This document shows positions 1 to 64,000 of a stretch of DNA of 64,000 bases, piece after piece. The position numbers and the translations under genes were made by a program. The notes beneath the pieces were generated by a model. The model made no database searches and was not told the origin of the DNA. It worked only from the letters and a program-made list of their open reading frames with translations. Position 1 is the first letter of the stretch, and each line of letters opens with the position of its first letter. This stretch comes from Streptomyces sp. NBC_01016 (lineage in GTDB: Bacteria > Actinomycetota > Actinomycetes > Streptomycetales > Streptomycetaceae): the NCBI RefSeq assembly GCF_026341035.1, contig NZ_JAPEOQ010000001.1:62001-126000 (forward strand), in the 5' to 3' direction.

Positions 1-401
1 TCCGCGGCAAGTACCCGACGTACGGCAATGTGCCGCCCGGCGCCCAGTGGTTCATGGACACGCTCGGCCTGTGCATGTTCGTCGCGATCGTCGGCATCAA
101 CGCGGGGCCGAGCTTCACCTCGGGCCTGTCCGAGGCCGGTTGGGGGCTGCTGCTCTTCGGCGCGGTCGCCACCGTCGTCCCCCTCCTGATCGGCTTCCTC
201 TTCGGCCACTACGTGCAGAAGATCCGCTTCCCGATCCTGATGGGCGTCCTCGCCGGCGGCCAGACCACCACCGCGGCGATCGGCGCGATCAACGAGTCCT
301 CCCGCTCCCAGGTGCCGACGCTCGGCTACACGATCCCGTACGCGGTCGGCAACGTGCTCCTGACCATCTGGGGCGCCGTGATCGTCCTGCTCCAACACTG
401 A
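1..401 (+). CDS. aspT: Aspartate-alanine antiporter, C-terminal part (5' end outside window)
   Basis: The reading frame is open from the left edge, so only the last ~133 residues are present. They are strongly hydrophobic, with helices around LCMFVAIVGINAGP, GLLLFGAVATVVPLLIGFLFG and a final GNVLLTIWGAVIVLL segment. A glycine-rich stretch (GVLAGGQTTTAAIGAI) resembles the conserved C-terminal half of the AspT/YidE/YbjL transporter family. The next gene, 28 bases downstream, is aspartate 4-decarboxylase. AspT and AspD are known partners (Tetragenococcus): AspT swaps aspartate in for alanine out, and AspD makes alanine and CO2, which builds a proton gradient. The assignment rests on both the sequence and this pairing; a YidE-type transporter of other specificity is the alternative. 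Confidence 0.8.
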   Translation, partial: RGKYPTYGNVPPGAQWFMDTLGLCMFVAIVGINAGPSFTSGLSEAGWGLLLFGAVATVVPLLIGFLFGHYVQKIRFPILMGVLAGGQTTTAAIGAINESSRSQVPTLGYTIPYAVGNVLLTIWGAVIVLLQH

Positions 402-429
402 GCTCCCGCACCGCACTTAAGGACCCCTC

Positions 430-2082
430 ATGACCAAGACGACGTTCACGCGCGAAGAGATCCAGCAGTACGCCCAGCTCTCCCCCTTCGAGCTGAAGAA
501 CATCTTCATCGACCTCGCCGAGCAGGCGCAGGCCGACAAGCCCGGCCAGAAGGAGAAGTCGAGCCGCCAGATGCTCAACGCGGGCCGCGGCAACCCGAAC
601 TGGATCGCCACGGGCCCCCGAGAGGCGTACTACGCGCTCGGCTACTTCGCCCTGGAGGAGTCGCGGCGCGTGTGGACCGCCGACAACCTCGGCGGGATGC
701 CGGAGAAGCACGGCGCGTACGAGCGCTTCGACGCGTTCGTACGCCGCCACCCCGACCTGCCGGGCATCGAACTGCTCGCCCAGTGCGTCCAGCACGGCAT
801 CCAGCGCTTCGGGTTCGACAAGGACGAGTGGGTGCACGAGCTGACGGACGGCATCACGGGCGACAACTACCCGGTGCCCGACCGCATGTTGACCCATGGC
901 GAGCAGGTGGTGCGCGGCTACCTCGCGGACGAGATGTTCGACAAGAAGGCGCCCGCGGACAACAACTTGTCGCTGTTCGCCACCGAGGGCGGCACGGCGG
1001 CCATGTGCTACATCTTCGACTCCCTCATGAAGAACGGGCTGTTGAAGAAGGGCGACAAGATCGCGCTGATGGTCCCGGTCTTCACTCCGTACATCGAGAT
1101 CGCCGAGCTCGACACCTACGAGTTCGACGTCACGTACATCTCGGCCAGCAAGTTCGCGGAGACGGGCGTGCGCGAGTGGCGGTACCCGGAGGAGGAGGTA
1201 GCCAAGCTGGAGGACCCGGAGATCAAGCTGGTCTGCCTGGTCAACCCCTCCAACCCGCCCTCCCTGGCGCTGAGCACCCGGGTCGCGAACCAGATCAAGG
1301 AGATCGTCGCGGCGAAGAACCCGAACCTGCTGCTCGTCACCGACGACGTGTACGGCACGTTCGTCGAGGGCTTCCGCTCGATCGCCGCCGACCTGCCGCG
1401 CAACACCCTGCTCGTCTACTCGTACTCGAAGCACTACGGGTGCACGGGCTGGCGGCTCGGCGTGATCGGGCTGCACGACGACAACATCATCGACGAGCGG
1501 ATCGCCCAGCTCCCGCAGGAGGAGAAGGACCGCCTCAACAAGCGCTACGGCTCACTAACCTTGGAGCCGGAGAAGATCAAGTTCATCGACCGGCTCGTCG
1601 CGGACTCCCGGCAGGTGGCGCTCAACCACACGGCGGGCCTGTCGCTGCCGCAGCAGGTGATGATGACGCTCTTCTCCCTGTTCGACATGCTGGAGGAGGG
1701 CCAGGCGTACAAGGAGAAGATCCGCTCCATCGTCCACCAGCGCCTCGACCTGCTCCTCGAAGGCGCCCAGATGAAGATCCACGAGGATCCCCACCGGGCC
1801 GCGTACTACATCGAGTTGGACCTCCTTGCCGAGGCCGAGCGCGTCCACGGCAAGGAATTTGCGAGCTTCCTGGAGAAGAACTACGAGCCGGTCGACGCCC
1901 TGTTCCGGCTCGCCCAGCAGACGGGCGTGGTGCTCCTCAACGGCGGCGGCTTCGAGGGCCCCACGTGGTCCGTCCGCGTCTCGCTGGCCAACCTCGACAA
2001 CCTCGACTACCTGAAGATCGGCCACCACCTGCGCGGCATCTTCAACGACTACGCGGAGGAGTGGCAGACCTCAAAGGCGTGA
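430..2082 (+). CDS. aspD: Bifunctional aspartate aminotransferase/aspartate 4-decarboxylase
   Basis: This 550-residue PLP enzyme is predicted to convert L-aspartate to L-alanine and CO2. The fold-type I aminotransferase core includes the PLP lysine in YSKHYGCTGWRLGVIG (K334), a substrate-phosphate region around NNLSLFATEGGTAAM, and the NPSNPPS motif that corresponds to the cofactor-binding NP loop. The length (about 530-550 residues) is that of AspD, not of ordinary ~400-residue aspartate aminotransferases. A moderate purine-rich stretch precedes the ATG. It probably forms an operon with the upstream antiporter. It converges on the chitinase gene with only nine bases between stop codons. Confidence 0.9.
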   Translation: MTKTTFTREEIQQYAQLSPFELKNIFIDLAEQAQADKPGQKEKSSRQMLNAGRGNPNWIATGPREAYYALGYFALEESRRVWTADNLGGMPEKHGAYERFDAFVRRHPDLPGIELLAQCVQHGIQRFGFDKDEWVHELTDGITGDNYPVPDRMLTHGEQVVRGYLADEMFDKKAPADNNLSLFATEGGTAAMCYIFDSLMKNGLLKKGDKIALMVPVFTPYIEIAELDTYEFDVTYISASKFAETGVREWRYPEEEVAKLEDPEIKLVCLVNPSNPPSLALSTRVANQIKEIVAAKNPNLLLVTDDVYGTFVEGFRSIAADLPRNTLLVYSYSKHYGCTGWRLGVIGLHDDNIIDERIAQLPQEEKDRLNKRYGSLTLEPEKIKFIDRLVADSRQVALNHTAGLSLPQQVMMTLFSLFDMLEEGQAYKEKIRSIVHQRLDLLLEGAQMKIHEDPHRAAYYIELDLLAEAERVHGKEFASFLEKNYEPVDALFRLAQQTGVVLLNGGGFEGPTWSVRVSLANLDNLDYLKIGHHLRGIFNDYAEEWQTSKA

Positions 2083-2091
2083 CCCCAGAGG

Positions 2092-3120
2092 TCAGTTGAA
2101 CGAGGCGAACGCCTTCTGGAAGGCGTTCGCCTCCTGCTCCACCGAACTGCACGTCGGCTGCGCCGAGTCGGAGGCCCCGCCCTCGCAGGCCTTGTCGCGG
2201 GTCGCCGACCACATCGACAGGCCGCCGAGGCCCTTCTCCTTCGCGAAGGAGACGAGCTGCGTGGCGTCCTCGACCTTGAAGACCTCGGACGAGACGTCGT
2301 TGACGCCGATCATCGGGGTGATCGCGACGGCCTTCCAGGCGTCCGCGTCCGACAGGCCGAATGCCGACTTCACCTGCGCCTGCGTGGCGGTCGCCGCCTG
2401 CTCGGCGTAGTCGCCCATGTCGCCGCTGTACGACGCCCCGTAGTCCATCGCCATGATGTTGACGAGGTCGGGCGAGGCGCCGTTGTCCTTGGCGTTCTTG
2501 AGGAAGTTCACGCCGTCCTGGGTGAGGCCCTCGGGCATCACCGGCAGCGTCACCGACACGTTCAGGTCGGGGTTGTTCTCCTGCAGCGTCGCGATCGCCT
2601 CGGCGCGCTTGGTGTTGGCGGCCGTGTCGGGCAGCGCGCCGCCCTCGATGTCGAAGTCGACCTTGGTGAGGTCGAACTGGTCGATGACCTTCTGGTACGC
2701 CGCCGCCAGGTCGCCCGCCGAGGAGCAGGCCTGCGCCAGCTCGGTGCCGGACGCGCCACCGAAGGAGACCCGTACGTCACCACCCGCCGACCTCAAGTCA
2801 CCTATCTGCGCCGCGACTTCGTCACTGCCGACATCGGTGACGCCGCCCCACTTCGGAGCGCAGTCGCCGCCGGAGGTGATGAAGGCGAGGTTGAACTCCT
2901 TGACGCCGGTGGCCTTGGAGGAGTCGACCAGATCGAACTTCGGCTGCAACGAGGTGTCGACGTACGGAGCGAAAGTGGCGCCCGCGTCCGCGTCCGTCAC
3001 TTCGGCGGACGCGCCGGAGGCGAAGAGGAACGCGCCGCCACCCACGAGAGCGGCGGCCACGACACCGCCCACCGCCTTCTTCCTGCCGCTGATCCTGCGC
3101 CGGTGCATGCTGCTGCTCAT
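2092..3120 (-). CDS. Secreted GH18 chitinase
   Basis: This 342-residue protein is predicted to be exported and to hydrolyse chitin-type beta-1,4-GlcNAc chains. An N-terminal signal peptide (KKAVGGVVAAALVGGGAFLFASGASA) is followed by a single GH18 domain. The catalytic motif VDFDIEG carries the DxDxE signature, with acid/base Glu at about residue 159 and the aspartates at 155 and 157. SFGGASG is the conserved substrate-side strand and IMAMDYG the Met-Tyr motif near the active site. There is no separate chitin-binding or fibronectin module, so this is a compact catalytic-only enzyme. The start uses an AGGCAGG ribosome site; an internal ATG four codons later is possible. I do not see a good DasR (dre) site in the short upstream region. 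Confidence 0.88.
   Translation of the reverse strand: MSSSMHRRRISGRKKAVGGVVAAALVGGGAFLFASGASAEVTDADAGATFAPYVDTSLQPKFDLVDSSKATGVKEFNLAFITSGGDCAPKWGGVTDVGSDEVAAQIGDLRSAGGDVRVSFGGASGTELAQACSSAGDLAAAYQKVIDQFDLTKVDFDIEGGALPDTAANTKRAEAIATLQENNPDLNVSVTLPVMPEGLTQDGVNFLKNAKDNGASPDLVNIMAMDYGASYSGDMGDYAEQAATATQAQVKSAFGLSDADAWKAVAITPMIGVNDVSSEVFKVEDATQLVSFAKEKGLGGLSMWSATRDKACEGGASDSAQPTCSSVEQEANAFQKAFASFN
2102..2133. terminator. Perfect 14-bp hairpin inside the chitinase 3' end, likely aspD terminator
   Basis: GAGGCGAACGCCTT and AAGGCGTTCGCCTC form a perfect 14-bp stem with a CTGG loop, starting 20 bases after the aspD stop. The hairpin lies inside the last codons of the convergent chitinase gene, which encode EANAFQKAFAS. 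Being symmetric it could act on both strands. There is no U-tract, which is usual for Streptomyces terminators. Confidence 0.6.
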
Positions 3121-3249
3121 CGCGTGCCTGCCTTAGGTATGCGTGGGGGGTGGGTGCGCCCACGAGTAGGTGGGGCCCGGCAGACGCTAGCGACCCGCAA
3201 CCCGGCAATTCGGGCAACAGGGAAGGGCGTTGAGGATCTTAGGGTTGAC

Positions 3250-4647
3250 TTAAGTAAGGGATCGGGACCGGTTAAAGGTCGATACCAATCCTTTGCGTTC
3301 CCGGCCGCGCCGCCCGTGCCCGCGGCGCCCCTGGACGGGCCGGTACCCCTCCAGCTGCAGCCAGATCCGCACCTCGGTGCCGCCGAGCACGGACGAGCCG
3401 ATACGCACGTCGCCGCCGGTGGACTCGGCGACCCGGCGCGCGATGTCCAGACCGAGCCCGGTCGAGCCGACCTCGGCGCCCTCCGTGCCGCGGGCCAGCG
3501 CGGCCTCCGGGTCGGCGATGCCGGGACCCGCGTCGGAGACGAGCACGATCACGGCACCATCGGCCCGGTGCACATCGACCGCGAACGCCGTGCCCTCGGG
3601 GGTGTGCCGGAACACGTTGCCGAGCAGCGCGTCGAGCGCGGCCGCCAACTCCCCGCGGGCGACCGGCAGTCGCACGGGCCGGTCGACGCCGGCGACCCGC
3701 ACCTTGCGCCCCTCGTCCTCGGCGAGCGCCGACCAGAAGTCCATCCGCTCGCGGATCACCTCGGCGGCGTCGCAGCCCGCGCCGGGCCCGGCCGCGGCGG
3801 TCTGGGGCTTGGCTTCCCTGGCCGTACGGATGATGGTGTCGACCTCGTGCTCCAGCTGCTCCACGGCGGCCCGGGTCTGCTCGGCGGCGGGCCCGTCCCC
3901 GAGAGAAGCGGCATTGAGCCGCAACACGGTCAACGGCGTCCGCAGCCGATGCGAAAGATCTGCCGCCAACTCCCTCTCATTGGCGAGCAGTTGAACAACC
4001 TGATCGGCCATCGAGTTGAACGCCACGGCGGCGAGCCGCAGCTCGGTCGGACCGTCCTCGGGCACCCGCGCCCCGAGCTTCCCGTCCCCCAGATCGTGCG
4101 CCGCGCCCACGAGCCGCTGCGCCGGCTGCACCATCCGCCCGCCGAGCCGGTCCGCGACCGCCACGGACCCGATGATCAGCGCGATGCCGACACCACCGAG
4201 CACGACCCACGCGGTCGTCACGCCGTTGGTGACCTCGGCCTCGGGCACGTACACCTCGACGACGGCGATCTTGCCCGTGCTCACCGCGATGGGCTGCAGC
4301 CACACCGAGCCGCCCGGCACGTCCACGACGGTGGCCTGCCGGATGTCGAGCCGGTCCCGGCCGACCCGCTGCTCACCGAGCCGGATCGCCTCGTTCCCGC
4401 CGCCGGCCGGGACGTACACCGACATCCGGTCCTCGCCGCCGGTCTGCGCGGTGGCGAGGGCGCGGTCGAGCTGGTCGCGATCGGTGGTGATGGAGAGGGT
4501 GGGGCCGATGGCGGCGGCGGTCCGCTCCGCGTTGGAGAAGGCCCGGTCCCGCGCCATCTCCTTGATCACGAGTCCGAGCGGTACGGCGAAGGCGACCACC
4601 ACCATCGTCGTGACGGCGAGGCACACCTTCACCAGCGCCCACCTCAT
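3250..4647 (-). CDS. Two-component sensor histidine kinase
   Basis: This is a 465-residue membrane sensor kinase starting at MRWALVKV, chosen because its ATG overlaps the stop of the response-regulator gene (ATGA at 4644-4647). Domain order: N-terminal TM helix, extracytoplasmic sensor region, second TM near GVGIALIIGSVAVADRLGG, HAMP linker, HisKA with phospho-accepting His about residue 233 in DLSHRLRTPLT, and a HATPase_c domain with N box (LLGNVFRHTPEG), G1 box (DAGPGIAD) and GSTGLGLDIA. The kinase and regulator are translationally coupled and surely partners. The stimulus is not evident: the sensor region has no recognised fold. Upstream in-frame ATG codons inside the regulator gene are not needed. 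Confidence 0.9.
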   Translation of the reverse strand: MRWALVKVCLAVTTMVVVAFAVPLGLVIKEMARDRAFSNAERTAAAIGPTLSITTDRDQLDRALATAQTGGEDRMSVYVPAGGGNEAIRLGEQRVGRDRLDIRQATVVDVPGGSVWLQPIAVSTGKIAVVEVYVPEAEVTNGVTTAWVVLGGVGIALIIGSVAVADRLGGRMVQPAQRLVGAAHDLGDGKLGARVPEDGPTELRLAAVAFNSMADQVVQLLANERELAADLSHRLRTPLTVLRLNAASLGDGPAAEQTRAAVEQLEHEVDTIIRTAREAKPQTAAAGPGAGCDAAEVIRERMDFWSALAEDEGRKVRVAGVDRPVRLPVARGELAAALDALLGNVFRHTPEGTAFAVDVHRADGAVIVLVSDAGPGIADPEAALARGTEGAEVGSTGLGLDIARRVAESTGGDVRIGSSVLGGTEVRIWLQLEGYRPVQGRRGHGRRGRERKGLVSTFNRSRSLT

Positions 4648-5333
4648 GCCGGCGGCTCCAGCTTCACACCGACACCCCGCAGGGTGTGCAGATACCGCGG
4701 CCGCGCGGCAGTCTCCCCCAACTTCCTCCGCAACCATGACAAATGAACATCAATGGTCTGGTCGTCCCCGTACGACTGCTGCCACACCTCGGCGAGCAGC
4801 TCCTTGCGCGCGACGACCACGCCGGGGCGTCCGGCGAGGAAGGTCAGCAGATCGAACTCGCGCCGCGTCAGATCCAGCGGCGCACCATCGAGCTCGGCCT
4901 GCCGCCGCAACGGATCGATGGCGAGCCCACCGACCCGGATCACCCGCGAGGGCGGCTCGGCGCCCGTGGTCCCCCGCGAGCGGCGCAGCACGGCGGCCAT
5001 CCGGGCGGACAGGTGCTCGGGCGAGAACGGCTTGGTCAGATAGTCGTCGGCGCCGTCGTTCAGCAGCCGCACGATCTCGGCCTCGTCGTCCCGCGCAGTG
5101 GCGATGATCACGGGTACGTCGGTGATCCCGCGCAGCATCTTGAGCGCCTCGGCCCCGTCGAGATCGGGCAGACCAAGATCCAGAATCACCACGTCGAACC
5201 GGAAATGAGCGACCTCGCGCAGCGCCTCCAACGCGGTGCCGACGCTGCGCACGGTGTGCGCGGCGTCGGTCAGGTGCCGGATGAGGGCTGAGCGTACGAA
5301 CTGGTCGTCCTCGACCACGAGCACACTTGCCAT
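4644..5333 (-). CDS. OmpR/PhoB-family response regulator
   Basis: This 229-residue regulator starts at MASVLVVEDD. It has a receiver domain (acidic pair ED near residues 8-9, phospho-acceptor Asp about residue 52 in VVILDLGLPD, Lys in LTKPFSPEHL) and a C-terminal winged-helix DNA-binding domain (LTRREFDLLTFLAGRPGVVVARKELLAEVW, ending DVHLSWLRRKLGE). It is the first gene of a two-gene operon with the histidine kinase, sharing an ATGA overlap. The reading frame stays open far upstream, but that extension has no regulator features and is rejected. The regulon is not deducible from this window. Confidence 0.92.
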   Translation of the reverse strand: MASVLVVEDDQFVRSALIRHLTDAAHTVRSVGTALEALREVAHFRFDVVILDLGLPDLDGAEALKMLRGITDVPVIIATARDDEAEIVRLLNDGADDYLTKPFSPEHLSARMAAVLRRSRGTTGAEPPSRVIRVGGLAIDPLRRQAELDGAPLDLTRREFDLLTFLAGRPGVVVARKELLAEVWQQSYGDDQTIDVHLSWLRRKLGETAARPRYLHTLRGVGVKLEPPA

Positions 5334-5433
5334 GGGACGGCACCGTACGCCATCCGGTGGTTTTCGGCCCTCTGCCGGGTGACTGCGGTGCTCACGGGAC
5401 AGCCGGGGCGGGTGTGGTGCAGTATGGCCCGCG

Positions 5434-6012
5434 ATGCACGAGAGCCCGCCCCCGCCTTCCCCGAGCCAGGACCACCCCGGCCGTCGACGGTTCACCCACG
5501 GCGTCGCGTGGCTGCTCGCCACCGGGGCCGCGGTGACGCTGTCGTGGTGGGGCGTGCACACGGTGATGTCGGGCACGGTGTACGACCCGCCGCAGGCGCT
5601 GCCCGTCGCGGCCACGCAGGACGAGCCGGACGCGAAGCCGCCGGTGTCCTCCTCGACCCACCGGCCGTCACCGTCGACGTCGACGCGCAAGCCGTCGGCG
5701 TCACCGAGCCGTACGTCACCGTCCCCGTCGAGGTCGGCGTCGTCCCCCTCGCCCACCCCTCGTACGACGTCCCCCGCGCCGCCGTCCTCCGGCTCCGTCA
5801 AGAGCTACGCGACGACCGGCGGCCGCGCGGTCTTCGACCTCCAGAAGACCTCGGCCACCCTCGTCTCCGCGACACCCGCCGCGGGCTGGTCGGTCGAGGT
5901 GTGGAAACAGCCGACGTGGATCCGCGTCGAATTCACCTCGGGCGAGAAAAAGGTCTCAGTCTTCTGCACGTGGCACGACCACGAGCCGACGGTGGAGATC
6001 GCGAAGTACTGA
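5434..6012 (+). CDS. Membrane-anchored protein with Ser/Pro-rich linker, unknown function
   Basis: This 192-residue protein has an N-terminal cytoplasmic stretch, one TM helix (VAWLLATGAAVTLSWWGV), a long low-complexity Ser/Thr/Pro linker (about residues 65-118) and a small C-terminal domain of about 70 residues with two cysteine-free strands and one Cys near the end (VSVFCTWHDHEP). The design suits a domain displayed outside the membrane across the cell wall. It is divergent from the two-component operon with about 100 bases between, so shared regulation is possible. I do not recognise the C-terminal domain. The start has no strong ribosome site, so the exact N-terminus is uncertain. Confidence 0.7.
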   Translation: MHESPPPPSPSQDHPGRRRFTHGVAWLLATGAAVTLSWWGVHTVMSGTVYDPPQALPVAATQDEPDAKPPVSSSTHRPSPSTSTRKPSASPSRTSPSPSRSASSPSPTPRTTSPAPPSSGSVKSYATTGGRAVFDLQKTSATLVSATPAAGWSVEVWKQPTWIRVEFTSGEKKVSVFCTWHDHEPTVEIAKY

Positions 6013-6017
6013 CCGCT

Positions 6018-6190
6018 TTCAGCCCCGCTCTTGGACGAGAGCCCGCGGGGCCCGGGGCTTTCAAGCCCCGCTCTGGGACGAGACTCGCGGGGTCCGGGGC
6101 GGAGCCCCGATCTTTCAAGCCCAGCGGCGGGTGGGCAAATCCAGCCCCGCCGGCGATTGAGGCGCGGGGCCCGGGGCGGAGCCCCGCGAC
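6018..6190. repeat. GC-rich palindromic repeat family A, copy 1 (multi-unit)
   Basis: This convergent gap holds several units built from the modules CGGGGTCCGGGGCGGAGCCC and CAAGCCCCGCCGGCGATTGA. The first module folds into a hairpin. The same modules recur at seven other loci in the window, all at gene 3' ends. Confidence 0.85.
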
Positions 6191-6201
6191 GTGGGCCACG
6201 G

Positions 6202-7074
6202 CTAGCGAAACACGGACGGTGGCGGAGCCGGAGACGCCTTCGCCGACGCATCGGTGACCGCCCCCACCCCACCCGTGAAGTCCACAAGCTCCTTGCCATG
6301 CACAACCCGCCCCGGATGAGGGTCCCCCGCCGCCCGCCGCGTCAACTCCGCCACACCCAACACCCCCGCGGACGCGACCAGCACCGCGTTCCCGAACCGC
6401 TTCCCCCGCAGCACCGCCGGATCGGCGACGAGCGCAAGCTCGGGAAAGACAGCCGCGGCAGTGGCAATCTGCCCCCGCAGATACGCGAGCGGCGGCCCGT
6501 CCGCGATATTCGCGACATACGTCCCCGCCGGCCGCAACACCCGCCGCACCTCCGCCAGGAACTCCATACTGGTGAGATGCGCGGGCGTCCGGGCCCCACT
6601 GAACACATCGGCCACGAGCACGTCCGCCCAGTCGTCGGGCAACTTGGCCAGCGCCTCACGCGCGTCGGCGGTCCGCACCCGGATCCGCTGCCCCGGGTCC
6701 AACGGCAGCGTGCCGCGCACGAGTTGGATCAGCGCTCCGTCACGCTCCACGACCTGCTGCGTGGAGCGGGGCCGGGTGGCGGCGACGTAGCGGGCCAGGG
6801 TGAACGCCCCGCCGCCGAGGTGCACGGCCTGCACGGGGCGGCCCCGCTCGGCGGCCAGATCGATGACGTGCCCGATACGGCGCTGGTACTCGAAGGTGAG
6901 GTGGCCCGGGTCGTCGAGATCCACGTGCGACTGCGGCGCACCGTCCACGAGCAGCGTCCAGCCGGCCGGACGGTCCCGGTCGGGCACCAGCTCGGCGAGC
7001 CCACCGTCGACCTTCTCGACCACGGCTTCCCGCCCCGCGCGCCCCTGCCCCTGCTTCCCTCGCGACCTTCCCAT
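6202..7074 (-). CDS. Spermidine synthase-like methyltransferase-fold protein
   Basis: This 290-residue cytoplasmic protein has a Rossmann-like SAM/aminopropyl-transferase domain. AVHLGGGAFTLARYVA is the glycine-rich nucleotide loop, TQQVVERDGALIQLVRG the acidic strand, RVRTADAREAL the D-A motif, and DVLVADVFSGARTP the DxxxxD-type catalytic region; TFEYQRRIGHVIDL is typical of SpeE-family proteins. Streptomyces carry several such proteins, many of which are not true spermidine synthases. The N-terminus is basic and Gly/Arg-rich. The gene stands alone, converging on the previous membrane protein gene. True substrates cannot be assigned from sequence. Confidence 0.8.
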   Translation of the reverse strand: MGRSRGKQGQGRAGREAVVEKVDGGLAELVPDRDRPAGWTLLVDGAPQSHVDLDDPGHLTFEYQRRIGHVIDLAAERGRPVQAVHLGGGAFTLARYVAATRPRSTQQVVERDGALIQLVRGTLPLDPGQRIRVRTADAREALAKLPDDWADVLVADVFSGARTPAHLTSMEFLAEVRRVLRPAGTYVANIADGPPLAYLRGQIATAAAVFPELALVADPAVLRGKRFGNAVLVASAGVLGVAELTRRAAGDPHPGRVVHGKELVDFTGGVGAVTDASAKASPAPPPSVFR

Positions 7075-7153
7075 TCGGCCATTATCGACGGCCGCGCCCG
7101 GAACGGCTCAGCGGTGGTTGCCCACCGGGGCCCCGGCCCCCGCACGCACGGAC

Positions 7154-7618
7154 TCAGCGGTGGTTGTCCGCCGCCTCGATCATGCGCGCCGCCTCGTCGA
7201 GCGCGGCCCGCAGCACCGCGGGGTCGGTGACCAGGTCCGTGAGCCCCTCCACGGGGTCCGGCGGGAGCAGCCAGCCCGTGCCCTCGACCGGTGGGTCGGG
7301 CCGGGCACCGAGCGCGAGGCCGCGGCCCTGCGTGTGCGTGCAGTCGCTGCCGGGCACGTCCCAGCCGTCGGCGGTGCCGGGCGGGACGAGGAAGCCGAGG
7401 GTGTCGCCGCCCCCGTCGTGCAGCACGGGACCAACCGTTTCCGTACAGCCGCGGCGCAGGATGTCGACCGCCTCCAGGCCCTGCCGGGCCGGCACGGTGA
7501 CCAGGTCGCAGTCGCCCGGCGGCGATGCGCTGCTCTCCTCGCTCGGTCGATGCCGCACCGTCGTGGGAGTCGTTGGGGTCGTGGGAAGTGACAGCATGGG
7601 CTTGGTCGCGTCCAACAC
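7154..7618 (-). CDS. Conserved actinomycete protein divergent from a regulator; unknown function
   Basis: This 154-residue protein starts at a GTG (VLDATKPMLSL) chosen for the GAGGAGGG ribosome site ending about seven bases upstream; longer in-frame starts lack one. A Thr-rich N-terminus is followed by a compact domain (DLVTVPARQGLEAVDILRR, GPVLHDGGGDTLGFLVPPGTADGW, GTGWLLPPDP). The pattern of motifs resembles the non-catalytic prim-pol N-terminal-like proteins common in Streptomyces, a family link I hold loosely. It is divergent from the TPR regulator at 7893 with 274 bases between, a pairing that suggests co-regulation. No function can be stated. Confidence 0.68.
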   Translation of the reverse strand: MLDATKPMLSLPTTPTTPTTVRHRPSEESSASPPGDCDLVTVPARQGLEAVDILRRGCTETVGPVLHDGGGDTLGFLVPPGTADGWDVPGSDCTHTQGRGLALGARPDPPVEGTGWLLPPDPVEGLTDLVTDPAVLRAALDEAARMIEAADNHR

Positions 7619-7892
7619 GTCGGTCCCTCCTCGCTCGTGGGGTTCCGCCGCAAGGTTCAACGCGTACGCGCCGTCAACAGCTACGGCGGCACGCCGCCGC
7701 AAAGGATGGCAGTTCATGGCGGATCGTGGGTGAGATATCCGGTTTGTAGCCAAACCCAGCGTGTCGGGGTCGTGACAGCCGGTACCTTCGAGCCTCGCCG
7801 GAACATGGAAGTTGCGGCAGCCCTCCCCTCGGGGCCCCGGGCGCTCCCAACTTCCCTGCCGTCCGGCACGGTTCGCACGGGAGGACCCGCTC

Positions 7893-9269
7893 ATGACGTC
7901 GTCGCCGATTGCCTCGGACATCTCGACGCCGCAGTCTCCACGACCGAACCTCGCCTTCCGGGAGCTGCGCGGCCAGCGCTCGCCGGGCGAGTTCGCGGCC
8001 GCGGTGCGGCGCGCGGCCCGGGAGATCGGTGAGCGGGTCAGCTGCGACGCGCGCTACATCGGACGCGTGGAGGCCGGCGAGATCCGCTGCCCCAACTACG
8101 CGTACGAGCGGGTGTTCCTGCACATGTTCCCGGGCCGGACCCTCGCGGACCTGGGGTTCGCGCCCCGCTCTGCGGTACGTGGCCGGGGTGCGCGCCCCGC
8201 CGCTGCCACCGCCGACGCGCAGTACACGTGCCACGCAGAAAACAAGGAGAGCGACGTGCGACGTCGCGCATTCATGACCGGCATGACCGGTTCGACAGCC
8301 ACCGTGGCCGTTGCCGCCCTGGCGCCCTTCGGCGTCCCCACGCTTCCCGCGGACCTCGACCGGCATCCGGCGCGGGCCGGGATCAACGCCGTCGAGGAGG
8401 CGATCCGGCGGATCCGGCTGCTCGACGACCGGCACGGCGCCGACGGCCTGTACCGGCGGGCCTCGACCCCGCTGCGGACCGCCTTCGAGCTGCTCGACGC
8501 GGGCCCGGGCCAGCGCGAGGTCACCGAGCGACTGCAGGCCGGGGCGGGTGAACTGGCCATTTCCGTAGGCTGGTTGGCCCATGACTCGGGCCGCTTCGAC
8601 GACGCGCGCTCGCACTACGCGGAGGCGCTCGCGACGGCGCGGATGGCGGGCGACGAGGCGTTGGAGGCGCACGCGTTCTGCAACACGGCGTTCCTGGCGC
8701 GCGACGCGGGGCGCCCCCGCGAGGCGGTACGCGCCGCCCAGGCCGCGACCCGCGTGGCGTCCCGCCTCGGCTCGCCCCGGCTGCTCTCCCTCCTCGCGCT
8801 ACGAGAGGCAGGCGGCTGGGCGGGGCTCGGCGACCAGCCCTCCTGCGAACGCTCGCTCGCCCGCGCGCAGGCGCTGTTCGCGCGGGGGGCGTCGGACGCG
8901 GATCCGGAGTGGATGTCGTTCTACGGCGAGGCCGAGTTGGAGGGCCTGGAGGCGCAGTGCTGGTCAGCGTTGGGCGGCTGGGACCGGGCGTCCCTGCACG
9001 CGCGGCGCGCGGTGGCCCTCCAGGATCCGCACTTCACCCGCAACATGGCGTTGTACACGGCCGAGTTGGCCGACGACCTGGCGCGCGCGGGTCACCCCGA
9101 CGAATCGGCTGCAGAGGGTCTGCGCGCCCTCAACCTTCTCCAAGACGTCCGCTCTTCCCGCATCGAGGGCATGCTGGCCACGACGGCCCGCGTCCTCCTC
9201 CCCCACCGCCGCGCATCGGGCGTCTCCGCGTTCCTGGACACCCACGCGATGTCGCGCCGCTCGGCTTAG
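7893..9269 (+). CDS. Large HTH/TPR-type developmental-style regulator
   Basis: This is a 458-residue protein. Residues ~10-90 look like an atypical XRE-type DNA-binding region (FAAAVRRAAREIGERVSCDARYIGRVEAGEIRCPNYAYERV). A basic then hydrophobic segment (VRRRAFMTGMTGSTATVAVAALAPFG) resembles a twin-arginine signal but sits internally, as in many Streptomyces regulators of this type. The rest is helical with TPR-like repeats (DDARSHYAEALATARMAGDEALEAHAFCNTAFLARDAG). The ATG has GGGAGGAC upstream. Proteins with this design include NsdA-like negative regulators of development, but the sequence does not look like NsdA itself. It probably controls its own divergent partner. Confidence 0.78.
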   Translation: MTSSPIASDISTPQSPRPNLAFRELRGQRSPGEFAAAVRRAAREIGERVSCDARYIGRVEAGEIRCPNYAYERVFLHMFPGRTLADLGFAPRSAVRGRGARPAAATADAQYTCHAENKESDVRRRAFMTGMTGSTATVAVAALAPFGVPTLPADLDRHPARAGINAVEEAIRRIRLLDDRHGADGLYRRASTPLRTAFELLDAGPGQREVTERLQAGAGELAISVGWLAHDSGRFDDARSHYAEALATARMAGDEALEAHAFCNTAFLARDAGRPREAVRAAQAATRVASRLGSPRLLSLLALREAGGWAGLGDQPSCERSLARAQALFARGASDADPEWMSFYGEAELEGLEAQCWSALGGWDRASLHARRAVALQDPHFTRNMALYTAELADDLARAGHPDESAAEGLRALNLLQDVRSSRIEGMLATTARVLLPHRRASGVSAFLDTHAMSRRSA

Positions 9270-10090
9270 CCACCCACTCTTACGCCACGAGGCTCCGCCC
9301 CGAACCCCGCGCCTCAAACGCCGACGGGGCTGAAAGCTCGGGACTCTGCCCCGGCCCCGCGGGCTCTCGCTCGAAAGACGGGGCTGATTTCGCCGAACCG
9401 GCGTTACGGCCTCGGGGCTCCGCCCCGGCCCCCGCGAGTCTCGTCCCAGAGCGGGGCTTGATTTGCCCACCCACCGCGGCACTTGAATTGACCACCCGCC
9501 GCAGGGGCTTGAAGTGCCCCGCCCACCCGCAAGCGATCCCCCGGCTCCCGCCCATCTCCCACAGGGGCGTCGGCCCGACGGGGTGCCGCACCACGCCTTG
9601 GGCGACCCGGCGACGACCACGGCTCCCCACCCGTTGCGGTCGACGCCGTCCCCACCTTGGGCGAACCCCGCCAACCGCAGCTCCCCGCCCGTTGCGATCG
9701 ACCGCCGCCCCCGCCTTGAGCAACGCCAACCCCGACTCCCCACCCCTTGCGGTCGACCGCCCCTGCCTTGGGCAATCTGCCGCCTGGGGCGGCAGGGTGG
9801 GCAAGGCGGCACCCCGGTGCCGCGCACCCCTCACGACAGACGCCAGCCCCGGCACGACCCCGGCCCGGGGCAGGCCGAAGCCCCCGGAGGGGGCGGGCGG
9901 GTGGGAAATGACCGGGCACCGGCACAGCCGGAAAGACACCGATGCCGCACGCCGAACGCAAAGGCACACACCCCGGCACAGCCGGACAAGGACCGATGCC
10001 GCGCGCCGAGCGCAAAGGCGCCGACCCCGGCACCGCCGGACAAGGACCGGTGCCGCGCGCCGAGCGCAAGGGCGCCGACCCCGGCACCGC
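9270..10090. repeat. 820-bp convergent gap packed with repeats
   Basis: No gene is supported here. The gap holds a family A palindromic repeat (about 9290-9470), an imperfect ~60-bp tandem repeat containing GTTGCGGTCGAC-like cores (three units, about 9600-9762), one copy of family B (9765-9826), and three units of a 54-bp tandem repeat (about 9936-10090) ending at the stop codon of the phosphatase gene. Confidence 0.8.
9765..9826 (+). repeat. Repeat family B, copy 1
   Basis: This element of about 62 bases contains GGGCAATCTGCCGCC, GGGCGGCAGGGTGGGCAAGG and CGGCACCCCGGTGCCG, the last a near-perfect hairpin. It recurs at 22151-22212 (inverted) and 50259-50320. Confidence 0.85.
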
Positions 10091-10690
10091 TCAGCCCACC
10101 GCCAGGTGCCCCGTTTCGTTCCAGGACTCCAGCGCCGGCTCCCCGTACGCCCACCCGAGCACCGACAGCGACGTCGGGTTCAGCCGGATCCGCGCCGCGA
10201 AGTCCAGCGGGAATCCGAGCCAACGCGCCCCGATCGACCGCAAAATGTGGCCGTGGGCGAAGACGAGAACGTCCCGGTCGGCCGAGCGCACCCACTCCAC
10301 GACCTCGTCGGCCCGCGCCGTCACCTCGGCGAGCGACTCCCCCTCCGGCACCCCGTCCCGCCAGATGAACCAGCCGGGCCTGCGCTCCTGGATCTGCGCC
10401 GGCGTCAGCCCCTCGTACGCCCCGTAGTCCCACTCCATGAGCGCGTCCCACACAGCCGCCCGCTCCCCGAACCCGGCAAGCTCACACGTCTCGCTCGCCC
10501 GCACCAGCGGAGACGTCCGGACCTCCACCCCGTCGAGCCCGTCGTACGGCGCACGCCCGAGCCGCTCCCCGAGCAGTTTCGCGCCACGCCTGCCCTCTTC
10601 CAGGAGTGGAATGTCCGTCCTCCCGGTGTGCCGTCCGGACAGCGACCATTCGGTCTGTCCGTGCCGGGCCAACAGGATGCGCGGTGCCAT
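10091..10690 (-). CDS. Histidine phosphatase family protein (phosphoglycerate mutase-like)
   Basis: This 199-residue cytoplasmic protein opens with the catalytic RHG motif ([21 protein letters not shown]), whose His accepts the phosphate. [14 protein letters not shown] carries the acid/base Glu region, and [18 protein letters not shown] the second catalytic His. The size and motifs fit broad-specificity PhoE/GpmB-type phosphatases rather than glycolytic mutase. A GAGGAGG ribosome site precedes the ATG. Two direct AACTACAAG repeats lie just upstream. The gene is divergent from the PAP2 gene at 10933. Confidence 0.88.
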
Positions 10691-10707
10691 GAGGAGGCCT
10701 CTTTCGA

Positions 10708-10726
10708 AACTACAAGCAACTACAAG
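10708..10726. promoter_or_regulatory. Direct repeat AACTACAAG x2, one helical turn apart
   Basis: AACTACAAG occurs at 10708-10716 and 10718-10726, a 10-bp period, 18 bases or more upstream of the phosphatase ATG. The spacing places both copies on one DNA face. The cognate regulator is unknown. Confidence 0.45.
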
Positions 10727-10932
10727 GGTTCAAGGGTGAACATAGGACGAGCGGGAAGGCTCGCCCCGTCCATCATCGCGCAACCCACAGGGAGGTCGCC
10801 CGGCGGGCAACCCGTGGCGCGATCGCTGCGTCTAGGAGGGTCGGGGGTCGCCCACACAGAGCCCCATATACACCGTAAGAGTGAGGCCGTGGCCAGAGGC
10901 CGGCGCACGAGCGAAGAGGGGGAGCGGCCCGC

Positions 10933-11862
10933 ATGTCGCAGACCGACGAGGCACCGCGCACGGAAGCGATACCCGGCGCCGGGCTCCGCTGGTGGACGGA
11001 ACTGCCGCTGATCCTCCTGGTGTACGGCGCGTACTCGGCGGGCCGACTGCTCGCCCGTGGCGATGTGGGACAGGCCGTCGACCACGGTCTCGCGATCCTC
11101 CGGGCCGAACAGGCCGTCCACCTCAACCTCGAGCACCCGCTGAACCGTCTCTTCACCCGCGAACCGTGGCTCGGCGTCCCCGCCGACTTCTGGTACGCCT
11201 CGCTCCACTATCTGGTCACGCCGATCGTCCTCGTCTGGCTGTTCCGCCGCCGCTCCGAGATCTACCGCACGGCCCGCACGTGGCTGATGACCTCGACGAT
11301 GATCGGCCTCATCGGCTTCGTCCTGCTGCCGACCAGCCCGCCCCGGCTGCTCGCCGCGAACCACGGCTTCATCGACACGATGGCCCACTACAGCTCGTAC
11401 GGCTGGTGGGGCGGCGCGGCCAGCGCCCCCAAGGGCATGGGCGGCCTGACCAACCAGTACGCGGCGATGCCGAGCCTGCACGTCGGCTGGGCGCTGTGGT
11501 GCGGCGTCCTGCTGTGGCGGCACGCCCGCTCCCCGTACGTGAAGGCGATGGGCGTCGCGTACCCGCTGCTCACCACGGTCATCGTGATGGGCACGGCCAA
11601 CCACTACTTCTTCGACGCGCTCGCCGGGGTCGCGGCGATGGCCCTCGGCCTGCTCCTGACGAAGCCGGTGCGGCTCGTCGCGGCACGCCTGAAGGACCGG
11701 GCGGGCCTCGTGCTCGCGGGGGCGCAGGCCTCCCCTTCCGCCACGCACGCCCCGATTGTCAGTGGAGAATGCCAGACTTCCCAGGGTGAGCGAATTCCCC
11801 GACAGCGCAAGGCAGCCGCGTCGCAGGACAGCGACGACGGGGCTGCGGCACCGGCTCGCTGA
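10933..11862 (+). CDS. PAP2-superfamily integral membrane protein
   Basis: This 309-residue multi-pass membrane protein has about six TM helices (LPLILLVYGAYSAGRLLA; LHYLVTPIVLVWLF; TSTMIGLIGFVLLP; WALWCGVLLW; YPLLTTVIVMG; ALAGVAAMALGLLL). The acid-phosphatase/PAP2 signature appears as NQYAAMPSLHVGWALW (SLH motif) and ANHYFFDALAG (second catalytic His and Asp). The longer N-terminus and DFWYASLHYLVTP motif match the inositol-phosphoryl-ceramide/AUR1-like branch of Streptomyces PAP2 proteins. It probably hydrolyses or transfers lipid phosphate at the membrane. Its end overlaps the start of the nuclease gene, so the two may be cotranscribed, though function gives no obvious link. Confidence 0.85.
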   Translation: MSQTDEAPRTEAIPGAGLRWWTELPLILLVYGAYSAGRLLARGDVGQAVDHGLAILRAEQAVHLNLEHPLNRLFTREPWLGVPADFWYASLHYLVTPIVLVWLFRRRSEIYRTARTWLMTSTMIGLIGFVLLPTSPPRLLAANHGFIDTMAHYSSYGWWGGAASAPKGMGGLTNQYAAMPSLHVGWALWCGVLLWRHARSPYVKAMGVAYPLLTTVIVMGTANHYFFDALAGVAAMALGLLLTKPVRLVAARLKDRAGLVLAGAQASPSATHAPIVSGECQTSQGERIPRQRKAAASQDSDDGAAAPAR

Positions 11863-12943
11863 ACTGCGCGGCCCCGACCATCCGCCGCGTCCGCTGGACG
11901 CCCGGGCCCTGGCCGCGCTCGCGGCGAACCCGGGCTGCCGAAGGCGGGCGCTCCTGGACGGCGCGGGGGTCGACAAGGCGCGCGTAGCGGATGCGCTGGG
12001 CTCACCGTCCTCGTTCGGCCAGTCCCAGTTCGCCCTGGCCCGCGGCAATGTGTTCGAGGCGCGGGTGAAGTCGGACGGCGGCGCGGAGCTGCTCAAGCTC
12101 GTCCACGCACGCGTGGACGGCACCGCGCCCGAGCCGACGCCCGATGTCGTACGGGCCCCCGACCTGTCGGCGATCGGCCCCGAGGGCCGCACGGCGCGCA
12201 CCGCGCTCGCCCTCCGGGAGGCCGTCGAGTCGCCGGGGACCTGGACGTTCCTCGACCACCCGATGCTGGCGCTCGATGTGGCGGGCAGCCCGGCGTTCCT
12301 GGAGCCGGACGCGGTGGTGGTGCATCCGGACGGCAGCTGGACGGTGGTAGAGATCAAGTCGTTCCCGATGATCGACGGTGCGGCGGACGCGTCGAAGGTG
12401 GGCGCGGCGGCCCGCCAGTCGGCGGTGTACGTGCTGGCCCTGGAGGAGGTCGCGGCGCGGATGCCGGACGCGGAGGTGCGGGTCAGGGACCGGATCGTCC
12501 TCGTCTGCCCCAAGGACTTCTCGAACCTGCCGGCCGCGTCGGCCGTCGACGTGCGCAAGCAACGGTCGGTGACGCGCCGCCAGTTGGCGCGCCTGACCCG
12601 CGTGGAGGACATCGCTGCGGCGCGTCCGCCGGGCACGGTCTTCGACCCGGAGCTGCCCACGGACGAGCTGACGGCGGCGGTCGAGTCGGTTCCCGCGACG
12701 TACGCGCCGGAGTGCCTGGCCGCGTGCGAGCTGGCGTTCCACTGCCGTGACCACGCGCGCGGGGAGGGCGCGGTGACCGCGCTCGGCCGCCCCTTGCGCG
12801 CCGAACTCGGCTCGCTGACCACGGTCGACGAGGTACTCGCCGCCGCCCACGGCGAGGCGGGCGACCCGGCGGACCCGACGGTGGCGGCGCTGCGCCGCGC
12901 GGCGACGCTGCGGGCCGAGGCACTCGGAGGTGCGCACCGGTGA
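11786..12943 (+). CDS. RecB/Cas4-like PD-(D/E)XK nuclease with probable Fe-S cluster
   Basis: This 385-residue protein (GTG start at VSEFPDS) begins inside the end of the PAP2 gene; a TTG or GTG 24-30 bases earlier is possible. The nuclease core reads GNVFE (87-91), EPDAVVV (Asp175), VEIKS (Glu189, Lys191) and QSAVY (Gln211/Tyr215). These are the G-E, D, E-x-K and QxxxY motifs of RecB-family exonucleases. Cys51 in NPGCRRR and a C-terminal Cys310-x3-Cys314-x5-Cys320 cluster match the four-cysteine iron-sulfur arrangement of Cas4, AddB and Dna2. It is coupled by a GTGA overlap to an unknown gene and then to an SF1 helicase. No cas genes are near, so a CRISPR role is unlikely. Confidence 0.75.
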   Translation: MSEFPDSARQPRRRTATTGLRHRLAELRGPDHPPRPLDARALAALAANPGCRRRALLDGAGVDKARVADALGSPSSFGQSQFALARGNVFEARVKSDGGAELLKLVHARVDGTAPEPTPDVVRAPDLSAIGPEGRTARTALALREAVESPGTWTFLDHPMLALDVAGSPAFLEPDAVVVHPDGSWTVVEIKSFPMIDGAADASKVGAAARQSAVYVLALEEVAARMPDAEVRVRDRIVLVCPKDFSNLPAASAVDVRKQRSVTRRQLARLTRVEDIAAARPPGTVFDPELPTDELTAAVESVPATYAPECLAACELAFHCRDHARGEGAVTALGRPLRAELGSLTTVDEVLAAAHGEAGDPADPTVAALRRAATLRAEALGGAHR

Positions 12944-14538
12944 GCCTGATCAACCATCTGGCCCGGCTGGAAGCCACCCACTCGGGACGCGCCCAGCGTT
13001 CGGCCACGGTGCGGCACCGCCACCTGTCCCAGCGCCCCCTGGTGGTCGTGCCGCTCACGACGGCCGGTGAGACCGGCGCTCCGCTCGGCGCGCTCGTCGG
13101 CACCGAGCGCACATCGCCGCGGCTCCTGGTCGTCCCGCAGCCCCGCGACCGCGACCTCCGCTTCGCGTTCCTGACGCAACTGGCCGATGAGGTCCTGCCG
13201 TACATCGACACGTACGCCACCGATGTCGAGGCCGCCGAGCGCAGCGAGGTCGACCCGGAGACCGGCAAGAAGGTCAAGGTCGAGGTCGAACTGTGCGCGG
13301 ACGCCCCGCAGATGATCGTGCCGGGCCGCGCGGGCATCGAGTTCCTCCGCCTCCTCGGCCGCTCCATGCGCTTTCGCCGCACCGCCGAGCAGGACCCGGA
13401 GACGCCCTACCCCGCGCCGCCGCACGTCCCGCTCCTCGGCCGCTGGCTCACGCACTTCGGGGAGCGGTCACGGGTCCCCGGCTCCGCCCTGCTCCTCGCG
13501 ATGACGGACCTGCTGTCGCGGCACTGGGCGACGGGCCAGTCGAGCCTGGAGGACCAGCACTTGGGCGCGCTGCTCGCCTGGATCGAGGCACCGGAAGGCA
13601 CCTCGGGCGCGGCGGCCGCGCTCGGCGCCGAGCTGGACCGCGACAGGCACGGGCAGCTGCTCTGCCCGCCTGCGGGCCCCGCCACGGACCCCGCGTTCGA
13701 CAACAAGCTGCTCGCGCCCGCGATCGAGCGCTACGACAAGGCCCGTACGCGCCACGCGGCCGCCGAGGACGCCGTCGAGGCCGAGGGCCGCCTCGCCGAA
13801 CTGACCGCAGCCGAGCGGGAGATCAACGCCCTGGTCGAGTCCCGTACCCGGCCCACCTGGGACGCGGTGTGGCGCGGCCTCGACCAGCTGTGCACGCTGC
13901 CCGAGGGCGCGTACGCGGCGGAGCGCTGGACCCGCGACCGCTGGTCGTTCACCGGGCACCGCGACCGGGTCCTCGCGGGCGAGCCCCCGCAGCCGCGCCG
14001 CGACGACGCGGTGACGGCGGCGAACAAGCTGGCCACGCGCGAGCGCGAGCAGGCCCGCCTGGACGCGCAGGAGGCGCTGGACGACCCGCTGGTGATGGCG
14101 GGCCGCCGCCTCTCAGGCGAGGCGTTCGCCGGTGAGGTGACCGAGGTGGTGGCGGCGTACAACGAGAAGAAGCGGCCCCGCCCGCTCGTCACGCTCCGCA
14201 CGCAGGACGGGCCGCGCCTCGGCGTGGGCGTGAAGGTGTACCGCACCCTCGAAGGCAAGCCGCAGACGGCCGAGTTCGTGGGTTACGAGGACGAGGGCGC
14301 CGAGGGCACGGACGCCCCCGTCGTGCTGCGGATCCTGGACAAGATGGGGCGCGGCAAGGAGCCGGCCGAGGGCTCGCTGCCGGAGAAGGGCGAGCGGATC
14401 TGCTGGACGCTGTTCGAGCACGAGCAGCGCGGCGGCCCCAAGCTGCCGGAGCCGGAGGAGACACCGTGGACGCACGGCGGCCCGCCGGGGACGGGCGCGG
14501 AGTCGCCCGACACCGTGACTTCGGAGGACGTGCTGTGA
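12940..14538 (+). CDS. Unknown 532-residue protein between nuclease and helicase
   Basis: This protein starts with GTG overlapping the nuclease stop (GTGA) and ends overlapping the helicase start (GTGA), so its level is tied to both. It has no signal peptide or TM helix. A basic N-terminus (LARLEATHSGRAQRSATVRHRHL) leads to a globular first half. A charged probable coiled coil follows around residues 265-300 (AAAEDAVEAEGRLAELTAAEREINALVE), and a beta-rich C-terminal part (GVGVKVYRTLEGKPQTAEFVGYED; VVLRILDKMGRG) precedes an acidic Pro-rich tail. I do not recognise any family. Context suggests a DNA-binding or scaffold subunit of a nuclease-helicase complex. Confidence 0.8.
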   Translation: MSLINHLARLEATHSGRAQRSATVRHRHLSQRPLVVVPLTTAGETGAPLGALVGTERTSPRLLVVPQPRDRDLRFAFLTQLADEVLPYIDTYATDVEAAERSEVDPETGKKVKVEVELCADAPQMIVPGRAGIEFLRLLGRSMRFRRTAEQDPETPYPAPPHVPLLGRWLTHFGERSRVPGSALLLAMTDLLSRHWATGQSSLEDQHLGALLAWIEAPEGTSGAAAALGAELDRDRHGQLLCPPAGPATDPAFDNKLLAPAIERYDKARTRHAAAEDAVEAEGRLAELTAAEREINALVESRTRPTWDAVWRGLDQLCTLPEGAYAAERWTRDRWSFTGHRDRVLAGEPPQPRRDDAVTAANKLATREREQARLDAQEALDDPLVMAGRRLSGEAFAGEVTEVVAAYNEKKRPRPLVTLRTQDGPRLGVGVKVYRTLEGKPQTAEFVGYEDEGAEGTDAPVVLRILDKMGRGKEPAEGSLPEKGERICWTLFEHEQRGGPKLPEPEETPWTHGGPPGTGAESPDTVTSEDVL

Positions 14539-15902
14539 CCACGACGACCACGCCCACAACCACGACCACCGCCCTCAGCCCGTCAGAGGCGGCCGGGCAG
14601 GCGACCGCCGCCATCCTCCGCGACACCCTGCACGGCACGGCGCGCGGCATCGTCGTCGACTCGCCTCCCGGCGCCGGAAAGTCCACCCTCGTGGTGCGCG
14701 CCGCGCTCGAACTCGCGGACGCGGGCCGCCCATTGATGATCGTTGCGCAGACGAACGCGCAGGTGGACGACCTCGTCCTCCGCCTCCACACGAAGAACCC
14801 GGAGCTCGCCGTCGGCCGACTGCACAGCAGCGACCCGGACGCGTACGAGAAGGCGCTCGACGACCTGCCGAACGTCCGTCTGTCGACGAAGGTCGGCGAC
14901 CTGTCCCCGCTGCCGATCGTCGTCTCGACGGCCGCGAAGTGGGCGCACGTCAAGGACGTCGAGCCGTGGCCGCACGCGATCGTCGACGAGGCGTACCAGA
15001 TGCGCTCCGACGCGCTGCTCGCCGTGGCGGGGCTGTTCGAGCGGGCGCTGTTCGTGGGCGACCCGGGGCAGTTGGACCCGTTCGCGATCGTCGGCTCGGA
15101 GCAGTGGGCGGGCCTGTCCTACGACCCGTCGGCCTCGGCGGTGTCGACGCTGCTCGCCCACAACCCGGAGCTGCCGCAGCACCGCCTCCCGGTCTCCTGG
15201 CGCCTCCCGGCGTCCGCGGCCCCACTCGTATCGGACGCCTTCTACCCGTACACGCCGTTCCGCAGCGGCACGGACGAGGGCGACCGGGAGCTGGACTTCA
15301 AGGTGGCGTCGGACGGTTCGGGCCCGGACCTGGTCATCGACGAGGCGGCGGCCTCCGGCTGGGGCCTGCTCGAACTCCCCGCCGCGCACACGCCACGTAC
15401 GGACCCGGAGGCGGTACGGGCCGTGGCCCTGGTCGTACGACGACTGCTCGACCGGGAGGGCGTCACGCGCTCCGAGTCCGGCGAGGGCGCGCTGACGGCC
15501 GACCGGATCTGCGTCGGCACCGCGCACCGCGACCAGGCGGCGGCGGTACGGGCGGCGCTGGAGGACCTCGACGTCAAGGACGTCACCGTCGACACGGCGA
15601 ACCGCCTTCAGGGCCGCGAGTTCGACGTCACCGTCGTCCTGCACCCACTGTCCGGACGCCCCGACGCGACGGCGTTCCACTTGGAGACGGGCCGGCTCTG
15701 CGTCCTCGCGTCACGGCATCGGCACGCGTGCGTGGTGGTGTGCAGGGCCGGAGTCGCGGACCTCCTGGACGAACACCCGTCGGCGGACCCGGTGCAACTC
15801 GGGGTGACGGTGAAATTCCCGGACGGCTGGGAGGCGAACCACTCAGTCCTGGCCCGCCTGTCCGAACACCGGGTCCACCACTCAAGCCCCTGCGGCGATT
15901 GA
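14535..15902 (+). CDS. SF1 helicase/ATPase of the UPF1/Dna2 type
   Basis: This 455-residue ATPase starts at GTG 14535 (VTTTTTPTTTTTALSPSEAAGQ). Helicase motifs in order: Walker A SPPGAGKST (43-51), Walker B IVDEAYQM (DEA 151-153), motif III FVGDPGQLDPF (175-180), motif IV arginine in PVSWRLP (R223), motif V DTANRLQGREFDV (QGRE 359-362) and motif VI VLASRHRHACVVV (393-397). The GDPGQL and QGRE forms point to SF1B helicases such as Dna2 and UPF1. It is shorter than most because the usual 1B/2B inserts are small. The last residues (SSPCGD) and the stop are encoded by a family A palindromic repeat. It is the third gene of the coupled trio. Confidence 0.85.
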   Translation: MTTTTTPTTTTTALSPSEAAGQATAAILRDTLHGTARGIVVDSPPGAGKSTLVVRAALELADAGRPLMIVAQTNAQVDDLVLRLHTKNPELAVGRLHSSDPDAYEKALDDLPNVRLSTKVGDLSPLPIVVSTAAKWAHVKDVEPWPHAIVDEAYQMRSDALLAVAGLFERALFVGDPGQLDPFAIVGSEQWAGLSYDPSASAVSTLLAHNPELPQHRLPVSWRLPASAAPLVSDAFYPYTPFRSGTDEGDRELDFKVASDGSGPDLVIDEAAASGWGLLELPAAHTPRTDPEAVRAVALVVRRLLDREGVTRSESGEGALTADRICVGTAHRDQAAAVRAALEDLDVKDVTVDTANRLQGREFDVTVVLHPLSGRPDATAFHLETGRLCVLASRHRHACVVVCRAGVADLLDEHPSADPVQLGVTVKFPDGWEANHSVLARLSEHRVHHSSPCGD

Positions 15903-15932
15903 GCAGCGGGGTCCGGGGCAGAGCCCCGATCT
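15883..15932. repeat. Palindromic repeat family A, copy 3, overlapping helicase stop
   Basis: AAGCCCCTGCGGCGATTGAG followed by CAGCGGGGTCCGGGGCAGAG is a standard family A unit. It supplies the final codons of the helicase gene and could terminate the operon. Confidence 0.8.
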
Positions 15933-16061
15933 TTTGCCCCGGACCAGCCCCACCCCTCCACCCGCCCCCGGCGGAGCCCCCCGCCCTCTTGCGGGCCGAA
16001 GGACAATGGAAGGTGGCCCGACACCGAACCGCGGGCCACCCCGGCAACAGGAGGCCGCACG

Positions 16062-16412
16062 ATGGCGGAGCCCGACCGTACTCACCAGCCCCGGCTGCGA
16101 CCCGCCCCGCTGATCTTCGAACCCGCGGAGGCGTCCGCCGACCCGGAGCACTTCTTCGACCTGGAGTCCATCGAGGACCCCCGCGACCTGCTCACCCGCG
16201 CCACGGAGCTGACCCACGCGTTCCGCTCCGCGGCGGACCGGTCCATGGAGTTCCAGGCCGTCGCCGCGGCGCAGCTCGCGGACCCGCGCCGCTTCGACCG
16301 GCTCACCACGGCGGACATCGCGGAGCGCGCGGACTGGACCGAGGACTATGCGAAGAAGATGGTCGAGTTCGGCCGCGATCTGCTGCGCGGGAGCCAGGAA
16401 CAGACGACGTGA
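16062..16412 (+). CDS. Small conserved protein of unknown function
   Basis: This 116-residue acidic protein has an excellent AGGAGGCC ribosome site nine bases before ATG. It is soluble and mostly helical (DPRDLLTRATELTHAFRSAADRSMEFQAVAAAQLADP; IAERADWTEDYAKKMVEFGRDLL). It lies 159 bases after the helicase in the same direction, separated by a repeat that may end the operon. I do not recognise the family; the second half looks like a small HTH-like segment (LTTADIAERADWTEDYAKKMV), weakly supported. Confidence 0.72.
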   Translation: MAEPDRTHQPRLRPAPLIFEPAEASADPEHFFDLESIEDPRDLLTRATELTHAFRSAADRSMEFQAVAAAQLADPRRFDRLTTADIAERADWTEDYAKKMVEFGRDLLRGSQEQTT

Positions 16413-16456
16413 CGAGGGCCGCGTCGGGGCCGCGCAGCGAGCCAGAAAGATCATTT

Positions 16457-16492
16457 GGCATATGCCAGGTGGGCAAGATACTCCACCCCGCC
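16457..16492. promoter_or_regulatory. TGGCATATGCCA palindrome with adjacent stem
   Basis: The perfect 12-bp palindrome TGGCATATGCCA at 16457-16468 sits in the extended context TTTGGCATATGCCAGG. A GGTGGGC/GCCCACC stem follows. The same arrangement occurs at 28898-28949. Confidence 0.5.
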
Positions 16493-16558
16493 CACCCCTG
16501 TCCCGATTTTCCGCAACCCTTGGCAATCGCCCCCTCACCCCCTGTAGATGTATGAGGC

Positions 16559-17200
16559 ATGAGCACCGCGACGCCTCCGTACTCCCCCCACGCCCCGTCG
16601 GCTACGGCCCCTGGCGCGCGTGACCACTTCGACATCTGCGACGTCACCCCCGAGGGAGCCGCCTGGCTCGCCTCCGCCGGGGCGTACCCCCGATCCACGC
16701 TCGCCCACTGGGAGGCGCGACCCACGGCCCCCGTCGTCCTCCCCTGCGGATCCGCCTTCGACGTGGTGAACGTGCCCGCGATCTTCGGCCGGCGGATGTT
16801 AGACCGCCTCTGGTCCGAGGGGCCCGGCTCCGGGCCCGTCGCCACGCACCGGGGCCGCATGCTCCTGTTCACCGCGCCGGGCACTGCCCAGCGCCTGCCG
16901 TCACTGCTCCACTGGGAGGAGTGGGGCCACGCGGTGCCGCCGCTGCTGTTCCACGGCGCCGGCGACGCGGTCACGGGCCCGGCCCCCACGACCCGCGCCG
17001 CGCTCCGGCCCGACCAGCGCCAGGAGTCCCGCTGGGTCGTCGCCCCCGACACCCGTCACCCCTGGCTGCCGGGACCCGAGGTCATGCGCTGGGCATGCGT
17101 CCGGGCGGCCCGCGCGAGTGCGCAGGCCGCGGTACGGATTTCGATTTTTCCTGCCCCCGATCCTGGTGCTAATGTCTACGACGTCAACCGGCGCCATTAG
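16559..17200 (+). CDS. Prim-pol N-terminal-like protein, unknown function
   Basis: This 213-residue soluble protein resembles the Streptomyces proteins annotated as bifunctional DNA primase/polymerase N-terminal domain (GAAWLASAGAYPRSTLAHWE; APVVLPCGSAFDVVNVPAIFGRRML; GPVATHRGRMLLFTAPGTAQRL). The acidic catalytic residues of active prim-pol enzymes are not apparent, so it is probably non-catalytic. The C-terminal codons overlap the first ten bases of the tRNA-Lys gene, an overlap seen at this locus in relatives as far as I recall. The ATG has only a weak TGAGGC upstream. Confidence 0.68.
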   Translation: MSTATPPYSPHAPSATAPGARDHFDICDVTPEGAAWLASAGAYPRSTLAHWEARPTAPVVLPCGSAFDVVNVPAIFGRRMLDRLWSEGPGSGPVATHRGRMLLFTAPGTAQRLPSLLHWEEWGHAVPPLLFHGAGDAVTGPAPTTRAALRPDQRQESRWVVAPDTRHPWLPGPEVMRWACVRAARASAQAAVRISIFPAPDPGANVYDVNRRH

Positions 17201-17264
17201 CTCAGTTGGTTAGAGCAGCGGACTCTTAATCCGCGTGTCCGGGGTTCGAGTCCCTGATGGCGCA
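17191..17264 (+). tRNA. tRNA-Lys (CTT anticodon), copy 1
   Basis: The 74-base cloverleaf has acceptor arms GCGCCAT/ATGGCGC, D arm AGCTCAGTTGGTTAGAGC, anticodon stem-loop GCGGACTCTTAATCCGC with CTT reading codon AAG, and TPsiC arm GGGGTTCGAGTCCC. CCA is not encoded. Two more identical copies lie at 29874-29947 and 35293-35366. Confidence 0.97.
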
Positions 17265-17270
17265 CCTAAA

Positions 17271-17306
17271 GACAAGGCCTCTCGCGAACCGCGAGGGGCC
17301 TTTGTC
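17271..17306 (+). terminator. Terminator of tRNA-Lys copy 1
   Basis: A 15-bp near-perfect stem, GACAAGGCCTCTCGC against GCGAGGGGCCTTTGTC with a one-base bulge, follows seven bases after the tRNA. Confidence 0.85.
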
Positions 17307-17344
17307 GTGCGCCTCGAGGGCGGGACACCCAAGCCGGGTAGGCA

Positions 17345-17445
17345 ATTCAAGCCCCGCACTTGAACGAGAGCCAGCGGGGTCCGGGGCAGAGCCCCGAGGC
17401 CGCAACGCCGGTGCGCGTGGGGTCCGGGGCAGCGCCCCGAGGCCG
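17345..17445. repeat. Palindromic repeat family A, copy 4 (two units)
   Basis: Two successive GGGGTCCGGGGCAG-type hairpin units lie in the convergent gap between the tRNA and the metalloprotease gene. Confidence 0.8.
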
Positions 17446-17467
17446 CAACCACGGTGCCGGTGTGGGA

Positions 17468-18757
17468 TCAACCCGCCGTCGTCACCTTCACCGTCCACGC
17501 CCCCGACGCCGTCCGGTTCTCCGCCTCGACGCGGATGTCGTCGCCCGGCACCGTGAAGGTTTCGCCGACGCCCACCGGGGCGTCGGCCAGGGGCGGGTAG
17601 ACGGATTCGCCGTAGCAGGCCTCCGTGCGGGGGTGGGCGTCGAGGACCTCCATGGGGCCACCCCCGGACGAGGAATCGCTGCGTACGCGGTAGACGAGAA
17701 CACCCCGGCTACAGGTCGCCGCATCATTGCCGGAGCCACCTCGCGCCTCCAGGGCAATGGCACTGTCGACACCCGTACGGATGACGGCGAGCTTGGTGCC
17801 ACCACCCGTACCGAACGGAGAACCCGCCCCCCGCGGCCCCGTACTCAGCGGCTCCAGGGTCAGCCGGGTCTCACCACTGCGCTTCACACACGTCACCTGC
17901 CGCTGATCCAGCCACCCCAGCTTCCACTTGTGCCAGCCGAACAGGTCCGGCGAGAGGCCGAACTGGCTGCCCATGACGTCCCAGTCACCGACGTACGTGT
18001 CCCAGTCCCCTTTGCCGTCGGTCGGCCGGTGGTAGAGGTCGGGCAGGTCGAAGACGTGACCGGTCTCGTGCGCGAGCACATTGCGGTCCGGCGGGTGCCG
18101 CTCGAAGACCGTGACGATGCGGCGGATGTCCGTGCCGTCCGCGCGCATCGGTTGGTCGAAGTTCACGACCTTCGTCGCGTCGGAGTCGACGCCTGGCGCG
18201 TCCGGGTCGGCGACGAAGTAGACGACGTCGTACTTGCTGAAGTCCGTGTACGGATCCGCCGCCTTCAGGGCGTCCTGCAGATACGCGCTGCGGTGCGCGG
18301 CGTCCCAGTCGCGCTGTATGGCGTACGCGGTCGAGGGGTGCGGCATCTGGACCCACTGCCGCTGCGGATGCGGAACCAGGGAGAACTTCCCGTACGAGGC
18401 CCGGTCGAAGAAGCGGCTGGTGGACGGGAAGTAGTCGGAGGCCAGCTCGTCGGGCGTGTTCAGGGGCAGCGAGTCGGGAAACGAGAGGAAGACCATCACG
18501 GCGTTCAGGGTCTTCTTGGGCTTCGGATACGCCGGGTTCCAGGTGTCCAGGCCCTCGGAGTGGTGGGCCGCGGTGCGCTCCAGGGCGCAGGGCCCCGCGA
18601 ACGGAACGGCCGCGGCCGGCCCCGCGACCAGCCCCATGGCGGCCACGGCCGCAAAGGCGGTGAGCCCCGCCGCGAGTGCGCGCGGGCCTGGCTTGTCCAC
18701 TCCCGCGAGTGGCTGCGGACGCGGCAAGTCGACCTCCGGGACGGGAAAGCGGGACAC
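17468..18757 (-). CDS. Secreted M6-like zinc metalloprotease
   Basis: This is a 429-residue exported protein. After a basic N-region a hydrophobic signal (ALAAGLTAFAAVAAMGLVAGPAAA) leads to a protease domain. The zinc motif is HETGHVFDLPDLYH (HExxHxxxxxxD/H type), with a DVMGS segment (DWDVMGSQFG) giving the Met-turn expected in metzincin-like M6 peptidases. The C-terminal half is beta-rich and lacks the PKD or PA insert of immune-inhibitor A. It probably degrades extracellular protein. The gene is divergent from the c-di-GMP gene with about 300 bases between. Confidence 0.82.
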   Translation of the reverse strand: MSRFPVPEVDLPRPQPLAGVDKPGPRALAAGLTAFAAVAAMGLVAGPAAAVPFAGPCALERTAAHHSEGLDTWNPAYPKPKKTLNAVMVFLSFPDSLPLNTPDELASDYFPSTSRFFDRASYGKFSLVPHPQRQWVQMPHPSTAYAIQRDWDAAHRSAYLQDALKAADPYTDFSKYDVVYFVADPDAPGVDSDATKVVNFDQPMRADGTDIRRIVTVFERHPPDRNVLAHETGHVFDLPDLYHRPTDGKGDWDTYVGDWDVMGSQFGLSPDLFGWHKWKLGWLDQRQVTCVKRSGETRLTLEPLSTGPRGAGSPFGTGGGTKLAVIRTGVDSAIALEARGGSGNDAATCSRGVLVYRVRSDSSSGGGPMEVLDAHPRTEACYGESVYPPLADAPVGVGETFTVPGDDIRVEAENRTASGAWTVKVTTAG

Positions 18758-19059
18758 CCAACCCAGAGTGTTGGTATTTGATGTGATTTGCCCTGTTTAT
18801 CTGGCCCGGACGAGTGACCGACGACACTCCGGTCGATCACGGAACGTCACAGCCGATCGGCCACGATCGGGCCACGACAGGAGGTCGGTCTCCGGCGAGC
18901 AGAAACGATCTACCGGGGAGATGTTCGGCGGCCCGGAACCCATGTGCACCGCGATCCAGGCTGGATAGGCCGTCCGACCTGCCTCTATGATCGGCACACT
19001 TTCCTGCCGGGACCCCGCAGCAGACCACGCAACCATCCGACGCACCACGGGAGCGAGCG
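18758..19059. promoter_or_regulatory. Divergent intergenic region, candidate BldD-type site
   Basis: This 302-base region separates the metalloprotease and the GGDEF-EAL gene. GAGTG at 18813-18817 and CACTC eight bases on form perfect 5-bp arms. GTGAC at 18815-18819 and GTCAC at 18847-18851 give a wider inverted pair. BldD sites pair AGTGA-like and TCAC-like halves, and cdgA is a reported BldD target in S. coelicolor. The assignment here is inference. Confidence 0.35.
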
Positions 19060-20922
19060 GTGAGCGCACAGCCCGAAGGGCCCACGACCGCGCGCCGGGT
19101 GGCTCCGCCCGGCCTACGCAACGATCCCCTCGCGGGGATCCCGGGGCTCACGGAGACCTCGAAGATCACGGAGGGTGATGGCGTGGGGTCGGCTTCACGG
19201 CCTCCGTCCGCCCAGACCCTCTACCGGCCGGCATTCGCGACGTCGCCGCTGGCCATGGCGGTCGTCGATCGCGAGGGCGTGATCGTCGGCGCCAACGACG
19301 CCGCATGCGCCCTGCTGTGCGGGGAGGACACCGGGCAGCTCGCCGGCCGTACCGTCGACGAACTGCTCGACCTGCACTCGGACCCGCGCACCGCGGACGC
19401 CTACCAGGAGATCCTGCGCGGGCGGCAGGCCCGGCTCAGCCGCACCCGCCGCCTCAAGCACCCCTCGGGCCACTCGCTGTGGCTGCGCGTCACGGTGTCA
19501 CCGCTCCCGGACGCGGAGGCCGTGCTGCTCTCGCTCAGCGACATCACCGCGCACCGCGGCCTCCAGGACCGGCTGCACCACCTGGAGCTGCACGATCCAC
19601 TGACCCGGCTGCCCAATCGCGCGCTGTTCTTCGAGCGCGTCTCCGCGGCCCTGGAGTCCGGGACGTACGAGAACACGGGCGCGACCGGGCGCGTGGGGCT
19701 CTGCCTGCTGGACCTCGACGGGTTCAAGGCGGTCAACGACTCCCTCGGGCACCCGGTCGGCGACCGGTTGCTCGTCGCCGTCGCCGAGCGGCTCACGCAC
19801 TGCGCGGACCGCGCGCAGAGCGCCACGGGCGCCCCGCTGGTGGCCCGGCTCGGCGGTGACGAATTCGCGCTGCTCGTCGAGGACTCCACCGGTACGGAGG
19901 AGGTGGCGGAGCTCGCCCGGGCGGTCCTTGACGCGCTGCGGGAGCCCTTCGACCTCGCCGGTGAGCGGGTGTCCGTCTCCGCCTCGATCGGCGTGGTCGA
20001 GCGGCAGGTCACCGGCACCAGCACGACGGCCCTGATGCAGGCGGCCGACACCACGCTGTACTGGGCGAAGGCGGACGGCAAGGCCCGCTGGACCTTCTTC
20101 GACCCGGAGCGCAACGCCCACCGGATGACCCGTCAGGCCCTGTCGTCCAGCCTGCGGCCCGCGGTCGACCGGGGTGAATTCGCCCTGGAATACCAGCCGT
20201 TGGTGGAGATGGCGGACGGTGAGCTGCGCGGGGTCGAGGCGCTGGTGCGCTGGCGGCACCCGCAGTTCGGTCTGCTGTCGCCGAATCGGTTCATCCCACT
20301 GGCCGAAGAGGACGGCTCCATCGTGGAGTTGGGGCGGTGGGTGCTGCGGACGGCCTGCGCGCAGGCGCGGCGCTGGCAGGTGGAGCACCCCGCGGCGCCG
20401 CCGGTGTTCATGAGCGTCAATGTGGCGGTGCGTCAGATGTGGGACTCGGATCTGGTGGCGGACGTCGCGCAGATCCTCGCCGAGACCGGACTCCCGCCGG
20501 AACTCCTCCAGTTGGAGCTGATCGAGTCCGCCGTGATGGGCTCGACGGGACGGCCGTTGCAGGCGCTCCGGGCGCTGAGCGACATGGGTGTGCGCATCGC
20601 CATCGACGACTTCGGCACCGGGTACTCCAACCTCGCGTACCTCAGCCGGCTGCCCGTGTCGGTACTCAAGCTCGACGGGGCGTTCGTGCGGGGATTCGAG
20701 GGGGACGGGTCCACACCCGCGGAGCCGGCGGACGCGATGATCGTCGAGGCGCTCGTGCAGCTGGCGCACCGGCTCGGGCTCACCGTGACCGCCGAGTGCG
20801 TGGAGACGGCGGAGCAGGCGGAGCGGCTGCGTCGGCTCGGGTGCGACACCGGGCAGGGGTGGCTCTACTCGCGGCCGGTGGCGGCGGATCGTATCTCTGG
20901 GCTCCTTGCCGAGCGCAGATGA
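19060..20922 (+). CDS. cdgA: PAS-GGDEF-EAL cyclic-di-GMP enzyme, CdgA-like
   Basis: This 620-residue cytoplasmic protein has no TM helix. A PAS domain (about residues 48-165) is followed by a GGDEF domain with intact GGDEF at 265-269 (ARLGGDEFALLVED) and an EAL domain with intact EAL at 393-395 (GVEALVRWRHPQFG). Further EAL motifs include ELIESAVMG, IAIDDFGTGYSN (DDFGTGYSS form), LKLDGAFVR and AECVETAEQ. Both synthesis and hydrolysis of c-di-GMP are therefore possible. Domain order and neighbourhood match S. coelicolor CdgA (SCO2817), a BldD target that affects development when overexpressed. The GTG start follows GGGAGCGAGCG. It converges on the flavin oxidoreductase gene. Confidence 0.88.
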   Translation: MSAQPEGPTTARRVAPPGLRNDPLAGIPGLTETSKITEGDGVGSASRPPSAQTLYRPAFATSPLAMAVVDREGVIVGANDAACALLCGEDTGQLAGRTVDELLDLHSDPRTADAYQEILRGRQARLSRTRRLKHPSGHSLWLRVTVSPLPDAEAVLLSLSDITAHRGLQDRLHHLELHDPLTRLPNRALFFERVSAALESGTYENTGATGRVGLCLLDLDGFKAVNDSLGHPVGDRLLVAVAERLTHCADRAQSATGAPLVARLGGDEFALLVEDSTGTEEVAELARAVLDALREPFDLAGERVSVSASIGVVERQVTGTSTTALMQAADTTLYWAKADGKARWTFFDPERNAHRMTRQALSSSLRPAVDRGEFALEYQPLVEMADGELRGVEALVRWRHPQFGLLSPNRFIPLAEEDGSIVELGRWVLRTACAQARRWQVEHPAAPPVFMSVNVAVRQMWDSDLVADVAQILAETGLPPELLQLELIESAVMGSTGRPLQALRALSDMGVRIAIDDFGTGYSNLAYLSRLPVSVLKLDGAFVRGFEGDGSTPAEPADAMIVEALVQLAHRLGLTVTAECVETAEQAERLRRLGCDTGQGWLYSRPVAADRISGLLAERR

Positions 20923-20967
20923 TCCGCCGCCCTCAGGCGACCTCGGGTTCCCGGGCTTTCAGGGCTT

Positions 20968-22047
20968 TCAGGCGCGCGGCAACTCGTAGGCGTCCGCGAT
21001 GAGTTCGTAGGAACGCAGGCGTACGTCGCCGCCGTGGGCGTTGGCCGTGAGCATCAACTCGTCGGCGCCCGTGCGCTTTTGCAGCTCGTCGAGGCCGGAG
21101 CGGACCTCGTCGGGGGTGCCGTGGATGACGTTGGAGTTCCAGGACTGGACGAAGTCCCGCTCCATCTCGTTGAACTGGTACGCCTCCGCCTCCTCGGGCG
21201 TCGGCACGAGGCCTGGGCGGCCGGTGCGGAGACGGACCATGTTGAGGGCGGCGGCGAGCACCTGGCGGCGGGCCTCCGTGCCGTCGTCGTCCGTCGCGAG
21301 CGCCGATACGCCGATGAGGGCGTAGGGCTCGGAGAGGGTCTCGGACGGGCGGAAGTTCTCGCGGTACAGGTCGAGCGCCGGGATCGTGTTCTGCGCCGAG
21401 AAGTGGTGCGCGAAGGCGAACGGGAGGCCGAGCGTCGCGGCCAGGCGGGCGCTGAAGCCGGAGGAGCCGAGGAGCCAGACCGGCGGGCGGTTCGGGTCCT
21501 GTACGCCGCCGGGGGACGTGGCCTGGACCGGGCCGGGGACGGCGTGGATGCGGGAGTACGGGTGGCCGTCGGGGAAGTCGTCGTCGAGGAAGCGGGTGAG
21601 CTCGACGAGCTGCTGCGGGAAGTCGTCGGCGCCTTCGTTGAGGCGGTCCGAGCGGCGCAGGGCGGCGGCGGTCGCGCCGTCCGTACCCGGGGCGCGGCCG
21701 AGGCCGAGGTCGACGCGGCCCGGGGCCATGGCCTCCAGCGTGCCGAACTGCTCCGCGATCACGAGCGGGGCGTGGTTCGGGAGCATGACGCCGCCGGAGC
21801 CGAGGCGGATGCGGTCCGTGTGGGCGGCCAGGTGGGCCAGGATCACGGCGGGGCTGCTGGAGGCTACGCCGGGCATGGAGTGGTGCTCGGCGACCCAGTA
21901 CCGGTGGTACCCACGGTTCTCCGCGAGCCGGGCGATGTCGACGCTGGTACGGAGGGCATCGGTGGCCGTGCGGCCGGCCCCCACGGTGACCAGATCCAGG
22001 ACGGAGAGGGGGGTCGGGGCAGTGCCCTGGGCTGCGCCGCGGATCAC
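20968..22047 (-). CDS. LLM-class flavin-dependent oxidoreductase
   Basis: This 359-residue TIM-barrel protein has the luciferase-like monooxygenase signature ([65 protein letters not shown]). The match is close to the MsnO8/YhbW-type group of single-component LLM oxidoreductases that use FMN. The GTG start has AGGAGG six bases upstream. It stands alone, converging on the c-di-GMP gene, and its upstream region holds repeats of both families. The substrate is unknown. Confidence 0.9.
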
Positions 22048-22150
22048 GGGTCCTCCTGCGTACGTACGGGGTATATGGCTTGACCCCGACGTAACGGAGG
22101 CCTACTCCGCTTTATTCCCGGCACCGTGGCCGGACCCCGCTTAACTGTCG

Positions 22151-22212
22151 CGCCGCACCGGGGCGCCGCCTTGCCCACCCTGCCGCCCAAGGCGGCAGAT
22201 TGCCCAAGGCGG
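22151..22212 (-). repeat. Repeat family B, copy 2 (inverted)
   Basis: This is the reverse complement of the 9765-9826 element, including GCCTTGCCCACCCTGCCGCC. It is directly followed by a family A unit at 22224-22287. Confidence 0.85.
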
Positions 22213-22223
22213 CAACGGCACCA

Positions 22224-22287
22224 TCAAGCCCCGAGCAAATCAAGCCCCGCCGGCGTTTGAGGCGCGGGGTCCGGGGCGGAGCCCCGT
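22224..22287. repeat. Palindromic repeat family A, copy 5
   Basis: CAAGCCCCGCCGGCGTTTGA and GCGGGGTCCGGGGCGGAGCC form a full unit downstream of the EutA-like gene. Confidence 0.85.
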
Positions 22288-22329
22288 GGCGTGGGCCCGA
22301 GGGGCCGCCACCCACCCCACCCGCCCCAC

Positions 22330-23061
22330 TCACACCTGCACCACCGGCTCCTTCGTGAAGAGCGCGCCCAGGGCCGGCGCGTTGACCCGCCGGTCCACCA
22401 GTCGCAGCGCCTCCCAGACGGAGACCTGGTTCGCCGTGAGGACCGGCTTGCCGAGCTCGGACTCCAGGTCACGGACGTACGCCGCCGTGTGCAACGCCGT
22501 GTCGGGCAAAAGCACCGCATCCGCGTCCGGATGATCACCGGCAAGAGCCATCGCACGCACCTCGTCCCACCCCCACGTCCCCACCTCGGCCGCCGTGATG
22601 ATCCCGCTCCCCCGGACGGCCAGGACCTCCGCCCCGGCAGCCTTGAGGAACGTAGCGAAATGGTCCGCGACGTCCTCCGGATAGGTCGCGGCGACCGCCA
22701 CCCGCCGCGCCCGCACCTCCCGCAACGCGTGCGCGAAGGCGAAGGACGTACTGGAAGCGGGCAGCCCCGCCGCCCTCGCGAGCCCACGCACCTGCTCGTG
22801 CGCGCCGTCCCAGCCGAAGACGAAGCTCCCGGACGTGCACGCCCAGACCACCGCCTCCGCGCCGGAGAGCCGCAGTTCCTCGACCCCCGCGGCGAGGCGG
22901 TCCGGCGCGCCCATCTTCAGCAGCGCGTCGACACGGTGCGCGTCCTCTCCGATGTCGGTGTGGACGACAGGCAGCCGCACATCGCTGTCGATCAGCATCT
23001 CGATGCGCGGGTAGTCGTCCTCCGCGGAGTGTCCGGGGTAGAGAAATCCCAGCGAGGTCAT
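22330..23061 (-). CDS. EutA/maleate cis-trans isomerase-like protein (Asp/Glu racemase superfamily), 2
   Basis: This 243-residue soluble enzyme belongs to the family of maleate isomerase, arylmalonate decarboxylase and EutA. AVVWACTSGSFVFG carries the first catalytic Cys region. The usual second Cys (in GADALFISCTN of the neighbour) is replaced here by ADAVLLPDTALHT, so one catalytic cysteine appears missing. It lies three bases after the related gene at 23065 and is cotranscribed with it. EutA genes accompany ectoine importers (ehuABCD-eutABCDE), which fits the ABC operon downstream. Exact reaction unknown. Confidence 0.82.
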   Translation of the reverse strand: MTSLGFLYPGHSAEDDYPRIEMLIDSDVRLPVVHTDIGEDAHRVDALLKMGAPDRLAAGVEELRLSGAEAVVWACTSGSFVFGWDGAHEQVRGLARAAGLPASSTSFAFAHALREVRARRVAVAATYPEDVADHFATFLKAAGAEVLAVRGSGIITAAEVGTWGWDEVRAMALAGDHPDADAVLLPDTALHTAAYVRDLESELGKPVLTANQVSVWEALRLVDRRVNAPALGALFTKEPVVQV

Positions 23062-23064
23062 GCG

Positions 23065-23889
23065 CTATGCCCACCCTTCCTGTTCCTTCGACCGTTCCCT
23101 CGGCAGATCCTCCGGAGGCAGCGCCTCCGGCACGTCCGCCGGGGGCCACACCCGCGCCGCCGGATCCAGCAGCGCCTGGTACGGCCCCACCGCACGTGTA
23201 CCCAGCCGGGCGAGGGCTGCCCACATCGTGACTTGATTGGCCGAGATCACCGGAATCCGCAGCTCCGCCTCCAGCTGCGGGATGACGTCGTACGTCGGCA
23301 GGTTGGTGCAGCTGATGAAGAGCGCGTCGGCCCCGGAGCTCCCCGCTTCCCTGGCCATCGCCGCCACGTCCCGGTAGGGCACCTTCCAGATGTGCCGGGT
23401 CAGACCGAGGTAGGCCCGGCCCGTGACCGTGATGCCGGCCTCCGACAGATACTCCTCGAGCGATTCGGTGACCGATCGCGTATAGGGCGTCACGAGGGCG
23501 ATGCGCCGCGCGCCCAGTTCGGACAGGGCCTGGAGCAGGGCCCCCGATGTGGTCACGGCGGGCAGCTCCCCGGCCCGCCGCATCGCCGTGCACATCGCCC
23601 GCTCCCCCGCGAGACCGCCGACGAAGCTGCCGGAGGCGCAGGCGTACGCGAGGACTTCCGGCCCGGTGGCACCGAGCGCACGGACCGCTTCACCGAGCGT
23701 TTCGTGCTCGCTGACCAGGCGCGCCAGGTCGAGGCCGACCTCGACGGGCACGTAGGGAGTACGGGTGAGGTGGAGGGATACGTGGTCGGGTACCCAACGC
23801 CACAGCTCGCGGTCGAGAGCGAAGTCGAACGGGGCGACGACGCCCACGCCGCGCTGCGGTTTCGGTCCCCCCAGGAATGAGACGTCCAT
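23065..23889 (-). CDS. EutA/maleate cis-trans isomerase-like protein, 1
   Basis: This 274-residue enzyme is of the same superfamily as the next gene. Both cysteine motifs are present: VLAYACASGSFVGG and ADALFISCTNLPTYDVI, as in two-cysteine racemases and isomerases. The C-terminal tail (LPPEDLPRERSKEQEGWA) is extra. It is the first gene of a two-gene operon, divergent from the amidase gene with 341 bases between. The tandem copies with different active-site residues suggest a heteromer or two successive steps. A reaction cannot be assigned. Confidence 0.84.
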   Translation of the reverse strand: MDVSFLGGPKPQRGVGVVAPFDFALDRELWRWVPDHVSLHLTRTPYVPVEVGLDLARLVSEHETLGEAVRALGATGPEVLAYACASGSFVGGLAGERAMCTAMRRAGELPAVTTSGALLQALSELGARRIALVTPYTRSVTESLEEYLSEAGITVTGRAYLGLTRHIWKVPYRDVAAMAREAGSSGADALFISCTNLPTYDVIPQLEAELRIPVISANQVTMWAALARLGTRAVGPYQALLDPAARVWPPADVPEALPPEDLPRERSKEQEGWA

Positions 23890-24230
23890 GAGCAGGCCCC
23901 ATGTTCAGCTGACTGATTCAATGCCGGGGTGGTGCTTGAGCCGGCGAACCGCCGGGACGTCGGGACAGCGACACAGCGCGAAACAAGGTGCAGGAACCCT
24001 AGTGGTGTCCTCTGTTGTCGACGGTAGGTTCCGGTGCCTGCGGGGTCAATCCGCGCATGTCGGCAGGTGCCTTCGAACTTTCCGTTGTTCGTGAAATTGG
24101 TGGCTGTTCCCGACTTCTCGCGCCCAGGAAAGCGGATCTTCATTGCCGGACGGTTTCCCCGCGATGTCCGTGCCTGACGAGGTGATCCTGGGTAGGTCCC
24201 CGGCAACGTATCGCTGGTGCTGGAGGGCGG
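23890..24230. promoter_or_regulatory. Divergent control region between EutA-like operon and amidase
   Basis: There is no gene in these 341 bases. An inverted pair CGAAC-N8-GTTCG lies at about 24074-24091 within TTCGAACTTTCCGTTGTTCG, a possible IclR-type or other operator. Base composition is less GC-rich than its surroundings, as expected for promoters. Confidence 0.4.
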
Positions 24231-25637
24231 ATGACGAGCGTGCTCATCGGACTGACCGCGCAGGACCTCATCGAGGGATATCGCAAGGGAGAGTTCAGCC
24301 CGGTCGACGCGACCCGCGCCGTGCTCGCCAGGATCGAGGAGACCGATCCCGCGCTGAACGCGTTCGTGCGTGTCGACGCGGAGGGTGCCCTCGCCCGGGC
24401 GGAGGCGAGCGCGCGACGGTGGCGCGAGGGCGAACCGATGGGCCTGCTCGACGGGGTGCCCGTGTCGGTGAAGGACATCCTGTTGCAGCGGGGCGCGCCC
24501 ACGCTGCGCGGCTCGAAGACCGTTTCGGAGCAGGGCAGTTGGGACGAGGACTCGCCGTCGGTGGCCCGGCTGCGCGAGCAGGGCGCGGTCCTCGTCGGCA
24601 AGACGACGACGCCCGAGTTCGGCTGGAAGGGCGTGACCGATTCGCCGCTGTCGGGCGCGACCCGCAATCCGTACGACACCTCGCGTACGGCGGGTGGTTC
24701 GAGCGGCGGGAGCGCGGCGGCGGTCGCGGTGGGCGCGGGGCCGCTGTCGCTCGGCACGGACGGCGGGGGTTCGGTGCGCATACCCGCCGCCTTCTGCGGG
24801 ATCTTCGGCCTCAAGCCGACGTACGGGCGGGTGCCGCTGTACCCGTCGTCGGCGTTCGGAACGCTGGCGCACGTGGGGCCGCTGGCCCGTACGGCGGCCG
24901 ACGCGGCGCTCATGATGGATGTGATCTCGGGCCCCGACCCGCGGGACTGGTCGGCCTCGGGACCGCCGTCCGGCGGCTTCCGGGACGCGCTGCACGGCGG
25001 GGTGCGCGGGCTGCGTGTCGCGTACTCGCCGACGCTCGGCGGACAGGTGGCAGTGCGGCCCGACGTCGCCGCGGCGGTGCGCGCGGCGGTGACGCGGCTC
25101 GCCGAACTCGGCGCGTACGTCGAGGAGGTGGATCCGGACTTCACCGATCCGGTGGAGGCGTTCCACACGCTGTGGTTCAGCGGCGCGGCGCGAGTGGTGC
25201 AGCATCTCCCGGCGTCCAAGCGGCAGTTGCTCGACCCGGGGCTGCGGGAGATATGCACCCGGGGCGCGCGGTACAGCGCGCTCGACTATCTGGCGGCGGT
25301 CGACGCACGGATGGCGCTCGGGCGGCGGATGGGCGCCTTCCACTCGACGTACGACCTGCTGGTGACGCCGACGGTGCCGATCACCGCCTTCGAGGCCGGA
25401 GTTGAGGTTCCACGCGGCTCCGGCCTGCGGCGATGGACGGGCTGGACCCCGTTCACGTACCCCTTCAACCTGACCCAACAGCCCGCCGCTTCCGTGCCCG
25501 TGGGGCTCGACAAGGGCGGTCTGCCGGTCGGGCTCCAGATCGTGGCGGCGCGGCACAGGGACGATCTCGTACTCCGGACCGCGCACACGCTCTACGAGGC
25601 GGAAGTGGCGAGTCACTCCAGTCCCAACACGGCGTGA
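24231..25637 (+). CDS. Amidase signature family hydrolase
   Basis: This 468-residue hydrolase has the complete amidase signature: catalytic Lys in GVPVSVKDIL, the Gly/Ser-rich TAGGSSGGSAAAVAVG with the cis-Ser, and the nucleophile Ser in LGTDGGGSVRIPAAFCG. It should hydrolyse an amide on a small substrate. The ATG follows GGAGGGCGG. Its position between the EutA-like pair and the EhuBCDA-type importer suggests that it processes the imported compound or a pathway intermediate. It is not a GatA: there is no gatB or gatC nearby. Confidence 0.9.
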   Translation: MTSVLIGLTAQDLIEGYRKGEFSPVDATRAVLARIEETDPALNAFVRVDAEGALARAEASARRWREGEPMGLLDGVPVSVKDILLQRGAPTLRGSKTVSEQGSWDEDSPSVARLREQGAVLVGKTTTPEFGWKGVTDSPLSGATRNPYDTSRTAGGSSGGSAAAVAVGAGPLSLGTDGGGSVRIPAAFCGIFGLKPTYGRVPLYPSSAFGTLAHVGPLARTAADAALMMDVISGPDPRDWSASGPPSGGFRDALHGGVRGLRVAYSPTLGGQVAVRPDVAAAVRAAVTRLAELGAYVEEVDPDFTDPVEAFHTLWFSGAARVVQHLPASKRQLLDPGLREICTRGARYSALDYLAAVDARMALGRRMGAFHSTYDLLVTPTVPITAFEAGVEVPRGSGLRRWTGWTPFTYPFNLTQQPAASVPVGLDKGGLPVGLQIVAARHRDDLVLRTAHTLYEAEVASHSSPNTA

Positions 25638-25746
25638 ATCGCGTGAAGTTAGGACATGGACGTATTGCTTATGAATTCAGATCTCGGCTTTATCAAGGGC
25701 CGAAAACGATAGGCATATCTCCCGGGGCTTCGGGTAATGGCGCGCC

Positions 25747-26679
25747 ATGGCTCCACCACTTGGTAACAATGAGGGATTCATCGCCAGACCAGTCCGCCGC
25801 CGCTCCCTGCTCTACGGTGCGGGGGCGGCGGCGCTGGGTGTGTTCGGTACCGCGGCCTGTAGCCGAGTGCCGGAGGAGGGGAAGGTCGAGGGCGGGGATC
25901 TGCTGGACCGGCTGCGCGACGCCGGAGAGGTCAAGATCGGTGTGGCGGGTGAGGTCCCGTTCGGATACATCGACGAGAACGGCGAGGTCACCGGAGAGGC
26001 GCCGGCGATCGCCAAGGTGATTTTCCCGCGCCTCGGTGTGCCCAAGGTGAAGGCGGTGCCGACGCAGTTCAGCGCGCTGATTCCCGGGCTGACCCAGGCG
26101 CAGCAGTTCGACGTGGTGTCGGCGGGCATGTACATCAATCCGGTTCGCTGCGAACAGGTGCTGTTCTCCGATCCCGACTACCTGATGCCCGACTCGTTCA
26201 TCGTGCGCAAGGGAAACCCGCACGGCATCAAGACGTACAAGGAAATCGCGGACAAGAAGCTGAAGTTCGCGACGGGCACGGCCTACGCGGAGATCGATAC
26301 CGCCAAGGCCTTGGGCATCAAGGACATGCTGATCCTGCCCGACCAGGTCGCCGGGCTCGACGCCGTGCGCCAGGGCAGGGTCGATGCCTTCGCCGGCACG
26401 GCCGTCACGGTCCGCACGGTGATCAAGGGCAAGAGCGGGGTCGAGGCCGTCGAGCCCTTCCAGCCCTACGTGGACGGAAAGCCGGTCTACGGAGCGGGCG
26501 GATTCGCGTTCCGGAAGTCGGAGAAGAACCTGCGCGACGCGTTCAACAAAGAGCTGCACAAGCTCAAGGCCAGCGGTGAACTCCTGCGCATCATGGCGCC
26601 CTTCGGTTTCACGAAGAAGGAGATGACCGACCTCACGGTCGAGAAACTCTGCCCCCCTGTCAAGGGAGCCGCCTCATGA
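25747..26679 (+). CDS. ehuB: Ectoine/polar amino acid ABC transporter substrate-binding lipoprotein, EhuB-like
   Basis: This 310-residue exported binding protein has a twin-arginine-like start (VRRRSLLYGAGAAALGVFGTAACS) with a lipobox cysteine, so it is probably membrane-anchored. The family 3 solute-binding fold shows VPFGYIDENGEVTGEAPAIAK, FSALIPGLTQAQQFDVVSAGMYINPVRCEQVLFSDP and ATGTAYAEIDTAKA, closely like EhuB proteins for ectoine and hydroxyectoine. The gene overlaps the first permease gene by ATGA. True substrate is uncertain, since EhuB-type annotations in Streptomyces are by homology. Confidence 0.85.
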   Translation: MAPPLGNNEGFIARPVRRRSLLYGAGAAALGVFGTAACSRVPEEGKVEGGDLLDRLRDAGEVKIGVAGEVPFGYIDENGEVTGEAPAIAKVIFPRLGVPKVKAVPTQFSALIPGLTQAQQFDVVSAGMYINPVRCEQVLFSDPDYLMPDSFIVRKGNPHGIKTYKEIADKKLKFATGTAYAEIDTAKALGIKDMLILPDQVAGLDAVRQGRVDAFAGTAVTVRTVIKGKSGVEAVEPFQPYVDGKPVYGAGGFAFRKSEKNLRDAFNKELHKLKASGELLRIMAPFGFTKKEMTDLTVEKLCPPVKGAAS

Positions 26680-27419
26680 TGTCCGCGAAGTTCTTCGAGA
26701 ACTGGTTCCTGCCGGGCATCTGGATCACGCTCGAGGTCACGGTCCTCAGCGCGATCATCGCCTTCGTCATCGCGTTCATCATCGGCGTCCTGCGCACGTC
26801 CAATGTGTGGTTCGTGCGCTTCCTGTCCGGGGCGTACTTCGAGATCTTCCGCAGCACGTCCTCGCTGGTCTTCATGTTCTGGATCGCGTACACCGTGCCG
26901 ATGCTGTTCCACATCAACTTCGAGCCCATGTTCGCGGGCATCCTGGCGCTCAGCATCACCTACGGCGCCTACGGTTCGGAGATCGTGCGCGGCGCACTCG
27001 CCGCGGTGCCGCCCGCCCAGCGCGAGGCAGGCATCGCCCTCAACTTCACGCGCACCCAGCGCCTGCGCCGCATCGAACTCCCGCAGGCCTGGCCGGAGAT
27101 GATCCCGCCGTTCAACAACCTGCTGATCGAGCTGCTCAAGGGAACCTCGCTGGTCTCCCTCATCGCGGTGGCCGACATGACGTTCGCGGGCAACCTCAAG
27201 CGGCTCGTCTCCGGCGACAGCGCGCCGGTCTACACGCTGCTGCTCGTCCTGTACTTCGTGTTCGCCTTCATCTTCACCCGCCTCATGCGCCTGCTTGAGC
27301 GGCACGCCAAGAGCCGAGTCGGCCAGGCGCCCGAGAAGGGCGGCCTGCGCGTGCTCCTCGGCGGTATGCGCTCCAAGTCGACGATCGACGCCGTCACCGG
27401 TGCCGGAGGTGCCAAGTGA
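26676..27419 (+). CDS. ehuC: ABC transporter permease, EhuC-like
   Basis: This 247-residue membrane permease is of the HisM/GlnP type. Five or so helices include WITLEVTVLSAIIAFVIAFIIGVL and LVFMFWIAYTVPMLF. The EAA loop reads VPPAQREAGIALNFTRTQRLRRIELPQAWPEMIPP, which contacts the ATPase. A C-terminal tail (PEKGGLRVLLGGMRSKS) is extra. It overlaps both neighbours (ATGA and GTGA), giving tight translational coupling. Confidence 0.88.
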   Translation: MMSAKFFENWFLPGIWITLEVTVLSAIIAFVIAFIIGVLRTSNVWFVRFLSGAYFEIFRSTSSLVFMFWIAYTVPMLFHINFEPMFAGILALSITYGAYGSEIVRGALAAVPPAQREAGIALNFTRTQRLRRIELPQAWPEMIPPFNNLLIELLKGTSLVSLIAVADMTFAGNLKRLVSGDSAPVYTLLLVLYFVFAFIFTRLMRLLERHAKSRVGQAPEKGGLRVLLGGMRSKSTIDAVTGAGGAK

Positions 27420-28063
27420 ACTGGGACTGGTCCAACGTCGCGGACTTCATGCCGCAGTTCTGGGACGGCGTACTCGTCACGCTCCAGGCGCTCGTCGGTG
27501 GTGCGGTCATCGCCTTCGCCCTCGGCCTGGTGTGGGCGATCGCCCAGCGCTCGAAGACGAAGTGGGTCAGCTGGCCGGTGACGGCGGTCACCGAATTCAT
27601 CCGGAACACCCCGCTCCTGGTGCAGCTGTTCTTCCTCTTCTACGTCGTTCCCTCCTGGGGCATCTCGATGTCCCCGCTGGTCACCGGCATCGTCGGGCTC
27701 GGCCTGCACTACTCGACGTACACGTCCGAGGTCTACCGGGCCGGCATCGAGGGCGTGCCCGTCGGCCAGTGGGAGGCCGCCACGGCGCTCAGCCTGTCCA
27801 AGGGCCGCACCTGGCGCGCGGTGATCCTGCCGCAGGCCGTCCGCCGCGTGATTCCCGCGCTCGGCAACTACGTGATCGTCATGCTGAAGGAGTCGCCGCA
27901 GATCATGGCGATCGGCGCCCTTGACATGCTGGGCGAGGCCCAGGGCTTCAGCCAGACCACCTTCACCTACGAGGCCATCAGCATCGTCGGTGTCGCCTTC
28001 ATCGTCATCGCCTACCCGGCTTCTCTTCTTCTGCGAGTCTTGGAGCGTCGTCTTGTCCGCTGA
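27416..28063 (+). CDS. ehuD: ABC transporter permease, EhuD-like
   Basis: This 215-residue second permease starts at GTG overlapping the previous stop. TM helices include VTLQALVGGAVIAFALGLVWAI and LVQLFFLFYVVPSWG. The EAA loop is VPVGQWEAATALSLSKGRTWRAVILPQAVRRVIPA. It forms the heterodimeric channel with the EhuC-like protein. The end overlaps the ATPase gene by 11 bases. Confidence 0.88.
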   Translation: MNWDWSNVADFMPQFWDGVLVTLQALVGGAVIAFALGLVWAIAQRSKTKWVSWPVTAVTEFIRNTPLLVQLFFLFYVVPSWGISMSPLVTGIVGLGLHYSTYTSEVYRAGIEGVPVGQWEAATALSLSKGRTWRAVILPQAVRRVIPALGNYVIVMLKESPQIMAIGALDMLGEAQGFSQTTFTYEAISIVGVAFIVIAYPASLLLRVLERRLVR

Positions 28064-28868
28064 CAGCAGCACTTCCCAGGAAATTCCCAATCCTGCCGTC
28101 GACGGCAGCGAGCTCATCCGCTTCGACAAGGTCACCAAGCGGTTCGGCAGCAACACCGTCCTGGACAACCTGGACTTCTCCGTCGACTCCGGCAAGCACG
28201 TCACGCTGATCGGCCCGTCCGGATCCGGCAAGACCACGATCCTGCGTCTGCTGATGACGCTGATGAAGCCCGACGAGGGCACCATCAAGGTGGGCGGCGA
28301 GTTCCTCACGCACGAGCAGAAGGACGGCAAGCTCGTCTCGGCCGGCGAGAAGCACATCCGCGAGATCCGCAAGAACATCGGGATGGTCTTCCAGCAGTTC
28401 AACCTGTTCCCGAACATGAACGTGCTGCGCAACATCACCGAGGCGCCGGTCAACGTGCTCGGCCTGTCCAAGGACGAGGCGGAGCAGCGGGCCAAGGAGC
28501 TGCTCGACATGGTCGGCCTCGGCGACCGCGTCGACGCGTACCCCTCGCAGCTCTCCGGCGGCCAGCAGCAGCGTGTGGCGATCGCCCGCGCGCTTGCGAT
28601 GCGCCCGCAGGTGCTGCTCCTGGACGAGGTCACGTCGGCGCTCGACCCGGAGCTGGTCGCCGGTGTCCTCGACGTCCTGCGGGACATCGCGCGCACCACG
28701 GACATCACCATGCTGTGCGTGACCCACGAGATGACCTTCGCCCGGGACATCTCGGACCAGGTCCTGATGTTCGACTCGGGTCGCATCATCGAGTCCGGTT
28801 CGCCGGAGAAGATTTTCAGCGAGCCGGAGCACGAGCGCACCCAGGAGTTCCTCAGCGCCGTGCTGTGA
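28053..28868 (+). CDS. ehuA: ABC transporter ATP-binding protein, EhuA-like
   Basis: This 271-residue ATPase starts at TTG 28053 (LSADSSTSQEIPN), chosen for GGAG eight bases upstream; longer frames run into the permease gene. Motifs: Walker A GPSGSGKTT, Q loop VFQQFNLFP, signature LSGGQQQRVAIARALAM, Walker B VLLLDEVTSALD, and the switch His in CVTHEMTFA. The NLFPNMNVL form is typical of polar amino acid importers. It completes the four-gene importer, and a strong hairpin follows at 28911-28949. Confidence 0.9.
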   Translation: MSADSSTSQEIPNPAVDGSELIRFDKVTKRFGSNTVLDNLDFSVDSGKHVTLIGPSGSGKTTILRLLMTLMKPDEGTIKVGGEFLTHEQKDGKLVSAGEKHIREIRKNIGMVFQQFNLFPNMNVLRNITEAPVNVLGLSKDEAEQRAKELLDMVGLGDRVDAYPSQLSGGQQQRVAIARALAMRPQVLLLDEVTSALDPELVAGVLDVLRDIARTTDITMLCVTHEMTFARDISDQVLMFDSGRIIESGSPEKIFSEPEHERTQEFLSAVL

Positions 28869-28897
28869 CCAGCCACCTACCGAGTGGTGCATGACTT

Positions 28898-28949
28898 TGG
28901 CATATGCCAGGGTGGCGCGTTCCTGCTGAGAGGCACGGAACGCGCCACC
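28898..28949. terminator. TGGCATATGCCA palindrome followed by 13-bp hairpin
   Basis: After the importer operon, TGGCATATGCCA (28898-28909) is followed at once by GGTGGCGCGTTCC and, after 13 bases, its exact complement GGAACGCGCCACC (28911-28923 and 28937-28949). The hairpin probably ends the ABC operon. The palindrome, about 140 bases before the IclR gene, could be an operator. Confidence 0.6.
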
Positions 28950-29042
28950 AATCTCCCCAACCACCGCCCCCAAAGGGGGTGTTGGCGGCTATCGTGGACG
29001 AAGCCCAGCTGTCCGGAACCGGTCCATGCAGGGGGAAGAACC

Positions 29043-29813
29043 GTGGCGCTGAAGCACGAGCAAGGTGCGTCCCCGCACCAGCCGCACGAGGCGGTGCAGC
29101 ACGCGTTGCGCGTGCTGGAGACCGTCGCACACCGAGGCGTGGGCGTGACCGATACGGAGCTGGCGCGCGTCACCGGACTGCCTGCCGACCAGCTGACGAT
29201 CCTGCTGCGCATGCTGCGCAGGGAGGGTTACGTCCAGCAGGGCGCCGACGGGGCGTACACCACCGGCGAGACCCTGACCAGGCTCGGAGCCGCGGACGGC
29301 CAGGCGGCCGCGCTCACCGCGAAGCTCCAGCGGACCCTCGACCGGCTGCGCGACGACGTGGGCGCGGCGGTCTACATGAGCCGTTACGTCGACGGGGAGA
29401 TCCGGATCACGCAGGTGGCGACGGGGCCCGGGACGCCCGCGGTCAACGAGTGGGTGGACTTCCGTGTCTCTGCGCACGCGAGCGCCATCGGCAAGAGCCT
29501 CCTCGGCCAGCTCGACATGAACGGGCGGCGGGATCATCTGTCCCGCCACAAGATGGCCCGGCTCACCTCGCGCACGATCACCAACGAGAAGGTGCTGCTG
29601 TCCCGCCTCGCGTCCCAGCCGGCGACGGTTCCGGTCCTCGACCTCCAGGAGTACGCGGTGGGCACGGTGTGCGCCGCGGTTCCCATCACGGCGGGCGCGT
29701 CCGTCGGATGCCTGGCGCTCTCGCTCCCGGTCGAGCACGCGCACCGTTTGCACGACGCGGCGGAACAGTTGAACAAGGAGGCCGCGCCGGTCCTCCTGTC
29801 CTTGGCGATCTGA
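29043..29813 (+). CDS. IclR-family transcriptional regulator
   Basis: This 256-residue regulator starts at GTG 29043 after GGGGGAAGAACC. An N-terminal winged helix (ALRVLETVAHRGVGVTDTELARVTGLPADQLTILLRMLRREGYV) is followed by an IclR effector domain (DFRVSAHASAIGKSLLGQLD, LQEYAVGTVCAAVPITAGASVGCLALSLP). It is placed next to the importer, amidase and EutA-like genes and probably controls them, with the imported compound or a product as effector. It converges on the inverted tRNA-Lys gene. Confidence 0.88.
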   Translation: MALKHEQGASPHQPHEAVQHALRVLETVAHRGVGVTDTELARVTGLPADQLTILLRMLRREGYVQQGADGAYTTGETLTRLGAADGQAAALTAKLQRTLDRLRDDVGAAVYMSRYVDGEIRITQVATGPGTPAVNEWVDFRVSAHASAIGKSLLGQLDMNGRRDHLSRHKMARLTSRTITNEKVLLSRLASQPATVPVLDLQEYAVGTVCAAVPITAGASVGCLALSLPVEHAHRLHDAAEQLNKEAAPVLLSLAI

Positions 29814-29837
29814 CACCGGCAGCAGAAACCCACGACA

Positions 29838-29865
29838 AAGGCCCCTCGCTGCTGCGAGGGGCCTT
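29838..29865 (-). terminator. Terminator of tRNA-Lys copy 2
   Basis: AAGGCCCCTCGC and GCGAGGGGCCTT form a perfect 12-bp stem with a four-base loop, eight bases beyond the tRNA 3' end. It may also stop transcription of the convergent IclR gene. Confidence 0.88.
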
Positions 29866-29873
29866 GCGTCTTG

Positions 29874-29947
29874 TGCGCCATCAGGGACTCGAACCCCGGA
29901 CACGCGGATTAAGAGTCCGCTGCTCTAACCAACTGAGCTAATGGCGC
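29874..29947 (-). tRNA. tRNA-Lys (CTT anticodon), copy 2, inverted
   Basis: This is the reverse complement of the 17191-17264 tRNA, with identical cloverleaf and anticodon CTT. CCA is not encoded. Confidence 0.97.
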
Positions 29948-30010
29948 CGGTTGACGAGGTAAATACTACCTGGCCCCAGGGGGTGCTTTTGACCACCGGA
30001 GGCGCTGGTG

Positions 30011-31681
30011 TCACGTGGGGGCGATCAGGGACTCGCGGCCGCGCTCCCGGTACTCCGTCGCCAGGTCCGTGCCGTCCTCGCAGGTCAGGGGGCGGTGGGT
30101 GGCGGAGCCCGGGGGCCGCCACCAGAGGTCGCCGCCGCTCCAGAAGCCCTCGCGGCGCAGCTCCCCGCGTCGGACCTTGTTCGTCGCGGTGACCGGCATA
30201 CGGTCCACCACCCGGAGGAAGCGAGGGGTCATCTTCGTACCGAGGTCGGGCTGGGAGGCGAGGAAGGTACCGAAGGCCACCGGGGAGAACGTGCGGCCCT
30301 CGCGGAGCGCGACCGTCGCCATCACCTGGTCCCCGGCCACCGGGTCCGGCACCCCGTAGACCGCGACGGCCGCCGCGTCCGGCCAGCGGGCGAGGATGTT
30401 CTCGATCATGGCCGGGGCGAGGTTCTCGCTGTCGACGCGGATCTTGTCGTCGCCGCGCCCGGCGAAGTACAGGTACCCGTCGGCGTCCCGGTAGAAGTGG
30501 TCGCCGGTCCAGTACCAGCCGTGCTCCCGGACGCGTTCGGCATACGCGGCGTCGTTGCGCCAGTAGCCCTCGAAGGGTGAGCGGCCACGGTTCACCAGCT
30601 CCCCTATCGCCGACTCCCCGTTGAGGAGGCGCCCGCCCTCGTCGAAGCGCGCCGGCGGGCACTCCGCCTTCGTCTCCGGGTCGAGCACCGCGAGGTCGCT
30701 GCCGGGGGCCGCCAGGCCGATCGCGCCCGCCGGGGTGTCGGCCGTGCGCTGCACCGCGGCGCCGCCCTCCGATGACCCGTACCCCTCGACGAGCCGCACC
30801 CCGAACCGCTCCTCGAACCGCGCCGCGTCCACGGCCCCCGCCTCCGTACCGAAACCGACCCGGAGGGGATTGTCCCGGTCGTCGGGGCGTTCATCGGTGG
30901 CCAGGATGTACTGGACGGCCCGGCCCACGTAGGTGAAATACGTGGCGCCGAATCGGCGTACGTCGCCCAGGAACTGGGACGCCGAGAAGCGGCGGCGCAG
31001 CGCGACCCCCGCGCCCGCCGCGACGGCCGGCGCCCAGTCCGCGATGACCGCGTTGCCGTGGAAGAGCGGCATGCAGATGTAGTGCACGTCGTCCGCGCGG
31101 ACCCCGAAGTTCGACACCAGGGACTGCCCCGCCGCCGCGAGCCGCCCCTGCGTGCACAGCGCCGCCTTCGGGGCCCCGGTCGACCCGGAGGTGAAGTAGA
31201 GCAGCATGCGGGTGTCGGGGCCGACCCGGTCGTCGGCCTCCGGCTTGACCCCTTCGTACGGCGTGAGCAGCTCCTCGTACGCGCCGGTGTCGGTCACCAG
31301 GATCCGGATGCCCGGCAGGTCGAGGCCGTCGAGCAGCGGGAGGTGGGCCCGCTCGGTGACCAGGACGCGGCACTCGGTGTGCGTGATGTCGCGGGCGAGT
31401 TCGGCGCCGCGCCGGGTCGGGTTGAGGCCGGCGACGGCGGCGCCGGAGAGCGCGGCGGCGCCCAGCCACTGGGGGAATTCGGGGGTGTTGTCGAGGAGCA
31501 GGCCGATGTGGGGGTCCGCCGCCCGCGGCAGCAGCTCACCGAGGAGCGCGGCGCGGGCCGCCGCTCCGGCCGCGACCTGGTGATGGCTGAGCACCTGGTC
31601 CTCGTACGCGAGTCCGGGCCTGTGGTCGCCCCAGCGCTCCTGGATGAGTTCCGCGAAGGTGCGCATCGTCATGGATCCCAT
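30011..31681 (-). CDS. AMP-binding acyl-CoA synthetase
   Basis: This ligase of about 556 residues starts at MGSMTMRTFAELI; ATG codons three and five codons later are also possible. It activates a carboxylic acid with ATP and joins it to CoA. The AMP-binding signature is LLYFTSGSTGAPKAALCTQG; later motifs are EGYGSSEGGAAV, WYWTGDHFYRDADGYLYFAGRGDDKIRV and VTATNKVRRGEL with the adenylating Lys. This matches the FadD/VLACS-like group rather than acetyl-CoA synthetase. A TGACG-GAA-CGTCA palindrome lies 17 bases before the start and is probably its operator. The open frame upstream as far as 32503 overlaps the LPMO gene and is rejected. Confidence 0.88.
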   Translation of the reverse strand: MGSMTMRTFAELIQERWGDHRPGLAYEDQVLSHHQVAAGAAARAALLGELLPRAADPHIGLLLDNTPEFPQWLGAAALSGAAVAGLNPTRRGAELARDITHTECRVLVTERAHLPLLDGLDLPGIRILVTDTGAYEELLTPYEGVKPEADDRVGPDTRMLLYFTSGSTGAPKAALCTQGRLAAAGQSLVSNFGVRADDVHYICMPLFHGNAVIADWAPAVAAGAGVALRRRFSASQFLGDVRRFGATYFTYVGRAVQYILATDERPDDRDNPLRVGFGTEAGAVDAARFEERFGVRLVEGYGSSEGGAAVQRTADTPAGAIGLAAPGSDLAVLDPETKAECPPARFDEGGRLLNGESAIGELVNRGRSPFEGYWRNDAAYAERVREHGWYWTGDHFYRDADGYLYFAGRGDDKIRVDSENLAPAMIENILARWPDAAAVAVYGVPDPVAGDQVMATVALREGRTFSPVAFGTFLASQPDLGTKMTPRFLRVVDRMPVTATNKVRRGELRREGFWSGGDLWWRPPGSATHRPLTCEDGTDLATEYRERGRESLIAPT

Positions 31682-31697
31682 GGCGGCGAACCATAAT

Positions 31698-31710
31698 TGA
31701 CGTTCCGTCA
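31698..31710. promoter_or_regulatory. TetR-like operator TGACGTTCCGTCA
   Basis: TGACG and CGTCA are perfect inverted arms with a 3-bp spacer, next to the start of the acyl-CoA synthetase gene. Position suggests a repressor site. TetR-family regulators of acyl-CoA metabolism use sites of this shape; none is encoded in the window. Confidence 0.6.
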
Positions 31711-31730
31711 GATGTGGAGAGCGGCGACGC

Positions 31731-31781
31731 CAATCCAGCCCCTCCGGCGTTTGAGGAGCGGGGTCCGGGGCGGAGCCCCGA
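31731..31781. repeat. Palindromic repeat family A, copy 6
   Basis: CCTCCGGCGTTTGAGGAGCG followed by GGGTCCGGGGCGGAGCCCCG lies downstream of the LPMO gene. Confidence 0.85.
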
Positions 31782-31845
31782 GGCATGCACCACGGGTGCC
31801 GGTGAACCCCGGCGCGCCGTGGGGCGGCGCACCGGGGCCACGGGC

Positions 31846-32457
31846 TCAGAACGTGACGTCCGAGCACGCGTAGAAGGCGTTCCCCGTGTCCGCGACGTTC
31901 CACACCGCGAGGATCACGTGGTGGCCCGACTTCCCGGAGGGCAACGTGCCGGAGTGCGAGAGCGTCGCCGGCGGCTGGCCGCTGTACGGGACCGTGAGGA
32001 ACGGCGCGGTCTGGAGGGAGGACCGGGTCAGCGGCTTGCTCTGGTCCCAGCCGTCCTTGGTGATGTAGTAGCGGAAGTCCGCGGTGGAGTGCCGCGCGGT
32101 GAACTGCCAGCGGAAGGTCTGACTTTGACCACCCGTCACCTTTGTGGTCGGCCAGGCATTCCCGTTCGGCTGCTTGGCGGCGTCGAGCGCGCTGAAGCCG
32201 CCGTTCCCTGCCGAACAGAGCTTGCCGTCGGCGGGACCGGCCGCCGGGAAGCCCTTCGGGCCCTCGACGCTCTGCGGCTCCCACTGGATGCTGCCGCAGC
32301 CGCTGACACCGCCGTTGGCGCACAGCTTCTGCCTGCTGACGGGCAGGTCGGTGTAGCCGTGACCGCTGGCGCCGCCCGCGGAGAGCGCGAACGCCCCAGC
32401 GGTCGTCAGGCCGAGCAGGGCCGCGTACGCCTTCGTACGCTTCGAGGTTTTTCGCAT
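31846..32457 (-). CDS. lpmP: Secreted lytic polysaccharide monooxygenase (AA10), LpmP-like
   Basis: This 203-residue copper enzyme oxidatively cleaves chitin or related glycans. The signal peptide ends at ALSAGGASG, leaving His33 as the mature N-terminus (HGYTDLPVSRQ). His33 and His123 (FTARHSTADF) form the copper histidine brace, and Phe195 (NAFYACSD) is the axial residue. There is no extra carbohydrate-binding domain. An AGGAG ribosome site precedes the ATG. Synteny points to S. coelicolor SCO2833 (LpmP), reported to act with CslA and GlxA on the hyphal-tip glycan. Two DasR/chitinase-type sites lie upstream. Confidence 0.92.
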   Translation of the reverse strand: MRKTSKRTKAYAALLGLTTAGAFALSAGGASGHGYTDLPVSRQKLCANGGVSGCGSIQWEPQSVEGPKGFPAAGPADGKLCSAGNGGFSALDAAKQPNGNAWPTTKVTGGQSQTFRWQFTARHSTADFRYYITKDGWDQSKPLTRSSLQTAPFLTVPYSGQPPATLSHSGTLPSGKSGHHVILAVWNVADTGNAFYACSDVTF

Positions 32458-32513
32458 GCTGCCGCTCCTGGGGGGTGTTGGGAGTGCCGGAAGCCGTGCG
32501 CACAGCGATAGTT

Positions 32514-32571
32514 CAGGTCTAGACCAACGCAACGCACAATGTAGAACCGGGAGTTGAGCATGTCCAGACCA
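32514..32571. promoter_or_regulatory. Two dre-like (DasR/chitinase-type) sites upstream of the LPMO gene
   Basis: CAGGTCTAGACCA at 32514-32526 contains the perfect palindrome GGTCTAGACC, close to the DasR consensus ACTGGTCTAGACCACT. TGTCCAGACCA at 32561-32571 resembles the TGGTCCAGACC direct repeats of Streptomyces chitinase promoters. Both sit 57-115 bases before the LPMO start. Confidence 0.7.
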
Positions 32572-32626
32572 ATCGCAATTCCCGGCACGACCCCTTCCGG
32601 TCACCCCTCAGACAGGCCCCAGGGCG

Positions 32627-33745
32627 TCACTCTCCTCGACCTGTGTAGAACGCGACCGTCAGGTCCTTCACGAGCAACTTGCGCTCGTAGTCGTCGAGAT
32701 CCACGAGACCCCGCGCGGTCAGCCGCGTCACGGTGTCCTCCACCGAGTCCACGACCGTGGTGAGGACGGTGTCCCGGCGCCGCGCGTCGAGTGCCGCGAT
32801 CCGGCGGCGCCGCATCGCGGCGGCCACCTCCGGCTCGTACTCGATCCGCGTGGGCTGCGCCGAGAACACCTCGATGCCGACCGGTTCCGCGTCCTCGGCG
32901 AGGCGCCGGGTGAGCAGATCGCCCAGGGCCTCCGCGTTGCGCAGCACCGGCGCGTCCCGGTCGCCGACCACGGCGGGCAGCCGGGACAGCACGCGCGCGA
33001 GGCCCGCCTCCACGCACTCGCGCAGATACGTCTCGTGGTCCTCGGTCCCGAGCGTCGCCCGCGCCGTGTCCTTGATCCGCCAGGCGACGAGCACGACGAC
33101 GCGCAGCGCCTCGCCATTGGTGTCGACCGCCGGCATCGGCTCGCTGCGCCAGTGCCGCAGCCGCACGTCGACCCGGCGGCGCACGAGCAGCGGGTTAAGC
33201 CACAGCAGCCCCGCCCTGCGCACGCTCCCCCGGTACCGGCCGAAGCGCGTGAGCACCCAGGCCCCGCCGTTCCGCCCGCGCGCGAGCCCGCCGACGCCGA
33301 ACAGGGCGAGCGCGCCGGACCCGGCGAGCGCCGCCCACTGCGCGGGCCCGAACCCGGCGCCCGCGTATCCGTCGAGGCCCGCGAGGTCGGTCATGATCCG
33401 GGGCAGCACCCCGGCCCAGCCGAGCGTGGCCCCGGCCCCCGCCGCGCCCACCGCCCCGCCGAACAACCCGAAGACGCCGGGCAGCGCTCGCCCGGCCCGC
33501 TCCTCCAGGTCGGGGTCGACGGAGGGTGCGGGCCGGCTCGGGGTGCGGGCCGGGGCGGGCCGGGGTGTCCGGCCCGGGGCCGTCGCGTTCGCGCGCTCGA
33601 CCTGGGCCTTGGTGACCACCGCGGGCCGCAGCGGCACGGCCACCGGGTCCGGGTCGTCGCGGAAGAGAAGGTGGACCGGGATCTCGGTGGTGGACTCGTT
33701 GCGGATGAGCCGCGCGGCGCGCGCCCCTCCGTCGGTTTCGCTCAT
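32627..33745 (-). CDS. SPFH/Band 7 (stomatin-like) membrane protein
   Basis: This 372-residue protein starts at MSETDGG, chosen for a perfect GGAGGG site; the ATG 24 bases earlier has none. A Pro-rich cytoplasmic N-terminus leads to two hydrophobic stretches (VFGLFGGAVGAAGAGATLGWAG; WAALAGSGALALFGVGGLA). The SPFH domain follows (NPLLVRRRVDVRLRHWRSEPMPAVDTNGEALRVVVLVAWRIKDTARA). A charged region (RRRRIAALDARRRDTVL) is like stomatin coiled-coil segments. Such proteins organise membrane microdomains. Its place between the LPMO, a wall hydrolase and cslA suggests a role in assembling tip-localised machinery. It is downstream of the NlpC/P60 gene in the same direction. Confidence 0.85.
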   Translation of the reverse strand: MSETDGGARAARLIRNESTTEIPVHLLFRDDPDPVAVPLRPAVVTKAQVERANATAPGRTPRPAPARTPSRPAPSVDPDLEERAGRALPGVFGLFGGAVGAAGAGATLGWAGVLPRIMTDLAGLDGYAGAGFGPAQWAALAGSGALALFGVGGLARGRNGGAWVLTRFGRYRGSVRRAGLLWLNPLLVRRRVDVRLRHWRSEPMPAVDTNGEALRVVVLVAWRIKDTARATLGTEDHETYLRECVEAGLARVLSRLPAVVGDRDAPVLRNAEALGDLLTRRLAEDAEPVGIEVFSAQPTRIEYEPEVAAAMRRRRIAALDARRRDTVLTTVVDSVEDTVTRLTARGLVDLDDYERKLLVKDLTVAFYTGRGE

Positions 33746-33765
33746 GGAACCCTCCGCGTTGCGCG

Positions 33766-35094
33766 TCATGAGAACAGCCGACGCCAGGTCTCGGGGCCCG
33801 GGTAGCCGTCGGCCGCCTTGCCCCGCCAGCCCTGGGCCCGCTGGAAGGCCTCGACATTGCGCCGGTCCGCCTCGCTCCAGCGCGGCCCGGGGCCCTGGCG
33901 GTAGAACTTGCCGAATCCTTTCTTCACGAGCTGCTTGCCGAGCCGCGTGACGTCGGAGTTCTCCGCGCCGGGGCGGAACTTCGCCTTGCCGGGGAAGCCG
34001 GAGGAGGACGGGGCCCGCTCGGCGCCGCCGCTGCCGGCGGACGGAATGCTCCGGCCTTGCCCCGTCGTCAGATACGCCCAGGTCGTGGGGCCCGGGATGC
34101 CGTCGGCCGCCGCGCCGCGCCAGCCCTGCGCACGCTGGAACGCGCGCGTGGCCTTACGGTCGGCCTCGCTCCACCGCGGTCCAGGACCGACCTTGTAGAA
34201 CCGCTTGCCGCCCCGCTCGACGAGCATCTTGCCGAGCCGTGTCACGTGCGCGTTGTTCTTGCCGGGGCCGAAGTACTTGGCGCCGGGGAACTTCGTCGAC
34301 GACGCGCTCGACCCTGAACTGCCGTCCGTGACGGCCCTGTACCGGAACGCGACGTAGCTGCTCGAGTGGCTCCAGTACGCGTACGGGGTGGACTGCACCC
34401 GCGTGCCGGGCTTGGTCTGCTCGTATGCGATGTACCGGGTGTGGGACGCGTCCGTCCAGCCGCCGAAGATCGTGACGTGCGAGCCCTTTTCCGGGTCGGC
34501 CGGGTTGTGGAAGAGCAGCATGTCTCCGGGCTGCAGCTGCGACTTGGTGATCCGGGTGCCGTACTGGGCGAGGCTCCCGGTCCACTCGTTGCCGGGCAGG
34601 CCCCACGCCATGGAGACGAAGCCGGAGCAGTCCTGGCGGTAGCCGTCCTTCCAGTACTTGTTCATGTTGTACGGGACCTTGGCCTCGACCCACTTCCTGG
34701 CGCGGTCGAGGATCGCGGCCCGGGAGGTCTTGCGCAGGGTCGTGGACTGGACCATCGAAACGGAGCCGGCGGCCGGGGCGGGCGCTCCGTGCAGCGGTCC
34801 GGTCCCACCCTGCGGCGCCGTGTCGACCCCGTCGCCGGGGGGCGGGGTCAGTGGTCTGGCCTCGTGGTGTTCGGCCGCGGCCGCCGGAGTGGTCTGGAGG
34901 CCGCCGATGACGGTGCCCGCGGCGGCGGCGAGGACGAGGGCGTGGCGGGCGCCCACCTTGGTGCGCACCGGGTGCGGCACCGCGCGCCGCCACTCGGCGC
35001 AGCCCGCGCAGTCGCAGTCCTCGGCCGGGTCGACGTCCTCGAAGACCGGGGCGCCCATCGGCTCCGCCGTGTCCCCGTGCTCCATCCGCTCCAT
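33766..35094 (-). CDS. Exported NlpC/P60-like peptidoglycan hydrolase with two C-terminal binding repeats
   Basis: This 442-residue protein starts at MERMEHGD after GAGGGG. An unusual cytoplasmic N-terminus with DCDCAGCAEW (three clustered Cys) precedes a TM or signal segment (ALVLAAAAGTVIGGLQTTPAAAA). The catalytic domain has YRQDCSGFVSMAWGLP (Cys156) and KGSHVTIFGGW (His), as in NlpC/P60 amidases. The C-terminal third contains two near-identical ~75-residue peptidoglycan-binding repeats (FPGAKYFGPGKNN...; FPGKAKFRPGAEN..., each with GPGPRWSEADR and QRAQGWRG). It should cut or bind peptidoglycan at the wall. Its location in the csl locus suggests it helps pass the glycan through the wall. 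Confidence 0.87.
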   Translation of the reverse strand: MERMEHGDTAEPMGAPVFEDVDPAEDCDCAGCAEWRRAVPHPVRTKVGARHALVLAAAAGTVIGGLQTTPAAAAEHHEARPLTPPPGDGVDTAPQGGTGPLHGAPAPAAGSVSMVQSTTLRKTSRAAILDRARKWVEAKVPYNMNKYWKDGYRQDCSGFVSMAWGLPGNEWTGSLAQYGTRITKSQLQPGDMLLFHNPADPEKGSHVTIFGGWTDASHTRYIAYEQTKPGTRVQSTPYAYWSHSSSYVAFRYRAVTDGSSGSSASSTKFPGAKYFGPGKNNAHVTRLGKMLVERGGKRFYKVGPGPRWSEADRKATRAFQRAQGWRGAAADGIPGPTTWAYLTTGQGRSIPSAGSGGAERAPSSSGFPGKAKFRPGAENSDVTRLGKQLVKKGFGKFYRQGPGPRWSEADRRNVEAFQRAQGWRGKAADGYPGPETWRRLFS

Positions 35095-35292
35095 GCGATT
35101 CCCCTCACACTCCGGTGCCGGACTTTGGAATAAAGAGCCTCGATTCCGCACGCAGGAAGCGTCTCAACTCTCATGACAAATCGCATGTTGACGGTCCAAA
35201 TGATTGAAACCACCAGATTTCACCCACTCCCCCGGCGTGTCGAGTGGTCAGAAGCACCCAAGGGGGTCGGGTAAAGTTATGCAGGTCGACCG

Positions 35293-35366
35293 GCGCCATT
35301 AGCTCAGTTGGTTAGAGCAGCGGACTCTTAATCCGCGTGTCCGGGGTTCGAGTCCCTGATGGCGCA
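35293..35366 (+). tRNA. tRNA-Lys (CTT anticodon), copy 3
   Basis: Identical to the copies at 17191 and 29874. Anticodon CTT; CCA not encoded. Confidence 0.97.
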
Positions 35367-35372
35367 CAAACC

Positions 35373-35402
35373 GAAGGCCCTCCGCGATTGCGGGGGGCCT
35401 TC
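35373..35402 (+). terminator. Terminator of tRNA-Lys copy 3
   Basis: GAAGGCCCTCCGC and GCGGGGGGCCTTC form a 13-bp stem with one G-T pair and a GATT loop, six bases beyond the tRNA. Confidence 0.85.
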
Positions 35403-35795
35403 GTCGTTGGCCCCCGCCCACCCGCAATCGCCAGGCGTGGCTGGGGGTCCGAGGCGTAAACGGCACGTTTCACGGCGTATCGGCCTTGCGATCATGAACC
35501 GGGTGACAGCACTCTGTCATGGAGCCATTGGCTCCCAAGATGCTTACGGTACAAGGCAGTTGAAATGGGCACCGTGTCACACCGGGCCCGAGCCGGTTGC
35601 CGAGCGCGCGGGGAGGGGGCCCCGCTCATGAACCGATGTCGAGGGGGGCATCATGCAACCGGAAGGCCGTCGTTCCAGTCTTAGGTAAGGGTGGGACGGT
35701 GGCCCGCCAGTGATACGTCCGGGGGCACGGTCAGGGGGCCCGTTCCCGGGCGCAGGACCGACGAACACGCGGTGACGCGTGCGGGGGGATGACTC
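35403..35795 (+). promoter_or_regulatory. cslA leader and promoter region
   Basis: These ~390 bases hold no large gene. They should contain the cslA promoter and a long leader. An 11-codon ORF with a strong ribosome site lies at 35653-35688. GGGGGGA lies six bases before the cslA ATG. I see no dre-like site here. Confidence 0.55.
35653..35688 (+). CDS. Possible 11-residue leader peptide upstream of cslA
   Basis: GAGGGGGG is followed by ATG five bases later, then a short frame MQPEGRRSSLR ending in TAA, 107 bases before cslA. A strong ribosome site on so short a frame is unusual. The peptide has three arginines and consecutive serines. It may act in translational or attenuation control; it may also be chance. 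Confidence 0.35.
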   Translation: MQPEGRRSSLR

Positions 35796-37766
35796 ATGAC
35801 GTCGACGCCGACGGGCGCCCGGCCGGAATTCGACCCGTCCGAGACGACCCAGCTGCGAGTGCCACCGCACCGCACTGGCGGTTTCCGGCGCATCAGAAAA
35901 TCGTTGCCGCGCTACGACTACGAGCACTACAGCCGGCTCGCCGGGCCACTGACCCAGCCCGATCCGAACCAGCCGTACAAGGTGCGCTACCGCTCACTGC
36001 TCTCACAGGAACCGCACAGGATCCGGGCCGCGCTGATGCTGGGCGCGGCCCCGCTGCTCTCCCTGGTCCTGCTGTTCTGGCTGATGCAGCCCACGCACTG
36101 GACCGAACGGGACTACCCCGCCTACGACTTCCTGCCCGCACTCGACATCGTGATGCTGGTGTCCATCGGGCTCATCGAGTTCTTCCGCTGCATGAACGTG
36201 CTGTCGAACGCGCACGCGACACTGGTCGCCCGCGACCCGATCCCGGTCGTTCCGGAGACCGGCACGCGCGTCGCGTTCCTCACCTCGTTCGTGCCCGGCA
36301 AGGAGCCGCTCGAGATGGTGACGAAGACCCTGGAGGCGGCAGTGAAGCTGCGCCACCGGGGCCTGCTGCACGTCTGGCTGCTCGACGAGGGCGACGACCC
36401 GGAGGTCAAGGAGGTCTGCGAGCGGCTCGGCGTGCACCACTTCTCCCGCAAGGGCGTCGCGAAGTGGAACCAGCCGAAGGGCCCGCACCGCGCCAAGACC
36501 AAGCACGGCAACTACAACGCCTGGCTGGACGCGCACGGCTCGGACTACGACTTCTTCGCCTCCGTCGACACCGACCACGTGCCGATGCCCAACTACCTGG
36601 AGCGGATGCTCGGCTTCTTCCGCGACCCCGACGTGGGCTTCGTGATCGGCCCTCAGGTCTACGGCAACTACGACAACTTCATCACCAAGGCCGCCGAGTC
36701 GCAGCAGTTCCTCTTCCACGCGCTGATCCAGCGTGCGGGCAACCGCTACGGCTCACCCATGTTCGTCGGCACGTCCAACGCCGTACGCATCAGCGCGCTC
36801 AAGCAGATCGGCGGCCTGTACGACTCCATCACGGAGGACATGGCGACCGGCTTCGAGATCCACCGGCACCGCAACCCCTCCACCGGCAAGAAGTGGCGCT
36901 CCGTGTACACGCCGGACGTGCTCGCGGTCGGCGAGGGCCCCAGCGCCTGGACGGACTTCTTCACCCAGCAGATGCGCTGGTCGCGCGGTACCTACGAGAC
37001 GATCCTCAAGCAGTACTGGAAGGGCTTCTTCACGCTCCCGCCGAGCAAGCTCTTCAACTACACGATGATGATCATCTTCTACCCGATGGCGGCCATGAAC
37101 TGGATCCTGGCGGCGCTGAGTTGTGCGCTGTTCCTGGGTCTCGGCGCCTCGGGTGTGAACATCGACCCGACGATCTGGCTGATGCTGTACGGCAACGCGT
37201 CGGCGCTGCAGATCGGCCTCTACATCTGGAACCGCCGGCACAACGTCTCGCCGCACGAGCCGGAGGGCTCCGGCGGTGTGGCCGGCATGGTGATGTCCGC
37301 GCTGTCGGCGCCGCTGTACGCGAAGGCGCTCTTCGACGCCGTGCTGCGCCGCAAGAGCAAGTTCGTGGTGACCCCCAAGGGCGATTCGGCAAGCCCCGAC
37401 CGCTGGTTCGGGACCTTCCGCTACCACTGGTACTTCATCCTCATCTTCGGCGGCTCGATCGGCGCGGGCTTCTACTTCGGCCACTCCCACCCGGCGATGA
37501 TCACGTGGGCCTGCTTCGCCCTGCTGATCACCGCGGCCCCGATGTTCGCGTGGCGCTACATGCTCCGCCAGGACAAGAAGAAGCCGAAGCCTCCCGCGCA
37601 GGCCCCGCAGCCGGAGCGTCCCGAGCAGCCGGCTCCCGCGCCGCGGGCGCACACCGCGCCCCAGCACAAGCCGAGTTGGGCCGCGCAGCCGAGCGGCAGG
37701 AGTGACGTGGTCAACTGGGGCAAGGACCAGACCACGCAGATTTCCCTGGGGGGACATAACAAGTGA
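35796..37766 (+). CDS. cslA: Cellulose synthase-like glycosyltransferase CslA (GT2)
   Basis: This 656-residue membrane synthase is predicted to make a beta-1,4 glycan at hyphal tips. Two TM helices near residues 75-135 precede the cytoplasmic GT2 domain. Its catalytic features are LDEGDD (Asp197), SVDTDHVP (DxD 258-260), TEDMATG (general base Asp348) and QQMRW (QxxRW from Gln391). C-terminal TM helices follow, then a Pro-rich tail (PKPPAQAPQPERPEQPAPAPRAH). No PilZ domain is visible, so direct c-di-GMP control through the chain is not expected. The GTGA-coupled next gene is glxA. Synteny and motifs match S. coelicolor SCO2836, needed for the tip glycan and aerial growth. Confidence 0.95.
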   Translation: MTSTPTGARPEFDPSETTQLRVPPHRTGGFRRIRKSLPRYDYEHYSRLAGPLTQPDPNQPYKVRYRSLLSQEPHRIRAALMLGAAPLLSLVLLFWLMQPTHWTERDYPAYDFLPALDIVMLVSIGLIEFFRCMNVLSNAHATLVARDPIPVVPETGTRVAFLTSFVPGKEPLEMVTKTLEAAVKLRHRGLLHVWLLDEGDDPEVKEVCERLGVHHFSRKGVAKWNQPKGPHRAKTKHGNYNAWLDAHGSDYDFFASVDTDHVPMPNYLERMLGFFRDPDVGFVIGPQVYGNYDNFITKAAESQQFLFHALIQRAGNRYGSPMFVGTSNAVRISALKQIGGLYDSITEDMATGFEIHRHRNPSTGKKWRSVYTPDVLAVGEGPSAWTDFFTQQMRWSRGTYETILKQYWKGFFTLPPSKLFNYTMMIIFYPMAAMNWILAALSCALFLGLGASGVNIDPTIWLMLYGNASALQIGLYIWNRRHNVSPHEPEGSGGVAGMVMSALSAPLYAKALFDAVLRRKSKFVVTPKGDSASPDRWFGTFRYHWYFILIFGGSIGAGFYFGHSHPAMITWACFALLITAAPMFAWRYMLRQDKKKPKPPAQAPQPERPEQPAPAPRAHTAPQHKPSWAAQPSGRSDVVNWGKDQTTQISLGGHNK

Positions 37767-39700
37767 AAGACGGTGCGAGCCGCCGCCGTGCCCGGCGCAT
37801 AGTCATCGGCACGGTGGTGGTCCTGGCGCTGGCCGGGATGAACGGACCCTGGCTGTACCGCTTCGGATCGGCCAAGTATCACGAGTACAAGATCAACAAA
37901 CCGGAGTACAAGGCCGAGAACGGGCACTGGGACGTCATCGATTTCCCCCAGAACATGCGCCTGAACACGATTCACGCGGCGCTGTTGCACACCGGGAAGA
38001 TCCTGCTCGTCGCCGGGTCGGGGAACAACCAGAAGAACTTCGACGCGAAGAAGTTCGACACCCGGCTCTACGACCCGGTGAAGAAGTCCATCAAGAAGAT
38101 TCCCACGCCAACGGACCTGTTCTGCACGGGACATACGCAGCTGGCGAACGGGAATCTACTGATCGCGGGCGGCACCAAGCGCTACGAGAAGCTGAAGGGT
38201 GACGTCACCAAGGCCGGCGGCCTGATGATCGTGCACAACGAGGACCCGGACGCGCCCAAGACCATCAAGGCGGGCACGGTCTTCACCGGCAAGGAGAACG
38301 GCAAGTCGTTCGTCGCCAAGGACAACATCACGGTCGAGCGCGCCAAGAAGGTCTTCGACAAGGCGACCGGCCGGTTCCTGCGCAATGAGCCGGGCCTCGG
38401 CCGGGTGTACGTGGAGGCGCAGCGCAGCGGCGCCAAGTACGAGACCGGCACCCAGGACAACTACCGGGTGCAGGGTCTGACCGGCCAGGAAGCGCGCAAC
38501 GTGTACGGCATCGCGCAGAAGCTCGCCCTGGACAAGAAGGACTTCCAGGGGATCAGGGACAGTTACGAGTTCGACCCGGTCGCCGAGAAGTACATCAAGG
38601 TCGACCCGATGAACGAGGCGCGCTGGTACCCGACGCTGACCACGCTCTCCGACGGCAAGGTCCTCTCCGTGTCCGGGCTCGACGAGATCGGGCAGCTGGT
38701 GCCGGGCAAGAACGAGGTGTACGACCCGAAGACGAAGAAGTGGACGTACCTGAAGGACGTCCGCCAGTTCCCGACCTATCCGGCGTTGTTCCAGATGGAG
38801 AACGGGAAGATCTTCTACTCGGGCGCGAATGCCGGATACGGGCCCGACAACGTCGGCCGCAAGCCCGGCGTTTGGGACCTGACGACCAATAAGTTCCAGA
38901 AGATTCCCGGGCTTTCGGACCCCGACCGTCTGGAGACGGCCAATACCGTCGAACTGCCGCCCGCGCAGGACCAGAAGTACATGGTGATCGGCGGCGGTGG
39001 CGTCGGCGAGTCCAAGCTGTCCAGCAAGAAGACCCGGCTCGTCGATCTGAAGGACCCGAGCCCGAAGTTCGTGGACGGTCCGACGCTGGAGAAGGGCACG
39101 CGTTATCCGCAGGCCTCGATCCTGCCCGACGACTCGGTCCTCGTCTCCGGCGGCTCGGAGGACTACCGCGGGCGCGGCGACACCAACATCCTCCAGGCCC
39201 GGCTGTACGACACGAAGAAGAACACGTTCAAGCAGGTCGCCGACCCGCACGTGGGCCGCAACTACCACTCGGGCTCGCTGCTCCTGCCCGACGGGCGCGT
39301 GCTGTTCTTCGGCTCGGACTCGCTCTACGCCGACAAGGCCAACACCAAGCCCGGCACGTTCGAGCAGCGCATCGAGATGTACACGCCGCCGTATCTGTAC
39401 CGGGACTCGCGGCCGACCCTGGAGGGCGGCGAGAAGACGATCCGGCGCGGCGGTTCGGCGACGTACAAGACGGAGCACGCCTCGTCCATCAAGACGGCCC
39501 GGCTGATCCGGCCCAGCGCCTCGACGCATGTGACGGATGTGGACCAGACGTCCATCGCGCTCGACCTCAAGAAGTCGGCCGACTCGGTTTCGGTGACGGT
39601 GCCGAAGAGTCGGTCGCTGGTGGAGTCGGGGTGGTACATGCTGTTCGTCACGGATGACGAGGGGACGCCGAGCAAGGCGCAGTGGGTTCACGTGCCCTAG
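37763..39700 (+). CDS. glxA: Radical copper oxidase GlxA (galactose/glyoxal oxidase-like)
   Basis: This 645-residue copper oxidase starts at GTG overlapping the cslA stop. A basic N-terminus and one TM helix (IVIGTVVVLALAGMNGPWLY) anchor it outside the membrane. Kelch-like repeats form the propeller. Key residues: Cys121 in LFCTGHT, Trp288 and Tyr289 in ARWYPTL (the Cys-Tyr cofactor and stacking Trp), Tyr501-His502 in GRNYHSGSLL, and a C-terminal His in ASTHVTDVDQ. The numbering of Cys121 and Trp288 matches published S. lividans GlxA. A C-terminal Ig-like domain (DUF1929) closes the protein. It oxidises primary alcohols on the CslA glycan, producing H2O2, which the LPMO could use. Confidence 0.96.
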   Translation: MKDGASRRRARRIVIGTVVVLALAGMNGPWLYRFGSAKYHEYKINKPEYKAENGHWDVIDFPQNMRLNTIHAALLHTGKILLVAGSGNNQKNFDAKKFDTRLYDPVKKSIKKIPTPTDLFCTGHTQLANGNLLIAGGTKRYEKLKGDVTKAGGLMIVHNEDPDAPKTIKAGTVFTGKENGKSFVAKDNITVERAKKVFDKATGRFLRNEPGLGRVYVEAQRSGAKYETGTQDNYRVQGLTGQEARNVYGIAQKLALDKKDFQGIRDSYEFDPVAEKYIKVDPMNEARWYPTLTTLSDGKVLSVSGLDEIGQLVPGKNEVYDPKTKKWTYLKDVRQFPTYPALFQMENGKIFYSGANAGYGPDNVGRKPGVWDLTTNKFQKIPGLSDPDRLETANTVELPPAQDQKYMVIGGGGVGESKLSSKKTRLVDLKDPSPKFVDGPTLEKGTRYPQASILPDDSVLVSGGSEDYRGRGDTNILQARLYDTKKNTFKQVADPHVGRNYHSGSLLLPDGRVLFFGSDSLYADKANTKPGTFEQRIEMYTPPYLYRDSRPTLEGGEKTIRRGGSATYKTEHASSIKTARLIRPSASTHVTDVDQTSIALDLKKSADSVSVTVPKSRSLVESGWYMLFVTDDEGTPSKAQWVHVP

Positions 39701-39746
39701 CCGGTTGGCGTGGGGCGGAGGTCCGAGGTCGTCGTCGCACACGACT

Positions 39747-39790
39747 CGGGGCTCCGCCCCGGACCCCGCTGCTCAATCGCCGCAGGGGCT
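39747..39790. repeat. Palindromic repeat family A, copy 7
   Basis: CGGGGCTCCGCCCCGGACCC and GCTCAATCGCCGCAGGGG fill the convergent gap between glxA and the endoglucanase. The element abuts the endoglucanase stop codon. Confidence 0.85.
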
Positions 39791-40790
39791 ACCCATCCGC
39801 CAGCTTCTCGGCGTATTCACCCCACCATTCGCCCGCCTTCGGGCCGCCCTTGCAGGTGCCGTCGGATTCGCCCGGGCGTTTGACCCACAGGTAGGCCTTC
39901 ACCTGGGGGTCGCCGGTCTTGGTGGTCGGTTCCTCACCGAGGGCGCGGCCCGGCGGGTTGCACCAGCGCTCGTCCGCGGCGCCGCCCGTGTACGGCCCGT
40001 TGCCGTTGCGGCTGGTGTCGACCACGAACGGCTTGTTCCCGACCTTCGCCGAGAGCTCCTTGCCGTACTTGACCGACTCCGCGGTGGTGTAGAAGTTCGA
40101 CACGTTGACCGAGAAGCCGTCGGCCTGGTCGATGCCCGACCACTTCAGCGGCTCGTAGATCTGGTCGGGCTTGCCCCAGCCCGCGTTGCCCGCGTCGAGG
40201 TAGACCTTCGTGTCCTTCAGGGACTTGAACTTCGCGATGGCGCCCTTGAGCAGGTCGTAGCGCTCCTCGTGGAACTGCTCCGGCGTGCAGTTGTCCACCA
40301 TGTGCTGCACCGCGTCGGGCTCCAGGATCACCGTCGCGGGGCGGTCCTCGATGCCCGCGGCGACCTGGTCGATGAACTCCCGGTACGCGTTGCCGTCCGC
40401 CGCGCCGCCGCCCGAGTACTGGCCGCAGTCGCGGTGCGGGATGTTGTAGACGACCAGCAGCGCGTCCCGGTTCGCCTTCTGGGCGGCCTCGGTGTAACCG
40501 CGCGCCTGCTCCGTCGCGTTCTCCGGCAACAGCCATTCCCCGCTGGGCTGTTCGGCGATCTTGCGGACCTTCGCGGCCGCGTCGTCCTTGCCGTCCTTCG
40601 CGAGAGTCGCGACGGCCTTCGCCGCCTTGCTGTCGGGGTTGACCCAGAACGGGTCGGCGCCCTTGGGCTGCTGCTTCACAGGCCCCGTCGACTCGTCCCC
40701 CTCGTTGTTGTCCCCGCCGCCGGATGAACAGGCCGACACGAGCAGCACCGCCCCCACGGCGACCGCTCCAGCCCTCAGTTTCCGGTACAT
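39789..40790 (-). CDS. cslZ: GH6 endoglucanase lipoprotein, CslZ-like
   Basis: This 333-residue hydrolase is predicted to cut beta-1,4-glucan. A lipoprotein signal ends at LLVSACSS, so the enzyme is anchored outside the membrane. GH6 motifs: NIPHRDCGQYSGGG, VILEPDAVQHM (catalytic Asp region), LDAGNAGW and FVVDTSRNGNG; the C-terminal WVKRPGESDGTC is also conserved. It lies convergent with glxA. S. coelicolor SCO2838 (CslZ) is the syntenic gene, thought to trim or release the CslA product, as cellulases do in other cellulose synthase systems. Confidence 0.93.
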   Translation of the reverse strand: MYRKLRAGAVAVGAVLLVSACSSGGGDNNEGDESTGPVKQQPKGADPFWVNPDSKAAKAVATLAKDGKDDAAAKVRKIAEQPSGEWLLPENATEQARGYTEAAQKANRDALLVVYNIPHRDCGQYSGGGAADGNAYREFIDQVAAGIEDRPATVILEPDAVQHMVDNCTPEQFHEERYDLLKGAIAKFKSLKDTKVYLDAGNAGWGKPDQIYEPLKWSGIDQADGFSVNVSNFYTTAESVKYGKELSAKVGNKPFVVDTSRNGNGPYTGGAADERWCNPPGRALGEEPTTKTGDPQVKAYLWVKRPGESDGTCKGGPKAGEWWGEYAEKLADG

Positions 40791-40950
40791 CCACTCCCCC
40801 TTGGGTGCACTGTCTGGCTCTCAATCCTGGCATACGCCCCTGTCGTGCCACGAGCGCGTACGCCGCTTGTCAAGGACCTGTTACAGCGTGCGCGGCCCGG
40901 GTAGGCGCGACCAGGAACACTCCGATACGCGGGGTGAAAGGGGGCGTGAC

Positions 40951-41691
40951 TTGTCCAGTGAGACGAGTGAACTGCGCCTGGCAGTTGCCCTTCTGGAGTA
41001 CGCGGAGATCTTCCGTGACGCCTTTGACCCGCCGCGCTATCTGCGCCGCCTGACCGACCACTGCGTGGATCTGCTCGGCGCCCTGGGCGCGGGTGTGCTC
41101 CTCGCCCGACCGTACTGCCCCACCCCGGCAAGCCACCGGCGTGAACGGCGTGACGTCGTGCGGGAGTTGGTGGCCCCGGACAGCCCTGTGAGCCCGGCGC
41201 ACGACACCCTGCGCACCGGCCGGGCGGTGGCCCCCGTGAACCTGGGCTCCGTGAAGAGCGCGGCGCGCTGGCCCGCGTTCACGGCGATCGCCCGCCGTCG
41301 CGGCATCGCCTGCGCCTACGCGGTTCCGCTGCGCGGGGCCGCAGACCTGAAGGGGGCGCTCGCCGTCTTCCAGACGGAAGAGTCGGCGAGCCAGGGCGAG
41401 TTCGCGATCGCCCAGGTGCTCGCCGACGCGGCCACCACCGGGCTGCACAACCACCGCGTGCACGCCCGCGACCAGGATCTGACCGAGCAGTTGGGCGTGG
41501 CGCTCGGCAGCCGGGTGCGGATCGAGCAGGCGAAGGGCATGCTCGCCGAGCGCTGGGAGACCGCGCCGGACGCCGCGTTCACGGCACTGCGACGGTACGC
41601 GCGCTCGAACCGGCTGCCGCTCGACCAGGTCGCGTGCTCGGTGATCAGCCGCACCCTGCCCGACGACCGGGTGCGGCCCGACTCGTCGTGA
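40951..41691 (+). CDS. GAF-ANTAR domain protein
   Basis: This 246-residue protein starts at TTG 40951 with AAGGGGG seven bases upstream. A GAF-like sensory domain spans residues ~10-165 (YLRRLTDHCVDLLGALGAGVLLA, ACAYAVPLRGAADLKGALAVFQ). The C-terminal ANTAR RNA-binding domain reads RIEQAKGMLAERWETAPDAAFTALRRYARSNRLPLDQVACSVIS. ANTAR proteins bind paired hairpins in mRNA leaders and prevent termination. The ligand of the GAF domain and the RNA target are unknown. It is divergent from the endoglucanase gene, 160 bases apart. Confidence 0.87.
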   Translation: MSSETSELRLAVALLEYAEIFRDAFDPPRYLRRLTDHCVDLLGALGAGVLLARPYCPTPASHRRERRDVVRELVAPDSPVSPAHDTLRTGRAVAPVNLGSVKSAARWPAFTAIARRRGIACAYAVPLRGAADLKGALAVFQTEESASQGEFAIAQVLADAATTGLHNHRVHARDQDLTEQLGVALGSRVRIEQAKGMLAERWETAPDAAFTALRRYARSNRLPLDQVACSVISRTLPDDRVRPDSS

Positions 41692-41903
41692 ACCCTCGAC
41701 CACACTCTGTGCCGATCCGCCCAACCGTTCTAAAGTCGTGATGAGTGGCCCCAGTCCTCGGCCGGTTCGATCCGACGGACCATCACAGCCTCCCGTGCAG
41801 AGGCCGGGCCCTCCCGCAGCCCGCCGCCCGCGCGGTCGAGGACCAGTCCGGCCGGCGGCTCCAGGGGGAGTGGGCTGCCGGCCGGACCAGGTGGCTCGCG
41901 CAC

Positions 41904-42575
41904 TCAACTCGCCTTCTGGGGCGCACTGTTCAGGCCCGACAGATACGCGGACACGATGACGTTCGCGGAGTACGTACCCGAGGCCTTGTCGAAGCTGCCG
42001 CCGCAGGTGATCAGGCGGAGCTCCGCTCGCTCGGAGCGGTGCGGCCCGTACGCCTTGGCCGGGTCGAAGTTCTCGCGGGAGAACACCCGGACGTCGTCGA
42101 CGGTGAACTCGGCGACGGAGCCGTCGGACCGCGTCACACGCACCGTGTCGCCGGGCTCGGCCTCGCTGAGGTGGTAGAAGACGGCGGGCCTGCGCTCGGT
42201 GTCGACGTGCCCGACGAACAGGGAGGTGCCGCGCTCCCCCGGCCGCACCCCGTCGCTGTACCAGCCGACGACACCGGCCCGCGCGTACGGCGGCGGGTCG
42301 ATGGCGCCGCCCGCGTCCAGGCCGCGGGCCACGACAGGTGCCTGGATGCGCAGCGCCGCGATGTCGACGCGCCGCGGGTCCGCTCCCTCGACCGGCTCGT
42401 GGGCGGCCGGCAGACGGACGTCCGAGGGACGGCCGACGGCGGCCGCGTCCCCGGTCGTCGGCGACGACAGGTTCAGATCGGTGGCGCCGTGGCCCCACAG
42501 CCACAGGCCGAGCAGCAGCACGACCCAGGCGACCCCCGTGAGGAGCCGCCCGGCCCCCTGCGACCGGTCACTCAT
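41904..42575 (-). CDS. Class F sortase
   Basis: This 223-residue membrane transpeptidase has an N-terminal TM anchor (LLTGVAWVVLLLGLWLWGHG) and a sortase fold. TSLFVGHVDT has the catalytic His, RLITCGGSFD the catalytic Cys, and the following segment (GTYSANVIVSAYL) replaces the usual Arg-bearing strand of class A enzymes. It is transcribed with the upstream gene at 42583, which encodes a likely surface protein, seven bases apart. Class F sortases in actinomycetes have poorly known substrates. Confidence 0.9.
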   Translation of the reverse strand: MSDRSQGAGRLLTGVAWVVLLLGLWLWGHGATDLNLSSPTTGDAAAVGRPSDVRLPAAHEPVEGADPRRVDIAALRIQAPVVARGLDAGGAIDPPPYARAGVVGWYSDGVRPGERGTSLFVGHVDTERRPAVFYHLSEAEPGDTVRVTRSDGSVAEFTVDDVRVFSRENFDPAKAYGPHRSERAELRLITCGGSFDKASGTYSANVIVSAYLSGLNSAPQKAS

Positions 42576-42582
42576 GGCAGGG

Positions 42583-43170
42583 TCAGCGCCTCGTCGACGG
42601 ACCGGGCGCCCTGCGGCGGCGCGCGCTGCGGACGGCCACGGCGACGGCGGCGATCGCGGCGAGCCCCAGGCCGATGAGGGCGTGCCGGGTGCCGGGGCCC
42701 TCGCTGGGGGCGGCCGACGGGGCCCGGTGGACGGCGAGCGCCTGCCGCTCGGCGGTGCCGCCGCCGCCCGCGTGCACGGGGGCGGTCGGGGACGGGCTGG
42801 GCGTCGCGCCGGCGGCGGATCCGTCGAGGACCCGGAGGGTGCCGGTGACCTTGCCGTCGACCCCGTCGCAGGTCACCGAGACCGGGTAGGCGTCGGGCGC
42901 GGCGGAGGACTTCACGCGTGCCTCCGCGAACAGGGTGGGGTCGTCGGCGGAGGGCGCGAGCCGGGCCGGGGACACGAAGGCCGCGGAACTGGCGCTGCCC
43001 GTGGCGCCGTCGCAGCCGGTCACCCGCAGGTCGACCTCGGTGCCCGCGGGCGCGGCCCGCGGGGTGACGGTGATCGCCGCGCCGCCGTCGGCCGCCTGGG
43101 CCGCGGTGGCCGGTGCGGTCACCAGGACGGCCGCCCCCGCGACACCGACAGCAAGCAGTCCTGTACGCAT
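42583..43170 (-). CDS. Exported, membrane-anchored protein paired with the sortase
   Basis: This 195-residue protein has a signal peptide (LLAVGVAGAAVLVTAPATAAQA), an Ig-like domain (ITVTPRAAPAGTEVDLRVTGC ... YPVSVTCDGVDGKVTGTLRV) with a probable Cys-Cys pair, a low-complexity stalk and a C-terminal TM helix (ALIGLGLAAIAAVAVAV) with a basic tail (RSARRRRAPG). The layout is that of a sortase substrate, but neither LPxTG nor LAxTG precedes the helix; the region reads SEGPGTRHAL. It may be anchored by its TM helix or carry an unusual sorting motif. Confidence 0.8.
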   Translation of the reverse strand: MRTGLLAVGVAGAAVLVTAPATAAQAADGGAAITVTPRAAPAGTEVDLRVTGCDGATGSASSAAFVSPARLAPSADDPTLFAEARVKSSAAPDAYPVSVTCDGVDGKVTGTLRVLDGSAAGATPSPSPTAPVHAGGGGTAERQALAVHRAPSAAPSEGPGTRHALIGLGLAAIAAVAVAVRSARRRRAPGPSTRR

Positions 43171-43482
43171 CGTGAACCTCCTCTAGGCAGGGTCACGCTT
43201 CGGGCCGCGTTCCGCATCCCGAGAGGCTTCCGTGGCACGTCACGCCTGTAGGGCCTGTCTTCAAACTCCCGTCGTCGCCCGGAGGGCGGCCCGGCGGCGT
43301 CTGGTGCGTGCGATCGCAAGGCGCCGGAGAGTCCTAGTAGCGGAGCTACTCGGGCTTTTCGGCAACGCAGCGAGCGTGCGTGCCAGGCGCCGCCGGGCAG
43401 ACGGGAGTTTGAAGACAGGCCCTAGGGACGGGTGAATACGATGGTGGCAGTCAGTCGATCCTGAGCCGAGGAGTCCGCACAC
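43171..43482. other. Divergent gap containing the MITE-like element
   Basis: These 312 bases lie between divergent genes. The 176-bp inverted-repeat element (43249-43424) occupies more than half. The rest should hold the promoters; GAGCCGAGGAG precedes the HAD start. Confidence 0.6.
43249..43424. mobile_element. 176-bp MITE-like element with perfect 25-bp terminal inverted repeats
   Basis: The ends are TAGGGCCTGTCTTCAAACTC and its exact complement, 25 bp each including a terminal TA at both sides. Inner stretches are also partly complementary (CCCGGCGGCGTCTGG against CCAGGCGCCGCCGGG; a GTAGCGGAGCTAC hairpin). No transposase is encoded. TA-flanked short inverted repeats suggest a non-autonomous element moved by an IS630- or IS5-type transposase. 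Confidence 0.75.
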
Positions 43483-44262
43483 ATGGCAGAGCCCAAGCCC
43501 ATCCAATCGTGGCTGACCGACATGGACGGGGTCCTCATGCACGAGGGGGTGCCGATCCCGGGCGCGGACGCGTTCATCAAGAAGCTGCGGGACTCCGGCA
43601 AGCCGTTCCTCGTGCTGACGAACAATTCCATGTACACGGCCCGTGACCTGCACGCCCGTCTGAACCGGATCGGCCTGGAGGTCCCGGTCGAGAACATCTG
43701 GACCTCCGCCCTCGCGACCGCCCGGTTCGTCGACAGCCAGCGGCCGAACGGCACGGCGTACGTGATCGGCGAGGCCGGTCTGACGACGGCGCTGCACGAG
43801 GAGGGCTACATCCTCAGCGACTCGGACCCCGACTTCGTGATCCTCGGCGAGACCCGTACGTACTCGTTCGAGGCGCTCACCAAGGCGATCCGGCTGATCA
43901 ACGGCGGGGCCCGGTTCATCGCCACCAACCCCGACAACACCGGCCCCTCCACGGAGGGCGTGCTGCCCGCGACGGGCTCGGTGGCGGCGCTGATCACCAA
44001 GGCGACCGGCAAGGACCCGTACTTCGTCGGGAAGCCGAATCCGCTGATGATGCGGACCGGGCTCAACGCCATCGGGGCGCACTCCGAGTCCAGCGCCATG
44101 ATCGGCGACCGGATGGACACGGACGTGCTCGCGGGCCTTGAGGCCGGGATGACGACGTATCTCGTCCTCACCGGGCTCACCAGCACCTCGGACATCGACC
44201 GCTTCCCGTTCCGGCCGACCAAGGTGGTCGACTCGATCGCGGACCTCGTCGACCTGGTCTGA
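43483..44262 (+). CDS. HAD-IIA family phosphatase (NagD-like)
   Basis: This 259-residue HAD hydrolase has motif I WLTDMDGVLMHEG (nucleophile Asp), motif II FLVLTNNSMYTARD, motif III Lys in VGKPNPLMM and motif IV MIGDRMDTDVLAGLEAG. The C2 cap between motifs II and III defines the NagD/4-nitrophenylphosphatase group. It removes phosphate from a small molecule, perhaps a nucleotide or sugar phosphate. It converges on the phosphonate-type transporter, but it is not a phosphonoacetaldehyde hydrolase (those have a C1 cap). Confidence 0.9.
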   Translation: MAEPKPIQSWLTDMDGVLMHEGVPIPGADAFIKKLRDSGKPFLVLTNNSMYTARDLHARLNRIGLEVPVENIWTSALATARFVDSQRPNGTAYVIGEAGLTTALHEEGYILSDSDPDFVILGETRTYSFEALTKAIRLINGGARFIATNPDNTGPSTEGVLPATGSVAALITKATGKDPYFVGKPNPLMMRTGLNAIGAHSESSAMIGDRMDTDVLAGLEAGMTTYLVLTGLTSTSDIDRFPFRPTKVVDSIADLVDLV

Positions 44263-44300
44263 TCCACCGGATTCCGTACGGCGGCCGGGCCGGCTGCGGG

Positions 44301-45362
44301 TCAGCTGCCGGTCGCCGTCTTCCAGTCGTCCACGTACGTCTGGAGATTCTTGGCGACGTCGTTCCAGTCCGGCTCGAAGATCTGCACGCCGTCCATGATC
44401 TTGGCGAGTTCGACGGCGTTGTCGTCGGTGGCCTTCACATCGGCGCGCGGCGAGAAGCCGCCGCCGATGGAGCTGACCTCCTTCTGCTGCTTAGCGGCGA
44501 GCATGAAGTCCAGGAGCTTCTTGCCGTTGGCGGTGTGCGGCGCGTTCTTCACGAGGCCGCCCGCGTACGGCAGGGCGAAGGAGGTCGGCTTGCCGCCGGC
44601 CTTCTTCGGGAACCAGATGCCGAGGTTCGGCATGTCCTTGGACTGGGCGTAGTTCATCTGTACGTCCCCGTTGGCGACGAGGAGTTCGCCCTTGTCGACC
44701 TTCGGCGCCAGCTTGCCGGTGGAGGCGGACGGGCCGACGTTGTTGGCCTGGAGCTTCTTCAGGTAGGCCATGGCCTGCGCCTTGCCGCCGAAGTCGTGCA
44801 TGGCCTTGACCAGCAGGGCGGTGCCGTCGCCCGCGATGCCGGGCGTCGAGTACTGGAGCTTGTTCTTGTACTTCGCGTCGAGGAGCTGCTCCCACGTGGT
44901 GGGCGGGGTCTTCAGCTCCTTCTTGTTGTGCACGAAGCCGAAGTAGTTGTTCACGACGGACGTCCAGGTGCCGTTCGCCGCCTTGTCGGCGCCGTCGACC
45001 TGATCCGAGCCGTTGGGCGTGTACTTCGCCAAGAGGCCCTTGCTGTCTGCCTGTTGAATGAACGGCGGCAGCGTGACGAGGACGTCGGCCTGGGTGTTGA
45101 CCTTCTCGCGGACGGCGCGCTGCACCATCTCGCCGGAGCCGCCCTCCACGTAATTGACCTTGATACCGGTCTTCTTGGTGAAGTCCTTGAAGACCTTGTC
45201 GTACCAGCCGTCGCCGTTCTCGCCCTTGAGGCCGTCGGCGCTGTAGACGGTGACGACCTTGCCGTCGGAGGCGGCGGAGCTGCCGCCGCAGCCGGTCAGG
45301 GTCGCGGCGAGGGCGAGACAGCCGGTGGTGGCGGCGACGGTGGTGAGCGTGTTCTTGCGCAT
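44301..45362 (-). CDS. 2-Aminoethylphosphonate-type ABC transporter substrate-binding lipoprotein
   Basis: This 353-residue lipoprotein has a signal ending LAATLTGCGG. The binding-protein fold shows VVTVYSADGL, WYDKVFKDFTKKTGIKVNYVEGGSGEMVQRAVREK and QADVLVTLPPFIQQADSKGLL, close to the 2-aminoethylphosphonate-binding family (PhnS) as I recall it; iron- and thiamine-binding proteins are relatives. It is the last gene of a four-gene importer. Phosphonate use is plausible, but no C-P lyase or phosphonatase is in the window. Confidence 0.8.
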   Translation of the reverse strand: MRKNTLTTVAATTGCLALAATLTGCGGSSAASDGKVVTVYSADGLKGENGDGWYDKVFKDFTKKTGIKVNYVEGGSGEMVQRAVREKVNTQADVLVTLPPFIQQADSKGLLAKYTPNGSDQVDGADKAANGTWTSVVNNYFGFVHNKKELKTPPTTWEQLLDAKYKNKLQYSTPGIAGDGTALLVKAMHDFGGKAQAMAYLKKLQANNVGPSASTGKLAPKVDKGELLVANGDVQMNYAQSKDMPNLGIWFPKKAGGKPTSFALPYAGGLVKNAPHTANGKKLLDFMLAAKQQKEVSSIGGGFSPRADVKATDDNAVELAKIMDGVQIFEPDWNDVAKNLQTYVDDWKTATGS

Positions 45363-45424
45363 GGCGTGGTGAACTCCTGTGCTGGGTAAGGGCTTTGGGT
45401 GTCCAGCGGTACTTCAGCGTTGCT

Positions 45425-46222
45425 TCAGCGGTACGAGGCCTTGGTGCGGATCCGCGAGACGGCCAGCAGGACGAGCAGGGTGGCGGCCATCAGGACCACC
45501 GCGATCGCGGAGCCGGTGAAGAGGGAGCCGCGGTCGGTGGTCGCGTAGATCTGCACCGGGAGCGGCATCCAGTCCGGCGGGTAGAGCATCATCGTGGCGC
45601 TCAACTCGCCCATGGACAGGGCGAAGCAGAGGCCCGCGGCGGCGTTCAGGGAAGGCAGGAGCAGCGGCAGCTTCACCTTCCACAGGACGTACGCGGGGCG
45701 GGCGCCGAGGGAGGCCGCGGCCTGTTCGTAGACCGGGTCGAGGCGCTGGAGGGCGGCCGAGACGGACTGGTAGGCGAACGCCGTGACGAGGATCGTGTGG
45801 GCGATGATCACGATCCAGCGGGTGCCATTGAGCAGCATCGGCGGCCGGCTGAACGCCACGAGGACGGCGAGGCCGACGACCACGGACGGCACGGCGACCG
45901 GCAGCATGAACAGGGCGTCCATCACGCGGCGCCCGCGCTTCTTCAGTGCGGCGGCGGCGAGCGCGGCCCACCCGCCGACGACCAGCGCGAGGACGCTCGC
46001 GGTGACGGCCGTGACCAGGCTGGTGGTCAGGGCGGTGAGGGAATCGCCGCTGGTGGCGGCCTCGTAGTGGCCGCCGGTGAAGCCGGAGGGCAGGGCGCCG
46101 GACCAGTTCGTGGCGAAGGACGCGGCGAGGACGACGAGGAGCGGCAGGGCGAAGAGGGGCAGGAAGAGGACGAAGAAGAGGACCCAGGTCGCCCACTTGC
46201 CGGCCTTGCTATGTACGAGCAC
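45425..46222 (-). CDS. ABC transporter permease, second of the phosphonate-type importer
   Basis: This 265-residue permease starts at GTG 46222 (VLVHSKAGKW), chosen for GGGAGG eight bases upstream. Helices include WVLFFVLFLPLFALPLLVVLAASF and VTASVLALVVGGWAALAAAAL. The EAA loop is YEQAAASLGARPAYVLWKVKLPLLLPSL. It is separated from the other permease gene by 134 bases that include hairpin-forming sequence, unusual for an otherwise tight operon. The long upstream open frame is a shadow of the other permease. Confidence 0.85.
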   Translation of the reverse strand: MLVHSKAGKWATWVLFFVLFLPLFALPLLVVLAASFATNWSGALPSGFTGGHYEAATSGDSLTALTTSLVTAVTASVLALVVGGWAALAAAALKKRGRRVMDALFMLPVAVPSVVVGLAVLVAFSRPPMLLNGTRWIVIIAHTILVTAFAYQSVSAALQRLDPVYEQAAASLGARPAYVLWKVKLPLLLPSLNAAAGLCFALSMGELSATMMLYPPDWMPLPVQIYATTDRGSLFTGSAIAVVLMAATLLVLLAVSRIRTKASYR

Positions 46223-46356
46223 GAGGATTCGCCTCCCGGTGGAGAGCGCGCCCGAGGGGCGCGGGACTGTGTCGATCGGTCGTCGCGCCGCGAGGCGCCG
46301 CAGCAGGCAGCCTCTCGGACGCAGCGCGCCCCTTCCCCGCTCTCGAAGCGGAGCGC

Positions 46357-47229
46357 CTACGTACGAGCACGACGGCTCACCACCCGGTACAGGCCGTAAA
46401 GGCTCACGGACACAAGGACGTTGACGACCGCGACGACGCACGCGCCCGGATAGTCGGACTCGAGGATCGCCTTGCTGTAGACGAGGGTCGGCAGCGTCGT
46501 GACGCCCTTGGCGCCGGTGAAGAGGACGATCCCGAACTCGTTGAGGCACAGGACGAGGACGAGGCTGCCGCCGGCCGCGAGCGCGGGCAGCGCCTCCGGC
46601 AGGATCACCTGCCGCACGATCCGGGCGGGCCGCGCCCCGAGCGACGCGGCGACCTCCAGCTGCGCCGTGTCGACCCCCGAGAACGCGGCGAGCAGCGGGC
46701 GCATCACGAACGGCGTGAAGTAGGTGATCTCGGCGAGCAGCACGCCCCACGGCGTGGCCAGGAACTGGAAGGGGCCGGTGGTGGCGCCCGTGGCGTCCGT
46801 CCACAGCCCGTTGGCCATGCCCACCTGCCCGTACACGAAGAGCAGCGCGAGCGTGATCAGGAAGGACGGGAAGGACAGGAACACGTCAATGAAGCGGGCG
46901 ACGGCCTTCGCGCCGGGGAACGGCACGAACGCGACGATCAGCGCGAGCGCGAAGCCGAGGACGAGGCAGCCGGCCGTGGACCCGACGGCGAGCCACACCG
47001 TCGTGCCGAGCGCCTCGCGGAACGCGGAGGACGCGAAGACGTCGGCGTACGGCGTGAGGGAGGTGCCGCCGGTGTCGGGGGTGAGCGACTGCTGGACGAC
47101 GAGGAAGAGCGGGTAGAGGAAGACGACGGCGAGGGCGGCGACGGGCGGCAGGGCCAACACCCAACCGGCGCTCATCTTCCGGGACTTGGTGGCGCCCTCA
47201 CGAGGAGCGGCGAGCGTGGCGCTAGCCAT
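46357..47229 (-). CDS. ABC transporter permease, first of the phosphonate-type importer
   Basis: This 290-residue permease has about six helices (VLALPPVAALAVVFLYPLFLVV; TVWLAVGSTAGCLVLGFALALIVAFV). The EAA loop is LEVAASLGARPARIVRQVILPEALPAL. It overlaps the ATPase gene by eight bases. With the other permease it should form the channel. Confidence 0.87.
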   Translation of the reverse strand: MASATLAAPREGATKSRKMSAGWVLALPPVAALAVVFLYPLFLVVQQSLTPDTGGTSLTPYADVFASSAFREALGTTVWLAVGSTAGCLVLGFALALIVAFVPFPGAKAVARFIDVFLSFPSFLITLALLFVYGQVGMANGLWTDATGATTGPFQFLATPWGVLLAEITYFTPFVMRPLLAAFSGVDTAQLEVAASLGARPARIVRQVILPEALPALAAGGSLVLVLCLNEFGIVLFTGAKGVTTLPTLVYSKAILESDYPGACVVAVVNVLVSVSLYGLYRVVSRRART

Positions 47230-48298
47230 CCTTGCCCACCTCCGCGGCGAGCAATATGCCGTCCTCCGGGGCGAAGTGCACGGTGACCTGCTCCCCCAGC
47301 GCCGGTGGCTCGCGCAGTTCGCGCAGGTCGGCCTTGACGCGGTGGCCGTCGACGTCGACGTAGAGGCGGTGTGTCGAGCCGCGCCACTGGACCTCGGAGA
47401 CCTTTCCCGTAAGGGAGTTGGGGCCTTCGCCGAGGCCGACGAGGTGGGGGCGGACGCAGAGGGTGGCGGTGGAGCCGGGCGCCACGTCGCTCTGCGTCGG
47501 GACCTTCAGTTCGGTCGGGCCGAAGGAGACGGTTCCCGTGCCGACCTGTACGGGGAGCAGGTTGGCGTTGCCGACGAAGGACGCCGTGAACTCGGTGCGC
47601 GGGCGCCGGTACAGGTCCTGCGGTGTGCCGACGTCCTGGAGGCGGGCCTTGTCCATGACGGCGATGCGGTCGGCGAGGGTGAGCGCCTCGACCTGGTCGT
47701 GGGTGACGTACAGGATCGAGACGTCGGGCAACTCGCGGTGCAACCGGGCCAGTTCCGCGAGCATTCCGGAGCGGAGCGTCGCGTCGAGCGCGGACAGCGG
47801 CTCGTCGAGCAGCAGCACACCGGGCCGGACGGCGAGGGCGCGCGCGATGGCGACGCGCTGCTGCTGGCCGCCGGAGAGTTCGCGCGGGTAGCGCTTGGCG
47901 TAGGCGGCCATGCCGGTCAGTTCGAGGGCTTCGGCGACGCGGGCGGGGATCTCGCCCTTCGGCACCTTCTGCGCCCGCATCCCGAAGGCGACGTTGTCCT
48001 CGACGCGCAGGTGCGGGAAGAGCGCGTACTGCTGCACGACCATGCCGATGCCGCGCCGGTGCGGCGGCAGGTCGGTGACGTCGCGTCCGCCGAGGAGCAC
48101 CCGCCCGGACGCGGGTCGCACGAACCCGGCGACGGCGCGCAGCGCGGTGGTCTTCCCCGAGCCCGAGGGGCCGAGGAGGGCCATCACCTCGCCGGGCTCG
48201 ACGGTCAGGTCGAGGGAGTCGAGAACGGTGGTGCCGCCGTACGCGACCGACACCCGGTCGAACCGGATGCCGCTCAGCTTCTGGTCGATGTCTCTCAC
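47222..48298 (-). CDS. ABC transporter ATP-binding protein, phosphonate/spermidine type
   Basis: This 358-residue ATPase starts at GTG 48298 (VRDIDQKLSG); earlier in-frame starts are possible. Walker A GPSGSGKTT, Q loop VVQQYALFPHLRV, signature LSGGQQQRVAIARALAV, Walker B VLLLDEPLSALD and His in YVTHDQVEAL are all present. A C-terminal TOBE domain (TATLCVRPHLVGLGEGPNSLTGKVSEVQWRGSTHRLYVDVDGHRV) is typical of PotA/PhnT-type importers. A dre-like site lies about 75 bases upstream of the start. Confidence 0.88.
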   Translation of the reverse strand: MRDIDQKLSGIRFDRVSVAYGGTTVLDSLDLTVEPGEVMALLGPSGSGKTTALRAVAGFVRPASGRVLLGGRDVTDLPPHRRGIGMVVQQYALFPHLRVEDNVAFGMRAQKVPKGEIPARVAEALELTGMAAYAKRYPRELSGGQQQRVAIARALAVRPGVLLLDEPLSALDATLRSGMLAELARLHRELPDVSILYVTHDQVEALTLADRIAVMDKARLQDVGTPQDLYRRPRTEFTASFVGNANLLPVQVGTGTVSFGPTELKVPTQSDVAPGSTATLCVRPHLVGLGEGPNSLTGKVSEVQWRGSTHRLYVDVDGHRVKADLRELREPPALGEQVTVHFAPEDGILLAAEVGKDG

Positions 48299-48373
48299 GG
48301 CGGCCACGCTCGTGGCGGCGGGTGTCCCGCACGGAGCGGCGCGGCAACGGGACGGTGAACGGGCACCCAAGGT

Positions 48374-48385
48374 TGGACCAGACCC
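48374..48385. promoter_or_regulatory. dre-like site before the phosphonate-type operon
   Basis: TGGACCAGACCC matches nine of twelve bases of the DasR-core TGGTCTAGACCA. It lies between the DasR/HutC-like regulator gene and the ATPase gene, a likely place for that regulator to bind. Confidence 0.4.
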
Positions 48386-48430
48386 GTTATTCGTTTGTTA
48401 TTTGGGTGGAGTGCGGAAGGTCAACTCGCT

Positions 48431-49213
48431 CTAGGAGGTGGCGGGTTGCCACCCTTCCGCTCCCAAACGGGCGGTGAACGAGAAGCGGTCCCCGCGGTAA
48501 AGCGTCCGCACCCGCTCCGTGGCGCGGCGCCCGGTGTCGTACGAGATCCGGTGGATGAGCAGCATCGGGAGCGCGGGCGGCGTGCCGATGAGCAGGGCCT
48601 CGCGCGGGGTCGCGAGCACCGTCTCGATGCGCTCGTCGGCCGAGCCGAACTCGATGCCGAGGCGGTCGTGGACGTAGGAGTAGAACGAGGAGTCGGGGTC
48701 GAACTCGGCGTCCAGGCGCGGCACCCGGGACACGGGCACGTAGGTCGACTCCAGGCCGACGCGCTCGTCGTCGGCGAGCAGCACGCGCTCCATGTGCCAG
48801 ACGGGCTCGCCGCGTTCGAGGCCGATCTCGGCGGCGAGCGCGGGCGGACACGGGAAGCGTTCGAGGCCGATGAGGGTGCGCCCCGGGCGCCGGCCCTGCC
48901 TACGTACGCCTTCCGTGTACGAGGCGAGGGAGAGCGGCTGCGCCAGCTTCGGGCCCGCGACGACGGTGCCCCTGCCGTGCCGCCGCAGCCGCCCTTCGAG
49001 CAGCAGCTCGCGCAGCGCCTGCCGCACGGTCTCGCGCGCGACCTCGTAGCGCAGGGCGAGTTCGCGCTCGGCGGGGAGGGTCTCGCCTTCGGTCAACTCG
49101 TCGACGAGCGCGGCGATTTGGGCCTTCACGGCGTAGTACTTCGGGATGCGCCCGTGCTCGGGGATGCCGTCGCGCACGGGGGCGCCGGGGGCCTGATCGT
49201 TCGGGTAGTCCAC
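48431..49213 (-). CDS. GntR-family (HutC/DasR subfamily) regulator
   Basis: This 260-residue regulator has an N-terminal winged helix (IPKYYAVKAQIAALVDELTEGETLPAERELALRYEVARETVRQALRELLLEGRLRRHGRGTVV) and a UTRA effector domain (YTEGVRRQGRRPGRTLI, EPVWHMERVLLADDERVGLESTYVPVSR, LATPREALLIGTPPALPMLLIHRISYD). The closing VRTLYRGDRFSFTARL is much like DasR. It precedes the phosphonate-type importer in the same direction, 132 bases away, and probably controls it. PhnF-type regulators of phosphonate genes belong to the same subfamily. Confidence 0.88.
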   Translation of the reverse strand: MDYPNDQAPGAPVRDGIPEHGRIPKYYAVKAQIAALVDELTEGETLPAERELALRYEVARETVRQALRELLLEGRLRRHGRGTVVAGPKLAQPLSLASYTEGVRRQGRRPGRTLIGLERFPCPPALAAEIGLERGEPVWHMERVLLADDERVGLESTYVPVSRVPRLDAEFDPDSSFYSYVHDRLGIEFGSADERIETVLATPREALLIGTPPALPMLLIHRISYDTGRRATERVRTLYRGDRFSFTARLGAEGWQPATS

Positions 49214-49346
49214 GCGGGGATGGTCGCAGATGGGGGTGAACGCGTGTCCTACGCCTCTCCTGTACCCCGTGGGGCCGGAGGGCCTTGGGCCCGGCCGCCG
49301 CGCTTGTTCGGCTGGGGCGGCGGCCGGGCCGGTGGTGGGCCGGGGC

Positions 49347-50042
49347 TCAGCGTCCGCCGACGCGGAGCCGCCGGGCTCCCACCACGAGGGTCGTGCCGGC
49401 GAGGAGGAGGGTGCCGGCCGCGACCCCCAGTCCGAGCAGGGCGCGCGGGCCCGTCCGGGCGAGTTCGTCCGCGAGGGTCGGGCCCGCGGCCTCTTCGATG
49501 GTGAACGGGTAGTCGTCGGACTCGCCCACCCAGTCGCCGTCGTCGTCCTTGCGCCGGACGAGCGCGGCGGTGGCGACGACCCGGTCGGGCCGGGTGTCGT
49601 CGGCGAACGCGAGGCGGACGTCGACGGAGACCGTGTCGCCCGCGCCGACCGAGAATCCGGGGAAGCCGTCGAAGACGCCGATGTTCTCGTCCCGGCCGGT
49701 CCGCTCGACGGTCACGGGACGCCAGCGGCCCGCGTCGCGGAACTCCAGCGTGATGCGCTTCGGCGTCAGTTTCCGGGCCTCGTCGACCAGTACGAGGACG
49801 GGGTGGAGGTCGGCGCAGCGGGTGGCAGTGGTGTTGGTCAGGTCGAGCGAGAAGTGCCGGGGGGCGTCGCCGGGGTGGTAGGTGGCGGGGCCCTCGTCGA
49901 TGCGGGTGTCGATGGGGAAGTCGCCGCGCTTGTCGGCGGCGCAGGCCCTGGTGCCGGTGTCGGCGACCGCCTCGTGGGTGGGGCCGAGGGCGGTGAGGGC
50001 GATGGCCGTGGCGGCGAGGGCGAGCGGGCGGCGCAGTCGCAT
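49347..50042 (-). CDS. LAxTG sortase-anchored surface protein
   Basis: This 231-residue exported protein has a signal peptide (LALAATAIALTALGPTHEAVA), a beta-rich domain with two Cys (RACAADKRG; ATRCADLHP) that may pair, and a C-terminal sorting signal: LARTG, a hydrophobic stretch (ALLGLGVAAGTLLLAGTTLVV) and basic tail GARRLRVGGR. LAxTG is the recognition motif of actinomycete class E sortases. One such sortase begins at the right edge of the window. The domain itself is not recognised. Confidence 0.83.
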   Translation of the reverse strand: MRLRRPLALAATAIALTALGPTHEAVADTGTRACAADKRGDFPIDTRIDEGPATYHPGDAPRHFSLDLTNTTATRCADLHPVLVLVDEARKLTPKRITLEFRDAGRWRPVTVERTGRDENIGVFDGFPGFSVGAGDTVSVDVRLAFADDTRPDRVVATAALVRRKDDDGDWVGESDDYPFTIEEAAGPTLADELARTGPRALLGLGVAAGTLLLAGTTLVVGARRLRVGGR

Positions 50043-50394
50043 GAAGGCCCTTCACTGGTCGCGGAGTTGACGACAGTCGTGGGCCAGAACCTTGCCAGTG
50101 CCGTCCGGCGGGGTTCGGGTATGTGGGTTGCGGCGCGCGGGGGAATCCCCCGATCGGCCCAGCTGGACGACGCTTGGGCAGCACCGGCGTTACGGACGCG
50201 GGGCTCCGCCCCGGGCCCCGCGCCTCAATCGCCGGCGGGGCTTGAATGATCCGCTCCCGCCTTGGGCAATCTGCCGCCTTGGGCGGCAGGGTGGGCAAGG
50301 CGGCACCCCGGTGCCGTGCAACATGGACGCTGGGCGCCGACCACGGCACAGGTCCACAACCACGGTGCCGCGCAACAAGAACGGCGGGCCCGGG
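50043..50394. repeat. Intergenic repeats: family A copy 8 and family B copy 3
   Basis: No gene in these 352 bases. Family A lies at 50198-50246 (GCGGGGCTCCGCCCCGGGCC; CTCAATCGCCGGCGGGGCTT) and family B at 50259-50320, in the same relative order as at 22151-22287 when read on the other strand. The rest shows short CACGGTGCCG-type repeats. Confidence 0.8.
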
Positions 50395-51495
50395 TCAGAG
50401 GCGGTCGTGGCCGAAGAGAGGGGCCAGGATCATGTGGGCCGCGCCCTCCACCGCCTGGGTGTCGCCGCCGGGTGCCGCCCGCACGGGTATCGCGGGGCCG
50501 CCGCCCTCCCGGCGGGCACGGGCCGCGACGACCTGTTCCACCCCGCGTACGAATCGCTTCTCGTGCGCCGCCACCGTCCGCCCACCAAGCAGCACCGCAT
50601 CGATGTCGAGCAGGCTCACCAGGTTCGCCGCACCCTCGCCCAGTACCCGCGCGGCCTCGTCCAGCCCCCCGTCCGTGCCGGAGGCAACCGCCGCGAGGCA
50701 GAGCGCCTCGATGCAGCCCCGGTTGCCGCAACTGCACCGCGGACCGTCCAGCTGGATCACCTGGTGGCCGAACTCGCCCGCACCGGTGCGCGCGCCACGG
50801 TAGAGCGCGCCGTCGAGGACGAGCCCGGCCCCCAGTCCCGTACCGAGGTGGAGGTAGGCGAAGGAGCGTTCCCCCTCCCCCTCCAGGGCAAGACCGAGCG
50901 CCGCCGCGTTCGTGTCCTTGTCCACGACGACCGGCAGGCCGAGCCGCTCGGTGAGCGCCTCGCGCAGCGGGAAGCCGTCCCACTGCGGGAACCCGGTCAC
51001 CCGGTGCAGCACCCCGTCGGCGTGGTCCAGCGGCCCCGGCACGGCGACGCCGACGCCGAGCACCGTCTGGCCCCCGTCCGCGTCGAGCAGCGCGTCGACC
51101 TCACAGGCCGCGGCCGCGAGCACCGCGTCGGAGCCCGCGCCGAGGTCGAGCGGGGCACGCCGCGCCGCGACGACCGCGCCGGACAGATCGGTCAGCACGA
51201 TGCGCAGCTCGTCGCGGTCCAGGTGCAGGCCGACCGCGTGCGCGGCGCCCGCGAGCAGCCTGAGGACGGTGCGCGGCTTGCCCCCGGTGGAGGCCCGGCG
51301 GCCGGCCTCGACGGCGAGACCGTCCCCCCTGAGCCGCGCCGTGATCTTGCTGACGGCCTGCGGGGTGAGCCCCGTGCGCTCGGCGAGCTCCAGGCGGCTT
51401 ATCCCGGCCTCCCCCGCCGTACGCAGCAGATCGAGCACGAGCGCCGCGTTGTGCCCGCGCAGGGCGCTCAGATTCGCGCCCACCGTCGCCGCCAT
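50395..51495 (-). CDS. ROK-family transcriptional regulator
   Basis: This 366-residue regulator starts at MAATVGANLSALR, chosen for GAGGAGG five bases upstream. An N-terminal winged helix (ISRLELAERTGLTPQAVSKITARLRGDGLAVE) precedes a ROK sugar-kinase-like domain (GVGVAVPGPLDHADGVL, VVVDKDTNAAALGLAL, YLHLGTGLGAGLVLDGALYRGARTGAGEFGH). The zinc motif CSCGNRGCIE is intact. Proteins of this type sense sugars. It is divergent from the Gfo/Idh/MocA oxidoreductase, with a clear inverted repeat between, and probably controls it. Confidence 0.9.
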   Translation of the reverse strand: MAATVGANLSALRGHNAALVLDLLRTAGEAGISRLELAERTGLTPQAVSKITARLRGDGLAVEAGRRASTGGKPRTVLRLLAGAAHAVGLHLDRDELRIVLTDLSGAVVAARRAPLDLGAGSDAVLAAAACEVDALLDADGGQTVLGVGVAVPGPLDHADGVLHRVTGFPQWDGFPLREALTERLGLPVVVDKDTNAAALGLALEGEGERSFAYLHLGTGLGAGLVLDGALYRGARTGAGEFGHQVIQLDGPRCSCGNRGCIEALCLAAVASGTDGGLDEAARVLGEGAANLVSLLDIDAVLLGGRTVAAHEKRFVRGVEQVVAARARREGGGPAIPVRAAPGGDTQAVEGAAHMILAPLFGHDRL

Positions 51496-51543
51496 GGTCC
51501 TCCTCACGTGCCTGTTCATCACGTCCATTGTCCCCCGCGCTTG

Positions 51544-51570
51544 CACTTTGGCAACACCGTTGCTTAAGTG
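51544..51570. promoter_or_regulatory. 27-bp inverted repeat operator, ROK regulator
   Basis: CACTTTGGCAAC (51544-51555), ACC spacer, GTTGCTTAAGTG (51559-51570): ten of twelve bases match between arms. It lies between the two divergent genes and is the likely ROK binding site. It also argues against a GTG start at 51568 for the oxidoreductase. Confidence 0.75.
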
Positions 51571-51621
51571 GAAGGCATGGATCGTATGGAAGGTACGGAA
51601 GGTACGGAAGGTATGGAACCC

Positions 51622-52704
51622 ATGACCGGTACGACTGCCCCCTTGCGCGTGGGCCTGGTCGGCTACGGCCTGGCGGGCTCCGTCTTCCACGCCCCGCTGA
51701 TCGCCGCCACCGAGGGCCTGACCCTGGACACGGTCGTCACCTCGAACCCCGAGCGGCAGGCCCAGGCGCGCGCCGAGCACGGCGAGGGCCTGCGCTTCGT
51801 CGCGTCCCCCGACGACCTGTGGGAGCACGCGGACGAGCTCGACCTGATCGTCATCGCGTCGCCGAACAAGACGCACGTGCCGCTCGCGAAGGCCGCCATC
51901 GCCGCGGGCCTCCCGGTCGTCGTCGACAAGCCGGTCGCGGGCACCGCCGCCGAGGCCCGCGAGCTCGCGGAGCTGGCCGAGAAGCAGGGCGTCCTGCTGT
52001 CGGTCTTCCAGAACCGCCGTTGGGACAACGACTTCCTGACCCTCCAAAAGCTGCTCTCGGACGGCGAGTTGGGCGACGTCTGGCGCTTCGAGTCGCGCTT
52101 CGAGCGCTGGCGCCCGCAGCCCAAGGGCGGCTGGCGCGAGTCCGGCAACCCGGAGGAGATCGGCGGCCTCCTGTACGACCTCGGCAGCCACGTCGTCGAC
52201 CAGGCCCTGGTCCTGTTCGGCCCGGCCGTCTCCGTCTACGCCGAGTCGGACGTGCGCCGCCCCGGCGCCGAGGCCGACGACGACACGTTCATCGCGATCA
52301 CCCACGCGAACGGGGTGCGCTCGCACCTGTACGTGTCCGCCACCACCGCCCAACTCGGCCCGCGTTTCCGCGTGCTGGGCTCGCAGGCGGGCTACGTGAA
52401 GTACGGGCTCGACCCGCAGGAGGCCGCGCTGCGCGATGGCAAGCGCCCGACGGCCGGTGAGCCGTGGGGCGTCGAGGGCGAGTCGCTGTGGGGCCGCGTC
52501 GGCTCCGGCGAGTCCCCGCTGACGGGCGGCGGCCGCCCGCTCCCGACGGTCGACGGCGACTACCCCGCGTACTACGCCGCCGTCGCCGCGGCGCTGCGCG
52601 ACGGCACCCCGAACCCGGTGCCCGCCACCCAGGCCGCCGACGCGCTCGACGTCCTGGAGGCGGCCCGCGTCTCGGCCCGCGACGGAGTGACGGTGAAGCT
52701 GTGA
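51622..52704 (+). CDS. Gfo/Idh/MocA-family oxidoreductase
   Basis: This 360-residue enzyme starts at MTGTTAPLRVGLVG; earlier in-frame starts fall in a GGAAGGTAC tandem repeat or in the operator. The N-terminal Rossmann domain shows VGLVGYGLAGSVFHAPLI and the conserved VVDKPVAGT with the catalytic Lys. GGLLYDLGSHVVDQALVLFG and the later C-terminal domain match inositol/sugar dehydrogenases that use NAD(P). ROK regulation supports a sugar or polyol substrate. ATGA overlap couples it to the next gene. Confidence 0.88.
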   Translation: MTGTTAPLRVGLVGYGLAGSVFHAPLIAATEGLTLDTVVTSNPERQAQARAEHGEGLRFVASPDDLWEHADELDLIVIASPNKTHVPLAKAAIAAGLPVVVDKPVAGTAAEARELAELAEKQGVLLSVFQNRRWDNDFLTLQKLLSDGELGDVWRFESRFERWRPQPKGGWRESGNPEEIGGLLYDLGSHVVDQALVLFGPAVSVYAESDVRRPGAEADDDTFIAITHANGVRSHLYVSATTAQLGPRFRVLGSQAGYVKYGLDPQEAALRDGKRPTAGEPWGVEGESLWGRVGSGESPLTGGGRPLPTVDGDYPAYYAAVAAALRDGTPNPVPATQAADALDVLEAARVSARDGVTVKL

Positions 52705-53189
52705 TGAGCACCCAGAAAGCGAACCCCGAAAACGCCCCGCAGATCCCCGAGTTGGAGGACCAGGAGCGCCGTCTCGTCCTGAACTCCTTCACGTACGACG
52801 ACGCCTGGGCCCTCGGCAACCTGCTCGTGGACCTCGCGCGCGAGCGGCAGGCGCCGGTCGCGATCGACATCACGCGCGGCGGCCAGCAGCTGTTCCACGC
52901 GGCGCTGCCGGGCTCGGCCCCGGACAACGACGCGTGGATCGCCCGCAAGCGCCGCGTCGTCGAGCGCTACCACGCCTCGTCCTACCTGGTCGGCAGCCGC
53001 TTCCGGGCCAAGGGCACGACGTTCGAGGACGCCTCGCGCCTCGACCCGGACACGTACGCGGCACACGGCGGCGCCTTCCCGATCTCCGTACGGGGAGCGG
53101 GAGTTGTCGGCGCCGTGGTGGTCTCGGGCCTCCCGCAGATCGAGGACCACAAGCTGGTGGTGGCGGCGCTGGAGCGGTTCGTGGGCTAG
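52704..53189 (+). CDS. UPF0303/HbpS-GlcG-like (DUF336) protein
   Basis: This 161-residue protein starts at ATG overlapping the oxidoreductase stop. It is of the heme-degrading-domain/UPF0303 group related to HbpS and GlcG: FTYDDAWALGNLLVDLARERQAPVAIDITRGGQQLFHAALPGSAPDNDAWIARKR, then GGAFPISVRGAGVVGAVVVSGLPQIEDHKLVVAALERF. There is no signal peptide, so it is cytoplasmic. These proteins often accompany sugar-oxidoreductase genes; the exact role is unknown. Confidence 0.85.
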   Translation: MSTQKANPENAPQIPELEDQERRLVLNSFTYDDAWALGNLLVDLARERQAPVAIDITRGGQQLFHAALPGSAPDNDAWIARKRRVVERYHASSYLVGSRFRAKGTTFEDASRLDPDTYAAHGGAFPISVRGAGVVGAVVVSGLPQIEDHKLVVAALERFVG

Positions 53190-53206
53190 GGCGGCGTGGC
53201 CCTGGT

Positions 53207-54619
53207 TCAGCCACGGACTCCGGTCCGCCGCCTGCGCGCCAGGAAGACGGCGCCCGCGCCCGTCGCCGCGATGCCCGCAGCGATCGAGCCGAGCACCGCG
53301 GCGCCGAGGGACGGCGTACCGGTGTCGGCGAGATGGCCCCCGCCACCGCCCGTGCCTCCCGTACCTCCGGTGCTTCCGCCGCCGGACGCCCCGCCGTTGT
53401 CACCGCCGCCGGACGGGGGTGCGGGGGTGGTGTCACTCGGGGAGGGAGTGGGTGTGGTCTCGCTGGGGGTGGGAGTGGGGGTGTCCGTCGGAGTGGGGGT
53501 CGGAGTCGGCGTGTCCCCGGTGGGCGTCGGTGTGGGCGTGGGGTCGGGGTTGTACGGGTCGGAGCAGTTCGGCAGGTCACCGACGAACGGGTAGGCGTGG
53601 AACTCCTCGCCCCCACCGCCGGACGCCGTCGTGGACCCGTGAGTGAGTGAACCGGCCGTGTAGAGGCGGCCGTTGGTGCCGGACATGCTCACGGTCGTCG
53701 TACTCGACTGGTTGCCGACGAGGACGCTCCCCGAGAACTGGGTGCCGCCCGCGAGCTCCACGCTCGTCGCGTCGGGGAAATTCCACAACAGCCGGTCGCG
53801 CAGCTCGGCCGGGAGCATCGTCTCGTACGTGTTGATCTCCCGCGCGCTCCCGTAGAGGTTCACCAGCACGGTGGCCCCCGACGGAATGCCGTCGAACCGG
53901 AAACCCGACGAGCCGCCGCTGGCGGAAACCAGGTCGGCGTCGACGTCGAAGATCTGGATCGGGGAGCTGCCGTCGCCGGTGAAGACCGTGGCGTTGCCGT
54001 TGTTGACGGCGGTGCCGGTCGGGGCGCGGCGTACGCCGCGGTCGTACGCGTAGCAGTGGCTGGCGTCGGTGAGGTCCTGCCGGATGCCCTTGTAGGGCGC
54101 GGCCGCGTCGGGGTCGTGGACGGACCGGCTCTCCACGGTGCCGTCGAGGGTGCCCCCGTACCGCGCGACACCGGTGGCCCCGTCGGCCTCCACCGCGACC
54201 CGCTCCCCCGCGGCGACCGTCAGATCACCGCCGACGGTGAGGAAGTCGGTACCGTCCTCGGGCGGCACGCGCGATCCCACGCCCGCGACGCCCACGTTGT
54301 AGAGCCCCGAGACGCCGGGGTCCTTGTCCTGGTCGTAATCGCCGAGGACGACGACCTTGCCCTCCGCCTCCGCGGAGCCACGGCGGACGAGGAAGTCCCC
54401 TCCGACGTAGATGTTGATGTTGTTGTCGTGGCCGGTGGGAGTGCCGTTGTTCGTGTCCGGGTACGTGCCCGGACAGTCGGGGCCCAGGCAGGGCCCGAGC
54501 CCGTCCGGCAGCGGATCGGCGTACGCGGGCCCGACGGCGGCCCCTACGAGGAGGACCGCGGAGGCGAGGACCCCGGCCGGAAGCCGGGACTTTGAGATGA
54601 CGGTACGAATTGTTCCCAT
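53207..54619 (-). CDS. Choice-of-anchor A surface protein with LADTG sorting signal
   Basis: This 470-residue protein starts at MGTIRTVISK. A signal peptide (AGVLASAVLLVGAAVGPAYA) leads to a choice-of-anchor A domain (DNNINIYVGGDFLVRRGSAEAEGKVVVLGDYD; FLTVGGDLTVAAGERV; FSGSVLVGNQSSTTTVSMSGTNGRLYTAGSL). A long Thr-Pro repeat (TPTPTPTPTGDTPTP) and Gly-rich stalk follow, then LADTG, a hydrophobic helix and RRRRTGVRG. LADTG fits the class E sortase motif LAxTG. The protein is probably displayed on the cell wall; its binding partner is unknown. Confidence 0.9.
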   Translation of the reverse strand: MGTIRTVISKSRLPAGVLASAVLLVGAAVGPAYADPLPDGLGPCLGPDCPGTYPDTNNGTPTGHDNNINIYVGGDFLVRRGSAEAEGKVVVLGDYDQDKDPGVSGLYNVGVAGVGSRVPPEDGTDFLTVGGDLTVAAGERVAVEADGATGVARYGGTLDGTVESRSVHDPDAAAPYKGIRQDLTDASHCYAYDRGVRRAPTGTAVNNGNATVFTGDGSSPIQIFDVDADLVSASGGSSGFRFDGIPSGATVLVNLYGSAREINTYETMLPAELRDRLLWNFPDATSVELAGGTQFSGSVLVGNQSSTTTVSMSGTNGRLYTAGSLTHGSTTASGGGGEEFHAYPFVGDLPNCSDPYNPDPTPTPTPTGDTPTPTPTPTDTPTPTPSETTPTPSPSDTTPAPPSGGGDNGGASGGGSTGGTGGTGGGGGHLADTGTPSLGAAVLGSIAAGIAATGAGAVFLARRRRTGVRG

Positions 54620-54742
54620 GCCCGAACTATGGGAACGGCCCTCCCGCCCTCCGGGGAGACACGCACCCAGGGCCGCCGAGGGCACCCCGATCGGGGGTGC
54701 CCCGGCGACTCCCGTCACCCGGCGGAGAGGCGGAGGGAGCGC

Positions 54743-55600
54743 CTACGCCCCCTTCAGCTCCTGCCGCTGTCGCCCGAGCCCGTCGATCTCCAGCTCCACC
54801 ACGTCACCCGCCCGCAGATACGGCTTCGGCTCGGGCTGGCCCATGGCGACGCCCGCCGGCGTACCGGTGTTGATGACGTCGCCGGGGTACAGGGTCATGA
54901 ACTGGCTTACGTAGCGCACCACTTCGGCGACCGGGAAGATCTGGTCGGCCGTCGTGCCGTCCTGCTTGAGCTCGCCGTTCACCCACAGCCGCAGCCCGAG
55001 CGCCTGCGGGTCCGGCACCTCGTCGGCGGTCACGAGCCACGGGCCGAGCGGGTTGAACGTCTCGCAGTTCTTGCCCTTGTCCCACGTGCCGCCGCGCTCG
55101 ATCTGGAACTCGCGCTCCGACACGTCGTGCGCGACCGCGTACCCGGCGACGCAGCGCAGCGCCGCCTCCTGGGACTCGGCGTAGCGGGCCGTGCGTCCGA
55201 TGACGATGGCCAGCTCGACCTCCCAGTCCGTCTTCACGGAGCCGCGCGGTACGAGGACCGTGTCGTCGGGCCCGACGACCGTGTCGGCCGCCTTGAAGAA
55301 CACGACCGGCTCGGCGGGCGGCTCGGCGCCGGTCTCCGCCGCGTGGTCGTGGTAGTTCAGCCCGATGCACACGACCTTGCCGATACGGGCCACCGGCGGG
55401 CCGATCCGCAGCCCCGACGCGTCGAGGACGGGCAGCTCCCCGGCCGCGGCAGCGGCCCGTACGCGCTCGATCGCGGCGTCGTCGGCGAGCAGCGCCCCGT
55501 CGACGTCCGTGACGAGTTCCGACAGGTCGCGCAGGGTTCCCTCGGCGTCGAGCAGCGCGGGGCGCTCGGCTCCGGCGGGACCGACTCGCAGCAGCTTCAT
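54743..55600 (-). CDS. Fumarylacetoacetate hydrolase-family protein
   Basis: This 285-residue enzyme starts at MKLLRVGPAG after AGGGAG. The FAH fold shows IGKVVCIGLNYHDHAAETG, EPVVFFKAADTVVGPDDTV, KTDWEVELAIVIGRTAR (metal-binding Glu residues), GYAVAHDVSEREFQIERGGTWDKGKNCETFNPLGPWLV and VINTGTPAGVAMG. It is of the group that includes acylpyruvases and 2-hydroxyhepta-2,4-diene-1,7-dioate isomerases. Substrate uncertain. It stands alone. Confidence 0.9.
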   Translation of the reverse strand: MKLLRVGPAGAERPALLDAEGTLRDLSELVTDVDGALLADDAAIERVRAAAAAGELPVLDASGLRIGPPVARIGKVVCIGLNYHDHAAETGAEPPAEPVVFFKAADTVVGPDDTVLVPRGSVKTDWEVELAIVIGRTARYAESQEAALRCVAGYAVAHDVSEREFQIERGGTWDKGKNCETFNPLGPWLVTADEVPDPQALGLRLWVNGELKQDGTTADQIFPVAEVVRYVSQFMTLYPGDVINTGTPAGVAMGQPEPKPYLRAGDVVELEIDGLGRQRQELKGA

Positions 55601-55741
55601 GGTGTAACTCCCTCTGCAGTAGGAGGAGCCTCCACGGCCCGGTGCGGCGTGCAGCCATCGGAGGACTGGTCGATCCTCCAAGGTGAACGTCCAGTCCGCA
55701 ATACCCCGTTCACGGACTGGACCCGGACCATCGCCGAGAGT

Positions 55742-56512
55742 TCAGAGCGCGGGCGCGGCCGCCACCCCACCGGCGTACGGCATGTCCCGGTAGAGCACGG
55801 CGCGCTCGATCGAACTCCACGTCGTCGACGTGACGACGTACAGCGCGGCGGCGAGCGGCACGAAGGCGACCGTGAAGAGGGTGAAGAAGGACATCAGCGG
55901 CATGAACTTGCCCATCGCCGCCATGCCGGGCGCCTGCGGCTGGTCGCCGTTCGGCTTGTTCTGCTGCGCCTGCGCCATCTGCCGCTTCGTCCGCCGGTAG
56001 TTGAAGCTCGCGACGGTGGCGACGAGCGCGAACAGCGCCACGTAGACGAGCCCCTGCTCCCCGAAGAGCCCGCCGTGCGCGAGCGCGTCGTGGAACCGGC
56101 CGCCGAGCGGGGCCGCGCCGAGGGTGTGGCCGAGCAGCGCGTTGGGCTCGCCGCCGATGCTCCGGTTGGAGAACAGGTGGTAGAGCAGGAAGAACGCCGG
56201 CATCTGGAAGAGCATCGGCAGGCAGCCGGTCAGCGGGGAGACCTTCTCCTCGCGGTGCAGCTCCATGATCGCCTTCTGCATCGCCTCGGGGCTGCTCTTG
56301 TGCTTCTTGCGCAGCTCGGCGATGCGCGGCTGCAGCTTGGCCCGTTCCCGCTGCCCACGGGCCGCGGCCCGCGACAGGGGGTGGACGAGGAGGCGTACGA
56401 ACGCGGTGAACAGGATGATCGCCGCGGCCGTGGCCGAGGCGCCCAGCAGTGGCTGGAGGAAGTGGGCGAGATGCTCGACCAGGCTGGCGAAAACGGACAT
56501 GAACGACGACAT
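55742..56512 (-). CDS. Second YidC/Oxa1-type membrane insertase
   Basis: This 256-residue protein starts at MSSFMSVFASL, chosen for GGAGGG eight bases upstream. Five helices (ATAAAIILFTAFVRLLVHPL; LPMLFQMPAFFLLYHLF; VYVALFALVATVASF; LMSFFTLFTVAFVPLAAALYVVTSTTWS) and the conserved REEKVSPLTGCLPMLFQMP loop define the family. The hydrophilic-groove arginine is in FVRLLVHP. The main yidC lies next to the origin with rnpA and jag; this copy is shorter and stands beside a DUF6412 gene, a pairing seen in Streptomyces. It may insert a special set of membrane proteins. Confidence 0.9.
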   Translation of the reverse strand: MSSFMSVFASLVEHLAHFLQPLLGASATAAAIILFTAFVRLLVHPLSRAAARGQRERAKLQPRIAELRKKHKSSPEAMQKAIMELHREEKVSPLTGCLPMLFQMPAFFLLYHLFSNRSIGGEPNALLGHTLGAAPLGGRFHDALAHGGLFGEQGLVYVALFALVATVASFNYRRTKRQMAQAQQNKPNGDQPQAPGMAAMGKFMPLMSFFTLFTVAFVPLAAALYVVTSTTWSSIERAVLYRDMPYAGGVAAAPAL

Positions 56513-56596
56513 GAGTGAGCCCTCCGGGGGTCTCGTCGTGCCTGACATCGGAATGCGAGTCGGCGTGACGGACTACGGCCCCGTACGAGGTAGGGG

Positions 56597-56932
56597 CTAG
56601 TAAGCCGTCGGGACGAGGCGTCCGGGTGCTCGGGGCCTGGGGCGGCCCGAGGCGTCGGGATCGCGCTGCGGCAGGAACGCGGTGCGCCGCTCCCGGTCGC
56701 GGATGGCGGTGCGGACGCGGGTGCGCGCCACGGCGGGCGCGGAGCGCGCGGCGAGGACGGCGCAGGCGGCGAGCGCGGAGCCCGCCGCGGCGGTCGCGGC
56801 GAGCGCGACGGCGCCGGCGATGCTGCCGGTGTCGACGAGCGCCGAACCGAGGAGGACGAAGAGCAGCAGGGCGACGGGCCGCAGCGTCATGGACCCGACG
56901 GATCCAACGGACCCACTGGTCGTGCGTGCCAT
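56597..56932 (-). CDS. DUF6412-type small membrane protein
   Basis: This 111-residue protein has two TM helices (LRPVALLLFVLLGSALVDTGSIAG; ALAATAAAGSALAACAVLAARS) and a basic, Arg/Pro-rich C-terminus (RDRERRTAFLPQRDPDASGRPRPRAPGRLVP). It is transcribed toward the yidC paralogue, 84 bases upstream of it, and is probably cotranscribed. The motif FLPQRDPDA is characteristic of the family. Function unknown; a YidC helper or client is possible. Confidence 0.8.
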   Translation of the reverse strand: MARTTSGSVGSVGSMTLRPVALLLFVLLGSALVDTGSIAGAVALAATAAAGSALAACAVLAARSAPAVARTRVRTAIRDRERRTAFLPQRDPDASGRPRPRAPGRLVPTAY

Positions 56933-56987
56933 GTGCCTGCCTCCTCTCCCCGCTCCCGTTTCGTTCGGGCTGTATGCGTCCTGTCAG

Positions 56988-57515
56988 TTATACAGGTTCG
57001 GTCACGACCGGCTGGAGGAGGCGCCGGGGCGCGAGCAGGGCCCGGCTCACCGGATCGGCGGGGTCCGGGTCGAGCGCGGCGCCGGGCAGCATCTCGACGT
57101 CCTCCGGTGGCACGAAGCCCCCGCAGGCCGGGCACTCCCCCACGACGCCGAGCCCGGTGCCGCACGCGGCGTGCCGGAACTCACGCGCCGGCAGGGTCCC
57201 CGGGATCGTCCGCCCCCACGCGCTGAGCGAGAGCAGCACCGGCCACAGCCCGCGTCCGTGCGCGGTCACGACGTACTCGTCGCGCGGCGGCGACTCCTGG
57301 TAGCGGCGCTTCTCCAGGACCCCGGCCGCGGTGAGCGCCTGGAGCCGGGTGGCGAGGACGGCGCGCGGGATGCCGAGGTGGACGAGGAAGTCGTTGTAGC
57401 GCCGCACGCCGTAGAGGGCGTCGCGTACGACGAGGAGCGTCCAGCGTTCGCCGACGACCTCCAGCGCACGGGCGGCCGAGCACTGCTGCGTCGCGTAGTC
57501 CTTGCCGAGAGCCAT
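56988..57515 (-). CDS. HxlR-family transcriptional regulator
   Basis: This 175-residue protein has an HxlR-type winged helix (CSAARALEVVGERWTLLVVRDALYGVRRYNDFLVHLGIPRAVLATRLQALTAAGVLEKRRYQ) with the conserved early Cys (QQCSAAR). A C-terminal extension contains four Cys-like positions (AACGTGLG, ECPACGG), perhaps a zinc site. It is divergent from the MFS transporter gene across a striking inverted repeat, so it almost certainly represses that gene and itself. Redox or ligand sensing through the cysteine is possible. Confidence 0.9.
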   Translation of the reverse strand: MALGKDYATQQCSAARALEVVGERWTLLVVRDALYGVRRYNDFLVHLGIPRAVLATRLQALTAAGVLEKRRYQESPPRDEYVVTAHGRGLWPVLLSLSAWGRTIPGTLPAREFRHAACGTGLGVVGECPACGGFVPPEDVEMLPGAALDPDPADPVSRALLAPRRLLQPVVTEPV

Positions 57516-57545
57516 GGCCCCACTGTAGCCACTTTTCCAGCCGAA

Positions 57546-57607
57546 GGTTCAGTGAACGAACTTACCGTGCTACGTTCACCTCACCCGGTAAGTTCATTCA
57601 CTGAACC
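57546..57607. promoter_or_regulatory. HxlR operator: 22-bp inverted arms
   Basis: Arms at 57546-57567 (GGTTCAGTGAACG then AACTTACCG) and 57586-57607 match at 21 of 22 positions after inversion, with an 18-base spacer. Each arm contains smaller GTTCA/TGAAC half-sites. The element lies exactly between the divergent regulator and transporter genes. Confidence 0.85.
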
Positions 57608-57616
57608 TCAGACTGG

Positions 57617-59065
57617 ATGGGTCCAGCCATGCCACAGCCCATGCCACCGCCCACGCCACAGCCCGTACTCGCGAAGGCTCCGCCGCAAGCCCCCGCCCCC
57701 GTCCGCCCGACCGCCACCCTCGCCGTCACGAGCGCGGCGACGGCGGTGGCGCTGATGACGTACGCGGCGCCGTCGATCACGCTCGGCGACACCGCCGCGT
57801 CCCTGCACACCGGCCTCTCCGCCCAGGCCTGGCTGCTGAACGGCACCCCGCTCGGCCTCGCCGCGCTGCTCCTGGTCGCGGGCAGCCTCGCCGACGACTA
57901 CGGGCGGCGCCGCGCCTTCGTCCTCGGCACCTTCGCCCTCGGCCTCATGACGATCCTGGGCGCACTGGCCCCCACCACCCTGCTGTTCACGCTCGCCCGG
58001 GTCGCGCAGGGCGCCGCCTCGGCCGCGATCATCGCCGCGAGCCTGGGCCTGCTGGTGCACGCGTTCCCGACCCCGGCGGGCCGCATCAGGGCGACGGGGG
58101 TGTGGGGCGCGTTCGTCAGCGGCGGCATCGCGCTCGGCCCGGTGGCGGCGGGCTGGGTGTCCCAACTCGCCGACTGGCGCTGGGCGTACGCGGTCCTGGG
58201 CGCGGCCACGCTCCTCGTCGCGGCCCTCGCGCCCCGCGCCCTGACAGAGTCCCTCTCACCCCGCACCGGCCGCCCCGATCTGCCCGGCGCCCTCACACTC
58301 GGCCTCGCCCTGGTCGCCCTCCTCGCCGCGCTCACGCTCGGCCGCGACGGCTGGCTCCGTGCCCCCATCGGCGTACTGCTCGCGGCAACCGCCGTACTCC
58401 TGGCGGCATTTGTGGCGGTCGAACGCCGCAGTGCGAGCCCCATGCTCGACCTCTCGCTCCTGCGCCGCCCGCTCTTCCTGGCCTCCACGGCAGGGGGTCT
58501 GTTCACGGGTCTGTCGGTCATCGCGCTCTTCAGCTACGTCCCGACGCTCGTCCAGCACACGATGGGCGTGTCCCCGATGGGCACGGCCGGTCTTTTCGTG
58601 GTCTGGTCCGGCACGTCGTTCCTCGTCGCGCTTCAGGCGCGGCGCCTGGCGGGCCGGGTCTCGCCGCGCCACCAACTGACCGTCGGCTTCGCCCTGCACG
58701 CGCTGGCCGTCGCCACGATGCTGGGCGCGGCGGGCTCCGGCCACTGGACGCGGCTGCTGCCCGGGCTCGTCGTCTCCGGCATCGGCAGCGGACTCCTCAA
58801 CGCCGCGCTCCCGCTGCTCGCCGTCGAGTCGGTACCGGCCGGGCGCGCGGCGATGGGCTCGGGCGCCAACAACACGGCGCGGTACATCGGTTCGGCGGCC
58901 GGGGTGGCCCTGATGATCGCGGTGTCCACGTCGACGGGCACGTCGTCGCACGCGCTGGCCCAGGGCACGAACGCGGCGCTGATCGCCTCCGGCGCGCTGG
59001 CCCTCGCGGCGGCGGGCCTGCTGCTCGGGCTGCGGGAGCGACGGGCGCCGCAACCGCGGGTGTGA
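57617..59065 (+). CDS. MFS drug-efflux transporter (DHA2-like, 14 TM)
   Basis: This 482-residue transporter has about 14 helices. Motif A-like GSLADDYGRRRAFVLG follows helix 2; motif C-type GAFVSGGIALGPVAAGWVSQLADWRWAY lies near helix 5. AVESVPAGRAAMGSGANNTARYIGSAAG is typical of DHA2 proton-drug antiporters. The N-terminal 30 residues are Pro-rich. The start is only nine bases after the operator, so the mRNA may have a very short leader. HxlR control implies induction by a toxic compound. Confidence 0.9.
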   Translation: MGPAMPQPMPPPTPQPVLAKAPPQAPAPVRPTATLAVTSAATAVALMTYAAPSITLGDTAASLHTGLSAQAWLLNGTPLGLAALLLVAGSLADDYGRRRAFVLGTFALGLMTILGALAPTTLLFTLARVAQGAASAAIIAASLGLLVHAFPTPAGRIRATGVWGAFVSGGIALGPVAAGWVSQLADWRWAYAVLGAATLLVAALAPRALTESLSPRTGRPDLPGALTLGLALVALLAALTLGRDGWLRAPIGVLLAATAVLLAAFVAVERRSASPMLDLSLLRRPLFLASTAGGLFTGLSVIALFSYVPTLVQHTMGVSPMGTAGLFVVWSGTSFLVALQARRLAGRVSPRHQLTVGFALHALAVATMLGAAGSGHWTRLLPGLVVSGIGSGLLNAALPLLAVESVPAGRAAMGSGANNTARYIGSAAGVALMIAVSTSTGTSSHALAQGTNAALIASGALALAAAGLLLGLRERRAPQPRV

Positions 59066-59075
59066 GGAGCCGCGT

Positions 59076-59125
59076 TGCGGGGGTTCTCCCTACCCTGCAC
59101 GGGCGTGCGGGGGTTCTCCCTACCC
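59076..59125. promoter_or_regulatory. Two 20-bp direct repeats upstream of the FtsX permease
   Basis: TGCGGGGGTTCTCCCTACCC occurs at 59076-59095 and 59106-59125, 30 bp apart (about three helical turns), 90-140 bases before the permease start. This suggests a dimeric activator such as a response regulator; none is adjacent. Confidence 0.6.
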
Positions 59126-59217
59126 CACACACGGGCGCCACTCCCATGGGCGCGCACGACCTACGTCCCTAGCGTGATCGGTGAGATCAGGCGGAGGGGA
59201 CGAGGGGACGACGGGAC

Positions 59218-61740
59218 ATGTGGAAGCTGGCCAGGCGCACCATCCGGTACAGAGGGAAGAGCCTCACGGCCACCTTCCTCGCGCTCTTCCTCGGCACGGT
59301 CATCGTGATGACCTGCGGTGGCCTGCTGGAGACCGGCGTACGCAACAACGCGCCCGCGCAGCGGCTCGCGCAGGCCGACCTCGTGGTGACGGGCGACCGT
59401 TCGGTGCCGCCGCCGCTCGCCAAGGGCGACGACCCCGACGACGCCGAGGATCCGGCGATCATGCCCGAGCGGGTGCCCGTACCCGCCGCGGCAGTTGACC
59501 GGGTGCGGGGCGTCGAGGGCGTCCGCGAGGCCGTCGCCGAGCGGACCTTCGACGCGGCGCTCGTACGGGAAGGGGCGGGCCCTGTGAAGGCGCAGGCGCA
59601 CGGCTGGGCGTCGGCCGCCTTCGCGCCGTACGGGATCGCCGAGGGCAAGGCGCCCGCGCGGGACGACGAGGTGGCGCTGGACGCCGGGACGGCTCGGGCG
59701 GCAGGCGTCGGCCCCGGCGACAAAGTCCGCATCGCGGCCGGGGACAGCACGCGGAACTACACCGTGAGCGCGATCGTGAAGACCTCCCGGCAGCTGGACC
59801 GGTCGGCACTGTTCCTCACCGACGGCCGGGCCGAGGCGCTCGCCCCCGCCGTCGCGGACATCGCCGTACGAACGGACTCCGGCACGGACCTCGCAGACGT
59901 ACGCGACCGGGTCGCCGCCGCACTCGACGGGCAGCCGCTCAAGGTCGTGTCCGGCGACGGCAGGGGCACCGTGGAGTTCCCCGAGGTGCTGACCAGCGGC
60001 AGCGATCTGGTCGCGCTGGCGGGGGCGTTCGGCGGCATGACCACCATCGTCGCGATCATGGTGGTGTCCGGGACGGTCGCGCTGTCGGTGGGCCAGCGGC
60101 GCCGGGAGTTCGGGCTGCTGCGGTCCATCGGCTCCACGCAGCGCCAGCTCCGGCGGATGCTGCTGACCGAGACGCTGATGGTCGCCGTGGTCGCGGCGGG
60201 CGCGGGCTGGTTCGCGGGACCGCCGGTGGGCCGATGGCTGTTCGGCGAGTTCCAGGGCACCGGCTTCGTCTCCGACTCCGTGATCTACGCGCAGGGCTGG
60301 ATCCCGGCCGTGGCCGCGGCCGGCGCGCTGCTGATCACCGCGCTGCTCGGCGGCTGGATCGGCGCCCGGCGCGGGGTGAACGTCAAGCCGGTGGAGGCGC
60401 TGCGGGAGGCCGAGGTGCAGCTGCGCTGGGCGCACCCGCTGCGGATCATCCTGGCCATCCTGTTCCTGTCCGGGGCCACCGCGCTGGCGATCCTCACCGT
60501 CCTGCTCTTCGACGGGCCGATCGCGGGCAGCACCGCGGGGCCGACCGTGCTGTGCGCCGTCATCGGGTTCGCGCTGCTCGGACCGGGCCTCACCAAGCTG
60601 ATGGCGTGGCTGATCGGCGGCCCGATCCGCTGGTTCACCGGCTCCAGTGGCAAGCTCGCCGTCTCGCACGCCCGGGTCCGCGCCGTCCGCATGGCCGCCG
60701 CGGTGACACCGCTGATGCTGGCGACGGGCATGGCGACCGGCAACCTCTACCTCCAGACCACGCAGATCGAGGCCACGAAGTCGGCGTACGCGGCCAACCT
60801 CCGCGCGGACGCGGTGCTTTCACCGGCGGCGGGAGGCGTCTCCGACTCCCTCCTCTCCGAGGTCCGGCACACCAAGGGCGTCGAGGCGGCGAGCGCCTAC
60901 GCCACGAGCACGGGCTTCATCGACGGCGTGACCGACGAGGACGGCATCCCGCTCCAGGGCGTCAGCGCGCGGCAGGCCTCCCTCACCACAGCCGTACGAC
61001 CGACCGCGGGCAGCCTGGAGAAACTCGACGGGACCACCGTGGCGCTGACCACCGAGCGGGCGCGCAACCTGCACAAGGCGGTCGGCGACACCATCACCCT
61101 CCGCCTCGGCGACCGGGACGAGGTCGACGTACGCATCGTCGCCCTCTTCAAGGGCCGCCCCGGCTACGAAACGGCCTTCCTGCCCGCCGCCCTGCTCGCG
61201 TCCCACACGGATCTGGGTCGCCCCTCGCAGATCCTGGTCCGGACGTCGTCCTCGGCCGTCGTCCCGGGTCTCGCGTCCCTCGCACCGGGCCTGGAAGTCA
61301 CCGACCGCCAGTCGCTGATCGAGGCCAACGCCGAGGACGCACAGACCCAGGCATGGATCAACTACCTGCTGATCGCGATGATCGTGGCCTACACGGTGCT
61401 CGCGGTGGTCAACTCGCTGGTCCTCTCCGTCGGCAACCGCAGCCGGGAGTTCGCGCTCCAGCGGCTGGTCGGCTCCACGAAGGGCCAGGTCATGAAGATG
61501 CTGACCATCGAGGCCCTGATCGTCGCCGCGATCGGCCTGCTGCTCGGCACGGCGGCCGCGAGCACCTCGCTGTTCCCCTTCGCGCACGCGGCGGCGAACA
61601 CCTGGATGCCGTCCGGGCCTTGGTGGATCTACGGGGCGATCGTGGCCGGTGCCGTCACGCTGTCCCTGGCCGCGACACTACTGCCGGCGTGGGCGGCGCT
61701 GCGGATCCGGCCGGTGGAGGCGGCGGGGGCGCAGGAGTAG
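59218..61740 (+). CDS. FtsX-family ABC permease, orphan
   Basis: This 840-residue permease contains two FtsX domains. An N-terminal TM helix (LTATFLALFLGTVIVMTCGGLLE) and a large extracytoplasmic domain lead to the first FtsX block (MTTIVAIMVVSGTVALSVGQRRREFGLLRSIGSTQRQLRRMLLTETLMVAVVAA). A second extracytoplasmic domain precedes the second block (NSLVLSVGNRSREFALQRLVGSTKGQVMKMLTIEALIVAAIG). Such proteins work with a MacB/LolD-like ATPase in peptide resistance or envelope stress. No ATPase gene is adjacent on either side, so its partner must be elsewhere. Confidence 0.9.
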   Translation: MWKLARRTIRYRGKSLTATFLALFLGTVIVMTCGGLLETGVRNNAPAQRLAQADLVVTGDRSVPPPLAKGDDPDDAEDPAIMPERVPVPAAAVDRVRGVEGVREAVAERTFDAALVREGAGPVKAQAHGWASAAFAPYGIAEGKAPARDDEVALDAGTARAAGVGPGDKVRIAAGDSTRNYTVSAIVKTSRQLDRSALFLTDGRAEALAPAVADIAVRTDSGTDLADVRDRVAAALDGQPLKVVSGDGRGTVEFPEVLTSGSDLVALAGAFGGMTTIVAIMVVSGTVALSVGQRRREFGLLRSIGSTQRQLRRMLLTETLMVAVVAAGAGWFAGPPVGRWLFGEFQGTGFVSDSVIYAQGWIPAVAAAGALLITALLGGWIGARRGVNVKPVEALREAEVQLRWAHPLRIILAILFLSGATALAILTVLLFDGPIAGSTAGPTVLCAVIGFALLGPGLTKLMAWLIGGPIRWFTGSSGKLAVSHARVRAVRMAAAVTPLMLATGMATGNLYLQTTQIEATKSAYAANLRADAVLSPAAGGVSDSLLSEVRHTKGVEAASAYATSTGFIDGVTDEDGIPLQGVSARQASLTTAVRPTAGSLEKLDGTTVALTTERARNLHKAVGDTITLRLGDRDEVDVRIVALFKGRPGYETAFLPAALLASHTDLGRPSQILVRTSSSAVVPGLASLAPGLEVTDRQSLIEANAEDAQTQAWINYLLIAMIVAYTVLAVVNSLVLSVGNRSREFALQRLVGSTKGQVMKMLTIEALIVAAIGLLLGTAAASTSLFPFAHAAANTWMPSGPWWIYGAIVAGAVTLSLAATLLPAWAALRIRPVEAAGAQE

Positions 61741-61755
61741 CTACCGGGCACCGGG

Positions 61756-63261
61756 CTATCCGGCCGCCCCGACCGGATCCCGGGCCAGCACGTCCTCGTC
61801 CGCCCGCTCGTCCCGGTCCGCCGGGAACGCGTACGTCACCACCAGCGTCACGGCGAGATTGGCGGCGAGGGCGACGATCCCGGCGTTCATCCCGAACACC
61901 GGATCGTGCCCGCTGAACACGAGCCCGCACACGACCCCGACCCCCACCACAAGCCCACTCAGCGCACCCACCAGACTCAACCGCCGCCACACCAGGCCGA
62001 TGAGCAGCATGGGGACGAGCTGCGCCATCCCTTCGTACGAGATGAGGGAGAGCCGGACGAGCGTGTTGGGAGCGGCGTACGTCAGCGCGAGCGCGACCGA
62101 CCCGGCGACGACGACCACGACCTGCGACCCGGCCTTCTGCGCCCGCGACGAAGCCTCCGAAGCCCCCCGCCACCGTGGCACGAGGGACATCACACTGCTC
62201 CCCCACATCGTCCCGATGACCAGCATGAACACGGCCATCGGCACGATCGACGACAGCGCCGCCGCGACCCCGACGATCCCCACGACCCACGCGGGAAGGG
62301 AATCGACGACGAGCTTGAAGAGCGCGAGATTCGACTCGGCCCCGGTGAGCCCCGGAACGACGAACAGGGCCGCCATCCCGAGCAGCATCGGCACGAACAA
62401 CAGCACGTTGTACGCGGGCAGCCACATGGCATTGCGCCGCAGCGCGTCGGCGTTCCGGGCGCCGAGATACCCGGCGACGGTGGTCGGGAAGATGACGACG
62501 GTGAGGGCGTTCAGGAAGGTCGTGGTGGCGAACCACCCTTCCCCGTAAGGCGATCCACCACTCCCCGGCAACGTCAGCCAGGCGCTCTTCTCCTCAACGA
62601 GCCGCCCGAGGAAGTCCCCGTACCCGTCGAAGTAATGAAGAGGTACGTAGATGGCGAGGAAGGCGAGCGTGACGATGACGAGGAGGTCCTTCAGGACGGA
62701 CACCCAGGCGCTCCCCCGCAACCCGCTCACCACGACGAAGAGCGTGGTGACGGCAAAGCCGATGAAATAGGCCCAGTTGAGGCTGACGGCACCGTACGAG
62801 ATCGTCGAGACGACGACGCCCATCCCGGTGATCTGCAACTGGATGTACGGGAGCAGGAACACGGTGACGAGAACGGCGACGCCGGCGCCGAGCCAGGGCC
62901 TGCGGTACCGGTGGGCGACCATGTCGGTGATGCTCACGAGCCCGTGCTGCCGCGCGTAGGACCACAACAACGGCCCGACGACGTACCCGATGGCGTACCC
63001 GCAGGACATGTAAGCGACGACATACAGAACAGGGGCGCCGTAGTTGTACCCCCACCCGGCAGCACCCAGATAACTGAAACTGGTGTACCCCTCCCCCGCC
63101 ATCAGCACCCACACGAACACGGCCCCCAACGACCGCCCGCCCACGGACCACTCGGCGAGCCCGCCTCCGCCGCCCTTGCCGCGTACGGCGAGCAGCCCGA
63201 GAGCGACGGTGGCGACCATGAAGACGCCGAAGAGGGTGGTGGCGACGGCAGCGTTGCTCAT
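61756..63261 (-). CDS. Sodium:solute symporter family protein
   Basis: This 501-residue transporter starts at MSNAAVATTLFG, overlapping the stop of the upstream DUF3311 gene (ATGA). About 13 TM helices are seen. Signature regions: GGRSLGAVFVWVLMAGEGYTSFSYLGAAGWGY, GYAIGYVVGPLLWSYARQHGLVSITDMVAHRYRRPW, and PMAVFMLVIGTMWGSSVM. DUF3311 plus SSS pairs are common in actinomycetes; pantothenate, monocarboxylate and other substrates occur in the family. It converges on the FtsX gene with 15 bases between stops. Confidence 0.9.
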   Translation of the reverse strand: MSNAAVATTLFGVFMVATVALGLLAVRGKGGGGGLAEWSVGGRSLGAVFVWVLMAGEGYTSFSYLGAAGWGYNYGAPVLYVVAYMSCGYAIGYVVGPLLWSYARQHGLVSITDMVAHRYRRPWLGAGVAVLVTVFLLPYIQLQITGMGVVVSTISYGAVSLNWAYFIGFAVTTLFVVVSGLRGSAWVSVLKDLLVIVTLAFLAIYVPLHYFDGYGDFLGRLVEEKSAWLTLPGSGGSPYGEGWFATTTFLNALTVVIFPTTVAGYLGARNADALRRNAMWLPAYNVLLFVPMLLGMAALFVVPGLTGAESNLALFKLVVDSLPAWVVGIVGVAAALSSIVPMAVFMLVIGTMWGSSVMSLVPRWRGASEASSRAQKAGSQVVVVVAGSVALALTYAAPNTLVRLSLISYEGMAQLVPMLLIGLVWRRLSLVGALSGLVVGVGVVCGLVFSGHDPVFGMNAGIVALAANLAVTLVVTYAFPADRDERADEDVLARDPVGAAG

Positions 63262-63461
63262 GACAGGCCCCGCTTGAACCGCTGGTCGCCACGCCAGGTG
63301 AGCCAGACGGCGAACGGGGTGACGAGCGTGGCGCCCAGCAGCCACACGAACAGGAACGGCAGCCCGAACACGACGGGTTCGACGCGGTTCACGAAGGGCA
63401 GCGCGCCGATATAGAGCACGAAGGGGACGAGGAGCCAGAGCAGGTGGGGCCGTTTGATCAC
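63258..63461 (-). CDS. DUF3311 small membrane subunit
   Basis: This 67-residue protein has two TM helices (LLWLLVPFVLYIGALPFV; VFGLPFLFVWLLGATLVTPFAVWLTW) and matches DUF3311. It is translationally coupled to the symporter gene (ATGA), and probably acts as its accessory subunit. Confidence 0.87.
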   Translation of the reverse strand: MIKRPHLLWLLVPFVLYIGALPFVNRVEPVVFGLPFLFVWLLGATLVTPFAVWLTWRGDQRFKRGLS

Positions 63462-63511
63462 GAAACGGCAGCCTATCGGGGGCGTCGACGCCTATCGGGG
63501 ACGCATGGCGC

Positions 63512-64000
63512 CTACCGGGGGCTCATCCGGCTGAGCTTCCCCCACACCACGAGTCGGTACTTGGAGGTGAATTCGGGCGTACAGGTGGTGAGGGTGATGT
63601 AGTACCCGGGACTTTGGTACCCGACCCCCGGAACGACACCACTGCGCGGCACAGGATTGATCACGCCCCCATCACCGGCCGAGGTCTGGGCGAGCGTCTT
63701 GTCGACGACGTACGTGTACGAGGCGGTCTTCGTCTGAACGGTGAGGGTGTCACCGCGCCGCAGCCGGTTGATGTACCGGAACGGTTCCCCGTGCGTGTTC
63801 CGGTGCCCGGCGAGCGCGAAGTTCCCGGCGCCGCCGGGCTGGGCGGTGCCGGGATAGTGGCCCACGTAGCCGTGGTTGAGGACGGCGGACTTGCTGATGC
63901 CCTGGGCGACGGGGGCGCGGAGGCCGAGGCGGGGGATGCCGAGGATGGCGTAGGCCTGGTCCCAGTTCGGCTGGGGCGGCGCGGGCTTGGTGCGGTGGTC
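63512..64000 (-). CDS. Class E sortase (5' end outside window)
   Basis: The frame is open to the right edge; about 162 C-terminal residues are present. The sortase core begins before YAILGIPRLGLRAPVAQG. NFALAGHRNTHGEPF holds the catalytic His, ITLTTCTPEFTSKYRLVVWG the catalytic Cys and, a few residues later, the Arg. The TLTTCTP and NTHGEPF forms match actinomycete class E sortases, which anchor LAxTG proteins to the wall. Two LAxTG proteins (49347, 53207) lie in the same window and may be clients. The catalytic triad is complete in the visible part; the TM anchor would be in the missing part. Confidence 0.9.
   Translation of the reverse strand, partial: DHRTKPAPPQPNWDQAYAILGIPRLGLRAPVAQGISKSAVLNHGYVGHYPGTAQPGGAGNFALAGHRNTHGEPFRYINRLRRGDTLTVQTKTASYTYVVDKTLAQTSAGDGGVINPVPRSGVVPGVGYQSPGYYITLTTCTPEFTSKYRLVVWGKLSRMSPR

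What the first reader, a model, noticed from the sequence alone, without database searches (positions are those of the whole stretch)
11786..15902. Translationally coupled RecB/Cas4-like nuclease, unknown protein and SF1 helicase: candidate new DNA-processing or defence system
Seen: three genes joined by GTGA overlaps. The first has the complete RecB-family motif set (GNVFE, Asp175, Glu189-x-Lys191, QSAVY) and four cysteines placed as in Fe-S Cas4/AddB nucleases. The third has all SF1 helicase motifs of the Dna2/UPF1 type. Known: such nuclease and helicase domains are fused in Dna2 and combined in AddAB. Inference: this is a split Dna2/AddAB-like machine with a dedicated third subunit, for repair, recombination or phage defence. 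I cannot name any described system with this exact trio.
Basis: partly seen in the sequence, partly recalled or inferred. Interest (0 to 1): 0.8.

Follow-up and report, generated by a model that had tools for sequence, protein, structure and literature searches.

The report
Split Dna2-like machine in Streptomyces
Most sampled Streptomyces genomes carry three joined genes that are predicted to build a DNA-unwinding and DNA-cutting machine like the repair enzyme Dna2 but split into three proteins, and rarer second copies, most of them next to known defence genes, likely help to destroy foreign DNA.

Summary
In detail: genes A (nuclease), B (unknown) and C (SF1 helicase) overlap by GTGA twice and form a fixed unit, B being in 187 of 199 genus genomes, in one syntenic place. 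A has no sequence-family match, but its model fits Cas4/EXO5/AddB/Dna2 nucleases. B is the new piece: its model reads as the exonuclease fold of family-B polymerases without acidic motifs I and II, then the 1B barrel that Upf1/Dna2-type helicases carry in cis and C lacks. I read the trio as a split Dna2/Bad-like machine. The window's copy is core, with no defence gene near. Second copies occur in 17 of 199 genomes, with a fourth gene (cl3): ten divergent to SbcD-SbcC, six to a pPIWI-RE (Ppr) system, one beside Wadjet alone; Wadjet types I, II and III occur next door. In the six Ppr copies the A active site is lost while helicase motifs and cysteines stay, and Ppr brings its own intact nuclease. 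Most likely work: unwinding and degrading DNA ends, for housekeeping in the core copy and defence in the mobile ones. Folds, complex and activity are predictions; nothing has been tested at the bench.

The parts
11786..12943 (+). Gene A, 385 aa: predicted Fe-S-type RecB-family (PD-(D/E)XK) nuclease subunit
12308..12358 (+). A catalytic core codons: D175 (12308-12310), E189 (12350-12352), K191 (12356-12358)
   Evidence: Intact in 75 of 75 core loci reached (of 80), 13 of 13 SbcCD-linked, 0 of 6 Ppr-linked copies
11936..12745 (+). A cysteines C51 (11936-11938), C310, C314, C320 (12713-12745): predicted Fe-S ligands, Cx3Cx5C at the C-terminal side
   Evidence: Invariant in 74 sequences; kept in 6 of 6 active-site-dead copies
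12940..12943 (+). GTGA overlap A/B
12940..14538 (+). Gene B, 532 aa: predicted scaffold
   Evidence: Model pLDDT 90; no sequence-family match above chance
13030..14073 (+). B residues 31-378: predicted RNase H-like exonuclease fold without acidic motifs I and II
14110..14418 (+). B residues 391-493: predicted helicase 1B barrel supplied in trans
14535..14538 (+). GTGA overlap B/C
14535..15902 (+). Gene C, 455 aa: SF1 helicase motor of Dna2/Upf1 type
   Evidence: AAA_11, AAA_12, AAA_30 over cut-off; DNA2 and SMUBP-2 best in PDB
14661..14687 (+). C motif I (Walker A), SPPGAGKST, residues 43-51
   Evidence: K49 kept in every core (79), Ppr (6) and SbcCD (13) row reached

Best explanation
The three overlapping genes are predicted to encode one DNA-end-processing helicase-nuclease of the Dna2/Bad kind, split into three subunits: A likely cuts single-stranded DNA with an Fe-S-type RecB-family nuclease, C would be the motor, and B likely holds them together with an inactive exonuclease-like fold and supplies the 1B barrel that C lacks. 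Shown here: gene order, overlaps, conserved motifs, core synteny, and the gene linkage of the second copies. Predicted: the folds, the Fe-S cluster, the assembly of A, B and C. Inferred: the work. The core copy would unwind and trim broken or blocked DNA ends as a housekeeping enzyme. The mobile copies, with cl3, would destroy foreign DNA ends: SbcCD senses or opens the end, ABC unwinds and degrades it, often next to Wadjet, which cuts circles but not linear DNA. In the Ppr-linked copies the A active site is lost and PprPDDEXK would cut instead, so the motor and scaffold are the parts that are kept.
For: Fixed three-gene unit, core synteny, 187 of 199 genus genomes. A fold and residues. C motifs and relatives. 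B fold parts and loss of acidic motifs I and II. Motif I of C begins at residue 43, leaving no room for a 1B barrel ahead of it (place of 1B recalled). Second copies linked to cl3 in 17 of 17 genus genomes that have one, to SbcCD in 10 and Ppr in 6 of these 17, with Wadjet next door in 10 of 17 non-Ppr places including two plasmids. A active site lost in 6 of 6 Ppr copies while PprPDDEXK is intact in 6 of 6. Bad, a studied bacterial DNA2-like enzyme, has an Fe-S nuclease, ssDNA endonuclease and 5'-3' helicase activity (PMC7430649, abstract and passages).
Against: No sequence profile ties A to known nucleases or B to anything. B's folds rest on moderate Z; Foldseek gives nothing at E 0.001 for B in PDB or viral models, and non-helicase barrels score close to Sen1. 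hhalign of A and B against TM0106 proteins is not significant. Assembly of A, B and C was not modelled. 7 of 17 non-Ppr second-copy places show no Wadjet in the stretch read. No phage challenge, repair or enzyme data.
Confidence: 0.58

Rival explanations
1. Purely housekeeping: a chromosome-maintenance helicase-nuclease for breaks or stalled forks; the second copies are passengers in variable chromosome arms and plasmids that are rich in defence genes.
For: Core place and near-universal presence; no defence gene beside the core copy; several second copies lie near chromosome ends.
Against: Second copies keep tight, divergent pairing with SbcCD or Ppr and always bring cl3; a passenger would not explain active-site loss only in the Ppr branch.
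Confidence: 0.2
2. An RNA or R-loop machine: C works like Sen1/Upf1 on RNA or RNA-DNA hybrids, and A trims the displaced DNA strand. Ppr systems, with a DinG helicase proposed to act on R-loops, would use the same platform.
For: The best helicase matches of B's barrel are Senataxin and Sen1 and UPF1 is among C's relatives; a branch is linked to Ppr; the R-loop role is proposed in PMC3702460 (abstract).
Against: C's best solved relative by profile is DNA2; A has DNA-nuclease relatives; SbcCD and Wadjet act on DNA.
Confidence: 0.1
3. A split orthologue of the TM0106 (TIGR03491) proteins, with the same work in other Actinomycetota: RecB-like nuclease, RNase_H_2, helicase in one chain there, three chains here.
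For: Same domain order; TM0106 proteins have RNase_H_2 between nuclease and helicase. The two rarely meet: of 396 phylum genomes B is in 14 and TIGR03491 over its cut-off in 48, both only in G107.
Against: No TIGR03491 hit for A, B or C; hhalign of A and B with TM0106 alignments is not significant, only C aligns, E 4.8e-22. The rarity of overlap may only reflect lineage.
Confidence: 0.12

Closest known systems
Bad, bacterial DNA2-like helicase-nuclease (Geobacillus; PMC7430649, passages seen)
   Same: Fe-S-type RecB-family nuclease ahead of an SF1 helicase, with a long extra region between them
   Different: One chain there, three genes here; the paper calls its central domain of unknown structure and function; no sequence comparison with Bad itself was made here
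TM0106 family (TIGR03491)
   Same: Order nuclease, RNase H-like domain, helicase; helicase alignable with C
   Different: A and B not alignable by profile; fused; RNase_H_2 recognised by Pfam there, not in B
Eukaryotic Dna2
   Different: Single chain without a B-like exonuclease fold (recalled)
Cas4
   Different: No cas genes beside the trio in the stretches read; Cx3Cx5C spacing
Wadjet (JetABCD), Ppr (pPIWI-RE) and SbcCD
   Same: Neighbours of second copies
   Different: A and B have no PADLOC match, C only weak partial ones; cl3 none; these genes are absent around the window's copy

Membership tests
Fe-S RecB-family nuclease (Cas4/AddB/Dna2), for A | RecB-family nuclease fold | tested here: met
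Fe-S RecB-family nuclease (Cas4/AddB/Dna2), for A | Catalytic D, E-x-K and Q/Y motifs | tested here: met
   D175, E189, K191, Q211, Y215 in 75 of 75 core loci reached, of 80
Fe-S RecB-family nuclease (Cas4/AddB/Dna2), for A | Four conserved cysteines, one before and three after the nuclease motifs | tested here: met
   C51, C310, C314, C320 invariant in 74
Fe-S RecB-family nuclease (Cas4/AddB/Dna2), for A | Cx2Cx5C spacing of the last three (recalled) | tested here: not met
   Cx3Cx5C
Fe-S RecB-family nuclease (Cas4/AddB/Dna2), for A | Bound Fe-S cluster and nuclease activity | not testable with these tools
   Needs purified protein
SF1 helicase of Dna2/Upf1 type, for C | SF1 motifs and AAA_11/AAA_12 match | tested here: met
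SF1 helicase of Dna2/Upf1 type, for C | 1B barrel in the same chain, ahead of motif I | tested here: not met
   Motif I at residue 43 of C; a barrel is predicted in B instead
Dna2 / Bad | Nuclease and helicase fused in one chain | tested here: not met
   Three genes in all 41 loci compared
TM0106 family (TIGR03491) | Match to the family model | tested here: not met
   No hit for A, B or C at E 1
TM0106 family (TIGR03491) | RNase_H_2 domain between nuclease and helicase | tested here: inconclusive
   B model has an RNase H-like exonuclease match; Pfam and hhalign do not see it
AddAB / AdnAB / RecBCD | Nuclease at the C-terminus of a UvrD/RecB-type helicase chain (recalled) | tested here: not met
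   A stands alone, C is of Dna2/Upf1 type
Known defence system | Match of the trio to PADLOC system models | tested here: not met
   A and B none; C weak and partial, best MkoC 29 bits

The most novel reading that the evidence does not exclude
cl3-A-B-C with SbcD-SbcC is an undescribed bacterial Mre11-Rad50-Dna2 system that kills linear DNA, carried as the second half of Wadjet: Wadjet opens circular invaders and is blind to linear ones, and this module senses, unwinds and eats the linear product and linear replicons. Its motor-scaffold part is a portable platform into which other defence systems plug their own cutter: in the Ppr branch the A nuclease has died and PprPDDEXK has taken over. The core Streptomyces trio is the housekeeping member of the same family.
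Probability: 0.35. Interest if true: 0.87.

Novelty: new variant of a known kind. Interest (0 to 1): 0.72.

Why it matters
A near-universal operon of a model genus that appears to encode a whole helicase-nuclease is annotated as hypothetical proteins. It gives a new form of the Dna2 idea in bacteria, with the helicase itself predicted to be split over two genes, and a fold for a middle part of the kind that the Bad paper could not explain. The mobile copies put Mre11-Rad50, a Dna2-like machine and Wadjet in one run of genes, which makes it testable how cells dispose of DNA that Wadjet has cut and whether they attack linear elements that Wadjet spares.

Tried and rejected
Rejected: (1) AddAB-like machine: the motor type is wrong. 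(2) A defence island around the window's copy: no hit at E 1e-5 of my cl3, SbcC, SbcD, Jet, Ppr or SNF2 reference proteins in the window or in 80 core loci, median length 17.6 kb. (3) The G057 match to the B C-terminus: 28%, one stop inside, and no fitting gene in the frame list. (4) Direct sequence kinship of A and B to TM0106 proteins. (5) A's PDB profile hits are short repeat matches to designed proteins and other weak ones; B's NucC hit has E 0.11. (6) Phage carriage: no match of an accessory B in 50,697 phage records; of 5 pattern matches in IMG/VR none was a relative of the window's B. (7) Viral-fold search with B: nothing at E 0.001.

Not done: modelling of the complex; search outside Actinomycetota; a whole-genome control for neighbour frequencies; annotation of every neighbour. 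Neighbour genes were called by my own codon-usage script, which missed some cl3 genes that one search finds. PADLOC was run on neighbours from L126, L128, L129, L135 and L178, L179, L181, L186-L188; Jet labels at L180, L182, L138 and the JetC likeness at L134 are by BLAST to labelled relatives, plasmid Jet labels are the records' own, and Ppr labels at loci other than L126 are by BLAST. Rows dropped: L036 was left out of A alignments and L038 of the C alignment (broken frames); 5 of 80 core loci do not reach most A positions; G540 has only fragments of a possible second copy and is not counted; G250 and several others have two rows for one core copy. The third plasmid-collection match (Nonomuraea, 11.85 Mb record) was not looked at.
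Full report
WHAT IS THERE. Genes A (11786-12943), B (12940-14538) and C (14535-15902) lie on the + strand with a GTGA overlap at each junction. The window is G000:C2:62001-126000 of a 10.0 Mb genome in 2 contigs; its named close relatives are Streptomyces. A has no family at E 1 in Pfam, NCBIfam or PADLOC; B has only one 12-bit Pfam entry far below its cut-off. C is an SF1 helicase with AAA_11, AAA_12 and AAA_30 over their cut-offs and DNA2 and SMUBP-2 as best solved relatives.

HOW FIXED IS IT. Among 61 genomes (own and relatives) B is found in 45 (44 without the G057 match, which I judge spurious) and A in 43; all 43 also have B, and G010 has B, in two frames, without A. C was not searched on its own (one search did not complete). 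In 41 loci with all three genes the order is always A-B-C. In the genus B is in 187 of 199 genomes. So the window's trio is core genome. In an even sample of the phylum B is in 14 of 396, 12 of them of the genus. Among the best 120 rows of two profile searches are proteins from Kitasatospora, Catenulispora, Nocardia, Amycolatopsis, Actinospica, Micromonospora and others, named 'hypothetical', 'secreted' or 'uncharacterized' where a name is given.

C. Motif I starts at residue 43, so there is no room in C for the 1B barrel that stands ahead of it in Upf1, Sen1 and Dna2 (place recalled). With the barrel in B, the helicase itself is probably split between two genes.

SECOND COPIES. 17 of 199 genus genomes have a second near-full B copy: G009, G022, G033, G036 (42-46% identical to the window's B), G239, G303, and eleven more found when 24 of the 30 genomes with two or more matches were searched again. 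Neighbours were called by script and named by Pfam, PADLOC and NCBIfam for representatives. A fourth gene, cl3 (about 280 aa, no family), stands upstream of A. Searched alone in the same 199 genomes it is found in these same 17 plus one hit at E 7e-4 in G495; the window's genome has none. Of the 17, ten have SbcD-SbcC divergent to the module (L129, L130, L178-L182, L186-L188), six have Ppr genes divergent (L126, L127, L131, L183-L185), and one has neither but JetABC of Wadjet type II (L128). In G239 (L130) a Ppr-type gene also lies about 17 kb from the trio on the same contig. Outside the genus L134, L135 and L138 have SbcCD; L132 has cl3 and none of these in the 20 kb read; L133, L136 and L137 have no cl3, and L133 no C was called. 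Wadjet stands next to the non-Ppr module in 10 of 17 places (15 genome loci and 2 plasmids): type II at L128, L129, L180 and, by JetC likeness, L134; type III at L181 (JetA3) and its relatives L138 and L182; type I at L179 and on plasmids NZ_CP027023.1 and NZ_CP108489.1. The other seven (L130, L132, L135, L178, L186-L188) show none in the stretch read. In NZ_CP108489.1 (Streptomyces sp. NBC_01244, linear, 300 kb) the run is SMC-family ATPase, SbcD, cl3, A, B, C, DUF3375, DUF4194, ATP-binding protein, JetD (cl3, A and C there are judged by place and length). In NZ_CP027023.1 the SbcCD side is reduced to short annotated pieces. Control: the window and 80 core loci have no hit to the neighbour reference proteins. 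Ppr (PF18155) is in 34 of 199 genomes at 36 places, so the trio is an extra on 6 of 36.

A NATURAL EXPERIMENT. In the six Ppr-linked copies the A active site is lost: K191 is R in 6 of 6, E189 is L in 4, D175 is Q in 2. The four cysteines, and the 14 motor residues of C that I listed, are kept in 6 of 6. In 13 of 13 SbcCD-linked, 2 of 2 other cl3-bearing, 3 of 3 cl3-less and 75 of 75 core loci reached (of 80) D175, E189 and K191 are whole. PprPDDEXK next door keeps KPD, E-x-K, its motif H and four cysteines with Cx2Cx5C in 6 of 6. The six Ppr copies fall in one clade with 100/100 support, together with two Streptomyces proteins of unread context; the 10 core rows are one clade (100/100); SbcCD-linked copies fall in two groups, the larger one mixing genus rows with rows of another family, Kitasatospora and Amycolatopsis, as expected of mobile genes; L128, without SbcCD, lies inside it (deep branches are long and the tool warns of false joins).

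HOW IT LIKELY WORKS. Bad has an Fe-S nuclease, ssDNA endonuclease activity and 5'-3' unwinding (PMC7430649, abstract and passages). By analogy ABC would load on a DNA end, unwind it and cut the strand. Shown: genes, conservation, linkage. Inferred: activity, direction, assembly. The own genome also has one SbcD, on the other contig, and two adjacent large PDDEXK_1 proteins that are probably AdnAB (my reading), so the core trio would be an added path for DNA ends. For the mobile copies, a review states that Wadjet cuts circular DNA and that linear plasmids escape it (PMC10586767, passages); SbcCD plus ABC could deal with the linear DNA that is left. This is the step most in need of a test.

WHAT IS KNOWN. 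I searched the held PMC library for the trio, DNA2-like bacterial enzymes, TM0106, Wadjet or Ppr with SbcCD, and resection in Streptomyces (listings and abstract starts), and looked into PMC3702460, PMC10853773 and PMC12839542 by term search only. None of what I saw describes the trio or the SbcCD-cl3-ABC-Wadjet run. Most subscription papers and all preprints are outside that library. PMC7430649 also mentions a second class of DNA2-like protein in Mycobacteria and Rhodococcus (passage), perhaps the TM0106 proteins (my inference).

VERDICT. A real, conserved unit; a new variant of the Dna2/Bad kind by prediction; the defence idea fits its mobile relatives, not the copy in the window. Main weakness: B's folds are predictions at moderate Z, and nothing has been tested at the bench.

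Noticed in passing
L178 (G505:C1:1-18200); G465 and G539, contig C1: SbcCD-linked modules lie near chromosome ends: 6.8 kb in G505, about 21.5 kb from both ends in G465 and in G539; the one in G520 is 520 kb from an end and three Ppr-linked ones 1.2-2.9 Mb. On a linear plasmid (NZ_CP108489.1) it is 12.8 kb from the end.
   Followed up: partly
L135:7261-8100: cl3, a small protein without any family match, tied to the second copies of the trio and absent from the window's genome. Its fold was not predicted.
   Followed up: partly
phylum sample: TM0106 (TIGR03491) proteins and the trio rarely meet: 48 and 14 of 396 genomes, one in common (G107).
   Followed up: partly
window 16062-16412: Small protein (116 aa) right behind C, present in 68 of 72 core loci with enough flank; function not looked at, may belong to the same neighbourhood.
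   Followed up: no
window 10933-11862: PAP2-like open frame whose last 77 bases overlap the annotated start of A; conserved upstream neighbour in 73 of 74 loci.
   Followed up: no
G010 and G031, core loci: B is matched in two pieces in different stretches, and G010 has no A match: possibly decayed or misread core copies. Left as they are.
   Followed up: no
L188:3231-7472 and L127:12735-15911: Further defence-like neighbours of second copies: a type IV methyl-directed restriction enzyme homologue and a large helicase named SNF2-like by eye.
   Followed up: no
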